Of a stretch of DNA of 64,000 nt, positions 1 to 64,000 are shown piece after piece (position 1 is the first letter of the stretch; every line of letters starts with the position of its first letter). The stretch spans positions 1 through 64,000 of the forward strand of contig CANEAY010000011.1 of NCBI GenBank assembly GCA_947425785.1, read 5' to 3'. The stretch comes from an uncultured Pseudoflavonifractor sp. (GTDB lineage Bacteria > Bacillota > Clostridia > Oscillospirales > Oscillospiraceae). The notes beneath the pieces are model-generated. The model searched no databases, had not been told where the DNA came from, and saw only the letters and a list, made by a program, of their open reading frames with translations. The translations under genes and the position numbers were made by a program.

Positions 1-1
1 G

Positions 2-487
2 CCCATCATCTTCGCTCAGTCCATTGCCTCCCTGCCCGCCACCATCTGTGCCTTTGCCGGTATTACCGAGGAGAGCGAGGGCTTCTGTGGCGGCTTCCTG
101 CGGGTGTTTGACGCCAACGGGCTCATCTACACGGTGGTTTATTTCCTGCTGATCCTGGCGTTCAGCTATTTCTACTCCACCATGCAGTTTGATCCCACCG
201 AGGTGGCCAACAACCTGAAGAAGAACGGCGGCTTCGTGCCCGGCTTCCGGCCTGGCAAGCCCACCGCCGACTTCATCCGCCGGGTGCTGAACAAGATCAC
301 CTTCTTCGGCGCCATGTTCCTCTCCGTCATCGCCATTGCCCCTATCATTACGGGCAATGCCATCGGGCAGGATAGCCTGGCCATCGGCGGCACCTCCATC
401 ATCATCGTGGTGGGCGTGGCTCTGGAGACCAGCAAGGCTTTGGAGGCTCAGCTGATGATGCGCCACTACAAGGGCTTCCTGGAGTAA
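2..487 (+). CDS. secY: Preprotein translocase subunit SecY, C-terminal part (5' truncated by window edge)
   Basis: Open frame from base 2 reads PIIFAQSIASLPATICAF... through the SecY C-terminal TM segments; followed by adk/map/infA as in the spc operon. Confidence 0.93.
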   Translation, partial: PIIFAQSIASLPATICAFAGITEESEGFCGGFLRVFDANGLIYTVVYFLLILAFSYFYSTMQFDPTEVANNLKKNGGFVPGFRPGKPTADFIRRVLNKITFFGAMFLSVIAIAPIITGNAIGQDSLAIGGTSIIIVVGVALETSKALEAQLMMRHYKGFLE

Positions 488-502
488 GCGGGGGCAAGGC
501 AT

Positions 503-1135
503 ATGAAGCTGATCTTTTTGGGCCCTCCGGGCGCCGGAAAAGGCACCCAGGCAGCCCTTGTCAGTGAAAAGCTGCGCATTCCCACCATCTCCACCGGAGA
601 TATGCTCCGTGCCGCCGTGAAGGAGGGCACCGAACTGGGCAAGAAGGCCAAGGCCCTTATAGACGCGGGACAGCTGGTCCCCGATGAGGTCATCATTCCC
701 ATGGTGGCTGAGCGGGTATCCCAGCCGGACTGCAGGGAAGGCTTTATTCTGGACGGGGTGCCCCGCACCATCGCCCAGGCCCAGGCCCTGGAGGATACGG
801 GCATCCACTTTGACCACGTGATCTCCATTGAGGTCTCGGACGACGAGGTGGCCCGCCGGATCATGGGCCGTCGGGTGTGTCTTGACTGCGGCGCCACTTA
901 CCATGTGGAGGTCCAGCCCCCCACAAAAGAGGGGATCTGCGACCGCTGCGGAAGCGAGCTGGTCCAGCGCAAGGACGACACGGAGGAGACCATTCGCAGC
1001 CGCCTTGCCGTCTACCATAAGGAGACTGAGCCTCTCAAGGCGTTTTACGACCAGCGGGGTCTGCTCCGCCGGATCGAAAACACCGGAAGCATCGAAAGCG
1101 TAGACCGGGCCATCCTTTCCGTTCTGGGGGTCTGA
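503..1135 (+). CDS. adk: Adenylate kinase with Cys4 zinc lid
   Basis: P-loop GPPGAGKGTQ, STGDMLR, ILDGVPRT, lid CLDCGATYH...CDRCG. Confidence 0.97.
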   Translation: MKLIFLGPPGAGKGTQAALVSEKLRIPTISTGDMLRAAVKEGTELGKKAKALIDAGQLVPDEVIIPMVAERVSQPDCREGFILDGVPRTIAQAQALEDTGIHFDHVISIEVSDDEVARRIMGRRVCLDCGATYHVEVQPPTKEGICDRCGSELVQRKDDTEETIRSRLAVYHKETEPLKAFYDQRGLLRRIENTGSIESVDRAILSVLGV

Positions 1136-1138
1136 GAC

Positions 1139-1909
1139 ATGGAAATGATCTCCATTAAATCCCCCGCTGAGATCGAAAAGATGCGCGCCGCCGGGCGGCT
1201 TACCGCCCAGGCCCGCAAGCTGGCCGGGTCTCTGGTCCGTCCGGGGATCACCACGGGCGAAATTGACCGGGAGGTACGCAGGTTTATCGAAAGCCACGGC
1301 GCCAAGCCGTCCTTTCTGGGGTACGGTGGGTTTCCCGCCTCCACCTGCATTTCGGTCAACGAGGTGGTCATCCACGGCATCCCGGGCTCCCGAAAGCTGA
1401 AGGAAGGGGACATCGTCAGCGTTGACGTGGGCGCCTTTCTGAACGGCTTTCATGGCGACTGTGCCGCCACCTTCTTCTGCGGCGAGGTCTCTCAGGAGGC
1501 CAGAAAGCTGGTGGAGGTGACCCGGCAGAGTTTCTTCGAGGGGATCAAAAAAGCCCGTGTGGGCTGCCGGGTCTCCGATGTGGGCCATGCGGTACAGCAG
1601 TATGTGGAGAGCTTTGGTTACGGTGTGGTCCGGGATTTTGTGGGCCACGGCGTGGGCAGTAAGATGCACGAAGCCCCTGAGGTGCCCAACTACGGCGCCG
1701 CGGGACACGGAGCCCGGTTCCAGCCGGGTATGGTCATCGCGGTGGAGCCCATGGTATGCGCCGGGGACTGGCGGGTAAGAGTTCTTCCGGACAAATGGAC
1801 CACCGTGTCCGCCGACGGAAGCCTTACCGCCCACTACGAGAACACCATCCTCATCACCGATGGAGAGCCTGAGCTTCTCACGGTGGACGAGAACGGAGAG
1901 CCGGCCTGA
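1139..1909 (+). CDS. map: Methionine aminopeptidase type I
   Basis: MISIKSPAEIEKMRAAGRL, FLGYGGFPASTCISVNE, GHGVGSKMHEAPEVPNYG. Confidence 0.96.
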   Translation: MEMISIKSPAEIEKMRAAGRLTAQARKLAGSLVRPGITTGEIDREVRRFIESHGAKPSFLGYGGFPASTCISVNEVVIHGIPGSRKLKEGDIVSVDVGAFLNGFHGDCAATFFCGEVSQEARKLVEVTRQSFFEGIKKARVGCRVSDVGHAVQQYVESFGYGVVRDFVGHGVGSKMHEAPEVPNYGAAGHGARFQPGMVIAVEPMVCAGDWRVRVLPDKWTTVSADGSLTAHYENTILITDGEPELLTVDENGEPA

Positions 1910-2196
1910 TGTATGATTATGTAGGCTGGATCGTTCGCTCCGCCGCCGGACGGGACAAGGAAGGCATTTTCTGTGTGGTGGGTGTGGACCGGGAACAGAA
2001 GCGGCTCCTTTTGGCCGACGGCAAGCGCCGCAAGGTGCGTAAGCCCAAGGCGAAAAAGCTGGGCCATGTAGAGGTCCTAAGCGACCATCAGCGTGGGTAT
2101 GACCATCCTGCCATCGAAAAGCTGAAGCAGGGCCAAGCCCTGACGGACAAAGAGCTGCGGAGGGCCTTAGCCGCTTTCCGGGCCAAGGAGGTTTGA
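1909..2196 (+). CDS. KOW-domain / L14e-like RNA-binding protein
   Basis: [22 protein letters not shown]...[22 protein letters not shown] between map and infA; start overlaps the map stop. Confidence 0.8.
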
Positions 2197-2200
2197 CGCT

Positions 2201-2419
2201 TTGGCAAAAGACGATATGATCGAGGTGGAGGGCGTCGTCGTCGAGTCCCTCCCCAACACCACCTTCCGGGTGGATATCGGCAACGGGCACATCATTCTGG
2301 CCCACATTTCCGGCAAGCTGCGGATGAACTTCATCCGCATTCTCCCCGGAGATAAGGTGACCGTCCAGATGTCGCCCTACGATTTGACCCGGGGGAGAAT
2401 TACCTGGAGAACCAAGTAA
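2201..2419 (+). CDS. infA: Translation initiation factor IF-1
   Basis: [56 protein letters not shown] start. Confidence 0.96.
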
Positions 2420-2472
2420 CAATGTTAATCCCGGCGGGGGAGCCCGCCATGTAACTATCAACGACCCTCAAG

Positions 2473-2501
2473 TTGACACAGACCTTGCCTGGAACCATAA
2501 A
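2473..2501 (+). promoter_or_regulatory. Candidate sigmaA promoter (TTGACA-N17-CATAAA) between infA and rpmJ
   Basis: TTGACA 2473-2478, 17-nt spacer, CATAAA 2496-2501. Confidence 0.45.
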
Positions 2502-2504
2502 AAT

Positions 2505-2682
2505 GGGGCCCCCGCAAAAGCGGTCCTCAGCTTTTACCCGTAAAGGGTACGCCCCATCCGTAAGGCGGCAGAGCCGCCAACGGCTGGGCTGTGTGGGGAA
2601 AGGAGGAGCAGCGGAATGACTGAGCTTTCGGGCTTGCCCGGAAGCGAGGGATACGGAGCTTGTGTCGACGAGGGGGGGCCAT
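2505..2682 (+). other. Candidate structured RNA / palindromic element in the infA-rpmJ gap
   Basis: GGCCCCC (2507-2513) complementary to GGGGGCC (2674-2680), enclosing local hairpins GGCGGC-AGA-GCCGCC and CGGGC-TT-GCCCG. Confidence 0.4.
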
Positions 2683-2707
2683 CAAGGCGTTCACAAGGAG
2701 GTTTATC

Positions 2708-2821
2708 ATGAAAGTAAGACCGTCCGTGAAGCCCATGTGCGAGAAGTGCAAGATCATCAAGCGCAAGGGCAAGGTCATGGTTATCTGCGAGAACCCCAAG
2801 CATAAACAAAGACAAGGTTAA
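2708..2821 (+). CDS. rpmJ: 50S ribosomal protein L36
   Basis: [37 protein letters not shown]; absent from the ORF track because short; RBS AAGGAGG. Confidence 0.97.
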
Positions 2822-2841
2822 CAAGGAGGTGCTGAAACAGT

Positions 2842-3210
2842 ATGGCTCGTATTGCAGGTATTGATTTGCCGAGAGACAAGCGGATCGAGATCGGTCTGAC
2901 CTATATCTTCGGCATCGGGCGCACCAGCGCCACGAAGATCCTGGCTGAGGCCGGGATCAACCCCGACACCCGGGTGAAGGATCTGACCGAGGCCGAGGAG
3001 GCCAAGCTCCGTGAGATCATCGGCCACAGCTACACTGTGGAGGGCGACCTCCGCCGTGACCTGGCTATGGATATCAAGCGGCTGACCGAGATCGGCTGCT
3101 ACCGGGGCGTGCGGCACCGCAAGGGCCTGCCCGTCCGGGGCCAGAGTACCAAGACCAACGCCCGTACCCGCAAGGGTCCGAAGCGTACCGTCGCCAATAA
3201 GAAGAAGTAA
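2842..3210 (+). CDS. rpsM: 30S ribosomal protein S13
   Basis: [30 protein letters not shown]. Confidence 0.98.
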
Positions 3211-3223
3211 GGAGGGATAAGCA

Positions 3224-3619
3224 ATGGCTGCTACGAAAAAAGTTACGCGCCGCCGCCGCGAGCGCAAGAATGTTGAAAAGGGCCAGGTGCATATCCGCTC
3301 CTCCTTCAACAACACCATGATCACCGTCACCGATATGCAGGGCAACGCCCTTTCCTGGGCCTCCTCCGGTGAGATGGGATTCCGGGGCTCCCGGAAGTCC
3401 ACCCCCTTCGCCGCTCAGACCGCCGCCGAGACTGCCGCCAAGGCCGCCATCGAGAACGCCGGCCTGAAGAGCGTTGAGGTCTACGTGAAGGGTCCCGGCC
3501 AGGGCCGTGAGGCCGCCATCCGGGCGCTCCAGGCCGTGGGCCTGGAGGTCACCCTCATCAAGGACGTGACCCCCGTGCCCCACAACGGCTGCCGTCCGCC
3601 CAAGCGCCGCAGAGTGTAA
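3224..3619 (+). CDS. rpsK: 30S ribosomal protein S11
   Basis: [27 protein letters not shown]...[12 protein letters not shown]. Confidence 0.98.
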
Positions 3620-3637
3620 GAAGGAGGAGAATCCAAT

Positions 3638-4240
3638 ATGGCTAAGAATATGCAGCCCATCGCAAAGCGCTGCAAAGCGCTGGGGATCTCCCCCGCCGCC
3701 ATGGGCTATGACAAGAAGACCACCAACCGCAAGCCCAAGGCCAACGTTCGCCGGAAGCAGAGCGAGTACGCTATGCAGCTTCAGGAGAAGCAGAAGGTCA
3801 AGTTCGTCTACGGTATCCTGGAGAAGCAGTTCCACTCCTACTATGAGAAGGCCATCCGTATGCCCGGCGAGACCGGCGAGAACCTCCTCATCCTGGTGGA
3901 GCGCCGCCTGGACAACGTGGTCTACCGCCTGGGCTTCGCCATGACCCGCCGTGAGGCCCGTCAGCTGGTGAACCACGGCCACTTCACCGTCAACGGCAAG
4001 AAGGTCAACATCCCCTCTTACCTGGTGAAGGTGGGCGATGTGATCGAGGTCAAGGAGTCCAGCCGCCAGAGCGTGAAGTTCAAGCGCTTTGTGGGCGAGG
4101 ACGCCATCATCGTCAACGTGCCCCAGTGGCTGGACAAGGAGAAGAACACCCTCAAGGGCACCGTCACCAAGCTGCCTGCCCGGGAGGATATCGACCTGCC
4201 CATCGAGGAGCACCTCATCGTCGAGTTGTACTCCAAGTAA
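3638..4240 (+). CDS. rpsD: 30S ribosomal protein S4
   Basis: [49 protein letters not shown]. Confidence 0.97.
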
Positions 4241-4312
4241 GCCATACCCTCGTCCCAGCAATCGACCAAACAGGCGGCGCAGGTACGCCGCCCCATTGAA
4301 GGAGGGTAATGA

Positions 4313-5263
4313 ATGGTTGAAATTGAAAAGCCCCGCATCGAATGTGAAGAGGGCGGAGACGCCAGCTACGGCAAGTACGTGGTGGAGCCCCTGGAGCGGG
4401 GCTACGGCACCACTCTGGGCAACGCCCTGCGCCGGGTGCTTCTGTCGTCCCTGCCCGGTACTGCGGTGACTTCCATCAAGATCAACGGGATCCAGCACGA
4501 GTTCTGCACCATTCCCGGGGTCAAGGAGGATGTGACCGAGATCGTCCTCAACGTGAAGAGCATCATTGCCAAGCTCCACTGCGAGGGCGTGAAGACGGTC
4601 TATATCGAGCAGAACGGCGAGGGCGAGGTCACCGCCGGCGATATCAAGGCCGACGGCGAGGTGGAGATCCTCAACCCGGAGCTGCACATCGCCACCCTGG
4701 GCCCCGGCGCCAGCCTCAACATGGAGCTGACCCTGTCCCACGGCCGGGGCTACGACCCCGCCGACCGGAACAAGAACGCCCAGACCGTCATCGGGGTCAT
4801 CCCTGTGGACTCGGTCTACACCCCGGTGAAGAAGGTCAACTACACAGTGGAGAACACCCGTGTGGGCGACCGCACCGACTTTGACAAGCTGACCCTGGAG
4901 GTCTGGACCAACGGCACCATCGACGCCCGTGACGCGGTGAGCCTGGGGGCCCGGATCCTGGTGGATCACTTCCTGCTGTTTACCGACCTTTCCGAGACCA
5001 TGGGGAACGCTTCCACCGTGGTGGAGAAGGCCGAGGCCCAGCGGGACAAGGTGTTGGAGATGACCATTGAGGAGCTGGATCTCTCTGTCCGCAGCTTCAA
5101 CTGCCTCAAGCGGGCCAACATCAACACCGTGGAGGATCTCATCTCCAAGACCCAGGACGAGATGATGAAAGTCCGCAATCTGGGCCGCAAGAGCCTGGAA
5201 GAGGTCATCAACAAGCTGGCCATGATGGGCCTGAGCCTTGCCGATGACGACGCAAACAACTAA
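4313..5263 (+). CDS. rpoA: DNA-directed RNA polymerase subunit alpha
   Basis: [28 protein letters not shown]...[20 protein letters not shown]. Confidence 0.98.
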
Positions 5264-5287
5264 TACACGCCGAGAGGAGTGAGAGAA

Positions 5288-5629
5288 ATGCCCGCGATCC
5301 GTAAACTGGGAAGACCCACCGACCAGCGCATGGCCATGCTGCGTGCCATGACCACCTACCTGCTGGAGAACGGCCAGATCAAGACCACCGTTACCCGCGC
5401 CAAGGAGGTGGCTCCTCTGGCGGAGAAGATGATCACTCTGGCCAAGAAGAACGACCTGGCGGCCTACCGTCAGGCTCTGGCGTTCATCACCAAGGAGGAT
5501 GTCGCCAAGAAGCTCTTCGACCAGATCGGCCCCAAGTACGCCACCCGTGACGGCGGCTACACCCGCGTGGTGCGCATCGGCCCCCGCCGCGGCGACGCCG
5601 CTGAGATGGCCATTATTCAACTCGTCTAA
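5288..5629 (+). CDS. rplQ: 50S ribosomal protein L17
   Basis: [37 protein letters not shown] 5288 preferred over the track's GTG 5279. Confidence 0.96.
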
Positions 5630-5648
5630 GACTGAATAAAACCAAATT

Positions 5649-5700
5649 AAAAAGCCCCTGTTCTGTTCCCGCTTTGCGGAGACAGAACAGGGGCTTTTTA
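5649..5700 (+). terminator. Rho-independent terminator of the alpha operon
   Basis: AAAAGCCCCTGTTCTGT...ACAGAACAGGGGCTTTTT. Confidence 0.92.
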
Positions 5701-5725
5701 CCGTCCAAAATCCCGGTCTGCCCGG

Positions 5726-5754
5726 TGGACTTTTCTTTCAAGCTGTGCTAAAAT
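5726..5754 (+). promoter_or_regulatory. Candidate promoter of the dlt-like operon
   Basis: TGGACT 5726-5731, 17-nt spacer, TAAAAT 5749-5754. Confidence 0.45.
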
Positions 5755-5852
5755 AACCTTATCTGTCCATTTTTACGCGGCCGGGGGAGAGAACCGGGCC
5801 GGGGGATGGAAAAAGCAGGCATTCTGTGGAAGAAAAGAGAGGAGGAGAGGAG

Positions 5853-8822
5853 ATGCGCCGACGGCTCACAGCCCTTTTGTGCGCCCTGGCCCTGCTGCTG
5901 CCCTGTCTGGGCGGCGCCTTCGCCCTGGAGGCGGAAGGCGGCCAGAGCCTGCGCTGCGCCGTGCTCTACGCCGGAGACGGCACAGCCTGGCAGGACGCCT
6001 ATTCCCACCTGGAGCAGTCTCTTCTTTTGAACATGACCGTCCAGGGGGTGGACGTGTCGGGCAGCTACTCCCTGGCGGAGTATGACGTGCTCTACCCCGA
6101 CGAGAGCGTCATGGCAAGCCCCGGGGCGGAAAAGCTGAAGGGAGAGCTGGTGGCCTTCGTGGAGGCGGGGGGCGCCCTTTTCCTGGGAAATGCCTTTTAT
6201 AGCTTCCTGCCCGCCGAGGTCATCGGGGCGGCGGAGTTTGTGAAGCTGGATCACTGCCCCGGCATCGTTCAGCTGACCGCCCAGGAGGTGGAGGGCGACC
6301 TCCGGGAGCTCCAGGGCATCGTCATGGACTTTGCCTCCATCTACCCCTACTATACCGACTATGAACGTTTGAGCGGCTATGACTACGGCTACGCCGTCCG
6401 TCCCAGCACCGCCCAGGTGCTGGTCAGCGAGGGGGATTTGGCTCTCTACACTATGAACCGCTATGGGGCGGGCTGGGTCTTCTTCACCAACCCCCTGCTG
6501 CCCAACGCCTACTCGGTGAACGGCTTCTCCTTGGAGAGCCGGGGAGATGAGCAGGTGTCCCTGGCCAATTCCACCGCCAGCGCCGGCCAGCTTCTCCGCA
6601 ATGCCTTTGCCGGCTTCCTGTCCAAAAAACGGTTCGGGTACGCCCCCTACCGGGTCTTCGGCACCCTGGGCCGGCCCAACATGGCCTGGGAGCTTCACCT
6701 GGAGGATATCACCGGCATGAGCCGGGGTACCGCCGCACCCTTCATTGAGATGAGCAAGGCGGCGGGGCAGATCCCCTCCTTCTCCCTCATCCGCTCCACC
6801 TACTACTGGCTGGAGCGGCGGGAGAGCGTCACCTACGTCCTCAACCAGTCTATGGAGGGCATGGACTTCCAGATGGATCTCTACGAGAGCGCCTACTCCT
6901 CCGGCACCCATGTCTCCGCCGGGGAGGAGGGGCAGTGGCTGGATTTGGGAGTGGTGTCCAACGCGGGCAGCTACTTTATCGACTACCCCGAGTACGACCA
7001 GCGCTCCTATCCCTATGTGGCCGACCTGAACGGCAACGGCCTTCTGGACGTGCTGTGCGGCGCGGCGGACGGCAAATTCCATCTCTATCCCGGCCGGGGC
7101 TATGGGGAGCGCTTCGCCGTGGGGACAGGGGTGGCCCTCACGAATACGGAGGGCCAGGCCCTGCTGGCCCCCGGCGGCTATTCCGCCCCCGTGGCCTTCG
7201 ACGTGGACGGCGACGGCGCCTGGGACATCGTCTCCGGGGCGGGGGACGGGAAGCTCTACTGGTTTTCCAACCAGGGGGGCTTCCAGTTTCGGGAGGAGGG
7301 CCTGATGCTGGACATCGGCCTTCCTGCCCAGGTATTCCCTGAGGTGGGTGACTTTAACGGCGACGGCTGCCCCGACCTGGTGGTGGGCAGCAGCGGCGGC
7401 CTTCTGCGGCTCTACCCCGGCAGCTCTCAAAAGGGCCTGCGGGTGTCCCCCTACCGTTACCGTGACCTGTCCGCTCCCTGCGCCGACATCGAGGGGGACT
7501 GGCTCGCCCCCCGGCTGGTGGACTTTAACGGCGACGAGCTTCCCGACCTGGCGGTGGGCACCTTCCAGGGCTACGTGGCCCGCCTTGTCCAGAACAGGGC
7601 CGGGACCCTGGACTTCTGCGGCTACATCACCGCCGACGAGCCCAACTACAAGGGCAACCACAACCTGAAATTCGGCAATAACTGCGTGCCCTTCTTCGTT
7701 GACCTCAACGGGGACGGGGCCTTGGATCTTCTGGCGGGCAGCCTGGAATACGGCATGGCCTACTCCATCGACGACCCCGCCTTCCCCTACCGGGACTCCC
7801 TCCAGGCGGAGGTGAAGGCCATCCAGGACTCGGGCAGCTACCTGGGCCTCCACGGCTACACCAACGTGAGCGCATCCAAAGAGCGGGAGCTGTGGGAGCT
7901 CTCCGCCCACAAGAAGGCCCTGGAGAGCTACGGCGTGGACACCTCCCGGATGGGCGCCAACCAGCACACCTGGCATTTGAGCGCCAACGACCAGGTGCAG
8001 TCCTTTGACGCCATGTGGGAATCGGGGCTGCTGTGGAACTCCGGCTTTGAGCCTGCCCGCTCCTCCGTCACCCCCCAGGTCAGCGCGGAGAACGTGATGG
8101 CTCTGCCCTTCTTCCTGGTGCGGGAGGGGGAAAAGACCCTCCTCCTGCAAAACTGCTCCACCTACACCTACGTCACAGAGCCCTGGGACGCCATCTCCGC
8201 CAAATACGGGATGCCCACCTGCGTCTACTACCACTGCGACTGGCTCTTCATGCCCAGCATTGAAGAGGAGGCCAGGGGCAAGACCGCCATGCTGAAGGAC
8301 TTCCAGGAGAAGTACCAATATAACTTCGTCCGGGAGGATCAGCTGATGCTGGCCACGGCGGCGGCCTACAACCTGAAGCTGGACTGCGCCGGAGAAGGAG
8401 ATGCCCTCACCCTGACCCCCGGCCATAGGGAAGAGGACTTCCCCCTCTACGAGGAGAGCTATCAAAACGCCTGCGGTGTCCGGTTGAGCTTTGGCCAGGA
8501 TGTGGACATCTCCCAGGTGAGCACCGACGCCCATGTGTGGCTTTGGCGCGACGGAGAGTTATATATCGGACTGGATAAGCCTGTCTGTATTCGTTTTGAC
8601 TCCCCCCAGGGCCCTGAAAACCACCTGAAGCAGGTGAACCTCCCCGCCGCCATCACCCGTGGGGAGGACGGGGTGACCCGGCTGGAATTCCGGGAGGGGG
8701 GCATGATGCAGGTGCGGCTGGCCGAACCTGCCCAGGTGCTCTCCCAGGGCTGGACAGTGGACGAGACGGGCACGGTGCTGACCAAGTTCGGCCCCGCCGA
8801 GACCCTGGAACTGATGTATTGA
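5853..8822 (+). CDS. Exported FG-GAP/VCBS repeat protein, first gene of the dlt-like operon
   Basis: Signal peptide MRRRLTALLCALALLLPCLGGAFA; about five D-x-[DN]-G-[DN]-G/E repeats (DLNGNGLLD, DVDGDGAWD, DFNGDGCPD, DFNGDELPD, DLNGDGALD). Confidence 0.8.
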   Translation: MRRRLTALLCALALLLPCLGGAFALEAEGGQSLRCAVLYAGDGTAWQDAYSHLEQSLLLNMTVQGVDVSGSYSLAEYDVLYPDESVMASPGAEKLKGELVAFVEAGGALFLGNAFYSFLPAEVIGAAEFVKLDHCPGIVQLTAQEVEGDLRELQGIVMDFASIYPYYTDYERLSGYDYGYAVRPSTAQVLVSEGDLALYTMNRYGAGWVFFTNPLLPNAYSVNGFSLESRGDEQVSLANSTASAGQLLRNAFAGFLSKKRFGYAPYRVFGTLGRPNMAWELHLEDITGMSRGTAAPFIEMSKAAGQIPSFSLIRSTYYWLERRESVTYVLNQSMEGMDFQMDLYESAYSSGTHVSAGEEGQWLDLGVVSNAGSYFIDYPEYDQRSYPYVADLNGNGLLDVLCGAADGKFHLYPGRGYGERFAVGTGVALTNTEGQALLAPGGYSAPVAFDVDGDGAWDIVSGAGDGKLYWFSNQGGFQFREEGLMLDIGLPAQVFPEVGDFNGDGCPDLVVGSSGGLLRLYPGSSQKGLRVSPYRYRDLSAPCADIEGDWLAPRLVDFNGDELPDLAVGTFQGYVARLVQNRAGTLDFCGYITADEPNYKGNHNLKFGNNCVPFFVDLNGDGALDLLAGSLEYGMAYSIDDPAFPYRDSLQAEVKAIQDSGSYLGLHGYTNVSASKERELWELSAHKKALESYGVDTSRMGANQHTWHLSANDQVQSFDAMWESGLLWNSGFEPARSSVTPQVSAENVMALPFFLVREGEKTLLLQNCSTYTYVTEPWDAISAKYGMPTCVYYHCDWLFMPSIEEEARGKTAMLKDFQEKYQYNFVREDQLMLATAAAYNLKLDCAGEGDALTLTPGHREEDFPLYEESYQNACGVRLSFGQDVDISQVSTDAHVWLWRDGELYIGLDKPVCIRFDSPQGPENHLKQVNLPAAITRGEDGVTRLEFREGGMMQVRLAEPAQVLSQGWTVDETGTVLTKFGPAETLELMY

Positions 8823-8839
8823 AAAGAGGGGAGAAGCAG

Positions 8840-10357
8840 ATGAATTCCGCTGTGATGATGCTGGAGCGCACCGCCGCCCGGCTGGGGGACAAGACCGCCG
8901 TCCGGGACGAGTGGGAGGCGCTGACCTTTGCCCAGCTGCGCGCCAGGGCCCTGTCCATCGCCGCCGGCCTCGCCGGGGCCAGGGGCGGGCGCCGGGGGAC
9001 GCTGCCGGTGGTGGTGTACCTGCCCAAGAGCGCCGACGCCGTGGCCTGCTTTGCCGGGGCCATGTACGCCGCAGAGCCCTATGTGCCCGTGGCGGCGGAT
9101 ATCCCCATGCTGCGGCTCCAAAGCATTTTGAAGAGCCTGCGCCAGGGCTGTATCATCACCTGCCCGGAGCTGGCGGGGAACCTGGAGGGGCTGGAACTGG
9201 ACGGCTTCACCGTCCACCTCACCAAAGACCTGCGCTCCTGTCCCCCTGACGAAGCGGGGGCTTTGGCGCGGCTTCATGGGGTCATGGACGTAGACCCCAT
9301 CTACATCATGTACACCTCCGGCTCCACCGGCACCCCCAAGGGGGTCACCATCCCCCACCGGGGCATTTTGGACTATGCCCGGTGGCTGGCGGAGACCTTT
9401 GATTTTGACGAGGAGACCGTGCTGGGCAACCAGTCGGCCTTCTACTTTGACAATTCCACCCTGGACATTTATACCATGATGTACACCGGCGCGGAGCTGG
9501 TCATCATCCCGGAGGTGCTCTTCCGCTTCCCGGGGAAACTTCCCGAGTTCATCGAGGCGGAGGGCATCAACACCATTTTCTGGGTGCCCACGGTGATGAT
9601 CTCGGTGGCCAACTCCGGCATTTTGGAGGAGAAGGCCATGCCGGCGCTGAAAAAGGTGCTCTTCTGCGGGGAGGCCATGCCCAACCGCCAGCTGAACATC
9701 TGGCGGCGGTGCCACCCGGACGCCCTCTACGCCAACCTCTACGGCCCCACTGAGATCACCGACGTGTGCACCTATTACGTGGTGGACAGGCCCTTTGACG
9801 ACGGAGACCCCCTCCCCATCGGCGTCCCCTGCCGGAACATGGGGGCGGTGGTGCTCACCGAGGAGGGGAAGCAGGCGGCGGTGGGGGAGACCGGGGAGCT
9901 GTGCATCCTGGGCAGCGGCCTGGCTCTGGGCTACTGGAACGCCCCGGAGCTGACCAGGGCCGCCTTCGTCCAGAACCCCCTGTGTACCGACTATGACCAG
10001 CGCCTGTACCGCACCGGCGACCTGGCCTATGTCTCGGAGGAGGGCCTTCTCATGTTCGTGGGCCGGAAGGACTCTCAAATAAAGCTCCGGGGCAACCGCA
10101 TCGAGCTGGGGGAGATCGAGACCGCCTGCAAGACCCTGCCCGGGGTGGAGAACGGCTGCGTCCTCTTTGACGGGGAAAAGCAGGAGATCGTCCTCTTCCT
10201 CCAGACAAGAGAACAGCTTATCCTGCGGAAGGTGAACTTAGAACTGCGCAGGCACCTGCCCGCCTATATGCTCCCCGGGCGGCTGGTGTGTATGGCGGAG
10301 CTTCCACAGACCCCCAATGGAAAGATCGACCGGGTGAAGCTGAAAAGCACCCTTTGA
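8840..10357 (+). CDS. dltA: AMP-binding D-alanine--carrier protein ligase, DltA-like
   Basis: YIMYTSGSTGTPKGVTIPHRG; NLYGPTEITDVCTYY; YRTGDLAY; PNGKIDR; next to carrier protein and MBOAT genes. Confidence 0.85.
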   Translation: MNSAVMMLERTAARLGDKTAVRDEWEALTFAQLRARALSIAAGLAGARGGRRGTLPVVVYLPKSADAVACFAGAMYAAEPYVPVAADIPMLRLQSILKSLRQGCIITCPELAGNLEGLELDGFTVHLTKDLRSCPPDEAGALARLHGVMDVDPIYIMYTSGSTGTPKGVTIPHRGILDYARWLAETFDFDEETVLGNQSAFYFDNSTLDIYTMMYTGAELVIIPEVLFRFPGKLPEFIEAEGINTIFWVPTVMISVANSGILEEKAMPALKKVLFCGEAMPNRQLNIWRRCHPDALYANLYGPTEITDVCTYYVVDRPFDDGDPLPIGVPCRNMGAVVLTEEGKQAAVGETGELCILGSGLALGYWNAPELTRAAFVQNPLCTDYDQRLYRTGDLAYVSEEGLLMFVGRKDSQIKLRGNRIELGEIETACKTLPGVENGCVLFDGEKQEIVLFLQTREQLILRKVNLELRRHLPAYMLPGRLVCMAELPQTPNGKIDRVKLKSTL

Positions 10358-10371
10358 AAGGAAGGAAAGCT

Positions 10372-10614
10372 ATGAACGACATCGAGCAGGCCATCTTTGA
10401 CTTCGTGAAGGAGCGGTTCGAAATTGGGGACGACCCCGATTTTACCCCCGATGTCCACCTCTTTGACTCCGGCTTCGTGGACTCCCTGGGGGCCATTGAG
10501 ATCGTGGACTTTGCCGAGGAGCACTGGCACATCGAGATCACCCAGCGGGACTTGACCCTCTACCCCATGAACACGGTGGAGGAGATCGCCGCTGTGGTCT
10601 CCGCCAAGGTGTGA
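10372..10614 (+). CDS. dltC: Acyl/D-alanyl carrier protein, DltC-like
   Basis: 80 aa; phosphopantetheine site FVDSLGAIEIVDF. Confidence 0.85.
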   Translation: MNDIEQAIFDFVKERFEIGDDPDFTPDVHLFDSGFVDSLGAIEIVDFAEEHWHIEITQRDLTLYPMNTVEEIAAVVSAKV

Positions 10615-10616
10615 GG

Positions 10617-11120
10617 ATGGCCCTTATCCGTGACGGCCGGGGGGAGGACCTGCCCGGGCTGATAGAGCTTTATAAGGCCCTCTACGCCGGGCTGAAGGAG
10701 CAGGGCCTGGCCTTTGACCTGGAGCAGGAGGGGCTCTCCTCCATGGTGGAGACCATGCTCCGCTCCAGGCTGTGCTTTTTGGCGGTGGCGGAGGAGGATG
10801 GGGCCCTGGTGGGCTTCCTCTCCGCCGGGGTGGCCCGGATGGATCGAAAACTCTCCTATCAGGGGGGCAGTACCCTGGGCCTCATCCACGACCTTTACCT
10901 GACCCCGGAGGCCCGGGGCCGGGGCCTTGCCTCCGCTCTGCTGGACAGGGCGGAGGAGTGGATGACAGGGGCCGGGGCCGACCTGGTGGAGTGCCAGGTG
11001 GTCTGGGGCAACGCTCTGGGCGCCGCCTTCTGGGAGCGCCGGGGCTATGCCCCGGTGAGCGTCACCAGGGCCAAAACTTTGCCCGGGAAGGAAGAGGGCC
11101 ATGTGGTTCCTGCAAACTGA
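10617..11120 (+). CDS. GNAT family N-acetyltransferase
   Basis: IHDLYLTPEARGRGLASALLDRAEEW...WERRGYAPVS; overlaps the next gene. Confidence 0.85.
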   Translation: MALIRDGRGEDLPGLIELYKALYAGLKEQGLAFDLEQEGLSSMVETMLRSRLCFLAVAEEDGALVGFLSAGVARMDRKLSYQGGSTLGLIHDLYLTPEARGRGLASALLDRAEEWMTGAGADLVECQVVWGNALGAAFWERRGYAPVSVTRAKTLPGKEEGHVVPAN

Positions 11121-12237
11121 TACCCTGCTGGCCATCGCCGCCTTCTCCCTGGCCCTGGGCCTTTTGCGGAAGGTGCTGCCCGGCAGGGTCACGGCGGCCG
11201 TCTCCCCTGTGGCCTCCCTGGCGGTCATCGCCTGGATCAGCCCGTCCCTGGCGGCGTTCAGCCTGGTCTACGCCGGGGTGGGACTGGCTCTGGCGGCAGT
11301 GCTGGGGCGGATGGAAAAGGGGAGGAAGCTCTGCTTCCCCCTCTTCTGTGCGCTGGCCATTGTGCCCTTTGTCCTCAGCCGGGGGGAGGCCCTGGGCCTT
11401 AGCCTGACCCTGCCCTTTGAGACGGTGGGCCTGGCCTTTCAGATGCTGAAGGTCATCGATGTGTTTTACTATGTCTATTACGGCGGCGAGCGGGTGGATG
11501 TTGTGGCCTACTTTGGCTACCTCTTCTACCTACCCGTCTTTACGGCCGGGCCACTTTTCCGTTATCGGGACTATCTGCGCTCTGTGGACAAGCCCTTGAA
11601 GCTGGACGTGGCGGAGCTGACTTTGGACTTGAAGCGGCTCATCCGGGGCCTGTTCAAAAAGGTGGTGCTCTGCCGCCTGGCGGTGGAGGCCATGGCCTTT
11701 CTGACAGCCCAGACCCTGCGGCTGCCCCTTTGTATCCTCATCGTGGCGGTGAGCTGGCTCATCCTGTGGCTGGACCTGTCCGGGTACAGTGACGTGGCCA
11801 TCGCCCTGGGCCGGCTGGGGGGGCTGGACACCCCGGAGAACTTCAAAAAGCCCCTTATAGCCCCCAGCTTCACCCAGTTCTGGCGCAGCTGGCACGCCAC
11901 CCTCTCCGACTGGATCCGGGAGCATATCTACGTGGTGGTGGCCAAGAAGAAGCTGGGCCGGGGGACTTCCGCCGCCATCGCCTTTGTGACCATGGTGGTC
12001 ATGGCCCTGTGGCACGGCTTCAACCTGCCCTATCTGCTGGCGGGGGCCTATAACGGGGCCCTGCTGGCGGGGGAGAACCTGCTGGGGCTCACCACCGTCA
12101 GCCGCAAAAAGACGAAAAAGAGCGTCTTTGTCCTGCGGTGCCTGCTGGTGAATTTTCTCTTCGGCCTCAATACCCTGGTCTTTACCCTCCCCGCCGGCAC
12201 CGTCCTGGCCGTCCTCCGGGGCTTCCTGACGCTGTAA
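11101..12237 (+). CDS. dltB: MBOAT O-acyltransferase, DltB-like
   Basis: Multi-TM; TQFWRSWHATLSDWIREHIYV; invariant His in ALWHGFNLPYL. Confidence 0.88.
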   Translation: MWFLQTDTLLAIAAFSLALGLLRKVLPGRVTAAVSPVASLAVIAWISPSLAAFSLVYAGVGLALAAVLGRMEKGRKLCFPLFCALAIVPFVLSRGEALGLSLTLPFETVGLAFQMLKVIDVFYYVYYGGERVDVVAYFGYLFYLPVFTAGPLFRYRDYLRSVDKPLKLDVAELTLDLKRLIRGLFKKVVLCRLAVEAMAFLTAQTLRLPLCILIVAVSWLILWLDLSGYSDVAIALGRLGGLDTPENFKKPLIAPSFTQFWRSWHATLSDWIREHIYVVVAKKKLGRGTSAAIAFVTMVVMALWHGFNLPYLLAGAYNGALLAGENLLGLTTVSRKKTKKSVFVLRCLLVNFLFGLNTLVFTLPAGTVLAVLRGFLTL

Positions 12238-12249
12238 GGGGGTGGGCAG

Positions 12250-13146
12250 ATGAAGAAGGTATCAGCGTTTTTCCGCCGGGGGGGCGCCTTTCTGGTGACC
12301 CTGTGTGTGCTCTTTGTGGGGCTGGACATGGCCCTGACCGAGCGTCAGGTCATTGAAAAGAGCAGCCTTTTTAACCACAACGACTTTGAAAAGACCCTCC
12401 TGGCCCATGGGGGCGCGACGGTCTACGACAAAATTTTCTACGGCAATTCCGTGGTCATCTCCTCCTATGTGGAGTGGGCCTCCGACTCCGGCTACGCCAA
12501 CTTCGGCATCGACTACGGGGTGATGGGCGACCTGCGGGACATGCTGGAGCGGGGGGACGTCACCGTCACCGAAGACATCGTCCTGGGCCTTAACTACTTC
12601 GTCTTTTACGACGGTATGGACACCAACCCCACCTATCCCTGGCACCGGGGGCCTTTGGAGCCCTACCTCTACTTCCAGCGCGACCGGCTCCAGGCCCTGG
12701 GCAAAAGCGCCTGGGAGAGCTTCCGGGCCACCGGCCGGGTGGAGCTTCCCCGGTATGAGGACAATTTCAAGTTCATGTACTCCGGGGTGCTAGGGGAGCA
12801 GGAGATGGCAGAGAAGATCGCCGCCCACCGGGAACTCTACTGGGACAAGGGGCTGGAGCTCTATGAAGAGAACCTGAAGGCCCTGGAGGAGGTCATCTCC
12901 TTCTGCGGCGCCCACGGCATCCGCCTGCGGGCGGTGTGGCTGCCCTGGAACCCGTCGGTGCCCATGCCGGAGGGCCCCGCCAGGCTGCGGAAAGCGGCGG
13001 ACGAGATCATGTCGGCGGCGGGCATCGAGGTGCTGGACATGGAGCAGGGCCTTCCCCTGGACTGCTTCCACGACATCGGCCACCTGAACATGGAGCACGG
13101 CGCGTTTGTCTTTACGGAGGTGATGGATCCATGGCTGAAGTCATAA
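12250..13146 (+). CDS. DltD-like SGNH-fold membrane-anchored protein
   Basis: N-terminal TM; candidate nucleophile motif FYGNSVVISSY; C-terminal DxxH in CFHDIGHLN; gene order. Confidence 0.65.
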   Translation: MKKVSAFFRRGGAFLVTLCVLFVGLDMALTERQVIEKSSLFNHNDFEKTLLAHGGATVYDKIFYGNSVVISSYVEWASDSGYANFGIDYGVMGDLRDMLERGDVTVTEDIVLGLNYFVFYDGMDTNPTYPWHRGPLEPYLYFQRDRLQALGKSAWESFRATGRVELPRYEDNFKFMYSGVLGEQEMAEKIAAHRELYWDKGLELYEENLKALEEVISFCGAHGIRLRAVWLPWNPSVPMPEGPARLRKAADEIMSAAGIEVLDMEQGLPLDCFHDIGHLNMEHGAFVFTEVMDPWLKS

Positions 13147-13274
13147 AGCAGCTGCGGAAATTCAGCCTGACCGTCCCGGGCCAGGCGCTCACCGCCGTGG
13201 CCTATTTGGCCATGGCCTGCGCCATCCTGGCCTTCTTCACCGGGAACGGCGAATTTATCTATGAGGGATTTTGA
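13131..13274 (+). CDS. dltX: DltX-like microprotein (47 aa)
   Basis: MAEVIKQLRKFSLTVPGQALTAVAYLAMACAILAFFTGNGEFIYEGF: single TM and FIYxxF C-terminus as in DltX; overlaps the DltD-like stop; buried in a spurious 112-aa ORF in the track. Confidence 0.75.
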   Translation: MAEVIKQLRKFSLTVPGQALTAVAYLAMACAILAFFTGNGEFIYEGF

Positions 13275-13310
13275 ACTCCCACCAAAAGAAAGAGAAAGGA
13301 GGGGAGCGGT

Positions 13311-15539
13311 ATGGCGGACAAAAGCGGCATTCCGGGCAGAAGGAACAAGGGCGGAAAGCGGCTGGCCCCACCCCAGCGCAGACATGGCCTGGACATAGGC
13401 GGCAAGGCGGAACGGGGAAGCCACAAACGGTTGGCCCAGCCCCAGCCCAAGCAGGAGCGCAGGGAGAGCCATAAGCGGCTGGCCCAGCCCCAGCGTGAGC
13501 ACAAAGAGAGCGCGTGGAAAAAGACATTCAGCGAGTGGAAAAAAGCAGTAAGCGCATGGGGAGCCCGGGTGAAACACACCTGCCGGGAGTGCAGGGAAAA
13601 GGCCGGGAAAGCGGTAGGCGCATGGCGCGAACGGCTGAAGCGCAGCCCCCAGGCGGAGCGCAGATACAACCCCTGGGTCTGGCTGGCCACCCTGTTCCTT
13701 GGCCCCCTGGCCATCCTGCTGTGTGTGCAGACCATCACCTTCGCCTCCCTCTTTAAAGCCTTCTCCTGGGTGTTCGGACACCTGGGGGCGGCGGTGCTGT
13801 GCTACCTGGCCCTGCTCAGCGCCATGATCATCATTCTGGCCCTCATCTGGAAGATATGGAGCGCCTTCCTCATCCTGGCCATCCCGGCAGTGGCCCTGGC
13901 GGTGGTGAACCGGATGAAGCTGAGCCTCAACGGCACCCCCCTGCTCCTCAGCGATTTCAGCCTGGCCTCCAAGGCGGGGGACGTGGCGGGCTTCGTCTCC
14001 CCCCAGTTCAAGATCGGCGTAGGGGTGTGGGCGGGCCTCATCCTGGCGGTGCTGGGCATCATCGCCGCCGGGAAGATCGGCTGGCGGCCCAAGGAGCTCA
14101 CCCCCCGCTGGTCTCTGCGGAAAAAAGTCATCGGCGTGGTGGCGGTCTTTCTGGCGGCCGTGATGTTCCTGCCCGCCCCCTTCTATCTGGGGGCCAATGG
14201 GGAATCCCAGGAGGAGCGCAACCAGCGGCTGGGCCTGCTGGGGGGCATGTACAGCGCCATCCTGAACCGGGCCTTCCGCAAGGACAACGTGAACCAGGCG
14301 GAGCTGGACAGGCTCAAGGAGGAGCTCCTCCAGACCCCGGCCCCCACCCCCACCCCCACCGCCGAGCCAGTCCCCACCGAGACCCCAGAGCCGGTGACCC
14401 CCAACGTGATCTTGATGATGTCGGAGAGCTTCTGCGACCCCACGGAGATCCTGCCGGAGGTGGAATTTGCCTCCGACCCCATCCCCTATTACCGCAGCCT
14501 GGCCGCCAAGTGGCCCTCCGGGGAGTTTTACTCCAACACTTACGCCGGCGGCACCGGCAGCGTGGAGATGGAGGTCTTTACCGGCATCCCCATGGCCTTC
14601 CTCCGGGAGGGGGAGGATCTGACCAACCTGCGGGGGACGGAGGGGGTCTACGACCGGCTGCCCTCCATCGTCAAGAGCTTTAAGGCGGCGGGGTACAGCA
14701 CCCAGTTCATCCACAACTACACCACCCGGCTCTATAACCGGGTGGAAAACTTCCCCGCCATCGGCTTTGACCAGATGACCTTTGAGGACGGCTTCCCCGA
14801 AGAAGCGGAGTGGGACGGCCCCTACCTGAAGGACATGGAGCTGACCTACGCCATGATCCGGGCCTTTGAGGAGAAAGAGGAGGACGAGCCCCTCTTCCTC
14901 TACGGCCTGACCATGGAGAACCACCAGCCCTACTACAGCGGCAAATTCCCGGAGCCTTCCGGCCTGGAGCCCCAGAGCGAGAAGCTGGATGAGGGCGTGC
15001 TGGGCACGGTGGACGCCCTGGTCTACGGCATCCATGCCGCCGACCGGGCCCTGGGCGCCCTGGTGGAGTATTTTGAGACGGTGGAGGAGCCGGTGCTCCT
15101 CATCTTCTGGGGCGACCACCTGCCGGGGCTTTACGTGGACGACAACAACACCATCTACTCCCAGCTGGGCTATGTGCCCACCGTGAACACCCTGGAATGG
15201 GACGCCGAGACCATGAAGAAGATGCACACCACCCCCTTCCTGGTGTGGAATAACTACGGCGCCCAGCTTGAGGTGCCCGATACCACCGGCCCCAGCCAGT
15301 TGGGAAGCAGTATCCTGGGCTGGGCGGGCTTGCCCAAGACCCGGTACTTCCAGTGGGTGGATCAGAGCCTGGACACCATGCAGCTCTACCGTACCCGGCT
15401 CTACATCGACGACGAGGGCGTCCCCTACAAGCAGCCCCCGGAGAGGGACAAGGCGGTGGTGGAGCGGTACCGCAGCCTGGTCTACGACATCATTTACGGC
15501 GACGGCCAGCTGGCGGAAGAGATGACAAAGATAGAATAG
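13311..15539 (+). CDS. LTA synthase family (sulfatase-fold) protein with basic repeat-containing N-terminus
   Basis: TM region then NVILMMSESFCDPTEI, FYSNTYAGGTGSVEMEVFTGIP, LIFWGDHLPG. Confidence 0.85.
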   Translation: MADKSGIPGRRNKGGKRLAPPQRRHGLDIGGKAERGSHKRLAQPQPKQERRESHKRLAQPQREHKESAWKKTFSEWKKAVSAWGARVKHTCRECREKAGKAVGAWRERLKRSPQAERRYNPWVWLATLFLGPLAILLCVQTITFASLFKAFSWVFGHLGAAVLCYLALLSAMIIILALIWKIWSAFLILAIPAVALAVVNRMKLSLNGTPLLLSDFSLASKAGDVAGFVSPQFKIGVGVWAGLILAVLGIIAAGKIGWRPKELTPRWSLRKKVIGVVAVFLAAVMFLPAPFYLGANGESQEERNQRLGLLGGMYSAILNRAFRKDNVNQAELDRLKEELLQTPAPTPTPTAEPVPTETPEPVTPNVILMMSESFCDPTEILPEVEFASDPIPYYRSLAAKWPSGEFYSNTYAGGTGSVEMEVFTGIPMAFLREGEDLTNLRGTEGVYDRLPSIVKSFKAAGYSTQFIHNYTTRLYNRVENFPAIGFDQMTFEDGFPEEAEWDGPYLKDMELTYAMIRAFEEKEEDEPLFLYGLTMENHQPYYSGKFPEPSGLEPQSEKLDEGVLGTVDALVYGIHAADRALGALVEYFETVEEPVLLIFWGDHLPGLYVDDNNTIYSQLGYVPTVNTLEWDAETMKKMHTTPFLVWNNYGAQLEVPDTTGPSQLGSSILGWAGLPKTRYFQWVDQSLDTMQLYRTRLYIDDEGVPYKQPPERDKAVVERYRSLVYDIIYGDGQLAEEMTKIE

Positions 15540-15540
15540 A

Positions 15541-15580
15541 AGACCGGCCGGCCATTCCTGGCCGGCCTTCTTCTTTTTGC
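15541..15580 (+). terminator. Rho-independent terminator after the ltaS-like gene
   Basis: GGCCGGCC-ATTCCT-GGCCGGCC followed by TTCTTCTTTTT. Confidence 0.85.
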
Positions 15581-15600
15581 GGGGCGGCCCCCGGCAGGGG

Positions 15601-15650
15601 TTGACTTTCCGGCAAAAATGTGGTAAAACGTTTACCTACGATACTTTACC
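15601..15650 (+). promoter_or_regulatory. Candidate promoter with overlapping operator for the TAXI-TRAP genes
   Basis: TTGACT-N17-TAAAAC; GGTAAA-ACG-TTTACC inverted repeat across the -10 and a third TTTACC half-site at 15645. Confidence 0.45.
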
Positions 15651-15684
15651 ACTTTTAACCGATAAAGCGAAAGGGGAGAGACCC

Positions 15685-17658
15685 ATGGAGGAGAAGAGAG
15701 AGGACGGACAGACCCAGGAGGAGCGCCGTGCCCAGGAACTGCTGGAGGAGAAGGAGGCGGAGTCCCGCACCCGGACTTACAGCGGCCCCATGGGGACTCT
15801 CATCACCGTCCTGCTGTGCCTGTGGACGGTGTTCCAGCTCTATTACAGTACCGTGGGCCTTATCAGCGCGGTGAACCTGCGGGCCATCCACTGCATCTTC
15901 CTGCTGTGCTTCACCTTCCTGCTCTATCCAACTTATAAAAAGGAGAAGCGCCTGCGCAAGGCCCCCCCGGTGTGGGACATTTTGCTGATGGTGCTGACGG
16001 CGGCGGTATTTGGCTACCTCATTTTGAACTACACCCGCATTGCCCAGAACGGCGGACGGCTCACCGACCTGGAGCTGGTCATCGCCGGGGTGGGCCTCCT
16101 CCTGGCCTTTGAGGCGGCCCGCCGCTGCTCCGGCAACCTGGCGGTGCTGGCCCTCATCTTCCTGGCCTATAACTGGTTCGGCCGGTACATCCCCGGCCGC
16201 CTGGGCCACAACGGCTTTACCCTCAAGCGGGTGCTCTCCACCCAGTTCTGGGGCACCCAGGGCATTTTGGGCACCGGCATCGGGGTCTCCGCCACCTACA
16301 TCTTTCTCTTCGTGGTCTTTGGGGCCTTTTTGAAGTACAGCGGCTTTTCCAAGTTCATCAATGACTTCTCCCTGACCCTGGTGGGCCGGACTCCCGGCGG
16401 CCCCGCCAAGGTGGCGGTGCTGGCCTCCGCCCTCATGGGCATGATCAACGGCTCCGCCATCGCCAACGTGGCCACCACCGGCACCATCACCATCCCTCTG
16501 ATGAAGCAGACCGGCTACAAAAAGGAGTTTGCCGGGGCGGTGGAGGCGGTGGCCTCCACCGGCGGGCAGTTCTGTCCCCCCATCATGGGGGCGGTGGGCT
16601 TTGTCATGGCGGAGTTTTTGGGCATGAGCTACACCAAGGTGATGCTGGCGGCCATCGTGCCCGCCTTCCTCTACTATTTGGGTCTCCTCTTCGCCGTCCA
16701 CTTTGAGGCCAAGCGTTTGGGGCTGTCCGGCCTCTCCAAGGAGAACATCCCCGACGCTATGAAGGTGGTGAAGGAGCAGGGTCACCTGGTGATCCCCCTG
16801 GTGGTGCTCATCGCCCTCATGGCGGTGGGGTATACCCCCCTCTACGCCGCCCTCATTTCCATCTTTGCCACCGTGGCCGCCAGCTGGCTGCGCAAGGAGA
16901 CCCGGATGACCTGGGACAAGATCGTGGCCGCCACGGTGGAGGGGGCCCGCAGCGCCGTCAGCGTGGGGGTATGCTGTGTCATCATCGGCGTCATCATCGG
17001 CACCGTGACCCTCACCAGCCTGGGGCTGAACATGGGCTACCTCATCCTCTCCATCGTGGACAACACCAACATTTACCTCACCGGCTTTTTGGTGATGATC
17101 ATGTCCGCCATCCTGGGCATGGGTGTGCCCGGCGTGGCCGCCTATGTTATCGTCCAGGCGGTGGCGGTGCCGGTGCTCATCAAGGTGGGTGTGCTGGACA
17201 TCTCGGCCCATCTCTTCTGCCTCATCTACGCCTGCCTTTCCAACATCACCCCTCCAGTGGCCATGAGCAGCTATGTGGCCTCCGGCATCGCCGGTTCCGA
17301 CCAGACCAAGACGGGGCTATTGTCGGTGCGGCTGGGCCTTGTGGGCTTCCTCATCCCCTTCTTTTTCCTGGACAGCCCCATCCTCCTCGTCGGGGTGGAT
17401 CCCACCGCCACTTTGGCGGCCACCCTCTGGGCGGTATTCACCGCCTCGGTGGGCACCGTGGCCCTGGTGAGCGGTCTGGAGGGGTGGCTCCTGGGCAGGG
17501 CCTCCTGGCCGGAGCGGGCGGTGCTCATGGCGGTGGCCCCCCTGATGCTCTATCCCGGCTATCTCACCGACGGCATCGGCTTCGCCCTGCTGGCCGCCGT
17601 CGTGGCCTTTCAATATTTTACCCGTCGTCCCGCATCCCCGGTCCCCGGGAATGCCTGA
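15685..17658 (+). CDS. TRAP transporter permease, fused 4TM/12TM type
   Basis: LMGMINGSAIANVATTGTITIPLMKQTGYKKEFAGAVEAVASTGGQFCPPIMGA; Met 15685 after GGGGAG. Confidence 0.93.
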   Translation: MEEKREDGQTQEERRAQELLEEKEAESRTRTYSGPMGTLITVLLCLWTVFQLYYSTVGLISAVNLRAIHCIFLLCFTFLLYPTYKKEKRLRKAPPVWDILLMVLTAAVFGYLILNYTRIAQNGGRLTDLELVIAGVGLLLAFEAARRCSGNLAVLALIFLAYNWFGRYIPGRLGHNGFTLKRVLSTQFWGTQGILGTGIGVSATYIFLFVVFGAFLKYSGFSKFINDFSLTLVGRTPGGPAKVAVLASALMGMINGSAIANVATTGTITIPLMKQTGYKKEFAGAVEAVASTGGQFCPPIMGAVGFVMAEFLGMSYTKVMLAAIVPAFLYYLGLLFAVHFEAKRLGLSGLSKENIPDAMKVVKEQGHLVIPLVVLIALMAVGYTPLYAALISIFATVAASWLRKETRMTWDKIVAATVEGARSAVSVGVCCVIIGVIIGTVTLTSLGLNMGYLILSIVDNTNIYLTGFLVMIMSAILGMGVPGVAAYVIVQAVAVPVLIKVGVLDISAHLFCLIYACLSNITPPVAMSSYVASGIAGSDQTKTGLLSVRLGLVGFLIPFFFLDSPILLVGVDPTATLAATLWAVFTASVGTVALVSGLEGWLLGRASWPERAVLMAVAPLMLYPGYLTDGIGFALLAAVVAFQYFTRRPASPVPGNA

Positions 17659-17692
17659 TAGAATACAAGACCGAAATAAGGAGTGGAATGAA

Positions 17693-18718
17693 ATGAAAAA
17701 GAAGCTGTCTGTGATCCTGGCCGCCGCCCTGCTGGTGAGCGCCCTGGCGGGCTGCGGCGGCGGGAGCGCCACGACTCCCGCCCCTGTGGAGAGTGCCGCC
17801 CCTGTGGAGAGCACCGCTGCCGCGGAGCCCCACGCCCCTGTGACCATCAACTTCCCCACCGCCACCGCCAACGGCGCCCTCTACGCCGTGGGCGCCGCCA
17901 TCACCAACCTGTGGGACACCGAGCTGGACTACGTCAGCGCCTCCAGCCAGGCTTCCAACGGCGGCATCGACAACCTCAACCAGATCTCCGAGGGGGAGAG
18001 CCAGGTGGCCATCGCCATCAGCTCCAACTGCCTGCAGTGCCTCAACGGCACCGACAGCTTTGAGGGCCACGCCTACGGCGACCTGAAGGTCATCGCTGGT
18101 TTGTACTTTAATCCCAACCAGGTGGTAGTCACCGAGAAGTCCGGCATCACGGATCTGGCCGGGGTGAAGGGCAAGCACTTCGCCGTGGCCGCCGCCGGCT
18201 CCAGCGTGGAGGGGGAGTGCCGCAACCACTTCACCGCCGCCGGCCTGAACTACCCTGACGACATCAACTGCGAGTACATCGCCTTCGGCGACGCCGCCGA
18301 TATGCTCCAAAACGGCACCATCGACGGGGCCTGGATCATGTCCGGCGCCCCCGCCGGGGCCGTGTCCCAGGCCATGTCCTCCGGCTGTAAGCTGCTGAAC
18401 ATCCCCGATGAGATCATCAGCACCCTGCAGAAGGACTACCCCTGGTATGCCCCCTGCACCATCCCCGCCGGCACCTATCCCAACCAGGACGAGGACGTGC
18501 AGACCTCCGCCATCAAGATGGTCATGTTCTGCCGGGGGGACATGGACGAGCAGACCGTCTACGACCTGACCCGCACCTTCTGGGAGAACATCGACGAGCT
18601 GGGGGAGGCCCAGGCCAACCTGAAGGGCCTCACCGCCGAAGAGGCGGTGAAGGACATCGCCGGCCTGCCCCTCCACGCCGGAGCGGAAAAATACTACAAA
18701 GAGATCGGCGTGCTGTAA
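17693..18718 (+). CDS. TAXI family TRAP transporter solute-binding lipoprotein
   Basis: Lipobox MKKKLSVILAAALLVSALAGCGGG; ANGALYAVGAAITNLW; RBS AAGGAG. Confidence 0.92.
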   Translation: MKKKLSVILAAALLVSALAGCGGGSATTPAPVESAAPVESTAAAEPHAPVTINFPTATANGALYAVGAAITNLWDTELDYVSASSQASNGGIDNLNQISEGESQVAIAISSNCLQCLNGTDSFEGHAYGDLKVIAGLYFNPNQVVVTEKSGITDLAGVKGKHFAVAAAGSSVEGECRNHFTAAGLNYPDDINCEYIAFGDAADMLQNGTIDGAWIMSGAPAGAVSQAMSSGCKLLNIPDEIISTLQKDYPWYAPCTIPAGTYPNQDEDVQTSAIKMVMFCRGDMDEQTVYDLTRTFWENIDELGEAQANLKGLTAEEAVKDIAGLPLHAGAEKYYKEIGVL

Positions 18719-18759
18719 AGCACAGCATAAAGAGATCGGCGTGCTGTAAAGCGCAGCTC
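18698..18759 (+). repeat. 31-bp tandem duplication across the TAXI SBP stop codon
   Basis: AAAGAGATCGGCGTGCTGTAAAGC[A/G]CAGC occurs at 18698 and 18729. Confidence 0.85.
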
Positions 18760-18800
18760 AAAATGCCCCCGAATTTTGCAGTTCGGGGGCATTTTTTGCC
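18758..18800 (+). terminator. Rho-independent terminator
   Basis: AAAATGCCCCCGAA-TTTTGCAG-TTCGGGGGCATTTTTT. Confidence 0.9.
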
Positions 18801-18807
18801 CTTTTGC

Positions 18808-18836
18808 TTGACGTTTTTGACCCGTTGTTGTATGCT
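18808..18836 (+). promoter_or_regulatory. Candidate promoter for the nucleotidyltransferase-galE pair
   Basis: TTGACG 18808-18813, N17, TATGCT 18831-18836. Confidence 0.45.
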
Positions 18837-18906
18837 GAAACGGACATAAGTTGTATTTTGAAACAGACATGACCCATATGTTTGGAGCAGGAAGGTGTGG
18901 TGCGCA

Positions 18907-19848
18907 ATGAAGGAGCCGGTGCTGGTTATCATGGCTGCCGGAATGGGTTCCAGGTTTGGCGGGCTCAAGCAGATCACCCCGGTGGACGCCGCGGGACACA
19001 TGATCATCGACTTTTCTCTCTACGATGCCTGGCGCGCAGGCTTTCGCAAGGTGGTGTTCATCATCAAGAAGGCCATCGAGGTGGATTTCAAGGCCGCTGT
19101 AGGCGCCCGGATGGAGAAGTATTTTGACGTGCGCTACGTCTACCAGGAGGTAGACCGTCTGCCGGCAGGCTTCTCCGTGCCCGAGGGGCGCACCAAGCCC
19201 TGGGGCACCGCCCACGCCATCGCCTGCGCCGCCGAAGCCATTGACGGGCCCTTCGCCGTGCTCAACTCCGACGACTACTACGGCGTCACCTCCCTCAAGA
19301 CCATCTACGACTTTCTCAAGGCTCCCCACGCCGACAATGAGCACGCCATGGTGGGCTACCTGGTGCGCAACACGGTGACGGAGAACGGCTACGTCTCCCG
19401 GGGGGTGTGCTCCATGGAGAAGGGATATCTCACCCAGGTGGTGGAGCGGCTTCGGGTGGAGAAGCGGGGCCGGGACGCGGCCTACAGCGAGGACGGCGGG
19501 GAGAGCTGGATCGACCTGCCGGGGGACACGGTGGTGTCCATGAACCTGTGGGGGTTCCAGCAGGCTTTGCTGGAGGAATTCACCGGCCGGTTCCCGGCGT
19601 TTTTGGAGGAGAACCTGGCGAAAAACCCATTGAAGTGCGAGTATTTTCTGCCCCTCATCCCCAACGCCCAGATCCAGGAGGGGAAGGGGTCGGTGCAGGT
19701 ACTGCCCACCCAGGACGTGTGGCACGGCATCACCTACCCGGAGGATCTGGAGGATTTGAAGAAGGCCCTGGAGGACATGAAGGAAGCGGGCGTCTATCCC
19801 AGAGAGCTTTGGAAGGACGTTCCGACCATCACAAAGGAGGAAAAATAA
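18907..19848 (+). CDS. Sugar-phosphate nucleotidyltransferase family protein
   Basis: LVIMAAGMGSRFGGLKQITPV; PWGTAHAIACA; VLNSDDYYG. Confidence 0.85.
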   Translation: MKEPVLVIMAAGMGSRFGGLKQITPVDAAGHMIIDFSLYDAWRAGFRKVVFIIKKAIEVDFKAAVGARMEKYFDVRYVYQEVDRLPAGFSVPEGRTKPWGTAHAIACAAEAIDGPFAVLNSDDYYGVTSLKTIYDFLKAPHADNEHAMVGYLVRNTVTENGYVSRGVCSMEKGYLTQVVERLRVEKRGRDAAYSEDGGESWIDLPGDTVVSMNLWGFQQALLEEFTGRFPAFLEENLAKNPLKCEYFLPLIPNAQIQEGKGSVQVLPTQDVWHGITYPEDLEDLKKALEDMKEAGVYPRELWKDVPTITKEEK

Positions 19849-19849
19849 C

Positions 19850-20866
19850 ATGAAGGTTTTAGTGGCCGGCGGCATGGGCTATATCGGCTCCCACACCTGT
19901 GTGGAGCTTTTGGAGAAGGGCTATGAGGTGGTCATCGTGGACAACCTCTGCAACGCAAGCCCCGAGGCCGCCAAGCGGATAAAGGCCATCACCGGCAAGG
20001 AGCCGGGGTTCTATGAGCTGGACGTGCGGGATGAGGAAAAGCTCACCACGGTCTTTGAAAAGGAGAAGCCGGACTGCGTCATCCACTTCGCCGGGCTCAA
20101 GGCGGTAGGGGAGAGCGTGGCAAAGCCCGCCCTCTACTACGACAACAACCTGGGTTCCACCATCACCCTGTGTAAGGTGATGGCCGCCTGCGGCTGCAAG
20201 AAGCTCATCTTCTCCTCCTCGGCCACGGTGTACTCCGCCGACAACGAAATGCCCCTCACCGAGACCTCCAAGACCGGGGGCTGCACCAACCCCTACGGCT
20301 GGACAAAGTATTTCGGCGAGCGCATCCTCACCGACATCGCCGCGGCGGACAAGGAGTGGAGCGTCGTCCTCCTGCGCTACTTCAACCCCGTGGGCGCCCA
20401 TGAGAGCGGCCTTATGGGGGAGGATCCCAAGGGCATTCCCAACAACCTCATGCCCTACATCTCCCAGGTGGCGGTGGGCAAGCTGAAGGAACTGAGCGTC
20501 TTTGGCAACGACTATCCCACCCACGACGGTACCGGCGTGCGGGACTACATCCACGTGGTGGATCTGGCCCGGGGCCACGTCTTCGCCATCGACTACCTGA
20601 TGAGCCACACGGGGGCGGAGGCCATCAACCTGGGCACCGGCACCGGGTACAGCGTGCTGGATATGGTGAAGGCCTTTGAGGAGGCCAGCGGCGCCCCGGT
20701 GCCCTACCGCATCGCGCCCCGGCGGGCCGGGGACATCGCCGCCTGCTACGCCGACCCGGCCAAGAGCCGGGAGGCCCTGGGCTGGAAAGCCGAGCGGGGG
20801 CTGGTGGACATGTGCCGGGACAGCTTCCACTGGCAGAGCATGAATCCCAACGGATACGACGGTTAA
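19850..20866 (+). CDS. galE: UDP-glucose 4-epimerase
   Basis: VAGGMGYIGSHTCVELLEKGYEVVIVDNL; SSSATVY; NPYGWTK; LRYFNPVGAHESGLMGEDP. Confidence 0.96.
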   Translation: MKVLVAGGMGYIGSHTCVELLEKGYEVVIVDNLCNASPEAAKRIKAITGKEPGFYELDVRDEEKLTTVFEKEKPDCVIHFAGLKAVGESVAKPALYYDNNLGSTITLCKVMAACGCKKLIFSSSATVYSADNEMPLTETSKTGGCTNPYGWTKYFGERILTDIAAADKEWSVVLLRYFNPVGAHESGLMGEDPKGIPNNLMPYISQVAVGKLKELSVFGNDYPTHDGTGVRDYIHVVDLARGHVFAIDYLMSHTGAEAINLGTGTGYSVLDMVKAFEEASGAPVPYRIAPRRAGDIAACYADPAKSREALGWKAERGLVDMCRDSFHWQSMNPNGYDG

Positions 20867-20871
20867 AATAT

Positions 20872-20914
20872 CAGGGGACGGGGCAAATTGGCCCCGTCCC
20901 CTGTGCTTTTTCTT
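20872..20914 (+). terminator. Rho-independent terminator after galE
   Basis: CAGGGGACGGGGC-AAATTG-GCCCCGTCCCCTG then CTTTTTCTT. Confidence 0.88.
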
Positions 20915-20967
20915 GCCAAAGGGGGCCCGGCGTGGTATGATGTGCGGAATGAGAAGGAGTGATAGCC

Positions 20968-22929
20968 ATGCCTATGCAGGAGGCTGTGGAGCAATACCAG
21001 AAGGCCCTGAAGCTGGGGCGAAAATGCTATAAGGATGCGGTGGCCCACGGCAGCTATCCCTATCTGCCCGCCCTGGACGACTGCATCGTGGGGCCCAGCC
21101 TTGCGGGCACCACCGACCTGGGGGTGCTGGAGCTCCCCATGGAGATGGTGGTGGGCACCCGCACCGACGCCCGGAAGAATGCCTTTGCCGCCAACTTCAT
21201 GCCCCTTTTGGAGCCGGATACGGAGTTTGCCGCCAAGTGGATCCGGCTGTGTGACGCCCATCTGGGGGATGAGGGCATCAAGGAGCCTATCCGCTGTGTG
21301 GAGTACCTGGGCCGGTTCTACGTTCAGGAGGGGAACAAGCGGCTGAGCGTGCTGAAGAGCTTTCAGGCGGCCACGGTGCCCGCCTACGTCACCCGGATGC
21401 TCCCCCCCTGGAGCCCGGAGCCGGAGATCGTGGCCTACTATGAATTTCTCCGTTTTTATGACTGCGCCCACATCTACCGGGTGCACTTCGACCAGCCGGG
21501 GCAGTACCGCAAGCTCCAGGCCGCCCTGGGTCTGGAGGAGGACTATGTTTGGAGCGAGGAGGAGCGGCTGGATTTCCTGGCCGCCTTTACCAGGTTCCAG
21601 GCCGCCTATGAGCGCGTCCGCCGCCAGGAGGAGCGGCTCACCACCTCCGACGCACTGCTGGTGTGGCTGAAGGTCTATCCCTTCCAGGCCCTCAAGGACA
21701 TGAACGACGGGGAGCTGGACAAGAGCCTGGAGGCGGTGTGGCCCGACGTGGTCTCCGCCGCCCAGCCCGACCCCATCGCGGTGGACACTGTTCCGGCGGA
21801 GCCGGACAACAAGGGCATTATGGGCCTTCTCTTCGGCAAGCCCCGGCCCAGCCATCTGCAGGTGGCCTTCGTCTACTCCCACGCCCCCGACATGAGCAAC
21901 TGGGTCAGGGGCCACGACCTGGGGCGCAAGTATCTGGAAGCTGTCATGGAGGACAAGGTGACCATAAAGACCTATTGGCCCCAGGGGGAGGAGGACAGCG
22001 ACGAGGCCATGATGGAGCAGGCCATCGCCCAGGGGGCCCAGGTGCTCTTTTCCACTGCCCCCCAACAGATCGGCGCCTGCCGGAAGATGGCGGCCCTCTA
22101 CCCGGAGGTAAAGATCCTCAACTGCTCCCTCTTCATGCCCTATACCGGGGTGCGAACCTATTACAGCCGTATCTACGAGGCCAAGTTCCTCTCCGGGGTG
22201 GTGGCGGGTTCCCTCTGCCGGGGGGAGGAGATCGGCTATATCGCCAGCTCCCCTGTTTTTGGGGTGCCCGCCAGCATCAACGCCTTTGCCCTGGGGGCCG
22301 GGCTCACCTGTCCCGGGGCCAGGATACGCCTGCGGTGGTCCTGCTGTGAGCCGGAGGCCCTGGAGCGGTTCAACGCCGAGGGGGTAAAGCTGGTGTCCAA
22401 CCGGGACGTGCCCACCCCGGCCCAATATCAGGCCAAGTGGGGCCTCAGCCGGCTCCGGGAGGACGGAAGCCGGGAGCCTCTCATCTCCCCCTTCTGGAAC
22501 TGGGGCATCTTCTACGAGCAGGTGGTGGGCAGTATCCTGGACGGGGGCTGGGACATGGCGGGGAGCCACGGCAGGCCCCAGGCCATCAACTACTGGTGGG
22601 GCATCCAGACCGGGGTGGTGGGGGTGCGGTGCGCCCCCGCTCTGCCCGAGGGGTGCCGCCGCCTGGTGGAGATATTGGAGCGGGACATCGCCGCCGGAGA
22701 GCTGGATCCCTTCCGGCGGGTCATCCGGGACAACACCGGCGTGGAGCGCAGCGACGGGGAGCGGTGGTTCTCCCCGGAGGAAATTTTGAAGATGGACTGG
22801 CTGTGCGAGGGGGTAGAGGGGGAACTGCCCAGCTTCGACACTCTTATCCCCGCGGCCCAGGAGATGGTGCGGCTCCAGGGAGTCTACCGGGAGGACATCC
22901 CGCCCCGGAAGGAGGGGGTGGTGCTGTGA
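20968..22929 (+). CDS. Fusion of N-terminal ParB/sulfiredoxin-like segment with a C-terminal BMP/PnrA-type binding domain, no signal peptide
   Basis: VEYLGRFYVQEGNKRLSVLKSFQAATVPAYV (ParB-like), then LQVAFVYSHAPDMSNWVRGHDLGRKYLE...YEAKFLSGVVAG...IGYIASSPVFGVPASINAFALGA (BMP-like). Confidence 0.65.
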   Translation: MPMQEAVEQYQKALKLGRKCYKDAVAHGSYPYLPALDDCIVGPSLAGTTDLGVLELPMEMVVGTRTDARKNAFAANFMPLLEPDTEFAAKWIRLCDAHLGDEGIKEPIRCVEYLGRFYVQEGNKRLSVLKSFQAATVPAYVTRMLPPWSPEPEIVAYYEFLRFYDCAHIYRVHFDQPGQYRKLQAALGLEEDYVWSEEERLDFLAAFTRFQAAYERVRRQEERLTTSDALLVWLKVYPFQALKDMNDGELDKSLEAVWPDVVSAAQPDPIAVDTVPAEPDNKGIMGLLFGKPRPSHLQVAFVYSHAPDMSNWVRGHDLGRKYLEAVMEDKVTIKTYWPQGEEDSDEAMMEQAIAQGAQVLFSTAPQQIGACRKMAALYPEVKILNCSLFMPYTGVRTYYSRIYEAKFLSGVVAGSLCRGEEIGYIASSPVFGVPASINAFALGAGLTCPGARIRLRWSCCEPEALERFNAEGVKLVSNRDVPTPAQYQAKWGLSRLREDGSREPLISPFWNWGIFYEQVVGSILDGGWDMAGSHGRPQAINYWWGIQTGVVGVRCAPALPEGCRRLVEILERDIAAGELDPFRRVIRDNTGVERSDGERWFSPEEILKMDWLCEGVEGELPSFDTLIPAAQEMVRLQGVYREDIPPRKEGVVL

Positions 22930-23531
22930 AGATCCTGTGTCTGGCTGACGAGGAGTGCTCCCAACTCTGGGAGAACTACCGTCCGGAGCTTTTGGAGGGG
23001 GTGGAGCTCATCCTCTCCTGCGGCGATCTGAAGCCGGAATACCTGTCCTTTCTGGTGACCATGGCGGGGGTGCCCCTGCTCTACGTTCACGGCAACCACG
23101 ACGAGCGGTACAGGGAGCAGCCCCCCGAGGGCTGTGACTGCATCGACGGGAAAGTGGTGACGGTGAAGGGCCTTCGCATCCTGGGCCTGGGGGGCGCCCG
23201 GCGGTACAAGCCGGGGCCCAACCTCTACTCCGAGGGGGAGATGGGCCTGCGGGCGGCCAGGGCCTTGCCCGGCATCCTCCGCCGGGGAGGACTGGATCTG
23301 ATGGTCACCCATGCCGCCCCCAGGGGCTACGGGGACGGGGAGGACTATACCCACCAGGGCTTTCAGACCTTTAACCGGCTGGTGGAGCGGTTCAGCCCCG
23401 ACTATCTGGTCCACGGCCATGTGCACCTCAACTACGGTCACAATATCCCCCGGCAGCACCAGCTGGGGGACACGGTCGTCCTCAACGCCTTCCAGCGGTG
23501 CATCATTGATGTGGAGCCAAAGGGTGTTTGA
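22926..23531 (+). CDS. Metallophosphoesterase
   Basis: GTG 22926 overlaps the upstream stop; ILSCGDLKPEYLSFLV; VHGNHDERY; MVTHAAPRGYGDG; HGHVHLNYG. The track's 364-aa ORF is over-extended. Confidence 0.85.
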   Translation: MKILCLADEECSQLWENYRPELLEGVELILSCGDLKPEYLSFLVTMAGVPLLYVHGNHDERYREQPPEGCDCIDGKVVTVKGLRILGLGGARRYKPGPNLYSEGEMGLRAARALPGILRRGGLDLMVTHAAPRGYGDGEDYTHQGFQTFNRLVERFSPDYLVHGHVHLNYGHNIPRQHQLGDTVVLNAFQRCIIDVEPKGV

Positions 23532-23539
23532 ATAGAAAG

Positions 23540-23585
23540 AAAAGAGGCCCGGAGGGCGGCAATGCCGCCCTCCGGGCCTCTTTTG
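23540..23585. terminator. Bidirectional terminator
   Basis: AAAAGAGGCCCGGAGGGCGGC-AAT-GCCGCCCTCCGGGCCTCTTTT. Confidence 0.9.
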
Positions 23586-23591
23586 TAAATT

Positions 23592-24662
23592 TTACAGCTG
23601 GGCGCAGGGGAGGGTCATCCGGGTGAGAAGACCGCCGCCGGGGGCGTTCTCCGCCCGGATGGCCCCGCCGTGGGCCTTGACGATACTGCCGCAGATGGCG
23701 AGGCCCAGGCCGGAGACCTTCCGCCCCCGGTCGGAGGTATAGAGGGGCTCAAAGATCTGCCCCAGCAGCTCCGGGGGCACCCCCACGCCGTTGTCCCGGA
23801 AGGAGAGGAGGAGCTGATCTTCCTCCCGGCGGCATTGGAGCCTTAGCTCCAGATGGGGGGCCTGGGCGTGACTAATGCTGTTGGAGATGAGGTTGCCGAA
23901 GAGCCGGCGCATATGCTCCCAGCTGCAGATGAGCTGGGCGTCGGGGGAGAGGCACTCCACCTGGAAGGACACGCCGGCGTCCTCCAGCTCGTCGCTGAAT
24001 TCCCGCTGCAGGCGGCGGCACAGCTCCTGGGCGGTCATCAGGGCCATGGGGGTGCTCTCCCGCAGGCCCACATCCAGGTAGTCGTCAAATTCGTCCACCA
24101 CCGCCTTCAGATGGAGGGCCTTTTCGTGGACGAGATCCAGGTACTGCTCCCTGCGCTCCGGGGAGAGGCTGTTGGAGCGCAGCCGCTCCGAGTAGCCCAG
24201 CACCGAGGTGAGGGGGGTCTTGATGTCGTGGGAGATGGAGGCGATGAGCCGCCGCTCCGCCTGCTCCTTCTGGGCGATGCGCTCGGTGAGCTCCACAAAG
24301 GCATTTTGAAGCCGCCCGATCTCGTCGGCGCGGACGGTGCGCTCGGGGATCTGTCCCGTGGCGGAATACTGCTGCATGGCCCTGCGCAGGTGGATGATGG
24401 GGGCAATGGCGATAAAGAAGAGAAGAACGGCGGCCACCGCCAGCACCAGCAGGTTAAAAAGCAGCATACTGAAGGCGGCGTACCGGGAGGCCACCGCCGG
24501 GTCGGCGGCGGTGTAGATGGCCTGGAGGGTGTCCACAAAGTGGAGGGAGATGACCACCCAGTCCAGCAAAGCCAGGGCCACCACTACAATGATGAGCTTG
24601 TGGTTCAGGCGGCTGGAGAGCCAGCCTACGCCGGGAAACTTCCGTTTTTCCTGGGTGTCCAT
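23592..24662 (-). CDS. Sensor histidine kinase
   Basis: Two TM segments; H-box ASISHDIKTPLTSVLGYSERL; N-box NLISNSISHA; G-box RDNGVGVPPE, GLGLAICGSIVKAHGG. Confidence 0.95.
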   Translation of the reverse strand: MDTQEKRKFPGVGWLSSRLNHKLIIVVVALALLDWVVISLHFVDTLQAIYTAADPAVASRYAAFSMLLFNLLVLAVAAVLLFFIAIAPIIHLRRAMQQYSATGQIPERTVRADEIGRLQNAFVELTERIAQKEQAERRLIASISHDIKTPLTSVLGYSERLRSNSLSPERREQYLDLVHEKALHLKAVVDEFDDYLDVGLRESTPMALMTAQELCRRLQREFSDELEDAGVSFQVECLSPDAQLICSWEHMRRLFGNLISNSISHAQAPHLELRLQCRREEDQLLLSFRDNGVGVPPELLGQIFEPLYTSDRGRKVSGLGLAICGSIVKAHGGAIRAENAPGGGLLTRMTLPCAQL

Positions 24663-24666
24663 GACG

Positions 24667-25374
24667 TCACTTCCCCTCGATGAGGCCGCTCTGGGTGACA
24701 AAGCGGTAGCCCTGGCCCCAGACGGTCTTGATGTAGCGCCAGTCGGGATCCAGCTTCAGGCGCAGGTTTTTGATGTTGATGGCCACGGTGCTCATGTCCC
24801 CGTACTCGGTCTGCCACACGTCCCGGTAGATGCGCTCCCGGGACAGGGTCTGGCCCGCGTGGGTCATCAGGTAGGTCAGAAGCTCCATCTCCCGGGTGGA
24901 CAGGGCCACGGATTCTCCCGAGCGGGTGACGGTGACGTTCTCCGCGTCCAGGCAGATCTCCCCGATCTGAATAGGCCCCCGGCCGGTGGCCGCGGCGGCG
25001 GAGACGATGCGGGATTGGCGGCGCAGGTGGGCCTGGACACGGGCGGCCAGCACCTCCAGCTCAAAAGGCTTTGTAAGGTAGTCGTCGGCCCCCAGCCCCA
25101 AAGCGCCGGTGATGTCCTTGACCGAGTCCTTGGCGCTCAAAAAGAGGATAGGGCAGTCCACCCTGTCCCGCACCCGGCGGCACACCTCCAGGCCGTCTAT
25201 CCCCTTCATCATAATATCCAGCAGGATGAGGTCAAAGCTCTCCCCCTCCAGTTTCTCCAGCGCCTCCTCCCCGGAGGCGGCGGCAGTGACGGAAAGCCCC
25301 TGGTCGGTGAGCACGTCGGAGACCAGCAGGCGGATGGAGACGTCGTCATCCACGATAAGTATTTTGCCATTCAC
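24667..25374 (-). CDS. OmpR-family response regulator
   Basis: NGKILIVDDDVSIRLLV...DLILLDIMMKGIDGLEVC...winged helix LSTREMELLTYLMTHAGQTLSRERIYRDVW; GTG 25374. Confidence 0.95.
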   Translation of the reverse strand: MNGKILIVDDDVSIRLLVSDVLTDQGLSVTAAASGEEALEKLEGESFDLILLDIMMKGIDGLEVCRRVRDRVDCPILFLSAKDSVKDITGALGLGADDYLTKPFELEVLAARVQAHLRRQSRIVSAAAATGRGPIQIGEICLDAENVTVTRSGESVALSTREMELLTYLMTHAGQTLSRERIYRDVWQTEYGDMSTVAINIKNLRLKLDPDWRYIKTVWGQGYRFVTQSGLIEGK

Positions 25375-25602
25375 TTGACCTGCACTTCCTTTCCCTGCAA
25401 GCATACCATACACGTATGGAAAAATCCATGAAAAAGTATGAAAAGCGGACTGAAAAAGAGGGAAATGGGCCTGTACCATCTATGAAGAATTATGAGAAAG
25501 GGCCCCAAAGCGTTGACTTTCCCCCGGCGGAAAACTAAGATGATGGCATTCCCCCCGGCAGGGGGCATCTGTTTTTGACCCAAGCTATTTTCCCGGAAGG
25601 TG

Positions 25603-27741
25603 ATGGAATTGCTGGAAAAGATCGCCCACAAACTGACCCGAAAGCCCAAACTGGTGGTGACTGTGGCCATACTGCTGCTCATCCCCAGTATTATGGGCTA
25701 CTTTGGGACCCGGGTCAACTACGATATCCTGACCTACCTGCCCCAGGAGCTGGACTCGGTAAAAGGGGAGGCCCTGCTGGAGGAGCCCTTCAAAATGGCG
25801 GCCACCACCATGCTCATCGTGGAGGATATGCCGCCGGAGTACACCAACCAGCTGTTGGAGCAGGTACAGCAGGTACCCGGCGTCAGCGGAGCCATCTGGC
25901 TGTCCAACCTGGTGGGCGTCCAGCTTCCTCAGGAGATGCTCCCCGACGAGCTGCGGGACGTGTTCTTTTCCGGCAATGCCACCATGATGATCGTCCAGTA
26001 CGACCAGGCCGGGGCCTCGGAATCCACCATGAAGGCCATCGATGAGGTGCGCAGGCTGTGCAATAAAAACTGCTTCCTGGCGGGCTTTTCGGTGTTCATC
26101 AAGGACACCAAGGATCTGGTGGTCAAGGAGATGCCCCTCTATGTGGTCATGGCGGTGGCCCTCTCCATGGCTGCCATGTGCCTGATGATGGATTCCTGGC
26201 TCCTTCCCGTAGCCCTGCTGCTGTCCATCGGCCTGGCGGTCATTTATAACTTCGGCACCAACATCTTCTTTGGGGAGATATCCTTTATCACCCAGGCCAT
26301 TGCCGCGGTTTTGCAGCTGGGCGTCACCATGGACTACTCCATCTTCCTCTACGACCGCTACCTGGAGGAGCTGCCACACCACGAGGACAGGCGGGACGCC
26401 ATGGCCACCGCCATCGTGGCCGCCTTCAAGTCCCTGTCCGGCTCCTCCCTCACCACCATCGCCGGCTTCCTGGCCCTGTGCTTTATGCGCCTGACTTTGG
26501 GCAAGGACATCGGCTTCGTCATGGCCAAGGGGGTGGTGCTGGGGGTGGCCACCGTGGTGCTGGTGCTTCCCGCCATCCTTCTCCAAATGGACAGGGGCAT
26601 CCAGAAATTCCACCACCCCTGCCTCAAGCCGAAAATGGAGGGGGTCAACGCCTTCATCGTCCGGCACCGGAAGGGCTTTGTGGCCCTCTTCCTCCTGCTT
26701 TTCATCCCGGCGGTCTACGCCAACAACCACGTGGAGATGTACTACAAGCTGGACGAGTCCCTGCCCCAGGATATGCCCTCCATCGTCTCTACCAACAAGC
26801 TCAAGGACGACTTTAATATGGCCTCCAGCCACTTCATTGTCATGGAGGACGACTTGGGCCACAATGAGATGCTCTCCCTGCTGGACGAGATGGAGGCGGT
26901 GCCCGGCATCACCAGCGTGGCCGCCTACGACAAGTTCCTTCCCGCCGGCATCCCCGACTTCTTTATCCCCGACGCCATCAAGGATATCTGCAAGAAGGAC
27001 GGGTACCAGATGATGATGGTCAACTCCTCCTACGTCACCGCCTCCGACGAGGTGGCCCGGCAGCTGGACACCCTGAAGGAAATTCTCCATAGGTATGATC
27101 CCAACGCCTACATCACCGGCGAGGCGGCGCTGACCGCCGACCTTATCACCGTCACCGATGTGGATTTCAAGGTGACGAGCTACCTGTCCATCCTTGCCAT
27201 TTTGATTTTGGTGGCCATCACCTTCAAGTCCATTGCCATCCCCATTTTGCTGGTGGCCACCATCGAGCTGGCCATCTTCATCAACCAGGGCATCCCCTAC
27301 TTCACCGGCAGCGTGGTGGCCTTTGTGGCCCCCACCGTCATCGGATGCGTCCAGCTGGGCGCCACGGTGGACTACGCCATCCTCATGACCACCCGGTTCC
27401 AGGAGGAACTGCAAAAGGGCCGCGACAGGCTGGAGGCCATCCAGACCGCCGCCACCTCGGCGGATACCTCCATCCTCACCTCCGCCCTGGTGTTCTTCTG
27501 CGCCACCATCGGCGTGGCGGCGGTGTCCACCATGGACATCGTAAAGGCCATCTGCATGATGCTCTCCCGGGGCGCCATCATCTCCGCCCTTGTGAGCATC
27601 TTCATCCTTCCCTCGGTGCTGTGCGTCTTTGAGCCCCTCATCCACAAGACCACCCTCCACTGGCGGACGCCCAAGCCACCCAGGGAGAGAAAGATCCCCG
27701 CCCTGCAGACAGCAAAAGGAAAGGAGTCCGATCCCCAATGA
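25603..27741 (+). CDS. RND/MMPL superfamily exporter
   Basis: Duplicated 6-TM architecture; TQAIAAVLQLGVTMDYSIFLYDRYLEE and PTVIGCVQLGATVDYAILMTTRFQEE. Confidence 0.92.
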   Translation: MELLEKIAHKLTRKPKLVVTVAILLLIPSIMGYFGTRVNYDILTYLPQELDSVKGEALLEEPFKMAATTMLIVEDMPPEYTNQLLEQVQQVPGVSGAIWLSNLVGVQLPQEMLPDELRDVFFSGNATMMIVQYDQAGASESTMKAIDEVRRLCNKNCFLAGFSVFIKDTKDLVVKEMPLYVVMAVALSMAAMCLMMDSWLLPVALLLSIGLAVIYNFGTNIFFGEISFITQAIAAVLQLGVTMDYSIFLYDRYLEELPHHEDRRDAMATAIVAAFKSLSGSSLTTIAGFLALCFMRLTLGKDIGFVMAKGVVLGVATVVLVLPAILLQMDRGIQKFHHPCLKPKMEGVNAFIVRHRKGFVALFLLLFIPAVYANNHVEMYYKLDESLPQDMPSIVSTNKLKDDFNMASSHFIVMEDDLGHNEMLSLLDEMEAVPGITSVAAYDKFLPAGIPDFFIPDAIKDICKKDGYQMMMVNSSYVTASDEVARQLDTLKEILHRYDPNAYITGEAALTADLITVTDVDFKVTSYLSILAILILVAITFKSIAIPILLVATIELAIFINQGIPYFTGSVVAFVAPTVIGCVQLGATVDYAILMTTRFQEELQKGRDRLEAIQTAATSADTSILTSALVFFCATIGVAAVSTMDIVKAICMMLSRGAIISALVSIFILPSVLCVFEPLIHKTTLHWRTPKPPRERKIPALQTAKGKESDPQ

Positions 27742-30275
27742 GAAAAAACAGTACCCGAGTTCTGGCCCTTGGTCTTGCGCTGACTGTGGCCGCAGGTTCC
27801 CTTGTTCCCGCCGCCAAGGCCATGACCATCCCCGCCAGCTATGACGAGACCTATTACGCCACCCTGGACTATTACGGCGGCGTGCGGGAGGCCAGTGTGG
27901 TGAAGAGCTACCGCCTGAACGGGGCCGAGTCTGTCACCGATTACGGCGAATACGACCAGGTGGTAAACCTCACCGACGGCGCCGCCCCCGTTGTGGACGG
28001 CGGAAAGCTCACCTTCACCATGGGGGAGGACGCCCCGGAGAAGTTCTATTTTGAGGGCAAGACCCAAAAGCCCTTTGAGGACTTGCCCTGGGCCATCGCC
28101 GTGTCCTATAAGCTCAACGGCCTTCCCGTCCCGGCGGAGGAGCTGGCGGGAAAGACGGGCCTTGTGGAAATTTGTCTGGACATTACCCCCAAGCCCTCCG
28201 CCCCGGCCTATGGCCGGGACAACCTGGTGCTCACCGTGGCCGCCGCCTTCAATGACGACGACATCGTCTCCCTGGAGGCACCCGGCGCCGAGGTGCAGCT
28301 GGTGGGCAACCTGCGCACCGTGCTCTTTGCCGCCCTGCCCGGGGAGGAGGATCACTTTGTCATCCGGGTGGGCAGCGAGGACTTCTCCTTTACCGGCCTT
28401 ATCCTCCTGGCGGTGCCCGCCACCCTTCAGCAGATGGAGAAGGTGGCCGACCTGAAGGAGGCCAAGGAGAAGGGGGAGGACTCCCTGGACGCCATCGGCG
28501 ACAGCCTGGACGTGATCCTGGACACCCTGGAGGGCATGAGCGGCAGCCTGCACGCCACCGCCAACGGCCTGGATCAGCTTGGAAGCGCCCGCAGCACCGT
28601 CTCCCAGGGCAAGGGGGAGGTCTACAGCCAGACCGACCTGGCCCTGGAGGGCCTGAACGGCCTGGTGGGCACTCTGGGGACTATGGACAGGTACAGCGGG
28701 GTGGCCTCCCAGGCCATCACCGACCTGAACGGGAACCTCAACAAGCTCAACCAAACCACCCAGGGCCTGGCCCCGGAACTGGAGAATGCCCGGAAGACCA
28801 TTACCGCCATCCAGGCCGACACCAAGGCTCTCTCGGAGCTGCTCACCGATGTGGAGGGCTACAACAGGCGGGCCACCAATATTGCCAATAGCCTTTCCAA
28901 TGGGATGGACGACCTGGACGGAGAGCTGGAGGGGATGCGCTTTGCCCTGGATATGCTGGAGGTGGCCCTGAAGAACACCAAGGGCCTGTCCACCATCAAG
29001 ACCTCTGATATGCTGGGGCTGCTCTCCCCGGAGGAGGCGGCCCAGATGAAGCAGGTGCTGGAGCTGCGCAGCGCCTACGAGAGCTATCTGGCGGAGAACG
29101 GCCTGGGCGAGAGCGACCTCTCCTTTGAGGACTTCATTGTCCTTGCCGCCTTTCAGCAGGGCTATGAAAAACAGGTGGAGCAGACTGCTAAGGAGAAGGT
29201 GGCGGAGGCCTATACGGCCTACGCCCAGCAGGTCACCCTGGCGGGGGGCACCCCCATGAGCCCGGAGGACTTTGCCGCCGGGGAGATGGGCCAGGCCGTG
29301 GTGAAGGCGGTGAAGGAACAGGCACAGGCGAATTTCCAGGCGGCCTACACCGCTTTCCTCACCGGCGGGAGCGCTGAACTCTCCGCCGCCAAAGCCCAGG
29401 CCAAGGCGGCCGGCGACGCCTATGCCCAGTTTGCCGCCAACCTGCCCATGGTGGACACCGTCAACGGCAAGATAAAAGAGATCAACAATATGATCGTGGG
29501 CCTCACCGACCCCACTGCCCGGCTGGTGGGGGAGCTGTCCGACATCTGCGAGCTGGTGGGGGACACCGGCACGGCGGATGACCTGACCTCCCTGGCCAAG
29601 CTGTGCCGGGACTTGCTCAAGACCCTGAAGGAGCACGAGGGGGAGGGGGTGGAGCTGCTGGCCCATGCGGACGAGGTGGGGGATTTGCTCTCCCGCATCA
29701 CAGTTACCGCCGACACGGCCCTGGCCGACCTGGACAGCCTTATCGCCACCCTCAACACTTATGAGCCGGAGCTGCAGTCCGCCGTCACCGATATCCAGAC
29801 CCTCTCCACCGCCGCCCAGGCCGCTCTGGGGGGAACGGCTGCCGCTATCGGCTCCGCCGAGGGCCTGCTGAAGAGCGCGGGGCCCCAGCTGGACGCGGGC
29901 ACCGCCAACACCTTGAGCGGCCTCTCCGCCGCCCTGCGCAAGGCCACCACGGGCCTGGAGCAGACCGGCGTCATCCGGGACGCCAAGACCACCATCTCCG
30001 GCCTTATCGACGACGAGTGGGACGCCCACTCCGGTCAGGTGGACGGCATCCTGAATATGGATGCCAACGCCACCCCTGTGTCCATGACCGATCAGCGCAA
30101 CGCTGCCCCCCGGAGCGTGCAGTACATCATGCGAACCCAGGAGATCAAGGTGGAGGAGCCGGAGGAGGAGCAGCTGGAGGAGCAGGCAGCGGAAAAGACT
30201 ACCTTTTGGCAGCGGGTGGTCAACATGTTCAAGGGGATCTGGACGGATCTTAAAAAGCTGCTGCATATCGGGTAA
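27738..30275 (+). CDS. Exported helical protein, YhgE/Pip-like
   Basis: Signal peptide MRKNSTRVLALGLALTVAAGSLVPAAKA; long heptad-like helical body; ATGA overlap with the RND gene. Confidence 0.6.
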   Translation: MRKNSTRVLALGLALTVAAGSLVPAAKAMTIPASYDETYYATLDYYGGVREASVVKSYRLNGAESVTDYGEYDQVVNLTDGAAPVVDGGKLTFTMGEDAPEKFYFEGKTQKPFEDLPWAIAVSYKLNGLPVPAEELAGKTGLVEICLDITPKPSAPAYGRDNLVLTVAAAFNDDDIVSLEAPGAEVQLVGNLRTVLFAALPGEEDHFVIRVGSEDFSFTGLILLAVPATLQQMEKVADLKEAKEKGEDSLDAIGDSLDVILDTLEGMSGSLHATANGLDQLGSARSTVSQGKGEVYSQTDLALEGLNGLVGTLGTMDRYSGVASQAITDLNGNLNKLNQTTQGLAPELENARKTITAIQADTKALSELLTDVEGYNRRATNIANSLSNGMDDLDGELEGMRFALDMLEVALKNTKGLSTIKTSDMLGLLSPEEAAQMKQVLELRSAYESYLAENGLGESDLSFEDFIVLAAFQQGYEKQVEQTAKEKVAEAYTAYAQQVTLAGGTPMSPEDFAAGEMGQAVVKAVKEQAQANFQAAYTAFLTGGSAELSAAKAQAKAAGDAYAQFAANLPMVDTVNGKIKEINNMIVGLTDPTARLVGELSDICELVGDTGTADDLTSLAKLCRDLLKTLKEHEGEGVELLAHADEVGDLLSRITVTADTALADLDSLIATLNTYEPELQSAVTDIQTLSTAAQAALGGTAAAIGSAEGLLKSAGPQLDAGTANTLSGLSAALRKATTGLEQTGVIRDAKTTISGLIDDEWDAHSGQVDGILNMDANATPVSMTDQRNAAPRSVQYIMRTQEIKVEEPEEEQLEEQAAEKTTFWQRVVNMFKGIWTDLKKLLHIG

Positions 30276-30286
30276 AAGGGAGCGTA

Positions 30287-30325
30287 AAAAGGGCCCATGC
30301 CGAGACTTCGGCATGGGCCTTATTG
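30287..30325 (+). terminator. Rho-independent terminator
   Basis: AAGGGCCCATGCCGA-GACT-TCGGCATGGGCCTT. Confidence 0.85.
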
Positions 30326-30339
30326 TATGTTTTTTGTTT

Positions 30340-31290
30340 TCAGCGGGTCCGCTCGCCCCGCTCACAGCGGTTGCCCCAGGCGTCGATGAGCTCGTCGCCC
30401 CGGTAGACGCAGATGATCTCGCAGTGGTTGGAGCACTTGCCGCAGCTGGCTTCCCGGGTGTGGAACTCCATATTTTCCACGGCGAAGTCGAACTCCTGCC
30501 GCTTGCTGCCCTTCTTGGCCAGGATGGCCACGCCCAGGGCGCCCATCAGGTGGCCGTTGGGGTCTACAATGACCTTGCAGCCCAGGGCTCGCTCAAAGGC
30601 CGCCACCACGCCCTTATTCTTGCTCACGCCCCCCTGGAACACCACCGGGGAGACGATCTTTTTGCCCTTGCCCACGTTGTTGAGGTAGTTGGAGGCCACG
30701 GCGTTGCACACCCCGGCGATGATGTCCTCCCGGGGGTGGCCCATCTGGATCTTGTGCACCAGGTCAGACTCGGCGAAGACGGTGCACCGGGCGGCGATCT
30801 GGGTGGGATGGGTGGAGCGCAGGGCGTAGTCGCCGATCTCCTCCACCTCGATGCCCAGCCGCTTGGCCTGGCTGGACAGGAAGGCCCCGGTGCCGGCGGC
30901 ACAGAGGGTGTTCATGGCGTAATCCACCGCCACGCCGTTTTCCACCAGGATGATCTTGGAGTCCTGGCCGCCGATCTCCAGGATGGTGCGCACGTCGGGG
31001 TAGAAGGTGGTGGTGCCCACGGCGTGGGCGGTGATCTCGTTTTTTACCATGGTGGCACCCAGGATGGTGCCCACCAGCTTCCGGGCGGAGCCGGTGGTGC
31101 CGGTGGCCACCACCTTGTACCGCTCCCGGTCAAACTGCGCCTCCAGCAGGCCCACCAGCTCCTTCACCGCGCCGATGGGATCGCCCTGGGTCCAGATATA
31201 CTGGCTGGCCAGGATATTGTTTTCCTTGTCGATGATGACGCCCTTGGTGGAGATGGAGCCTACGTCGACGCCTAAATATGCGTGTTCCAC
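30340..31290 (-). CDS. 2-hydroxyacyl-CoA dehydratase activase (BadF/BcrA/HgdC family) with Cys-rich C-terminus
   Basis: YLGVDVGSISTKGVIIDKENNILAS; CAAGTGAFLSSQAKRLGI; TVFAESDLVHKIQMG; VFQGGVSKN; GTG start. Confidence 0.9.
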   Translation of the reverse strand: MEHAYLGVDVGSISTKGVIIDKENNILASQYIWTQGDPIGAVKELVGLLEAQFDRERYKVVATGTTGSARKLVGTILGATMVKNEITAHAVGTTTFYPDVRTILEIGGQDSKIILVENGVAVDYAMNTLCAAGTGAFLSSQAKRLGIEVEEIGDYALRSTHPTQIAARCTVFAESDLVHKIQMGHPREDIIAGVCNAVASNYLNNVGKGKKIVSPVVFQGGVSKNKGVVAAFERALGCKVIVDPNGHLMGALGVAILAKKGSKRQEFDFAVENMEFHTREASCGKCSNHCEIICVYRGDELIDAWGNRCERGERTR

Positions 31291-31291
31291 G

Positions 31292-32371
31292 TTAAAATAC
31301 CTTCTTTCTCATGGCGATCATGTCGTAAAAGGCCTCCAGCCGGGTCTGGAGCCCCACGTCGCTGGTCTGTACGTCATAGGTCAGGTAGAGCACGGGGATC
31401 TTGTAGTCGGCGCTGATGTTCTGCAGTACCGGCATTACGTCGATCTCCGGGGTGCATCCGGCGGACTTGATGTGGATGAGGCCGTCAAAACCCCGCTCGG
31501 CGCACTGCCTGGCGTACCAGATGTTGGCGGTGGCGGTGGGGCCCATGTCGTACTGGCACAGATCCTGTATCTTGATGCGCAGGTTCTTCTGGCCGTTACC
31601 ATAGTGAAGAAACTGGTTGGTCATGGTCATCCAGCGGTGGACTTCTACGCGCATATCCGCCAGCTTCTGCTCCAGCTCCAGGTTGGAGAAGGCGTCCATG
31701 GCGGTGTAGAACTCTCCCACCACGCCCACACGAAGGGGCTGGGCGGGCTTATCCAGGGGGATGGACTGGAGCCGTCCCTTGGCGGCGCGGTAGCCGGTCT
31801 CCACATCGCTGCGGCAGTGGGCGGTGTACATGGCGGTCAGGAAATCCTGGTAGGCCCGCTTGTACTCCGTTCCGGTGGGGTCAAAGCCGCAGCCCTTATA
31901 GTATTCGCCGGTGATCTCGTCCAGGTACTCCACCATCCGCAGGCCCTCCATGAACTGGGCAAGGCACCGGGCGGGGTTCACCTTGGGGTTGATGCGGCGG
32001 ATGATCTTGATGTACTCCTTCTTCTTGTCCATGTCATAGTCGGACAGGTTGATGAAGTCGAACTGGTAGCCCAAGTCCCGCAAAATTTGCTCCAGAAGTT
32101 CCCCGTAATAGCCCAGGCGGCACAGGCCATGGGTCATGATGAGGGTGTCCGCCCCGGCCTCCAGAGCTTCGATCATGCTGCCCAGTACCGTTTTGAAGGG
32201 GGTGCAGACGTAGTCGGGGCTATACTTGGTACCCAGCTCCATGGTGTGCTTGGTGAGGGCGGGGGGCATGACGTACTTCACGTCCAGGGCCTGCTCCATG
32301 ATATACTTGAGGGCGCAGCCGTACTCGGCGTACCGGGGGAAGGAGATACTCCTTCTCTTTGCCTCTGCCAT
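31292..32371 (-). CDS. 2-hydroxyacyl-CoA dehydratase family protein
   Basis: MAEAKRRSISFPRYAEYGCALKYIMEQ...TYDVQTSDVGLQTRLEAFYDMI; ATG 32371 overlaps the upstream stop; the track ORF to 32614 is over-extended. Confidence 0.8.
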   Translation of the reverse strand: MAEAKRRSISFPRYAEYGCALKYIMEQALDVKYVMPPALTKHTMELGTKYSPDYVCTPFKTVLGSMIEALEAGADTLIMTHGLCRLGYYGELLEQILRDLGYQFDFINLSDYDMDKKKEYIKIIRRINPKVNPARCLAQFMEGLRMVEYLDEITGEYYKGCGFDPTGTEYKRAYQDFLTAMYTAHCRSDVETGYRAAKGRLQSIPLDKPAQPLRVGVVGEFYTAMDAFSNLELEQKLADMRVEVHRWMTMTNQFLHYGNGQKNLRIKIQDLCQYDMGPTATANIWYARQCAERGFDGLIHIKSAGCTPEIDVMPVLQNISADYKIPVLYLTYDVQTSDVGLQTRLEAFYDMIAMRKKVF

Positions 32372-33300
32372 TACAGCATCCCCTCCTTCAAACGAATGAT
32401 ATCGATAAAGCTCTCCAGACGGGTCTCCACGCCGGCGGTGCCGGTCTGGCTGTCCAGCACCAGGTTCAGGATGGGCACGCCCCTGACCCGGCGGGTGATG
32501 AGCTCGTTGACCATGGCGTCGGGGCCGCAGGGGAAGGCACCGATGAGGATGATGCCGTCCACCTGGCCCTTGCGCAGGTCGATGCCGCCCAATATCTCCC
32601 GGCTGATCTCCCACTTGCAGGTGGGGGAGAGCTCCCGGCTGCGCTTGAGGGCGTGTTCCCGCTCCACCAGGTCGGCACGGAGGGGGGTCACCCCCGCGGC
32701 CTTCAGGTAATCGGTGACCACCTTGCCGATGTAGGGATCCTCTACCACATAGCTGTGGCCCGCCAGGAGGATCTTCAGCCCCTCCCGCCTGGACAGCTCT
32801 TCCTGCTTCTGTACCCGGGCCTTGTGCTGGGCCTGATCTGCCTTTTTGGCCAGCTTGTAGGCCCGCTTCGCCGCCTTGGGGCCAAAGCCCAGCTGGCGGC
32901 CCAGGGAGAGGAAGGCGTCTTCCTCGTCCTCTCCGGCCAGCACGTCAATATTGCAGGTGAGGAACTTCTGCTGCGTGTCCCGGAAGACGTTTTTTGTCAG
33001 GTCGGGCATGGCCTCGAACCGGGTGCACATATTCCGGTGATGGCCAAAGTTACTGACCCGGGGGAGAAGGATGTAGTCGCACTGTCCCAACAGGGCGTGG
33101 ACGTGGCCCAGGTAGATCTTCAGGGAGAGGCAGGCCTCGTCGATGGCCAGGGCGGAGCCCTGCTCCAGAATGTCCCGGTCGGTGGGGCCGCTGACCACCG
33201 TTTTTACCCCCAGCTCCTGGAAGAAAACGCCCCAGAGGATGCGGTAACGGTAGTACAGCATGGCCCGTGGAAGGCCCACTGTAATGTTGTTCGTTTCCAT
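32371..33300 (-). CDS. Acyl-CoA dehydratase activase-related (DUF2229-like) protein
   Basis: ITVGLPRAMLYYRYRILWGVFFQELGVKTVVSGPTDRDILEQG...DEACLSLKIYLGHVHAL. Confidence 0.8.
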   Translation of the reverse strand: METNNITVGLPRAMLYYRYRILWGVFFQELGVKTVVSGPTDRDILEQGSALAIDEACLSLKIYLGHVHALLGQCDYILLPRVSNFGHHRNMCTRFEAMPDLTKNVFRDTQQKFLTCNIDVLAGEDEEDAFLSLGRQLGFGPKAAKRAYKLAKKADQAQHKARVQKQEELSRREGLKILLAGHSYVVEDPYIGKVVTDYLKAAGVTPLRADLVEREHALKRSRELSPTCKWEISREILGGIDLRKGQVDGIILIGAFPCGPDAMVNELITRRVRGVPILNLVLDSQTGTAGVETRLESFIDIIRLKEGML

Positions 33301-33399
33301 GGTTCGACCTCTTATCCATTAAAATGACCGGCCCTGGCCTCCGCAAGAAGACCAGGGCCGGGTGGCATTATAGCATAGTATGGGGAAAAAATCCAGACT

Positions 33400-34731
33400 T
33401 TAGAAGGCGACTTTCAGGAAAAGGGCCACACAGCACAGGATGATGGCGCAGGGGACATAGAGATAGCGGCCCAGGTTGTACCACAGGGCGCCCGGGGCCT
33501 TTTTTGACCCCTTGCCCACCTCGTCCAGCAGGGCCTTTTTGGGGATGATCCAGAACCAGGTCACCGCCCCCAGGGTGGCGCCGATGGGGATGATATAGAT
33601 GGAGACGATGTCCATCCAGGGGCCCCACTTGAAAATGGGCTCCATGTTGAGGCCGAACCCTAAGCAGATGACGCACAGAAGGCCCAGTACCACCTTACGG
33701 CCCAGCTTGGGGAAGCGGTGGAGGAGGGACTCGCCCACCGCCTCAAACATATTCTGCAGGGAGCTGACCCCGGCGAAGATCATGGCCACATAGAGGATGA
33801 CGGCAAAGAGCCGGCCCAGGGGGATGTCCTGCAAAATGCGGGGGAGAGTGACGAAGAGGAGGGAGGGCCCGGCCCCCACGTCCAGCCCGTAGGCAAAGCA
33901 GGCGGGGATAATGACCAGGGCCGCCACCAGGGCGGCGATGGTGTCGAAGAGGGCGGTGCGCTTAGCCAGGGCCACCACGTCCTCGGCGCTGTCCAGGTAG
34001 GCACCGTAGACGATCATGCCGCTGCCGGTGATGGACAGGGAGAAGAAGGCCTGGCCCATGGCCCAGATCCACACCATGGGATCCAAAAGCTCCTCCCAAC
34101 GGGGGGAGAACATATAGCGGTAACCCTCCGCGGCGCCGGGCAGGAAGGCCACCCGCACTGCCAGCACCATGAAGATGAGGAAAAAGAGAGGCATCATCAC
34201 CTTGTTGCTCTTCTCGATGCTCTTGGCTCCCAGTAGCAGGGTCAGCAGGGTACCTGCCACTACGATGACGTGGAAGGGGATCACCGAGTAGTCCGTACCG
34301 GAAAAGCCCTCGAACCAGGCGGCGGTATCCACTGTCATCAGGGAGCCGTCTACCGCTCCGGCAAAGGCTTTGAGGACATAGGAGACGATGACGGCATAGC
34401 CGATGGCGATGCACATGGAGCCTGCCAGAGGAAGCCAGCCCAGAAGGCCGCCTGCCTTGCCCAGGGAGGGTTTGCGCTCCTTCCAGGCCATCTCGTAAGT
34501 TCCCAGGGTGCCTGTCCTGGCCCGGCGGCCCATGGCGTACTCGGCGGAGAGGCCTACGAAGCCGAAGAGCAGGACAAAGAAGAGGTAGGCGATGAGGAAG
34601 GCACTGCCGCCGTAACTGCCCATTTTGGCGGGAAAGCCCCATACGTTGGCCATTCCCACGGCGGAGCCGACAGCGGAGAGCACAAAGCCCCAGCTACTGG
34701 TGAACTGCCTGTGCTTGCGTTCGTGTTCCAT
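33400..34731 (-). CDS. Sodium-dependent (NSS/SNF family) amino acid transporter
   Basis: WGFVLSAVGSAVGMANVWGFPAKMGSYGGSAFLIAYLFF. Confidence 0.94.
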   Translation of the reverse strand: MEHERKHRQFTSSWGFVLSAVGSAVGMANVWGFPAKMGSYGGSAFLIAYLFFVLLFGFVGLSAEYAMGRRARTGTLGTYEMAWKERKPSLGKAGGLLGWLPLAGSMCIAIGYAVIVSYVLKAFAGAVDGSLMTVDTAAWFEGFSGTDYSVIPFHVIVVAGTLLTLLLGAKSIEKSNKVMMPLFFLIFMVLAVRVAFLPGAAEGYRYMFSPRWEELLDPMVWIWAMGQAFFSLSITGSGMIVYGAYLDSAEDVVALAKRTALFDTIAALVAALVIIPACFAYGLDVGAGPSLLFVTLPRILQDIPLGRLFAVILYVAMIFAGVSSLQNMFEAVGESLLHRFPKLGRKVVLGLLCVICLGFGLNMEPIFKWGPWMDIVSIYIIPIGATLGAVTWFWIIPKKALLDEVGKGSKKAPGALWYNLGRYLYVPCAIILCCVALFLKVAF

Positions 34732-34858
34732 GATATTCTCCCTTCTGGAAAGTTTCGATAGAAACATTTTAGCACATAAAAGTGGAAAAGTGAAGAGGGA
34801 AAAATAGAAACGGTTCGAACGTTTTTATTGAGAAGCGGGACGCATTCACTTAAAAACA

Positions 34859-34887
34859 TTGAAATGAAAAGGTTTCTATGGTATAAT
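34859..34887 (+). promoter_or_regulatory. Candidate promoter of the TetR gene
   Basis: TTGAAA 34859-34864, N17, TATAAT 34882-34887. Confidence 0.6.
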
Positions 34888-34953
34888 GGCTCAACAAAAT
34901 ATGAAGATCTATTTGCGGTTGGCGAAGTAAATATAAAAACAGGAGCACATAAT

Positions 34954-35562
34954 ATGGATGAAATTTCCTTTGATATGTTGATAAATCCGCCAAAGACAAA
35001 ACGCGGACGGGAGACCTTTGAGCGTATCTGTACCGCGGCGGAAGAGCTGTTTGGAGAAAACGGATATTACGAGACTTCCATTACGGATATTACCAACCGT
35101 GCCAATGTGGGGGCAGGGACTTTTTATATCTATTTTGAAAGTAAGATCAAGCTCTATGAGTATCTTTTGCGTCAATATGGTCACCTGATCCGAAAGCATA
35201 TCAGCATTGCTATCAAAGCCTGTACCTCCCGCCGCCAGGCCGAGCGGGAGGGTTTGCGGGCGTGGCTTGAATTTGTGGTGGATCACAAATATGTGTTCAG
35301 CATCACCTGGGAGTCCATGTTTATTGACAGGCGCCTCTTTGACGAGTACTATACCAGATTCTCCCAATCCTATGTCCGCCAGCTGGAGGAGGCCCAGTTA
35401 AAAGGCGAGGTGCGCTCCATAGACCCCGAGATCATGAGCTTTGCCTTGATGGGGATCTCCAATTTCATTGCCCTTCACTGGGTCGTATTCAAAGAGGAGA
35501 AAAATTTTGACTATGTCATAGATCAGATCATGGTATTTATTGAAGGAATGTTTGAAAAGTAA
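34954..35562 (+). CDS. TetR/AcrR family transcriptional regulator
   Basis: RGRETFERICTAAEELFGENGYYETSITDITNRANVGAGTFYIYFESKIKLYEYLL; ATG 34954 after AGGAGC. Confidence 0.93.
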   Translation: MDEISFDMLINPPKTKRGRETFERICTAAEELFGENGYYETSITDITNRANVGAGTFYIYFESKIKLYEYLLRQYGHLIRKHISIAIKACTSRRQAEREGLRAWLEFVVDHKYVFSITWESMFIDRRLFDEYYTRFSQSYVRQLEEAQLKGEVRSIDPEIMSFALMGISNFIALHWVVFKEEKNFDYVIDQIMVFIEGMFEK

Positions 35563-35616
35563 ATATAGAGAGTCCCTCGGCAGTATTTTGCTGTTGAGGG
35601 CTTTTTATTTTGAATG

Positions 35617-35658
35617 TAAAAAGGGCGGCCCAACTTTAGTTGGGCCGCCCTTTTTGGA
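35617..35658. terminator. Bidirectional terminator
   Basis: AAAAAGGGCGGCCCAACT-TT-AGTTGGGCCGCCCTTTTT. Confidence 0.92.
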
Positions 35659-35662
35659 GCGC

Positions 35663-36280
35663 TTACTCTTTGTTCAGCTTGCTGACGGTGTGTACCACGC
35701 GTTCCGCTATTCCGTGCATGATCCCGATGCCTTCAGCATCCTCTTCAGGATTGATGGCGCCGCCCTTTCCGGCAACGCCCATGTTCCAATATGTATTGCC
35801 CACGATGATACAGTCATTGCACGCTGCCCAGGTCAGCAGCTCCGCAAAGGCCAGCACCTGCCCGGTGCGCCGGGCGACGGTGATGGGGGCGACCACTTTG
35901 CCGGAAAACACGCTGCCGGCCCATTGATAGTTCTCGCCCTTTGCTTTCATAGCATTTGCGGCCCAGCGGCCGGAGAAACCGGCCCGGTCAAGCAGGGCCT
36001 TCATTTCGGCGGTCATAGACGCGTGGTAGACAGGGGTTCCCAGGAGGATGGCATCGGCCTGCATGATGGCCTCAAAAATGGGCTGAAAATCGTCCTCAAC
36101 AACGCAATGTTTTGCCTCCACGCAGCCGTAACAGCCGCGGCATCCCCGCAGAGCTTTGTCGCCCAGCCAGATCTTGGAGGTCTCCGCCCCCAATTCGGCG
36201 GCCCGGGCAAGGGCCATGTCAAGAAATGCACCGGTATTTCCGTTCTCCCGAGGGCTGCCATTGATCCCAAGAATTTTCAT
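35663..36280 (-). CDS. Flavodoxin family protein / NADPH-dependent FMN reductase
   Basis: MKILGINGSPRENGNTGAFL...CRGCYGCVEAKHCVVEDDF...ILLGTPVYHASMTAEMKALLDRAG. Confidence 0.9.
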   Translation of the reverse strand: MKILGINGSPRENGNTGAFLDMALARAAELGAETSKIWLGDKALRGCRGCYGCVEAKHCVVEDDFQPIFEAIMQADAILLGTPVYHASMTAEMKALLDRAGFSGRWAANAMKAKGENYQWAGSVFSGKVVAPITVARRTGQVLAFAELLTWAACNDCIIVGNTYWNMGVAGKGGAINPEEDAEGIGIMHGIAERVVHTVSKLNKE

Positions 36281-36315
36281 AAAGATCTCCTTTCTGGGCT
36301 ATGATTTCAAGGAAA

Positions 36316-36464
36316 AACATGAAGAATAATTCATGTTATGACTTATTATAGAACGCCGGTTTATACATTGTCAACAGTTTTTGCGTAAAAACACCAAAGA
36401 AAATAGTTGACATTTTCCATGAGCTGCTATATAATGCCATTGAACATGAAAAATGGTTCATATT
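36316..36464. promoter_or_regulatory. Divergent promoter region with two copies of an ATGAA-N6-TTCAT operator
   Basis: AACATGAA-N6-TTCATGTT (36316-36337) and AACATGAA-N6-TTCATATT (36443-36464); plus promoter TTGACA 36407 / N17 / TATAAT 36430; minus promoter TTGACA (36374-36369) / N18 / TATAAT (36350-36345). Confidence 0.75.
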
Positions 36465-36527
36465 TCATATATGCGCCGCGCGCGAGGCGCAAATGTGGCA
36501 CTTAGATGAAAAAGGGAGGTAAAGTGT

Positions 36528-36971
36528 ATGAACGTTTCCAAAAGCAAAGACCTGATCGCTGTCCTGATCGCGGCCCTTTGGATTGCCTGCATTGTCATCG
36601 GCACGGTCGGAAGCCATGTGGTTGCCATGGTTTTGGGTGTAGGCCTGATGTTCCTGCACCTGATTCTGGGTGTGGCGAAAAACGGCGTGGTATCCAAAAA
36701 GTTCCTGATCTATCCTATCCTGATCTGGGCTGTTTTGTGGATCGTCAGCTTTGTTCTTTCGGGTTATTATGCTGACCTGTTTGCCAATACCGCCCCCACT
36801 TTCACGATCCTGGGCTTCCATCCCTCTTTCGCCCCGACTATTTTCCTCTACTGGATCGGTGGCCAGCTCACCTTGAATTTGGGCCACTACCTGCTGCAGG
36901 ACGAGTGGCTTTCCGAGAAGGACTGGGAAGATTTCTGTGCCGAAGTCAGAACACTGGAGGAGGTCAAGTAA
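36528..36971 (+). CDS. Small multi-TM protein, putative accessory subunit of the downstream symporter
   Basis: 147 aa with several TM segments; stop 2 nt before the symporter start. Confidence 0.6.
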   Translation: MNVSKSKDLIAVLIAALWIACIVIGTVGSHVVAMVLGVGLMFLHLILGVAKNGVVSKKFLIYPILIWAVLWIVSFVLSGYYADLFANTAPTFTILGFHPSFAPTIFLYWIGGQLTLNLGHYLLQDEWLSEKDWEDFCAEVRTLEEVK

Positions 36972-36972
36972 T

Positions 36973-38478
36973 ATGACACACACTACTGTACTTATCATTG
37001 TATTTTTCTGTGCGTTAATGATCGCTGTTTCCTTCGGTATCGGCGTTTGGGCGAAAAAGAAGGCCACCACCGCCCAGGCCTACTTTGGCGGAACGGCAAT
37101 GTTTGGCCCCCTGGCTGTTGGCTTGAGCTCCATGGCGGGCATCGCATCTGCCTTCGCTCTGGTGGGTGTTCCCGGCATCATCTATACCTCCGGCAACGCC
37201 ATGGCCTTCTGGATGCTTTCCGGCGCGGCCTTTGCCATGAGCTATATCATTCTGGGCAAAAAGGTTCGGGCCATGGCCGAGATCGCCCCCATCTCCAGCC
37301 TGGGCGATATCTGCGATGTGCGCTTCAATAACAACCATGTGATCAAGGCCCTTATGTCCATTATCATCTGTCTGGGCTGTGTGGGCTATCTGGCCGCCCA
37401 GATCTCCGCAGGCTCCACCCTCATCGCCCAGTTGGTGGACATTCCCCCCATTGTGGCCGGATTTCTGATCTTCGGCCTGCTCACCGTTTACACGGCTCTG
37501 TCCGGAGAGGTGGGCGGCCTGTTGAGCCAGGCATTCCAGGGCTTTATCATGGTTCTGGCCGGACTGGTTCTCATTATCGCGTTCTTTGTGGTCACCGGCG
37601 GCTTTGGCCCCGTGCTGGAGGCTGTTTCCGCCGCCGGTGAGGTCACTGGCAGCAACGGCGTGACCAAGGTCATGAGCGCTGGCTTGCTGGATGCCTGGGG
37701 CACCATGCCCGGCGGTATCAGCCTGACCTGGATGCTCATCCCCATTCTCGGCTGTGTAGGCCAGCCCCAGTGCCTGACCCGTATGTACGCGGTGAAAAGC
37801 CCCCGCGACCTGCCCAAGGCCGGTCTGGTCACCGCTGTGACCCACACCATCGTGGGCTTCCTGGCGGTGGTAGCCGCCTATGCCGCCCTGTGGCTGGTGG
37901 CCACAGGCACAATCGATCCCCTGGTGGCCGGCGACCAGGCCATTTATGCCTTCGCCGACTATCTGGGCATCTGGGCCCAGGTGCTGGTCTATGCCGCTGT
38001 GCTGGCCGCCGCCCTGTCCTCTGCCAGTATGTTCCTCACCTCTTCTTCCACCCTGATCTCCAAGGATCTGACCTCTGCCCTGGGCATCAAGATCGCCCCC
38101 GAGAAGCAGATCAAGGTCTCCCGCATCTTCATGTTCGCCCTGGGCGCCGTCGCCATCGTGGTCTCTATCTACTCCTCCGAAATGGTGGCTCTGCTGGGTA
38201 CCTTCGGCTGGGGCACTCTGGTCTCCGGCACCTTCCCCGTGTTCGTTATGGGCCTGCTGTGGGAGCGCTGCAACGAGAAGGGCGTCATGTGCGGCCTGAT
38301 CGTGTCCTTTGTGTTCAACATCCTGCCCCTGGTTCCCGGTTTGGGCTTTGCCTTCCCCAGCGCCCTGCCCGGCTATTTCATCACCTCTGCTCTGGCCATC
38401 GCCGTTACCGTGGCAGTGTCTTTGGCAACACCCAAGCAGAAGCTTTCTCCCAAGATGGACGCGGTCATGAAGCTGTGA
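36973..38478 (+). CDS. Sodium:solute symporter (SSS) family protein
   Basis: Multi-TM; AYFGGTAMFGPLAVGLSSMAGIASAFALVGVPGIIYTSG; LAAALSSASMFLTSSSTLISKDL. Confidence 0.92.
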   Translation: MTHTTVLIIVFFCALMIAVSFGIGVWAKKKATTAQAYFGGTAMFGPLAVGLSSMAGIASAFALVGVPGIIYTSGNAMAFWMLSGAAFAMSYIILGKKVRAMAEIAPISSLGDICDVRFNNNHVIKALMSIIICLGCVGYLAAQISAGSTLIAQLVDIPPIVAGFLIFGLLTVYTALSGEVGGLLSQAFQGFIMVLAGLVLIIAFFVVTGGFGPVLEAVSAAGEVTGSNGVTKVMSAGLLDAWGTMPGGISLTWMLIPILGCVGQPQCLTRMYAVKSPRDLPKAGLVTAVTHTIVGFLAVVAAYAALWLVATGTIDPLVAGDQAIYAFADYLGIWAQVLVYAAVLAAALSSASMFLTSSSTLISKDLTSALGIKIAPEKQIKVSRIFMFALGAVAIVVSIYSSEMVALLGTFGWGTLVSGTFPVFVMGLLWERCNEKGVMCGLIVSFVFNILPLVPGLGFAFPSALPGYFITSALAIAVTVAVSLATPKQKLSPKMDAVMKL

Positions 38479-38593
38479 TAGAATCTGTTTAACTTCAACA
38501 ATTCCTTCTTTTCTCTTTTCTCTTTTGGGATGGGCGGCGGTTCTTGAGCCGCCGCCCATTCCGCCATTCAATAATTGATAAGGAGTGACTGAT

Positions 38594-40150
38594 ATGCCCA
38601 ATGGTTGGATCGGCAATTATGCGTATTCCCGTGCCCGGCTGAATCCGGGCAAGGACGCCGTAGTGGATCTGGATACCGGCATTCACTACACCTATAACGA
38701 TTTGGAGGATCGGGCCAATCGTCTGGCCCATGTGCTGGCCGGCTATGGTGTTGGCAAGGGAGACCGGGTGGCCTTCCTCTCCCGGAGCCGGGTGGAGCTC
38801 CTCGACGGCTACTACGCCACTGGCAAGCTGGGGGCTATTTTGGTGCCCTATAACGCCCGTCTCTCCGCCAAGGAGCTGGGGCAGCTCATGGCCAATGAGG
38901 GGCCCAAGGTGCTGGTTTACGAGGACTGCTATGCCGAAAACGCCGCTGCTCTGGTTGGCAACTGCCCGGTGGAGCACTTTGTCGTGATGGGAGATACCCC
39001 CATTGGGAACCATCCTGCCTACGACACTCTGCTGGCTGGGGCGGAGACCGGCTTTGTCTGCTGTGAAAGCCTGGAGCTGGAGGACATCCATCTCATTATC
39101 CATACCGGCGGGACTACAGGCCTGCCCAAGGGCGGCCTTATTTCCCACAGAAGTGAGCTTTTCAACTCCTTCAGTGAGATCTGCACATGGGGACTTACGT
39201 ACAACGACAGCGCGGTGATCCTCCTGCCCCTGTTCCACACCGGCGGCTGGAACCTGCTGACCCTGCCCCTGCTCCATGCCGGCGGCACCATCTATATTGC
39301 CCGTGGCTATGATCCCAAGGTCACATTGGAAGTCGTCCAGAAGGAGAAGATCACCTATCTTTTCGGCGCAGCCACCATTTTCCGCATGATGGTGGAGCGG
39401 CCTGAGTTTGCCGATGCCGACCTTTCCAGCCTGCGCTGGGTCATGGCGGGCGCCGCTCCCACTCCCATCAACATCATGGAGGAGTTCTGGAAGAAGGGGA
39501 TCAAATTTGTACTTGGCTATGGCATGACCGAGGCCGGCCCCAATAACCTGTCCACCCCGCCGCAGTTTGTCCCCCAGGAGATGGTGGAGGCCAAGTTTGC
39601 CTCTGTGGGCAAGCCCTTCTATTTCACTGTGGCCAAGCTTATCGATGATGACGGCGCTCCCATTACCGCCCCCAACACCCCCGGCGAGCTTCTCTGGAGC
39701 GGGCCCCAGATCTTCTCCGGCTATTGGGGCAACGAGGAGGAGACTGCCAAGACCCTGGTGGACGGCTGGGTCCACACCGGCGATATGGCCAGTGTGGACG
39801 ACGACGGCTTCTACTACATTGTGGGCCGGAAAAAGAACATGTTTATCTCCGGCGGTGAAAATGTGTTCCCGCCCGAGATCGAGTCTGCCCTCTACGACAT
39901 CGAGGCGGTGCGGGAGTGCTGCGTCATCGGTGTGCCCGACGAGAAGTGGGGCGAGGTGGGCAAGGCGGTGGTCTCCGTCAAGCCCGGCATGACCCTTACC
40001 AAGGAGGAGATCCTGACCGCCCTCAACGGAAAGCTGGCTCGGTACAAGATCCCCAAGTACGTGACCTTTGTGGATGACGTGCCCAAGAACAACGTGGGCA
40101 AGATCGTGGTCAAGCAGATCACCGATCTCTACGGAAAGGCGGAGGACTGA
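38594..40150 (+). CDS. Class I adenylate-forming acyl-CoA synthetase
   Basis: LIIHTGGTTGLPKGGLISHRS; LGYGMTEAGPNN; GWVHTGDMASVDDDGFYYIVGRKKNMFISGGENVFPPEIE; NNVGKIVVKQ. Confidence 0.93.
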   Translation: MPNGWIGNYAYSRARLNPGKDAVVDLDTGIHYTYNDLEDRANRLAHVLAGYGVGKGDRVAFLSRSRVELLDGYYATGKLGAILVPYNARLSAKELGQLMANEGPKVLVYEDCYAENAAALVGNCPVEHFVVMGDTPIGNHPAYDTLLAGAETGFVCCESLELEDIHLIIHTGGTTGLPKGGLISHRSELFNSFSEICTWGLTYNDSAVILLPLFHTGGWNLLTLPLLHAGGTIYIARGYDPKVTLEVVQKEKITYLFGAATIFRMMVERPEFADADLSSLRWVMAGAAPTPINIMEEFWKKGIKFVLGYGMTEAGPNNLSTPPQFVPQEMVEAKFASVGKPFYFTVAKLIDDDGAPITAPNTPGELLWSGPQIFSGYWGNEEETAKTLVDGWVHTGDMASVDDDGFYYIVGRKKNMFISGGENVFPPEIESALYDIEAVRECCVIGVPDEKWGEVGKAVVSVKPGMTLTKEEILTALNGKLARYKIPKYVTFVDDVPKNNVGKIVVKQITDLYGKAED

Positions 40151-40154
40151 TACT

Positions 40155-41180
40155 ATGGCGGAGAAAACTGTGAATGTTGGCATCCGCAGCATCGGCTGCT
40201 ATGTGCCTGCCGCCATTCGGGACAGTGCGTGGATCGGTGCGGCGTCTGATATTCCCGAGCAGGTCATTCGGGAAAAGTTCGGTATCAAGCTCATCCATAA
40301 GGCGGGGCCGGAGGAGACGGTCTCCTCCATGGGCGTTAAAGCCGCCCGGAATTGCCTGGGTGACCTGGTGGCCCCCGAGGAGCTGGACTTGGTGGTGTAC
40401 TGCGGCAGTGAATACAAGGACTACTACCTGTTCAACTGCGCCGCCAGGATGCAAAAGGAGCTGGGGGCGGTGAACGCCGCCGCCTTTGAGATCCACAACC
40501 TCTGCTCTGCCGGCGTATGGAGCCTGAAGGTGCTCAAGGCCATGATGATCCAGGATCCCAGCCTGAAGCGGGTGCTCCTCATCTCTTCCTCCAAGGAGGG
40601 CGACCTCATCAACTACAAGGATTCAGACAGCCGATTCATGTTCAACTTCGGCGATGGCGCGGCGGCGGTGCTGCTGGAGCGGGGCTATAATAAAAACGTG
40701 ATCCTGGAAACTGCCATGATCACCGACGGCCAGTTTGCCACCGATGTGTCTGTTCCCGGCGTGGGCTGCCGGAACTTTGATAACTTTGACAATATGCCCG
40801 GGGGGGATAAGTACCTGCGGGTCATGGATCTGAAGGATATGAAGAGCCGCCTGGATCCCATCACTATGGGCAATTTTGTCTCCGCCATCGCCCAGGCTGC
40901 CGACAAGAGCGGCTTTGGCCGGGATCACATCGACTATTTGGCCCCCATCTTTATGAAGCGGTCTATCCTGAATCAGCTTCTGGGCGAGTTCGGCCTGACG
41001 GAGGAGAATACCTTCGTGCTGGAGGAGTATGGACATTGCCAGTCTGCCGACTGCTTCATCTCCTGTATGGAGGGAGAGAAGGCCGGGCGGCTAAAGGATG
41101 GCCATAACGCGGTGCTCGTCTCCGCCGGAACGGGGTACACCTGGGCGGCCACTGCCATCCACTGGGGTGAACTGACATGA
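40155..41180 (+). CDS. KASIII (FabH)-like thiolase-fold protein with altered catalytic residues
   Basis: IHNLCSAGVWSLKVLK active Cys; LAPIFMKRSIL where FabH has VPHQANxRI; YGHCQSADCF where FabH has HGNTSAAS. Confidence 0.85.
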   Translation: MAEKTVNVGIRSIGCYVPAAIRDSAWIGAASDIPEQVIREKFGIKLIHKAGPEETVSSMGVKAARNCLGDLVAPEELDLVVYCGSEYKDYYLFNCAARMQKELGAVNAAAFEIHNLCSAGVWSLKVLKAMMIQDPSLKRVLLISSSKEGDLINYKDSDSRFMFNFGDGAAAVLLERGYNKNVILETAMITDGQFATDVSVPGVGCRNFDNFDNMPGGDKYLRVMDLKDMKSRLDPITMGNFVSAIAQAADKSGFGRDHIDYLAPIFMKRSILNQLLGEFGLTEENTFVLEEYGHCQSADCFISCMEGEKAGRLKDGHNAVLVSAGTGYTWAATAIHWGELT

Positions 41181-41599
41181 GCGAAGCGTTTTATATCCCC
41201 TACGACGATATCAATGTGGGTGATAAGGCGCAGATGAGGGTTACCCTCACCGAGGAGCAGGTGGACAGGTTTTCTGCCCTCATTGGGGATACCGACTCTT
41301 TTCATGTCAGTACCGCGGCGGCGGAGAAGACCAAATTCCAAAATCGGATCTGCCACGGCGTCCACCTGCTGGCCTACATATCGGTGGCCATCGGGCAAAA
41401 GCTTCCAGGCTTTGGAACGATCTATTGTTCTCATACCTTTGAGTTTTATCAGCCGGTCTTTCTGGGGCAGGGGATCACCGTCACCATTACAGTGATGGAG
41501 AAGCTGCCTCACCACAGGCTCAGGCTCAATACCATCATTACCAGAGAGGATGATGTGCTGGTCTTCTCCGGTGAAGCGGTGGTCCAGACCTACCGTTAA
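41177..41599 (+). CDS. MaoC family hotdog dehydratase
   Basis: VGDKAQMRVTLTEEQVDRFSALIGDTDSFHVS...ICHGVHLLAYISVAIGQKLPGFGTIY. Confidence 0.88.
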   Translation: MSEAFYIPYDDINVGDKAQMRVTLTEEQVDRFSALIGDTDSFHVSTAAAEKTKFQNRICHGVHLLAYISVAIGQKLPGFGTIYCSHTFEFYQPVFLGQGITVTITVMEKLPHHRLRLNTIITREDDVLVFSGEAVVQTYR

Positions 41600-41613
41600 A
41601 GGAGGCGATCCCT

Positions 41614-42033
41614 ATGCAGGGGAAAACCATACAGCAGCTTACCCTTGGGGAAAGTGCCAGCACGGCCAAGACCATCAGCGAGACCGATGTGTATCTCTTT
41701 GCAGGGATCACCGGTGACCTGAATCCGGCCCATGTGAATCAGGAATATGCCCAGGCCACACGTTTTGGCGGGCGCATTGCCCATGGGATGCTCTCGGCGG
41801 GGCTTATCTCCGCCGTCATCGGGATGCAGCTGCCCGGGCCGGGCACGATCTATATGGGGCAGGACTTGAAATTTCTGGCTCCGGTAAAGATCGGGGATAC
41901 CGTGACCGCCACGGTGACCGTCAGGGAGCTGGATCTTGAACGCAACCGGGTGACTCTGGAGACTGTCTGCGAAAACCAAAGCGGTCAGAAGCTGGTCGTC
42001 GGCCAGGCGCTGGTCATGGCGCCCACAGAGTAA
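41614..42033 (+). CDS. MaoC family dehydratase (R-specific enoyl-CoA hydratase-like)
   Basis: ETDVYLFAGITGDLNPAHVNQEYAQATRFGGRIAHGMLSAGLISAVIGMQLPGPGTIYMGQ. Confidence 0.92.
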   Translation: MQGKTIQQLTLGESASTAKTISETDVYLFAGITGDLNPAHVNQEYAQATRFGGRIAHGMLSAGLISAVIGMQLPGPGTIYMGQDLKFLAPVKIGDTVTATVTVRELDLERNRVTLETVCENQSGQKLVVGQALVMAPTE

Positions 42034-42039
42034 GTTTAT

Positions 42040-42115
42040 TTCACAAAAGGAACAGAGATTTCGCGAGGAGGATTTGCTCCAAATCAGCAAATCTCTGTTC
42101 CTTTTTATTTATTTT
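42040..42115 (+). terminator. Terminator/attenuator hairpin between the MaoC gene and adk2
   Basis: AAAGGAACAGAGATTT ... AAATCTCTGTTCCTTTTTATTT with internal structured loop. Confidence 0.75.
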
Positions 42116-42134
42116 TTGGAAAGAGGGCCTCAAA

Positions 42135-42767
42135 ATGAGACTGATGATGCTGGGTGCCCCCGGTGCAGGGAAGGGTACCCAAGCCGAACGGCTAAGTAAG
42201 CTTTTGAACATTCCCACCATCTCGACTGGGAACATCCTTCGTGCCGCGGTGAAGGAGGAAACTCCCGTCGGTCTGAAAGCGAAAAAGTATATGGATTCGG
42301 GCGCCCTGGTTCCCGACGAGGTCATCATTGGCGTCATATTGGAACGGCTGGCCGCACCGGACTGTGACAGGGGCTGCATCCTGGACGGCGTTCCCAGAAC
42401 CCTGCAGCAGGCGCTGGCGCTGGAGGAGGCGGGGGTGAAATTTGATGCTGTTGTCTCCCTTGAAATATCCGACGAGGCCATTCTGGAGCGCATGGCCCTT
42501 CGGCGGGTCTGTGAGGACTGCGGCGCCAGCTATCACCTTACAGCGGTTCCGCCCAAACAGGAAGGTGTCTGCGACAGCTGCGGCGGAAGACTGATCCAAC
42601 GGGCCGACGATTCGCCGGAGACTGTGGCCAAGCGGCTGGAGATCTACTACCGGGAGACCGAGCCGCTGAAGGACTTCTACGCCCGGCGCGGCCTGCTGCG
42701 CAGGATCGAGACCGCCGCAACGGTGGAAGGGACAACGGAAGCCATTCTGAAAATCATTCGATATTGA
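42135..42767 (+). CDS. Second adenylate kinase (paralogue)
   Basis: GAPGAGKGTQAERLS; STGNILRAAVKEE; LDGVPRT; lid CEDCGASYH...CDSCGG; DFYARRGLLRRIE. Confidence 0.95.
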   Translation: MRLMMLGAPGAGKGTQAERLSKLLNIPTISTGNILRAAVKEETPVGLKAKKYMDSGALVPDEVIIGVILERLAAPDCDRGCILDGVPRTLQQALALEEAGVKFDAVVSLEISDEAILERMALRRVCEDCGASYHLTAVPPKQEGVCDSCGGRLIQRADDSPETVAKRLEIYYRETEPLKDFYARRGLLRRIETAATVEGTTEAILKIIRY

Positions 42768-42797
42768 GAACTGTCACCATGGCGGCAGGAGTTCTGA

Positions 42798-42838
42798 TAA
42801 AAAAGACACCGTTTCCTAAAGGAAACGGTGTCTTTTCT
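42798..42838. terminator. Terminator after adk2
   Basis: AAAAGACACCGTTTCC-TAAA-GGAAACGGTGTCTTTT. Confidence 0.9.
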
Positions 42839-42873
42839 GTAATAGGTGAACAAAATAGATGCCGCATATTGTA

Positions 42874-44196
42874 CTAACTTAGTATTTTTCCGTTTTGACA
42901 TAAATTCAAAATGGCGTCCTCGCTCATACCAAGTCGTTTCAAAATGCAACAGTAAACCAGTCCTTGAAGCATGAATGCGGTGTTTGCAATTTTTTGCTCC
43001 AATACCCTGTAGGCTCCATGAGTAATGCTGTTGCGGTATTTGATGAACTCCAAAATATCGTCATTGGTAATGTCAATACTGTCTCTCATCCGGTGAGATA
43101 TAGCTAATATTTCTTTTTCATACCGGTGGTATAATTGACATATTTTGTCACCCGCACTCATAGACCAAGTTCTGATATTTGAAAAAATTAAATCGTAGGT
43201 CTTGGCGGACAACTTGTCAGGACCATTTCGGTGGGTCTTAACTTGTTGCTTAACGGCTAAAATCAATTCTTGTAAATGTTCTTCTTCAGATGCACATATA
43301 TCATCAATAAAAGATAATTCACATTCCAAGGCTGAACATATCAACCGTACCTTATCATTGCTTATCCAATGAATATCCTTATCCGAATTAGGTATAAATC
43401 CAATCTCAAAAGCTACTTCTTTATCCTTGCTATTAAAAATTATAGACGCCAACTTTGATATACCTTCACCTAATTCGGGAAAAGTTATATTGTGTACAAT
43501 ATCTTTTTTTGTTGTTTGCACATCTGACTTTAAGAACACCTGCATTTTGGAAAGGTTTCTATTATCATGATGTAAATATATTTCATCAAAGTCAATATTC
43601 TTTCTGAATGCCATTATTGAAAGCATTTCTTTTACCTTGCAAATATAATCAAAAGCGCTATTGAGTGGTTGGGAGTTATTGAATTTTAAAAGTAAGATGG
43701 CTTCATTGTTTGTAATGCTTATACCTGTCAGTCCGAAACTTTCATTGGCTGCAGATCCAATTACAAACTCGCATTCGCAGTCACCCAGTGCAAACTTATA
43801 GTGCTCAGTATCATCATAAAGGTTAATTTGAATACTCCCATCATCTTTATGTTCACTCTCAAGCGCATGGCAGGAAAAAAGATTATTTAATATGCCACCT
43901 CTAAATTCGATGTAATCAAAACCATTCCAATCTGTGGCAAGGGCATTCTCAACCGCAATAATGTATGCACTTGTGTTTAATCTTTGCCTTCTGGTAAATG
44001 AAATACTATTTTCACCCTTATATATAGCTATATTCTTATATCCATAGGTTTGTCCAAATATAAAAGGAGTGTTCAGGTGTATTTCTGAGCTATCTGTGTC
44101 CATAAATGTAGCACAATAATCATCTAAGAAAAAGTTAAATCGTGCATCTCCATTATAGATAATTCCAGATTGTGGATTATATTTATCTTGGCGCAT
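42874..44196 (-). CDS. ApeA-like HEPN-domain protein (putative defence RNase)
   Basis: C-terminal helical region with RX4H: EFIKYRNSITHGAYRVLEQ; N-terminus GDARFNFFLDDY...FIFGQTYGYKNIAIYKG resembles ApeA NTD; RBS AAAGGAG. Confidence 0.6.
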   Translation of the reverse strand: MRQDKYNPQSGIIYNGDARFNFFLDDYCATFMDTDSSEIHLNTPFIFGQTYGYKNIAIYKGENSISFTRRQRLNTSAYIIAVENALATDWNGFDYIEFRGGILNNLFSCHALESEHKDDGSIQINLYDDTEHYKFALGDCECEFVIGSAANESFGLTGISITNNEAILLLKFNNSQPLNSAFDYICKVKEMLSIMAFRKNIDFDEIYLHHDNRNLSKMQVFLKSDVQTTKKDIVHNITFPELGEGISKLASIIFNSKDKEVAFEIGFIPNSDKDIHWISNDKVRLICSALECELSFIDDICASEEEHLQELILAVKQQVKTHRNGPDKLSAKTYDLIFSNIRTWSMSAGDKICQLYHRYEKEILAISHRMRDSIDITNDDILEFIKYRNSITHGAYRVLEQKIANTAFMLQGLVYCCILKRLGMSEDAILNLCQNGKILS

Positions 44197-44285
44197 CTGT
44201 ATAGCTCCTTTCTACCTTTATACGTAATACCACTTGAATAATTAAGCAACAATCTTTGAAGGGGAATAGAAAACATCCACACCAT

Positions 44286-44882
44286 TTAGAGATTTTTCTT
44301 TTGTACTTGTCTTCTTTGCTCAAAACGAACTATTCCCAACCTCAGCTTTGGATCCAACCACAGATGAAAATCCGCTGCGATTTCTGGGTTGGCTTTCACA
44401 CCACCGCCCTTACCTTGCTTGACAAACATCCCTGCGGCATGGGTTTCCCGGATCCAGAGTGAGGGAGTAATTGTCAGCGAGGTCGTATGCGCTTTTTTGA
44501 TAAGTTCCTTGCAAGCCTCATCGTCAAATACGGTATTCATCTCATTTTCCCATAGACGAAGAAACTCCATCGTATTGCGACTGCGCATCCAGCTCTGTAT
44601 AGCATAGCCGGGAGACTCATCGGAATATTGCCTTGCAAGTTCTGTCAACGACACAAATTCATCAGAAGTCATCTCTCGCATATAACGGCGAATGATGGAG
44701 CCATATTCGCTGATTCTCCCAAATTCTCGAAGCTTGTCCTCGTTCAATGTGTCATAAAAATCTTTTCGAATTCCAGGCACAAAGTCCTCAAATATGAGGT
44801 GTTTAGAAATGAGTGTCCCCAGTACGGCCTCATACTGGAGCGCTAACCGGGTGTATAGTTTGCTGACTTCTTCCTCTGTCAT
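44286..44882 (-). CDS. KilA-N domain protein with N-terminal extension
   Basis: SDEFVSLTELARQYSDESPGYAIQSWMRSRNTMEFLRLWE...PSLWIRETHAAGMFVKQGKGGGVKANPEIAADFHLWLDPKLRLGIV. Confidence 0.8.
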   Translation of the reverse strand: MTEEEVSKLYTRLALQYEAVLGTLISKHLIFEDFVPGIRKDFYDTLNEDKLREFGRISEYGSIIRRYMREMTSDEFVSLTELARQYSDESPGYAIQSWMRSRNTMEFLRLWENEMNTVFDDEACKELIKKAHTTSLTITPSLWIRETHAAGMFVKQGKGGGVKANPEIAADFHLWLDPKLRLGIVRFEQRRQVQKKNL

Positions 44883-44937
44883 ATTCAAGCACCCCCTCTT
44901 CTGCCAGTATAGCAGAAAAAGGGGCTTTTGGATAGAG

Positions 44938-45288
44938 TTACTTCATTTCAAGGACAGGGGATTGATACCTTACGGTCTTTCTTGGGTGCCCAGTCTGATC
45001 GTAGTCAATGTTGCATCGGTGATCCTTTTCAAACTGCACATCCATGTATGTGGTTAGCCCAACCATAGGGATGTATTTTGCATTATTAAGAAGCTTGTCT
45101 ACTGCTGCCCTGGTCCATTTGGATTTTCCGGTTGGGGAGGGGACGCCCTTTTCGAAAAGCATATCCACTACTTTACCCAAGCTGGCTCCGGCAAGGTAGT
45201 ATGCAAATATGCTACGGACGACCTCTGCCTGTTTGCCGTCCATGGCAATCTCTCCATTGACCAATTTGTATCCATAGGGAATTCTCAT
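44938..45288 (-). CDS. Stand-alone recombinase-domain protein or serine recombinase fragment
   Basis: MRIPYGYKLVNGEIAMDGKQAEVVRSIFAYYLAGASLGKVVDMLFEKGVPSPTGKSKWTRAAVDKLLNNAKY; no N-terminal resolvase catalytic domain. Confidence 0.75.
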   Translation of the reverse strand: MRIPYGYKLVNGEIAMDGKQAEVVRSIFAYYLAGASLGKVVDMLFEKGVPSPTGKSKWTRAAVDKLLNNAKYIPMVGLTTYMDVQFEKDHRCNIDYDQTGHPRKTVRYQSPVLEMK

Positions 45289-45320
45289 GTTTGCTGCCTC
45301 GCTTTCTTAAAACATAAATA

Positions 45321-45363
45321 AAAGCAGGTTTGAATGAGAAGCTACTCATTCAAATCTGCTTGT
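45321..45363. terminator. Inverted repeat/terminator at the right edge of the AT-rich island
   Basis: AAGCAGGTTTGAATGAG-AAGCTA-CTCATTCAAATCTGCTT. Confidence 0.6.
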
Positions 45364-45435
45364 TTAAACCTGTGATATAGTGATTATTGCTAATTTTGAA
45401 TGTTTGTTTTTATCCGAAACCGCCAAGAAAAAGCA

Positions 45436-45474
45436 AAACCTGCGTATAACTATCGTTACACGCAGGTTTTGTCT
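45436..45474 (-). terminator. Terminator of the tRNA transcript
   Basis: AAAACCTGCGT...ACGCAGGTTTT just downstream (minus strand) of tRNA-fMet. Confidence 0.8.
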
Positions 45475-45478
45475 ATTC

Positions 45479-45554
<76 letters not shown>

Positions 45555-45559
45555 ATATA

Positions 45560-45647
45560 TGGTGCCGGAGACCGGAGTCGAACCGGCACGTTCTTTTGGA
45601 ACACAGGATTTTAAGTCCCGGGCGTCTACCAATTCCGCCACTCCGGC
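45560..45647 (-). tRNA. tRNA-Leu (UAA), CCA encoded
   Basis: GCCGGAGTGGCGGAATTGGTAGACGC...CTTAAAA anticodon loop, long variable arm, CTCCGGCACCA. Confidence 0.95.
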
Positions 45648-45675
45648 ATATGGTATGGCCTCTAAGTGCTTACCT

Positions 45676-45704
45676 ACTATATCATAGCCTATGCCCGGTG
45701 TCAA
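45676..45704 (-). promoter_or_regulatory. Promoter of the tRNA-Leu/fMet transcript
   Basis: Minus strand TTGACA (45704-45699), N17, TATAGT (45681-45676). Confidence 0.75.
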
Positions 45705-45791
45705 GAAAAAATTCCTTTTGGAAATGGGAATCTTTTCCTTTTCGGCCGCATAGAATGGGGGGAATGAACTTTGCTGAGAGGAGGCGCCGCT

Positions 45792-45893
45792 GTGGAGGAG
45801 AAGACCCTGCCCACCCGGGGCGGCGGAGAGAAGGGGGATGTGGATGACCTGATCTTTTCCACGCCGCCCACTGCCGTGCCCAGTGACCGTTAA
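45792..45893 (+). CDS. Candidate 33-aa small protein
   Basis: GAGAGGAGG RBS, GTG start, MEEKTLPTRGGGEKGDVDDLIFSTPPTAVPSDR, followed directly by a terminator. Confidence 0.35.
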   Translation: MEEKTLPTRGGGEKGDVDDLIFSTPPTAVPSDR

Positions 45894-45899
45894 AGCTCC

Positions 45900-45930
45900 A
45901 AAGACCGCCCTCTGGGGCGGTTTTTGCGCA
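45900..45930 (+). terminator. Rho-independent terminator
   Basis: GACCGCCC-TCT-GGGGCGGTTTTT. Confidence 0.75.
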
Positions 45931-46026
45931 TTTTCAGGCGATTTTTTCTTTACAAAGGGCCCCCCATTGGATATAATAGGAAAGCTGAATTTGAAACTGA
46001 ACTTTTTGGAAATGTGAGTGTGAGCT

Positions 46027-47148
46027 ATGCTTCAATTTGACGAATACAAAGTCCGGCTCAATAACCTGAAGCCCGCCCTGGACGATCTGGCCCAGGCCCT
46101 GGACTTGGAGGCCGCCCGGCGGGAGCTGGATATGCTGGAGTCGGAGAGCGCCAGCGAGGGCTTTTGGGATGACTTGGAGAAATCCCAGAAGGCCACAAGG
46201 CGGATGAACACCCTCCGGGGCAAGCTGGAGAACCAGCAGCGCCGGGTGGGGGAGTGGGACGACCTGATGACCCTGTGCGAGATGGGCAACGAGATGGAGG
46301 ACGAGAGCCTTCTGCCCGAGCTGGAGGAGGGCTTTGCCAAGCTGGAGGAGGAGATGGAGGAGGCGAGGCTCTCCACCCTCCTCACCGGGGAGTACGACAG
46401 CTCCAACGTGATCCTCACCATCCACCCCGGCGCCGGCGGCACCGAGGCCCAGGACTGGGCCCAGATGCTCTACCGCATGTACACCCGCTGGGTGGAGCGC
46501 AAGGGCTTCACTTATAAGATCATGGACTACCAGGAGGCGGACGAGGCGGGTATCAAGTCGGCCACCATCATGATCGAGGGGGAGAACGTCTACGGCTGCC
46601 TGCGGGGGGAGCACGGCGTCCACCGGCTGGTGCGGGTGTCTCCCTTCGACGCCAACGCGAGAAGGCAGACCTCCTTCGCCTCGGTGGAGGTGATGCCCGA
46701 CCTGCCCGAGGACGCGGACATCGTCATCAAGGACGAAGACTACGAGATGCAGGTCTACCGGGCCAGCGGCGCCGGCGGCCAGCACATCAACAAGACCTCC
46801 TCCGCCGTGCGGCTCATCCACAAGGCCACGGGCATCGTGGTGGCCAGCCAGGAGGAGCGCAGCCAGTTCCAGAACAAGGAGAACTGTATCCGGATGCTCC
46901 GGGCCAAGCTGGTGGAGCTGCAGATGCAGGAGAAGGCGGAGAAAATTTCCGATTTGAAGGGCGTGCAGCTGAAGATCGAGTGGGGCAGCCAGATCCGCTC
47001 CTACGTCTTCATGCCCTACCAGATGGTGAAGGACTTGCGCACCAACTTTGAGACCAGCAACATCGACGCGGTGATGGACGGCAACCTGGACGGTTTCATC
47101 AACGCCTATCTGAAGGCGGCGGCCACGGGGAACTGGGCCACGAAGTAA
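46027..47148 (+). CDS. prfB: Peptide chain release factor 2
   Basis: SPF tripeptide in RVSPFDANARRQTSFAS; GGQ in SGAGGQHINKTSSAVRLIH; GSGGTEAQDW-like GAGGTEAQDW. Confidence 0.96.
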   Translation: MLQFDEYKVRLNNLKPALDDLAQALDLEAARRELDMLESESASEGFWDDLEKSQKATRRMNTLRGKLENQQRRVGEWDDLMTLCEMGNEMEDESLLPELEEGFAKLEEEMEEARLSTLLTGEYDSSNVILTIHPGAGGTEAQDWAQMLYRMYTRWVERKGFTYKIMDYQEADEAGIKSATIMIEGENVYGCLRGEHGVHRLVRVSPFDANARRQTSFASVEVMPDLPEDADIVIKDEDYEMQVYRASGAGGQHINKTSSAVRLIHKATGIVVASQEERSQFQNKENCIRMLRAKLVELQMQEKAEKISDLKGVQLKIEWGSQIRSYVFMPYQMVKDLRTNFETSNIDAVMDGNLDGFINAYLKAAATGNWATK

Positions 47149-47157
47149 GGAGAGCAA

Positions 47158-47200
47158 CACAAAAGGAGCTGACCCAACGGGTCAGCTCCTTTTGTGATAG
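47158..47200. terminator. Bidirectional terminator prfB/eno
   Basis: AAAAGGAGCTGACCC-AAC-GGGTCAGCTCCTTTT. Confidence 0.9.
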
Positions 47201-47205
47201 GCTTT

Positions 47206-48549
<1,344 letters not shown>

Positions 48550-48570
48550 CTAAGGGTACACAAAATCAAA

Positions 48571-50094
48571 TCACGCTTCGATGAGCGTTTCTCCTGTCAT
48601 CTCACGGGGCTTTTGCAGGCCCATGAGATCCAGCATGGTGGGGGCAATGTCGCAGAGCTTTCCGTCCCGCAGCTTTACGTCGGCGCCCACGATATAGAAG
48701 GGCACCAGGTTGGTGGTGTGGGCGGTGTAGGGGGTCTCCCCATCGTCCTCCAGCATCCGGTCGGCATTGCCGTGGTCGGCGGTGATGAGGGCCACGCCGC
48801 CCATCTTCTGAGTGGCCTCCACCACCTGGCTCACGCACTCGTCCACCGTCTCCACCGCCAGGCGGGCAGCCTCGTAGACGCCGGTGTGGCCCACCATATC
48901 GCAGTTGGCGAAGTTGAGGATGATGACGTCGTACTCCCCGCTCTCGATGCGTTTCACCGCTTCGGCGGCCACCTCGCGGGCGGACATATCGGGCTTCATA
49001 TCATAGGTGGGCACCTTGGGGGAGGGGATGAGGCAGCGGTCTTCTCCGGGGAAGACGGTCTCCACGCCGCCGTTGAAAAAGAAGGTGACGTGGGCGTACT
49101 TCTCGGTCTCGGCAATGCGCAGCTGGGTCAGGCCCAACTGGGAGATATACTCGCCGAAGATGTTGTTCAGGCTCTCCTTGGGGAAGGCCACCTCCACGTT
49201 GGGCATGGAGGCGTCGTAAGAGGTGGTGCAGACAAAGTGCACAGGGAAGAAGCCCTTCTTCCGGGCAAAGCCGGTGAAGTCGGGATCCACAAAGGTTCGG
49301 GTGATCTCCCGGGCCCGGTCGGGGCGGAAGTTCATAAAGAGGATGGAGTCCCCTTCCCCGATCTCGGCATTCTCCGCCGTGATAACGGGGATGACGAACT
49401 CGTCGGTGACGTCGTCGGCGTAGCTCTGCTCCATGGCGCCCACAGGATCGCCGATGAAGCGCCGCTCACTCTCGCCGTAGACCATGGCTTTGTAAGCCTT
49501 CTCCACCCGATCCCAGTTGGTGTCCCGATCCATGGCGTAGTACCGGCCGGAGATGGTGGCGATCTGGGCGCCGTACTTGTCACAGGTCTCCTTCATCTGT
49601 TCCACAAAGCCCTTGCCGGAGGTGGGGGGCACGTCACGGCCGTCCATGAAGCAGTGGACAAAGATCTTGCCGCAGCCCAGGTCGTGGGCCATTTTCACAG
49701 CGGCCTGGATGTGGGTGATGTGGCTGTGGACGCCGCCATTGGACATGAGGCCGAAAATGTGGACGGCCTTGCCCGCCGCTTTTGCGGCCAGGATGGCATC
49801 CTTGTAGGCCTTGTTCTCAAAAAAGGAGCCGTCGTCGATGGCCTTGGTGATCTTGGGCAAGTCCTGGAAGACTACCCGGCCGGCGCCGATGTTGGTGTGG
49901 CCCACCTCGGAGTTGCCCATCTGGCCGTCGGGCAGGCCCACGTCCAGCCCGGAGGCGGACAGCTTACAGCCGGGGCACTCCTCAAAAACCTTGCCAAGGA
50001 AGGGCTTACGGGCGCTGGCAATGGCGTTGCCTGCCGTCTCCTCCCGGAGACCAAAGCCGTCCATGATGATCAAGGTGGTCGGTGTTTTACTCAT
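48571..50094 (-). CDS. gpmI: 2,3-bisphosphoglycerate-independent phosphoglycerate mutase
   Basis: TLIIMDGFGLREETAGNAI; MGNSEVGHTNIGAGRVV; ADHGNADRM. Confidence 0.97.
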   Translation of the reverse strand: MSKTPTTLIIMDGFGLREETAGNAIASARKPFLGKVFEECPGCKLSASGLDVGLPDGQMGNSEVGHTNIGAGRVVFQDLPKITKAIDDGSFFENKAYKDAILAAKAAGKAVHIFGLMSNGGVHSHITHIQAAVKMAHDLGCGKIFVHCFMDGRDVPPTSGKGFVEQMKETCDKYGAQIATISGRYYAMDRDTNWDRVEKAYKAMVYGESERRFIGDPVGAMEQSYADDVTDEFVIPVITAENAEIGEGDSILFMNFRPDRAREITRTFVDPDFTGFARKKGFFPVHFVCTTSYDASMPNVEVAFPKESLNNIFGEYISQLGLTQLRIAETEKYAHVTFFFNGGVETVFPGEDRCLIPSPKVPTYDMKPDMSAREVAAEAVKRIESGEYDVIILNFANCDMVGHTGVYEAARLAVETVDECVSQVVEATQKMGGVALITADHGNADRMLEDDGETPYTAHTTNLVPFYIVGADVKLRDGKLCDIAPTMLDLMGLQKPREMTGETLIEA

Positions 50095-50106
50095 AAGCTA
50101 CCTCTT

Positions 50107-50880
50107 TTAATCTTGATTCGCGGCATTCACAATTTCCACGAACTGATCTGCCTTCAGGCTGGCACCGCCGATGAGGCCGCCGTCGATATCGGGCTGGGCC
50201 AGGAGTTCCTGGGCGTTCTTGGGATTCATGGAGCCGCCGTACTGGACGGTGACCGAGCGGGCCACCCGAGCTCCATACAGCTTGCGGATGATGGTGCGGA
50301 TATGCTCACAGACCTCCTGGGCCTCGGCGGAGGTGGCGGTCTTGCCGGTGCCGATGGCCCAGATGGGCTCGTAGGCGAAGACCACATGGCGCATCTTCTC
50401 GGCGGGCACCCCGGCCAGGGCGCACTTGACCTGGTAGCTGATGAGCTCCAGGGTGACCCCCAGCTCCCGCTGCTCCAGGCTCTCGCCCACGCAGATGATG
50501 GGCCGCAGACCGGCCTCCAGGGCGGCCTTTACCTTCTTATTGACGGTGAAGTCGGTCTCGTTGTAATACTGGCGGCGCTCGGAGTGGCCGATGATGACGT
50601 ACTTCACGCCCAGCTCCTTGAGCATCTCGGCAGAGACTTCGCCGGTGTAGGCGCCAGAGGACTCATAGTGGCAGTTCTCGGCGGCGATGGACACCCGGCT
50701 GTCTTTGAAAAGGCGGGTGGCGGCCTGGAGGTTCACAAAGGGGGCGCACAGCACCACCTCGCACCACTTGGGCCGGCCCAGCAGGGGCTTGAGCTCTTCG
50801 GCAAAGGCGCGGGTCTCGGACAGGGTCTTGTTCATCTTCCAGTTTCCGGCGATGATAGTCTTACGGTATCTTCTATTCAC
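50107..50880 (-). CDS. tpiA: Triosephosphate isomerase
   Basis: IIAGNWKMNKT; IIGHSERRQYYNETD; AYEPIWAIGTGKTA. Confidence 0.98.
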   Translation of the reverse strand: MNRRYRKTIIAGNWKMNKTLSETRAFAEELKPLLGRPKWCEVVLCAPFVNLQAATRLFKDSRVSIAAENCHYESSGAYTGEVSAEMLKELGVKYVIIGHSERRQYYNETDFTVNKKVKAALEAGLRPIICVGESLEQRELGVTLELISYQVKCALAGVPAEKMRHVVFAYEPIWAIGTGKTATSAEAQEVCEHIRTIIRKLYGARVARSVTVQYGGSMNPKNAQELLAQPDIDGGLIGGASLKADQFVEIVNAANQD

Positions 50881-50919
50881 GGGTAAATGGCTCCTTTTTT
50901 ATGAAATGAGAAAGGGGTT

Positions 50920-52200
50920 TCAGGCGTCGAGAAGGCAGGCCACACCGGGCAGTTCCTTGCCCTCCATGAACTCCAGGGAGGCGCCGCCGCCGGTGGAGAT
51001 ATGGGTCATCTTGTCGGCGTAGCCCAGCTGCTGGACAGCCGCCGCACTGTCGCCGCCGCCGATGATGGTGATGGCGTCGGTCTCGCTGAGGGCCTGGGCC
51101 ACCGCCTTGGTGCCGGCGGCGAACTTCTCGAACTCAAACACCCCCATGGGGCCGTTCCAGATGACGGTGCCGGCGTCCTTCACCGCATCGCAGTAGAGCT
51201 TCACGGTCTCGGGGCCAATGTCCAGGCCCATCCAGCCGTCGGGGATGGCCCCGGTCTTGACCACGTCGCTGTTGGCGTCGGCGGCAAACTTATCGGCAAT
51301 GACGGTGTCCACGGGCAGAAGGAGCTTCACGCCCTTGGCCGCAGCCTTCTCCACCATCTCCTTGGAGTAGTCCAGCCAGTCGGTCTCCAGCAGGCTGGCG
51401 CCCACCTTGCCGCCCATGGCGGCGTCGAAGGTGTAAGCCATGCCGCCGCCGATGATGATGGTGTCGGCGATCTCCAGCAGGTTATTGATGACACCGATCT
51501 TGGAGGAGACCTTACTGCCGCCCAGGATGGCCACCAGAGGCCGCTTGGGGTCGGCCAGGGCACCGCCGATGATCTCCAGCTCCTTCTGGATGAGGAAGCC
51601 GCTGACGGCGGGCAGATAGTCGGCCACCACGGCGGTGGAGGCGTGGGCGCGGTGAACGGCGCCGAAGGCGTCGGAGACGTACACGCCGTCAGACCCGGCC
51701 AGAGCGGCCATCTTCTTGGCAAGCTCCGGATCGCCCTTGGTCTCCCCCTTCTCAAAGCGGGTGTTCTGGAGGAGCATGATCTCGCCGCTCTTCAGGGCGG
51801 CGGCCTTGGCGGTGGCGTCGGGGCCCACCACATCGTCGGCCAGGATGACATCCTTGCCCAAAAGCTGGCTCAAACGGGCGGCCACAGGCTCCATCCGCAG
51901 CTCCTGCAGGGATTTCTTCCACTTCTCCTCAGTGAGGGCGGCGGGATCCTTGCCCTTCTCGGTCTGCTTCTTCACCCACTTGGCAAAGTCGGCCTCCGGC
52001 TTGCCCATGTGGGAGCAGGCGATGACGGCGGCGCCGTTGTCCAGCAGGTATTGGATGGTGGGCAGGGCGGCCCGGATGCGCTTGTCGTCGGTGATGATGC
52101 CGCTGCCGTCCTTGGCCAGGGGCACGTTGAAATCACAGCGCAGCAGGACTTTCTTGCCGGTCACGTCTACGTCCTTGACAGTCTTCTTGTTGTAGTTCAT
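50920..52200 (-). CDS. pgk: Phosphoglycerate kinase
   Basis: [50 protein letters not shown]. Confidence 0.98.
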
Positions 52201-52218
52201 GGAAATTGCCCTCCTTTT

Positions 52219-52728
52219 TCATATTCCGCTTGGGGATGGTTCCCGGGCCATCTCCCCTATGGAGGAAAGACCGGCGAAGCCGGTCTGCCGCAGGGCCTCG
52301 TAAGCGAGGATGGCCACGGAGTTGGAGAGGTTCAGACACCTTGCGTCCGAACGGATGGGGATGCGGATACAGCGGTCTTCATGGGCACGGCGAAACTCTT
52401 CAGACAGGCCCTTGGTCTCCTTGCCGAAGAAGAGCCAGCACCCGTCCCGGAAGGTGACGCCGGGGTCGGCGTAGCTTCTGGGGGCTTTGGCGGTGGCCAG
52501 CCAGATATCCTCCGGGGCCTCTTGGGCGAAAAGTTCGTCCAGAGAGTGCCACAGGTGGAGATCCACCAGGTGCCAGTAGTCCAGCCCCGCCCGCTTCACC
52601 GCCTTATCGCTGATATCAAAGCCCAAAGGCTCTACCAGATGAAGGCGGATACCGGTGGCGGCGCAGGTGCGGGCCACGTTGCCGGTGTTGGGAGGGATCT
52701 CTGGCTCCACCAAAACGATATTCAGCAT
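52219..52728 (-). CDS. trmL: tRNA (cytidine(34)-2'-O)-methyltransferase
   Basis: NIVLVEPEIPPNTGNVARTCAATGIRLHLVEPLGFDI...IPIRSDARCLNLSNSVAILAYEALRQ. Confidence 0.93.
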   Translation of the reverse strand: MLNIVLVEPEIPPNTGNVARTCAATGIRLHLVEPLGFDISDKAVKRAGLDYWHLVDLHLWHSLDELFAQEAPEDIWLATAKAPRSYADPGVTFRDGCWLFFGKETKGLSEEFRRAHEDRCIRIPIRSDARCLNLSNSVAILAYEALRQTGFAGLSSIGEMAREPSPSGI

Positions 52729-52991
52729 GGGGCGATCCCCTCCTTTTTGCCGCTCCGGCTATTGTACCCCATCCGTTCACAGATTTCAACTAAAATCAGG
52801 AGAAAATCATAAAAACTGGGTAGTTTTCTTAAATAGATGAAAATTTTACACAAAATTTTATGAAAACGAGAAAAAGCCTTTGCCCACGCTTTTCTGCTTT
52901 GCTTCTCCGGCTGAGTGTGATAAAATAACCTTGTTTTACAAAAGGCGCGCCCAGCGCCGCCAGTTCTAAAAGAGGAAGGAGCCGGCGAGAG

Positions 52992-53783
52992 ATGGAAAAG
53001 AAACGGCTTGTGATCAAAGTGGGTACTTCCACCCTTCTGCGCCAGGGCGGCGGGGTGAACCTGCGGGAGATGGATGCCCTGGCCCGGGTGCTCTCCGATC
53101 TGAAAAATATGGGCCACCAGGTCATCCTGGTCTCCTCCGGCGCCATCGGCGTGGGAGCGGGGAAGCTGGGACTCAAGGAGCGGCCTGCGCAGCTGCGGTT
53201 CAAGCAGGCCGCCGCCGCGGCAGGCCAGTGCGAGCTGATGCACCTCTACGACAAGTTTTTTGGGGAGTACGGCCAGGCGGTGGCCCAGATATTGCTCACC
53301 GATGAGGACGTGGATCACCCTGTCCGGGCGGAGCACCTGTCCGGCACCTTCGAGGCTCTGCTGGAGCTGGGCTGTATCCCGGTGGTGAATGAGAACGACT
53401 CGGTCTCCGCCGCCGAGATCGAGACGGGGCAGAAAAAAGTGCTGGGCGACAATGACACCCTCTCCGCCATCGTGGCGGGGCTGTGCGGGGCCGACCTGCT
53501 GGTGCTGCTCAGCGACATCGACGGCCTCTACGATGCCGACCCCCGGAAAAACCCGGGGGCCAAGCTCATCCACCGGGTGGAGGCCATTACCCCGGAGATC
53601 GAGGCTCTGGCCGGAGGGGGCGGCACCAAGTGGGGCACCGGCGGGATGTACACCAAGCTCACCGCCGCCAAGCGCGCCATGGCCCATGGCATTGAGATGG
53701 TCATTGCCAACTCCGACAAGCTGGACGCCCTCTACGACATCGTGGAGGGGAAGGATGTGGGCACCCGCTTCGGGGGGAAATGA
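52992..53783 (+). CDS. proB: Glutamate 5-kinase
   Basis: LVIKVGTSTLL; LVSSGAIGVGAGKLGL; NENDSVSAAEI; GTGGMYTKLTAAKRA. Confidence 0.96.
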   Translation: MEKKRLVIKVGTSTLLRQGGGVNLREMDALARVLSDLKNMGHQVILVSSGAIGVGAGKLGLKERPAQLRFKQAAAAAGQCELMHLYDKFFGEYGQAVAQILLTDEDVDHPVRAEHLSGTFEALLELGCIPVVNENDSVSAAEIETGQKKVLGDNDTLSAIVAGLCGADLLVLLSDIDGLYDADPRKNPGAKLIHRVEAITPEIEALAGGGGTKWGTGGMYTKLTAAKRAMAHGIEMVIANSDKLDALYDIVEGKDVGTRFGGK

Positions 53784-53814
53784 AAAAACGCTACCTATTA
53801 TATAAAGTGAGTTG

Positions 53815-55068
53815 ATGGATATGACAGCGTTGGAAAAGCAGGGCCTGGCCGCCAAGAACGCGGAACGTGTGCTGGCTGTGGCGGGCCAGGAGCGGAAAGA
53901 CACCGCCCTTCTGACAATAGCCGACGCCCTGATGGCCCGGCGGGAGGAGTGGCTCTCCGCCAATGCCGCCGACCTGGCCGCCGCCCGGGCGGGGGGAATG
54001 AAGGAGTCCATGCTGGATCGGCTGGCTCTGGATGAGGGGCGCATCGCCGCAATCGCCGAGGGGGTGCGCCAAGTGGCTGCCCTTCCCGACCCGGTGGGGC
54101 AGGTGGTGAAGACTGCTACACGGCCCAATGGCCTGAAGCTGGAACAGCGGCGGGTGCCCCTGGGGGTCATCGGTATCATCTATGAGGCACGTCCCAACGT
54201 CACCGTGGACGCCGCCGCTCTCTGCCTGAAGGCGGGCAACGCCTGCATCCTGCGGGGCGGGAAGGAGGCCTTCCGCTCCAACCGGGCGGCGGTGGACATT
54301 CTGCGGGATGCTCTGGAGTCGGTGGGCCTGCCCCGGGACTGTGTGGCCCTGGTGGAGGACACCAGCCGGGAGAGCGCCAATGAGATGATGAATTTGACCC
54401 GGTACCTGGACGTGCTCATCCCCCGGGGCGGGGCAGGGCTCATCCGTTCGGTGGTACAAAACGCCCGGGTGCCCGTGATCCGCACCGGGGAAGGGGTGTG
54501 CCATATCTATGTCCACGCCAAGGCAGACCTTCCTATGGCGGCCCGCATCCTATATAATGCCAAATGTTCCCGGCCCTCGGTGTGCAACGCCGCCGAGTGT
54601 GTGCTGGTGGATGAGGAAGTGGCGGCGGAATTTCTCCCCCTGGCCTGGGAACAATTAAAGGAGAAAAATGTGGCCCTCCACGCCGACGCTGCGGCCAGAG
54701 CCATCCTTCCCTGGGCCGACCCCGCCGGGGAGGAGGACTGGGACAGGGAGTACGGCGACTATCAGCTGGCGGTGAAGGTAGTCACCGGGTCGGAGGAGGC
54801 GGTGGATTTCATCGCCCGCCACGGCACAGGCCACTCCGAGGCCATCGTCACCGGGGATGCCGATGTGGCCCGGTGGTTCATGGATCGGGTGGACGCGGCG
54901 GCGGTCTATGTCAATGCCTCCACCCGGTTCACCGACGGCTTTGAGTTCGGCCTGGGAGCGGAGATCGGCATCTCCACCCAAAAGCTCCACGCCCGGGGGC
55001 CGATGGGGTTGGAGGAGCTGACGGGCACAAAATATCTCATTTACGGCGCCGGACAAGTCAGAGAGTGA
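53815..55068 (+). CDS. proA: Gamma-glutamyl phosphate reductase
   Basis: RVPLGVIGIIYEARPNVTVDAAALCLKAGNACILRGGKEA; YNAKCSRPSVCNAAE. Confidence 0.96.
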   Translation: MDMTALEKQGLAAKNAERVLAVAGQERKDTALLTIADALMARREEWLSANAADLAAARAGGMKESMLDRLALDEGRIAAIAEGVRQVAALPDPVGQVVKTATRPNGLKLEQRRVPLGVIGIIYEARPNVTVDAAALCLKAGNACILRGGKEAFRSNRAAVDILRDALESVGLPRDCVALVEDTSRESANEMMNLTRYLDVLIPRGGAGLIRSVVQNARVPVIRTGEGVCHIYVHAKADLPMAARILYNAKCSRPSVCNAAECVLVDEEVAAEFLPLAWEQLKEKNVALHADAAARAILPWADPAGEEDWDREYGDYQLAVKVVTGSEEAVDFIARHGTGHSEAIVTGDADVARWFMDRVDAAAVYVNASTRFTDGFEFGLGAEIGISTQKLHARGPMGLEELTGTKYLIYGAGQVRE

Positions 55069-55203
55069 ACTGGAAGAAAATTTTAACGGTTTTTGAATTT
55101 TTCTTTTACTTCCCCTATTGTATTTTTGTCACCGTTTTGTTACAATTATGACTGCGAAGAAATTTCAGCCCCAAAAAATACGAAGGAAAAGGTGGAATGT
55201 TCC

Positions 55204-57309
55204 ATGAAGTTCAAGAAACTCCTGTCCCTGGCTCTCTCCGCCGCCATGGTGCTGTCTCTGGCAGTGCCCGCCATGGCTGCTGACGAGGCCGCCGAGGTGA
55301 CCGTCGAGCCCTACGTCGTCTCTGAAGACGTGAAGGACGGCATCGTCATCCTCCACTCCAACGACGTTCACGGCGCCATTGAGGGCTATGCCAAGATGGC
55401 CGCCCTGAAGGCCATGTTTGAGAAGGCCGGCGCTGACGTTATCGTTGTGGACGCCGGCGACTACATCCAGGGCGACTCCAGCGTCAGCGTCAGCATGGGC
55501 GACACCGCCGTGGAACTGATGAACATGGCTGGTTATTCCCTTTCTGCCCTGGGCAACCACGAGTTCGACTACGGCTACGAGAACATGAAGGCCCTGGCCG
55601 AGAAGGCCGACTTCGAGATCCTGGCCGCCAACGTCCTCTTTGAGGGCAAGCCCGCTTTCGGCACCAACAAGGTGGTGGAGCTGGGCGGCAAGAAGATCGG
55701 TTTCTTCGGCATGGCTACTCCCGAGACCGCTACCAAGGCCCACCCCGCCAAGATCAAGGGCGTGACCTTCGCCGGCGGCGAGGAGATGTACAAGGTGGCC
55801 GAGGAGCAGGTCAAGGAGCTGGAGGCCGCCAAGGTCGACTACGTCATCTGCCTGGGCCACCTGGGTATCGATGATGAGACTGCTGTCAACGCCAACCGCT
55901 CCGTCGACCTTCTGGAGAAGGTGGAGGGTATCGACGTGTTCGTCGACGGTCACTCCCACTCCACCGAGGAGGCCATTGTTGAGAAGACCAACGCCGAGCG
56001 CAAGGTGGGCGAGACTGTTCTGACCTCCACCGGCACCAAGTTTGCCAACGTCGGTGTTGTTGTCATCGACAAGGACGGCAAGATCACCACCGACTGCGTG
56101 AACACCGAGGCCATCACCGTGGCCGAGGACGACAAGATCCTGGCCCGCGCTGAAGAGATCAAGGCCGAGATCGAGGCCGACTACGGCAAGGCTTTTGCCA
56201 AGAGCGAGGTAGAGCTCAACGGCGACAAGGCTCCCGGCAACCGCACCCAGGAGACCAACCTGGGCGATCTTATCACCGACGCCATGCTCTGGTACGCCAC
56301 CAAGGAAGACCTGGGCGTGGCCGCTGAGAACGTTGTGGCTATCACCAACGGCGGCGGCATCCGTGCCGCCATCAAGGCCGGCGACATCAGCAAGAAGGAC
56401 GTGAACACTGTCCTGCCCTTCGGCAACACCGTGGCCGTGGACTACGTCACCGGCGCCGTTCTGCTGGAGGTGCTGGAGGCTTCCACCTTCTGCACTCCCG
56501 CCGCTGTGGGCGGCTTCCCCCAGGTGGCCGGTATCGAGTTCACCGTCAACGTGGGCAAGGCCTTTGACGCCGGCGAGAACTACGAGGGCACCACTTACGC
56601 CGCTCCCAACTCCATCAACCGTGTGACCGTCAACTCCATCAACGGCAAGGAGCTTGACCTGGAGGCCACCTACGCTGTGGTCACCAACGACTTCCTGGCC
56701 GCCGGCGGCGACACCTACTACGCCCTGTCCGTCTCCGACCGCATCACCGACACCGGCGCTCCCCTGGATGAAGTGTTGATGCAGTACATCACCGATGTGC
56801 TGGAGGGCACCGTGGGCGAGAAGTATGCCGAGCCCCAGGGCCGCATCACCATCGTCAACCGGCCCGAGGGCCTGGTGGAGGACGCTTGGTGGTACGACGC
56901 CGCTGTCCGCACTCTGGATGCCTTTATCCTCAATGGCACCGACAAGGGCTTTGACCCCGACGCCACTGTGACCACTGCCACCGTTTACCAGATGCTCTAC
57001 AACATGGAGGGCAAGCCTGCCGCCGGTGAGGGCGACAAGGTGGTGACCACCGTCGAGAAGGCCTGGTATGTGGACGCTGTCAACTGGGGCGCCAACAACG
57101 GCCTGTTTACCGAGGAGACCTTCGAGGATGACAGTGTCATCGACCGCGCCGGCATTAAGGCCATCATGGATGCCTACTGCGCCCTCAAGGAAGTGCCCAA
57201 CGAGAACATCATGGTGGGCAATGAGAACGGCGATATGATGCTGGACAAGGATCTTACCCGCGCCGAGTTCGCTCAGGTCGTCTGTAACCTGATGGACGCC
57301 GCTAACTGA
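55204..57309 (+). CDS. Exported bifunctional metallophosphatase/5'-nucleotidase with divergent C-terminal SLH-like repeats
   Basis: Signal peptide; IVILHSNDVHGAI; VDAGDYIQGDS; LGNHEFDYG; DGHSHS; ITNGGGIRA; C-terminal SLH-like segments. Confidence 0.9.
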   Translation: MKFKKLLSLALSAAMVLSLAVPAMAADEAAEVTVEPYVVSEDVKDGIVILHSNDVHGAIEGYAKMAALKAMFEKAGADVIVVDAGDYIQGDSSVSVSMGDTAVELMNMAGYSLSALGNHEFDYGYENMKALAEKADFEILAANVLFEGKPAFGTNKVVELGGKKIGFFGMATPETATKAHPAKIKGVTFAGGEEMYKVAEEQVKELEAAKVDYVICLGHLGIDDETAVNANRSVDLLEKVEGIDVFVDGHSHSTEEAIVEKTNAERKVGETVLTSTGTKFANVGVVVIDKDGKITTDCVNTEAITVAEDDKILARAEEIKAEIEADYGKAFAKSEVELNGDKAPGNRTQETNLGDLITDAMLWYATKEDLGVAAENVVAITNGGGIRAAIKAGDISKKDVNTVLPFGNTVAVDYVTGAVLLEVLEASTFCTPAAVGGFPQVAGIEFTVNVGKAFDAGENYEGTTYAAPNSINRVTVNSINGKELDLEATYAVVTNDFLAAGGDTYYALSVSDRITDTGAPLDEVLMQYITDVLEGTVGEKYAEPQGRITIVNRPEGLVEDAWWYDAAVRTLDAFILNGTDKGFDPDATVTTATVYQMLYNMEGKPAAGEGDKVVTTVEKAWYVDAVNWGANNGLFTEETFEDDSVIDRAGIKAIMDAYCALKEVPNENIMVGNENGDMMLDKDLTRAEFAQVVCNLMDAAN

Positions 57310-57317
57310 TCTGGAAT

Positions 57318-57358
57318 AAAAAGAAAGGCTTCGGACATTCCGAAGCCTTTCTTTTTTC
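57318..57358 (+). terminator. Rho-independent terminator
   Basis: AAAGAAAGGCTTCGGA-CAT-TCCGAAGCCTTTCTTTTTT. Confidence 0.92.
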
Positions 57359-57449
57359 CGTAAAGAACCATTGTCTTTTGGACGAAGAACTGGTATTATA
57401 ATAATGCTTTTTGCCCCACAAAAGATGAATAAAGAAAGGTGAATCGTAC

Positions 57450-59936
57450 ATGAATTGGAAGAAGCTCACATCCCTTGTCCTTTCCGCCGCGCTGGCGGCT
57501 TCCCTGGCCGCCCCGGCCATGGCCGCCGACCTGCCTGAGGGCTGGACTCCTGCCGACGGCGCCCGCACTGCCGCCGAGCCCTGGTACGCCGAGGCCCAGG
57601 CCTATGTGACCGAGCAGGGCTATATGTCCACTGTGGACGGCACCAACTTTGCCGCCGAGAACACCATCACTCGTGCCACCGTGTTCCAGACCCTTTGGAA
57701 CATGGAGGGCAATCCGAGGATGGCTGACGCCGCCTCCTTTACCGATGTGGCCGAGGACGCCTGGTACGCCGGCGCCGCCGCCTGGGCCGAGGCCGTGGGC
57801 CTCACCGAGGGCGACTCCGGCAAGTTCGAGGGCGACCGTGAGATCACCCGTGCCGAGGTGGCCGCCATCTTCTCCCGCTATGCCGCTCTGGACGGCTGGC
57901 TGGTAGATGTCTCCACCAGCCCCGCTCTTACCGCCCCTGACTACGACACCGTGCCCGACTGGGCCGCCACCGAGGTGGCCGAGTGCTACAAGCTGGGTCT
58001 GATGAAGGGCAACGAGTACGGTGAGATCAACCCCACTGACCTGATGACCCGGGCCGAGCTGGCCACCATGCTCAAGAGCTATGACGAGCTGGTGCCCATC
58101 TACCTGACCCGCGATGTGGAGATCGAGGTGCCCGAGACCGACGGTATCCCCGCCCACACCATCCCCGGTGTGCTCACCCTGCCCGGCGCCCACGAGGGGG
58201 AGACCTTCCCCGCCGTGGTCATGCTTCACGGCACCGGCTCCAACAAGGATGAGGCCGGCAACGGTTACCTCACCGCCGCCCCCAGCCTGGCTATGAACGG
58301 CATCGCCTCCCTGCGTATCGACTTCATGGGCAGCGGCGACTCCGAGGCCGATTACGCCGATTACAACTATTCTTCCGCCAACATCGACGCCAAGGCCGCC
58401 GCTGACTTCCTGGCCGAGGAGGCCACCGTGGACGGCGACAAGCTGGCCGTCATGGGCTGGAGCCAGGGCGGTACCAACGCCCTGCTGGCCGCCGCGGCCT
58501 ATCCCGAGACCTTTAAGGCCGCCGTCACCTGGTCTGGCGCGCTGGATCTGTCCACTCTGTTTGAGGACTTTGACAAGGCCTATGCCACTGCCAAGAAGGA
58601 CGGCAGCATCGAGCTGGCCTTTGACTGGCGGGACTCCCTCATGGTGGGTGAGCGCTGGTTCAAGGAGGTCAAGGGCACCGATGTGCTCAAGACCATCAAG
58701 GGCCTGGAGACCCCTGTGCTGGCCATCAACGGCGACAAGGACGACGTTGTCCTGCCCGAGAACGCCGACAAGATCGTGGAGGCTGTGAAGAACGGCCGGG
58801 TCTGTCTGGTGGAGGGCGCCGACCACACCTACAACGTCTTCGCCGAGGAGAATTTTGAGACCATCTACAAGGTGGCCGACATCACCGCCGGCTTCCTGGA
58901 GGAGACCCTGAACGGCTACGTCTCCGGCACCGTTTCCGCTGTCAGCAAGTACGGCAACGTGGGCACCGACATCTATGCCGACGTCTTTGTGGGCGCCGGT
59001 TACACTGTGGGCGATATGCTCACCGTCACCGTGGGCGAGAACGCTGTGGACGCCCCCTTCGGCACCGGCTACTCCAACGTGGATACCGGCAATGTGATCG
59101 TTCTCACCGATACCTCCAACGACACCATTGCCGCCGCCGTCAACATGGGCAACTTCTCCCAGACCTACAACGCCCCCGTGGGCGCCGCCATCCGCTTCCA
59201 GATGAAGGAGAAGGAGGGCTACCTGGAGGAGTACACCATCCGCAACATCGACTCCCTGCGCACCAACGACATTGCGGACTATGGCGACGACGAGGCCGTC
59301 TTTGCCAACTTCCGGGCCGTCACTCTGGGCGATATCGCCGAGGGCAAGCTCTACCGTGCCTCCAGCCCCGTGAACCCGGAGCTGGGCCGCAACACCTATG
59401 TGGACAAGCTCATCAAGGAGGCCGGGGTGAAGACCATCATCGACCTGGCTGACTCCGAGGAGGAGTATGCCGCTTACGAGGGCGTGGCCGATTCCTATGC
59501 CGCCGCCATCAACACCGTGAAGCTGGATATGGGTGTGGACTTTGCCGCCGAGGACTTCACCACCAAGCTGAAGACCGGCTTGGAGTACATGCTCTCCAAC
59601 GAGGGCCCCTATCTGGTGCACTGCAACGAGGGTAAGGATCGGGCCGGCTTTGTCACCATGCTGCTGGAGTGCCTCATGGGCGGCAAGCTGGACGAGATCG
59701 TGGATGATTATATGCTCTCCTATGAGAACTACTACCACGTGGAGCACGATTCCGACCGCTGGAACCGCATTGCCCAGAGCAACGTGATCACCAACCTGCT
59801 GAAGCTTACCGGGGCCGAGGACGAGAAGGCTCTGGCCGAGGCCGACCTGGTCAAGGCCGCCGAGACCTACCTCACCGAGACTGTGGGCCTCACCGCAGAG
59901 CAGGTGGAGGGCCTGAAGGCTGCCCTGTCCGCCTAA
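57450..59936 (+). CDS. Exported multidomain protein: SLH repeats, alpha/beta hydrolase, beta-rich middle domain, tyrosine phosphatase domain
   Basis: Signal peptide; three SLH-like units (WYAEAQAYVTEQGYM, FTDVAEDAWYAGAAAWAEAVGL, ATEVAECYKLGLMKG); GWSQGG nucleophile elbow; HCNEGKDRAGF CX5R loop. Confidence 0.88.
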   Translation: MNWKKLTSLVLSAALAASLAAPAMAADLPEGWTPADGARTAAEPWYAEAQAYVTEQGYMSTVDGTNFAAENTITRATVFQTLWNMEGNPRMADAASFTDVAEDAWYAGAAAWAEAVGLTEGDSGKFEGDREITRAEVAAIFSRYAALDGWLVDVSTSPALTAPDYDTVPDWAATEVAECYKLGLMKGNEYGEINPTDLMTRAELATMLKSYDELVPIYLTRDVEIEVPETDGIPAHTIPGVLTLPGAHEGETFPAVVMLHGTGSNKDEAGNGYLTAAPSLAMNGIASLRIDFMGSGDSEADYADYNYSSANIDAKAAADFLAEEATVDGDKLAVMGWSQGGTNALLAAAAYPETFKAAVTWSGALDLSTLFEDFDKAYATAKKDGSIELAFDWRDSLMVGERWFKEVKGTDVLKTIKGLETPVLAINGDKDDVVLPENADKIVEAVKNGRVCLVEGADHTYNVFAEENFETIYKVADITAGFLEETLNGYVSGTVSAVSKYGNVGTDIYADVFVGAGYTVGDMLTVTVGENAVDAPFGTGYSNVDTGNVIVLTDTSNDTIAAAVNMGNFSQTYNAPVGAAIRFQMKEKEGYLEEYTIRNIDSLRTNDIADYGDDEAVFANFRAVTLGDIAEGKLYRASSPVNPELGRNTYVDKLIKEAGVKTIIDLADSEEEYAAYEGVADSYAAAINTVKLDMGVDFAAEDFTTKLKTGLEYMLSNEGPYLVHCNEGKDRAGFVTMLLECLMGGKLDEIVDDYMLSYENYYHVEHDSDRWNRIAQSNVITNLLKLTGAEDEKALAEADLVKAAETYLTETVGLTAEQVEGLKAALSA

Positions 59937-59954
59937 GGGATTTCCCGGGAAACA

Positions 59955-59995
59955 CAAAAAGGGGCCGCTCTCTTGAGGGAGCGGCCCCTTTTTCA
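59955..59995. terminator. Bidirectional terminator
   Basis: AAAAAGGGGCCGCTC-TCTTGA-GGGAGCGGCCCCTTTTT. Confidence 0.9.
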
Positions 59996-60015
59996 CGCTT
60001 TTTGAGAGAATTGGA

Positions 60016-61935
60016 TCAGTCCAGCCCTTCCAGTTCCTCCAACCATAGGTTGGCTACGGCATCGCTGGGCATACGCCAGTCCCCTCTGGGAGAGAGGGCC
60101 AGGGAGCCCACCTTGGGGCCGTCAGGGAGGCAGGAGCGTTTGAACTGCTGGGAAAAGAACCGGCGGTAGAAGCTCCGCAGCCACTTCAAAAGGGTGGAGC
60201 GGTCGTAAGTCCGGCCGAAGGCCTGTTCTGCCAGCCGAAGTATCTTTTTTGGGGGGAAAGCCCAGCGGATGACATAGTAGAGGAAGAAGTCGTGGAGCTC
60301 ATAGGGGCCCACGATGTTCTCGGTCTTCTGGCTGATCTCCCCTGCCACAGCGGGGAGGAGCTCCGGGGACACAGGGGTGTCCAGAATGTCCTCCAGCACT
60401 TGGGAGAGGGCCCCGTCCTCCTGGGCCTTGTCCCCGGCCACGTAGGCCACCAGGTGCCGTACCAGGGTCTTGGGGATGCCGGCGTTGACGGCATACATGC
60501 TCATATGGTCGCCGTTGTAGGTACACCAGCCCAGGGCCAGTTCAGAGAGGTCGCCGGTACCGATGACCAGGCCCCCGGTCTGGTTGGCAATGTCCATGAG
60601 TACCTGGGTGCGCTCCCGGGCCTGGGCATTTTCGAAGGTTACATCGGTGTTTTCCATGGACTGTCCGATGTCGGCAAAGTGCTGTTTTACCGCCGCGGAG
60701 ATATCCACCGTTTTCAGGGTGGCTCCCATCCGCTCGGAGAGCAGCTCCGCATTGGAGCGGGTGCGGCGAGTAGTGCCGAAGCAGGGCATGGTGACGGCGA
60801 TAATATCGCTGGTCGGGCGATCCAGCAGCTTCATGGCCACCCCGGTGATGAGGATGGCCAGGGTGGAATCAAGGCCGCCGGAAAGACCGATGACGGCGGT
60901 CTTGGCCCCGGTGTGCTCCAGCCGCTTCTTCAGGCCCAGAGCGGCGATCTTCAATACCTCCTCACACAGCTCGGCCTGCTCCGCCTCATCCTGGGGGAAG
61001 AAAGGGGAGGGGGAGACGCTGCGGGTGAGGGGGGTCTCCGCACATTCCAATGAGAAGGAATGCTGTGTGCTGTATTCGCTCTCTACGTAAGGGAAGGTGT
61101 TGCGCCGCCGCCGCTCATAGGAGAGCTTGTCCACGTCGATCTCGCTGATGGTGAGGCCGGTGGAGAATTTCCGCTGGGCCAGCAGGGCGCCGTCTTCCAT
61201 CACGATGCTGTGACCGGCAAAGACCATATCGGTGGTGGACTCTCCCTCCCCAGCGCTGGCGTAGACATAGCCGCACACACACCGGGCGGATTGGTTGGCG
61301 ACCAGATTCCGGCGGTAGAGGGATTTGCCTGCCGTCTCATCGGAGGCAGACAGGTTCAGGATAAGGGTGGCCCCGGCGGCGGCCAGACGGAAGCTGGGAG
61401 GTTCTATCGTCCACAGATCCTCGCAGATCTCCGCGCCGATGACCAGATTGGGCATGGTCTCGCAGAAGAAAAGGGAATCGGCATCCAGAGTGGTCTCCTG
61501 ACCACATAGGGAGAGGAAGGGTTCGGAGACTCCCCTCCCGGAGGTGAACCACCGGCCCTCATAAAACTCGCCGTAGTTGGGGACATGGATCTTGGGAACC
61601 AGTCCCAAAATATTGCCCTGGTGTATTATTGCGGCACAATTATACAAATTGTTTTTATATTTTAACGGCAGACCCAGGGCGGTGACCATATCCAGGTTTT
61701 TGGTGGCTTCCAGGACGGTGGCCAAACCCTCCTCGGCCCCCTTCAAGAGGGTGTCCTGGAGAAAGAGGTCGCCGCAGGTGTAGCCCGTCAGGCACAGTTC
61801 GGGCAGGCACAAGACCCGCACACCCTGACGGTCGGCCTCCCGCATGAGGGTAAAGATCTGTTCCGCATTGTACCGGGGGTCGGCCACCCGAATTTTTGGC
61901 ACGCCGGCCGCCACCTTGATAAATCCATCCTTCAT
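60016..61935 (-). CDS. nadE: Glutamine-dependent NAD+ synthase
   Basis: Nitrilase-type N-domain (LCLPELCLTGYTCGDLF) plus synthase domain (VIGLSGGLDSTLAILI; GTGDLSELALGWCTYNGDHMSMY). Confidence 0.96.
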   Translation of the reverse strand: MKDGFIKVAAGVPKIRVADPRYNAEQIFTLMREADRQGVRVLCLPELCLTGYTCGDLFLQDTLLKGAEEGLATVLEATKNLDMVTALGLPLKYKNNLYNCAAIIHQGNILGLVPKIHVPNYGEFYEGRWFTSGRGVSEPFLSLCGQETTLDADSLFFCETMPNLVIGAEICEDLWTIEPPSFRLAAAGATLILNLSASDETAGKSLYRRNLVANQSARCVCGYVYASAGEGESTTDMVFAGHSIVMEDGALLAQRKFSTGLTISEIDVDKLSYERRRRNTFPYVESEYSTQHSFSLECAETPLTRSVSPSPFFPQDEAEQAELCEEVLKIAALGLKKRLEHTGAKTAVIGLSGGLDSTLAILITGVAMKLLDRPTSDIIAVTMPCFGTTRRTRSNAELLSERMGATLKTVDISAAVKQHFADIGQSMENTDVTFENAQARERTQVLMDIANQTGGLVIGTGDLSELALGWCTYNGDHMSMYAVNAGIPKTLVRHLVAYVAGDKAQEDGALSQVLEDILDTPVSPELLPAVAGEISQKTENIVGPYELHDFFLYYVIRWAFPPKKILRLAEQAFGRTYDRSTLLKWLRSFYRRFFSQQFKRSCLPDGPKVGSLALSPRGDWRMPSDAVANLWLEELEGLD

Positions 61936-62027
61936 GGAGAGACCTCCTTGAGTAATGTGGTTTTATTTTACCCCTTCTCCCGAAAAAAGACAAGAGGATG
62001 TCTGTTTTTGGTTCGGAGGGACGGATA

Positions 62028-62062
62028 GAGTGAAAGGAAACCGTCAGGGTTTCCTTTCACTC
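62028..62062. repeat. 15-bp inverted repeat hairpin
   Basis: GAGTGAAAGGAAACC-GTCAG-GGTTTCCTTTCACTC. Confidence 0.85.
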
Positions 62063-62073
62063 ATTTAAGGCAT

Positions 62074-62130
62074 AAACACACACCCAAAAAGTCCCTGACC
62101 AAAGGTCAGGGACTTTTTGGGTGTGTGTTT
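62074..62130. repeat. Perfect 27-bp inverted repeat with 3-nt loop between niaR and nadE
   Basis: AAACACACACCCAAAAAGTCCCTGACC-AAA-GGTCAGGGACTTTTTGGGTGTGTGTTT. Confidence 0.95.
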
Positions 62131-62314
62131 TGTTGCAGAGAGATAGAGAGGGTAGGGAGGATGCGTAGTGTGTTCTGGCTTCTTCCTGTGTCCATATTGA
62201 AGATACCAAACAATTACGACGAAACTTTGACGGAAGTGTGAATAATTTGTAAATTACCTGGTTTGATAGCAAAATACCTTACATTTTGTTTCTACTTTAC
62301 ATATTTCACATCGA

Positions 62315-62839
62315 TCATTTTTCTGCCTGCCAAAGGTATCCCAGAGCTTTTAGGGCGGCCTCGCCCCGATCCAGGGCCTTCTCCTCTGCGGCCCGGATGG
62401 TGTGAAGGTGGAGGCCGTCGGTGAGCTGTGACAGGGGCTGGGCGCCGCTCTGGGCGCTCTGGGCCAGGAACTGGCTCACATCGTACCGGGAACGCAGCTG
62501 GAGCTGGCCGGCAAGTTGACCGTAGATGGGGTGCTCCACGATCACATCCACCACCTCACAGCCCACATCCACCAGAGCGTTGAGCTCTGCCTCCATTCCC
62601 GCTGCGTCATGGAGGCAGGCCAAGGTGCGCGTCAGGCCGGGGGCGCGGCCGGAGACGTAGCCCCGGGGGGTGGCGGTGACAGGGTGGCCTGCCGCCCGAA
62701 GAAGGGCTACATCCCCTACGATGATCTGGCGGCTTACCCCCAGTTCCTTAGCCAAAGCGGTGGCGCTCACAGGGCTTTCGGCAGTGTGCAGGGCCTGCAG
62801 GATGGCTTTGCGCCGGGTCTGGGCGTCCATAGTCTCCAT
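62315..62839 (-). CDS. niaR: NiaR-like transcriptional repressor of NAD biosynthesis (HTH_11 + 3H domain)
   Basis: RRKAILQALHTAESPVSATALAKELGVSRQIIVGDVALLRAAGHPVTATPRGYV; EHPIYGQ; LTDGLHLHTI; RBS GGGAGG before METMDAQ. Confidence 0.88.
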   Translation of the reverse strand: METMDAQTRRKAILQALHTAESPVSATALAKELGVSRQIIVGDVALLRAAGHPVTATPRGYVSGRAPGLTRTLACLHDAAGMEAELNALVDVGCEVVDVIVEHPIYGQLAGQLQLRSRYDVSQFLAQSAQSGAQPLSQLTDGLHLHTIRAAEEKALDRGEAALKALGYLWQAEK

Positions 62840-62989
62840 CTTGTTCCTCCCACGCATGATTTTTTCTTAGTATTATATAATATACCATAGTTTTTCCGGC
62901 GTGGAAAGGCTTCCGTGGGTTGATTTTTCCGGGCTGTAGTGTTAAAATGATTTGTAAATTTTTAACACTGGGAGAGGGAGGCGCCGGAA

Positions 62990-63634
62990 ATGACCCGAGA
63001 AGAGGCTTTTGAGTTCCTGGATCGCACTGCCAAGGGTATTGCGGAAATGTTTGGCCCCTCCTGCGAGACTCTGGTGCAGGACATGGGCAACCCCAGGCAT
63101 CCCATTCTGTCTATTTATAATGGTCAGGTCTCCGGCCGGGAGGTGGGTTCCACCCTGGATATCCTGGGTTCCGACAAGGTGCTGGACGCTGCCACTCTGG
63201 CCAATGACTTTGTTAACCTCTATGCCACCACCCCCTCGGGCCAGCAGATAAAATCCTCTACCTTCCACATGGTGGGAGAGGATTACGACCTGGCGCTGGG
63301 CATTGATTTTGACTTTACCGTCCTCTCCTTCGCCAACCGCACCCTCATGGGCCTGATGAATGCCGAGGCCGACCTGCAGAGTGCTCTTTGGGCTGGAGGA
63401 GCAGGCCAGATGAATCAGATCTTTGAGGAGTGCCTTGCCGCTCTGGGCAAGCCCATTGAAGAGCTGAATAAGAAAGACCGGTTCCGGCTGGTGACTCTGC
63501 TGGATCAAAAAAATTTCTTTTCCTTCCGCAAGTCGGTGCCCTTTGTGGCCTCCCGGCTGAAGGTGTCCCGGTACACCGTCTACAAATATTTGGGTGAGCT
63601 GGCCGACGAGAAGGCCGCCGCCGGAAAAGAGTGA
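62990..63634 (+). CDS. YheO-like PAS + HTH transcriptional regulator
   Basis: LDRTAKGIAEMFGPSCETLVQDM...GREVGSTLDILG...SVPFVASRLKVSRYTVYKYLGEL. Confidence 0.88.
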   Translation: MTREEAFEFLDRTAKGIAEMFGPSCETLVQDMGNPRHPILSIYNGQVSGREVGSTLDILGSDKVLDAATLANDFVNLYATTPSGQQIKSSTFHMVGEDYDLALGIDFDFTVLSFANRTLMGLMNAEADLQSALWAGGAGQMNQIFEECLAALGKPIEELNKKDRFRLVTLLDQKNFFSFRKSVPFVASRLKVSRYTVYKYLGELADEKAAAGKE

Positions 63635-63638
63635 AGCT

Positions 63639-64000
63639 ATGGAACTCAAAGAGCGCATCGACAGTTACTTTAATGACCCCGCAGTACGCCAGGGGCTGGT
63701 CTCCGCCGTCTCCCACCTGGTGGCGGTGAAGAGCGTGAGGGGAGAGGCCAGTCCTGAGGCACCCTTTGGCCCCGGCCCCCGGGCCGCTTTGGACGAGGCG
63801 CTGAAGCTCTGCGCCGAGCTGGGTTTTTCCGCCAGAGACTACGACCACTATGTGGGACTGGCCGACATAAACGACAAGGAGACCCAGCTCCACATCCTGG
63901 CCCACCTGGACGTGGTGGGGGAGGGCTCCGGCTGGGCCACCGACCCCTATACCTGTGTGGAAAAGGACGGTATCCTCTACGGCCGGGGGGTCAGCGACGA
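63639..64000 (+). CDS. M20 family dipeptidase (PepV/Sapep-like), 3' truncated by window edge
   Basis: MELKERIDSYFNDPAVRQGLVSAVSHLVAVKSVRGEA...LHILAHLDVVGEGSGWATDPYTCVEKDGILYGRGVSDD. Confidence 0.88.
   Translation, partial: MELKERIDSYFNDPAVRQGLVSAVSHLVAVKSVRGEASPEAPFGPGPRAALDEALKLCAELGFSARDYDHYVGLADINDKETQLHILAHLDVVGEGSGWATDPYTCVEKDGILYGRGVSD

Follow-up and report, generated by a model that had tools for sequence, protein, structure and literature searches.

Does a 47-aa reading frame that overlaps the end of a DltD-like gene in an uncultured Pseudoflavonifractor sp. encode a protein, and would that protein act as DltX does? In DltX and PatA, the tyrosine of a C-terminal FXYXXF hexapeptide ferries the acyl group from an MBOAT protein to the serine of an SGNH protein; in carrier-protein systems the hexapeptide lies on a separate DltX chain, and in acyl-CoA systems it lies on two extra helices of the MBOAT (PMC12148441). 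The initial annotation called the frame DltX-like. We refer to the frame as X and to the whole stretch of DNA analysed (64,000 nt) as the window. The genes concerned are the following.

5826..8822, + strand: FG-GAP-repeat protein, 998 aa, conserved first gene of the cluster
8840..10357, + strand: amino-acid adenylation enzyme (DltA-like; pocket DNLFLCLDVK)
10372..10614, + strand: acyl/peptidyl carrier protein (DltC-like)
10617..11120, + strand: GNAT acetyltransferase; its gene belongs to the operon and overlaps that of the MBOAT
11101..12237, + strand: MBOAT (DltB-like), 378 aa; the C-terminal helices and FxYxxF motif that other MBOATs have are absent
12250..13146, + strand: predicted SGNH-fold membrane-anchored acyltransferase in DltD-like position, 298 aa; Ser67, Asn115 and Asp275/His278 invariant
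13116..13124, + strand: Shine-Dalgarno sequence of X, within the SGNH gene, common to relatives
13131..13274, + strand: X, single-TM microprotein with C-terminal FIYEGF; proposed acyl shuttle, Tyr44 being the putative acyl carrier
13311..15539, + strand: LtaS-like membrane protein of the sulfatase superfamily, a neighbour solely within the window's own genus

X is a coding gene

Translation of X gives MAEVIKQLRKFSLTVPGQALTAVAYLAMACAILAFFTGNGEFIYEGF, 47 aa followed by a stop codon. The Shine-Dalgarno sequence, GGAGGTGAT, is strong and stands 6 nt from the ATG, and the frame shares 16 nt with the end of the SGNH gene. The product has a single hydrophobic stretch, at residues 19-37 (mean KD 2.11); translation and hydrophobicity thus bear out the earlier description of a frame that starts 16 nt inside the DltD-like gene, encodes one TM helix and ends in GEFIYEGF. 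It had also been remarked, correctly, that the ORF list holds X only as the tail of a spurious, GTG-started 112-aa frame (12936-13274); this longer frame was ruled out as the gene because its upstream part is not conserved among relatives. For example, the open frame in L034 reaches back no further than the start codon of X, and those in L043, L050 and L047 are 48-49 codons long. Its small size and its overlap with the neighbouring gene explain why X was overlooked.

A short, overlapping frame that appears in the ORF list only within a longer one could be suspected of being a chance ORF across the end of the SGNH gene. However, X is kept in 27 of 27 related loci, and the 64-kb window contains a single FxYxxF with a stop directly after it, where shuffles give an expectation of 0.02; a pattern search of the 1.96-Mb genome finds seven, three of which are the C-termini of other MBOATs and one of which is X. 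Within the genus, and measured outside the overlap, dN is 0.21-0.25 and dS 0.92-1.15, a contrast confined to this frame. The dN/dS of two other clades is about 0.1-0.3, and most comparisons overall fall at about 0.1-0.27, with a wider spread (about 0.1-0.6) in the clade of fused forms described below. A chance origin, already refuted by the conservation, can be given practically no credence: X is a genuine coding gene under purifying selection.

Conservation of X and of its neighbourhood

The alignment of X comprises 28 rows, namely the window and 27 loci from a scan of GTDB genomes, mostly Oscillospiraceae/Flavonifractor-type MAGs. The C-terminal FxYE is present in all 28 rows and the FxYExF ending in 25, the tyrosine being invariant across loci; X in L038, L039 and L042 ends in FIYELG or FIYEL, without the final Phe of FxYxxF. 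Among the 25 sequences with the full motif, the invariant residues, counted from the C-terminus, are Tyr-23, Met-20, Phe-12, Gly-10, Gly-8, Phe-6, Tyr-4 and Glu-3. The shortest X is 37 aa long (L035 and L036).

In every one of the 27 GTDB loci, X comes after the SGNH gene, and the gene order is largely kept. The SGNH protein, used to search 149 relatives, and X, used in a search of its own, pointed with good E-values to the same nine genomes (that of the window, G000, and eight others), in which X adjoins the SGNH gene except for a fused copy in one of them (G085); several of the 27 GTDB loci are the same records as genomes in this search. In a further 297 genomes, the strong matches beyond the window's genome were the same two for X and for the SGNH protein (G529 and G600), with X adjacent.

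Other genes accompany the cluster. The FG-GAP protein, the C-terminal half of which has no clear family, heads it wherever the contig is long enough. At least 16 loci have the GNAT gene, at varying positions (for example, 10998-11465 in L050), which suggests that its product may modify the acyl group or the carrier-bound amino acid. Downstream in the window, at 15577-18718, a multi-TM permease-like gene precedes one for a putative solute-binding lipoprotein; by eye, this pair reads as an ordinary TRAP-type (TAXI) transporter.

Relation of X to DltX

X shares with DltX (PF12459, e.g., of B. thuringiensis) a length of about 50 aa, a basic N-terminus, one TM helix and a predicted extracellular C-terminus bearing FxYxxF with an invariant Tyr. 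It is likewise paired with an MBOAT lacking the motif, an SGNH protein, a carrier protein and an adenylation enzyme, although these partners correspond by type and not by the Dlt equivalog cut-offs: the window's enzyme scores 279.9 bits against DltA TIGR01734 (cut-off 559.85), its MBOAT 142.5 bits against DltB TIGR04091 (cut-off 375) and its carrier 19.2 bits against DltC TIGR01688 (cut-off 52.35). Unlike DltX, X has a linker between TM helix and motif that is about three residues shorter, and it carries the signature FFTGxGxFIYExF. An invariant TM residue of DltX, Leu23 (PMC5541007), is also not conserved in X, where the aligned position is A in 15 and L in 7 of 25 sequences; the Tyr just before it is invariant.

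In profile searches, X matched neither PF12459 in Pfam (at E<=5) nor DltX in NCBIfam, and nothing in the whole genome exceeded the PF12459 gathering cut-off of 25 bits; strict membership of X in DltX was rejected on this ground. Two relatives of X match PF12459 in the correct C-terminal register, at 14.7 and 14.0 bits, below that cut-off. When X was compared profile to profile with DltX, represented by seven sequences (one from PMC5541007 and six others), 23 columns aligned through the last residue, covering TM helix and motif, with a probability of 80% against 1% for a control set of TM helices. The short motif dominates this comparison, and it is therefore possible that X and DltX are alike by convergence.

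The DltX-like reading thus stands as regards anatomy, context and conservation, and falls as regards formal membership. The initial annotation had proposed a DltX HMM search, and would have given up the idea if a missing profile match were combined with a non-conserved terminus; the match is missing and the FxYE(x)F terminus is conserved. It had also noted that X lies after dltD rather than before dltA. The position is as described, but it is not unusual, since elsewhere in the Bacillota (L060 and L061) the coordinates give an overlap between the end of a canonical-looking dltD and a PF12459-positive DltX. On sequence and by analogy, we regard X as functioning like DltX; descent from DltX and a role with D-Ala and teichoic acid form no part of this claim.

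An MBOAT without its own motif

The window's MBOAT belongs to PF03062 (95.5 bits, cut-off 27) and conserves WH(G/E) with the catalytic His. This genome encodes three paralogues of it, which are 466-482 aa long and end in FIYGQF, FLYFQF and FIYFRF, these motifs sitting on an extension of about 75-100 aa that is absent from the window's MBOAT, in which no alternative motif was found. As all three paralogues carry FxYxxF and the window's MBOAT does not, X would provide the motif to it from a chain of its own, in the way that DltX serves DltB. When X was compared by hhalign with the tails of the genome's own MBOATs (three sequences only), the motif was not aligned. The absence of the motif from the MBOAT and the conservation of X beside the SGNH gene together mean that the functional idea of the initial annotation holds.

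The MBOAT paralogue of L020 is closely followed by a weak match to the SGNH alignment (G000:C2:138430-138726); that MBOAT therefore probably has an SGNH partner of its own.

PatA/AlgI-type MBOATs share with the X system the acyl-Tyr hexapeptide motif and an SGNH partner. In contrast to the window's arrangement, in which the motif is on a separate chain (or, elsewhere, fused to another membrane protein) and the donor would be a carrier protein, they carry the motif on the MBOAT chain itself and take acyl-CoA as donor.

The SGNH protein and the adenylation enzyme

The predicted structure of the SGNH protein (pLDDT 80) matches SGNH hydrolases, PatB and DltD structures in Foldseek, for example DltD 6pfx with E 8e-4 and a TM-score of about 0.4. 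The model and the Ser, Asn and Asp-x-x-His residues place the protein in the SGNH acyltransferase fold; as the TM-scores are modest, the matches support this fold and not membership in DltD. The protein resembles DltD (PF04914) and PatB in its N-terminal TM helix, fold and Ser-Asn-Asp/His residues, but is 298 aa long and has no match to PF04914, for which the entire genome gave none at E<=1. A PDB sequence search with the SGNH alignment returned nothing meaningful.

The pocket of the adenylation enzyme agrees with that of DltA at 4 of 10 positions (D235, L299, C301 and K517); D-alanine and teichoic acid are therefore at most candidate acyl group and acceptor for this cluster. In eight loci (L042, L049 and L052-L057) there are two tandem adenylation genes, with pockets xLDVK and xLVDK, so that residues 330/331 are swapped (DV versus VD). 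This suggests that two amino-acid substrates may be provided for one carrier.

Fused forms of the X module

In six loci the X module (TM helix plus FxYEAF) is the C-terminus of a multi-TM protein of 400-522 aa, encoded directly after the SGNH gene.

L049, 10779-11978: fused X module
L052, 10899-12464: fused X module
L053, 6987-8441: fused X module
L054, 10842-12293: fused X module
L055, 10842-12293: fused X module
L056, 4444-5907: fused X module

The fused partner is possibly GT-C-like; its sole family hint is a weak PMT_2 match (E 0.012) in one member, and the structure prediction of a 484-aa fused protein was unusable (pLDDT 43). As judged from sequence, fusion to a multi-TM protein is a third, new way of carrying the putative acyl-shuttle motif. 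The free X of L057 has a K-rich/PPLP linker resembling that of the fusions and is possibly an evolutionary link to them. One fused form (L054) comes from Flavonifractor sp. An306, by the title of its record an isolate genome, and the acyl group and its acceptor could therefore be tested there.

The acyl-shuttle model and its alternatives

X is almost certainly a conserved microprotein that acts as a DltX-like acyl shuttle in a Dlt-like system not covered by the current Dlt profiles, and very probably serves as the acyl-tyrosine shuttle of a surface-acylation machine of this type. The adenylation enzyme would adenylate an amino acid and load it onto the carrier protein; Tyr44 of X, in the FIYEGF terminus outside the cell, would then receive from the MBOAT the acyl group of the carrier thioester, and X would present it to Ser67 of the SGNH protein for transfer to a cell-surface polymer. 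We infer the acyl-Tyr chemistry, the topology and the complex formation of X from the biochemistry of DltX and PatA. The missing DltX match of X and the three loci without the final Phe count against the model.

These three loci would suit an MBOAT-SGNH complex in which X is a structural or regulatory subunit and takes part in no covalent acyl-Tyr step, and a regulatory role for the DltX helix was discussed in a structural paper on DltB (PMC11035591). We consider such a subunit improbable: the Tyr and Glu are invariant in a motif identical in form to that of the proven shuttle, and the MBOAT offers no substitute for it. A stronger contender, though still unlikely in our judgement, is that X is a true but diverged DltX orthologue in an ordinary D-alanine teichoic-acid Dlt pathway. 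The shared anatomy and gene company, the profile comparison, the four DltA-like pocket residues, the LtaS-like gene that adjoins within the genus and the PF12459-positive DltX found after dltD elsewhere are all in keeping with it. Against this stand the unmet DltA, DltB and DltC cut-offs, the absence of PF04914 from the whole genome, the remaining pocket positions, which include Phe278 and Asp330, the loss of the Leu23 equivalent, and the GNAT and occasional second adenylation enzyme with a different pocket. With its partners below the Dlt equivalog or family cut-offs and a pocket that differs from that of DltA, the earlier statement that X strongly supports a Dlt assignment, that is, D-alanine on teichoic acid, is not upheld.

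Significance

The acyl-tyrosine shuttle of the preferred reading extends a recently proven mechanism to a family missed by current profiles, and the shuttle module is also seen joined to membrane proteins of a third kind. The signature FFTGxGxFIYExF, together with an adjoining MBOAT without its own motif, may be used to find hidden shuttle microproteins. We tentatively propose, at somewhat less than even odds, that gut Oscillospirales-type bacteria possess a distinct Dlt-like system in which an amino acid other than D-Ala would be esterified to a surface polymer, possibly N-acetylated by the linked GNAT, and sometimes with two amino acids supplied by two adenylation enzymes. Its shuttle module would be portable, being a separate chain here and the tail of the MBOAT in other cases; Flavonifractor-type genomes would have it at the end of a possibly GT-C-like membrane protein, where it may couple acylation to another membrane step.
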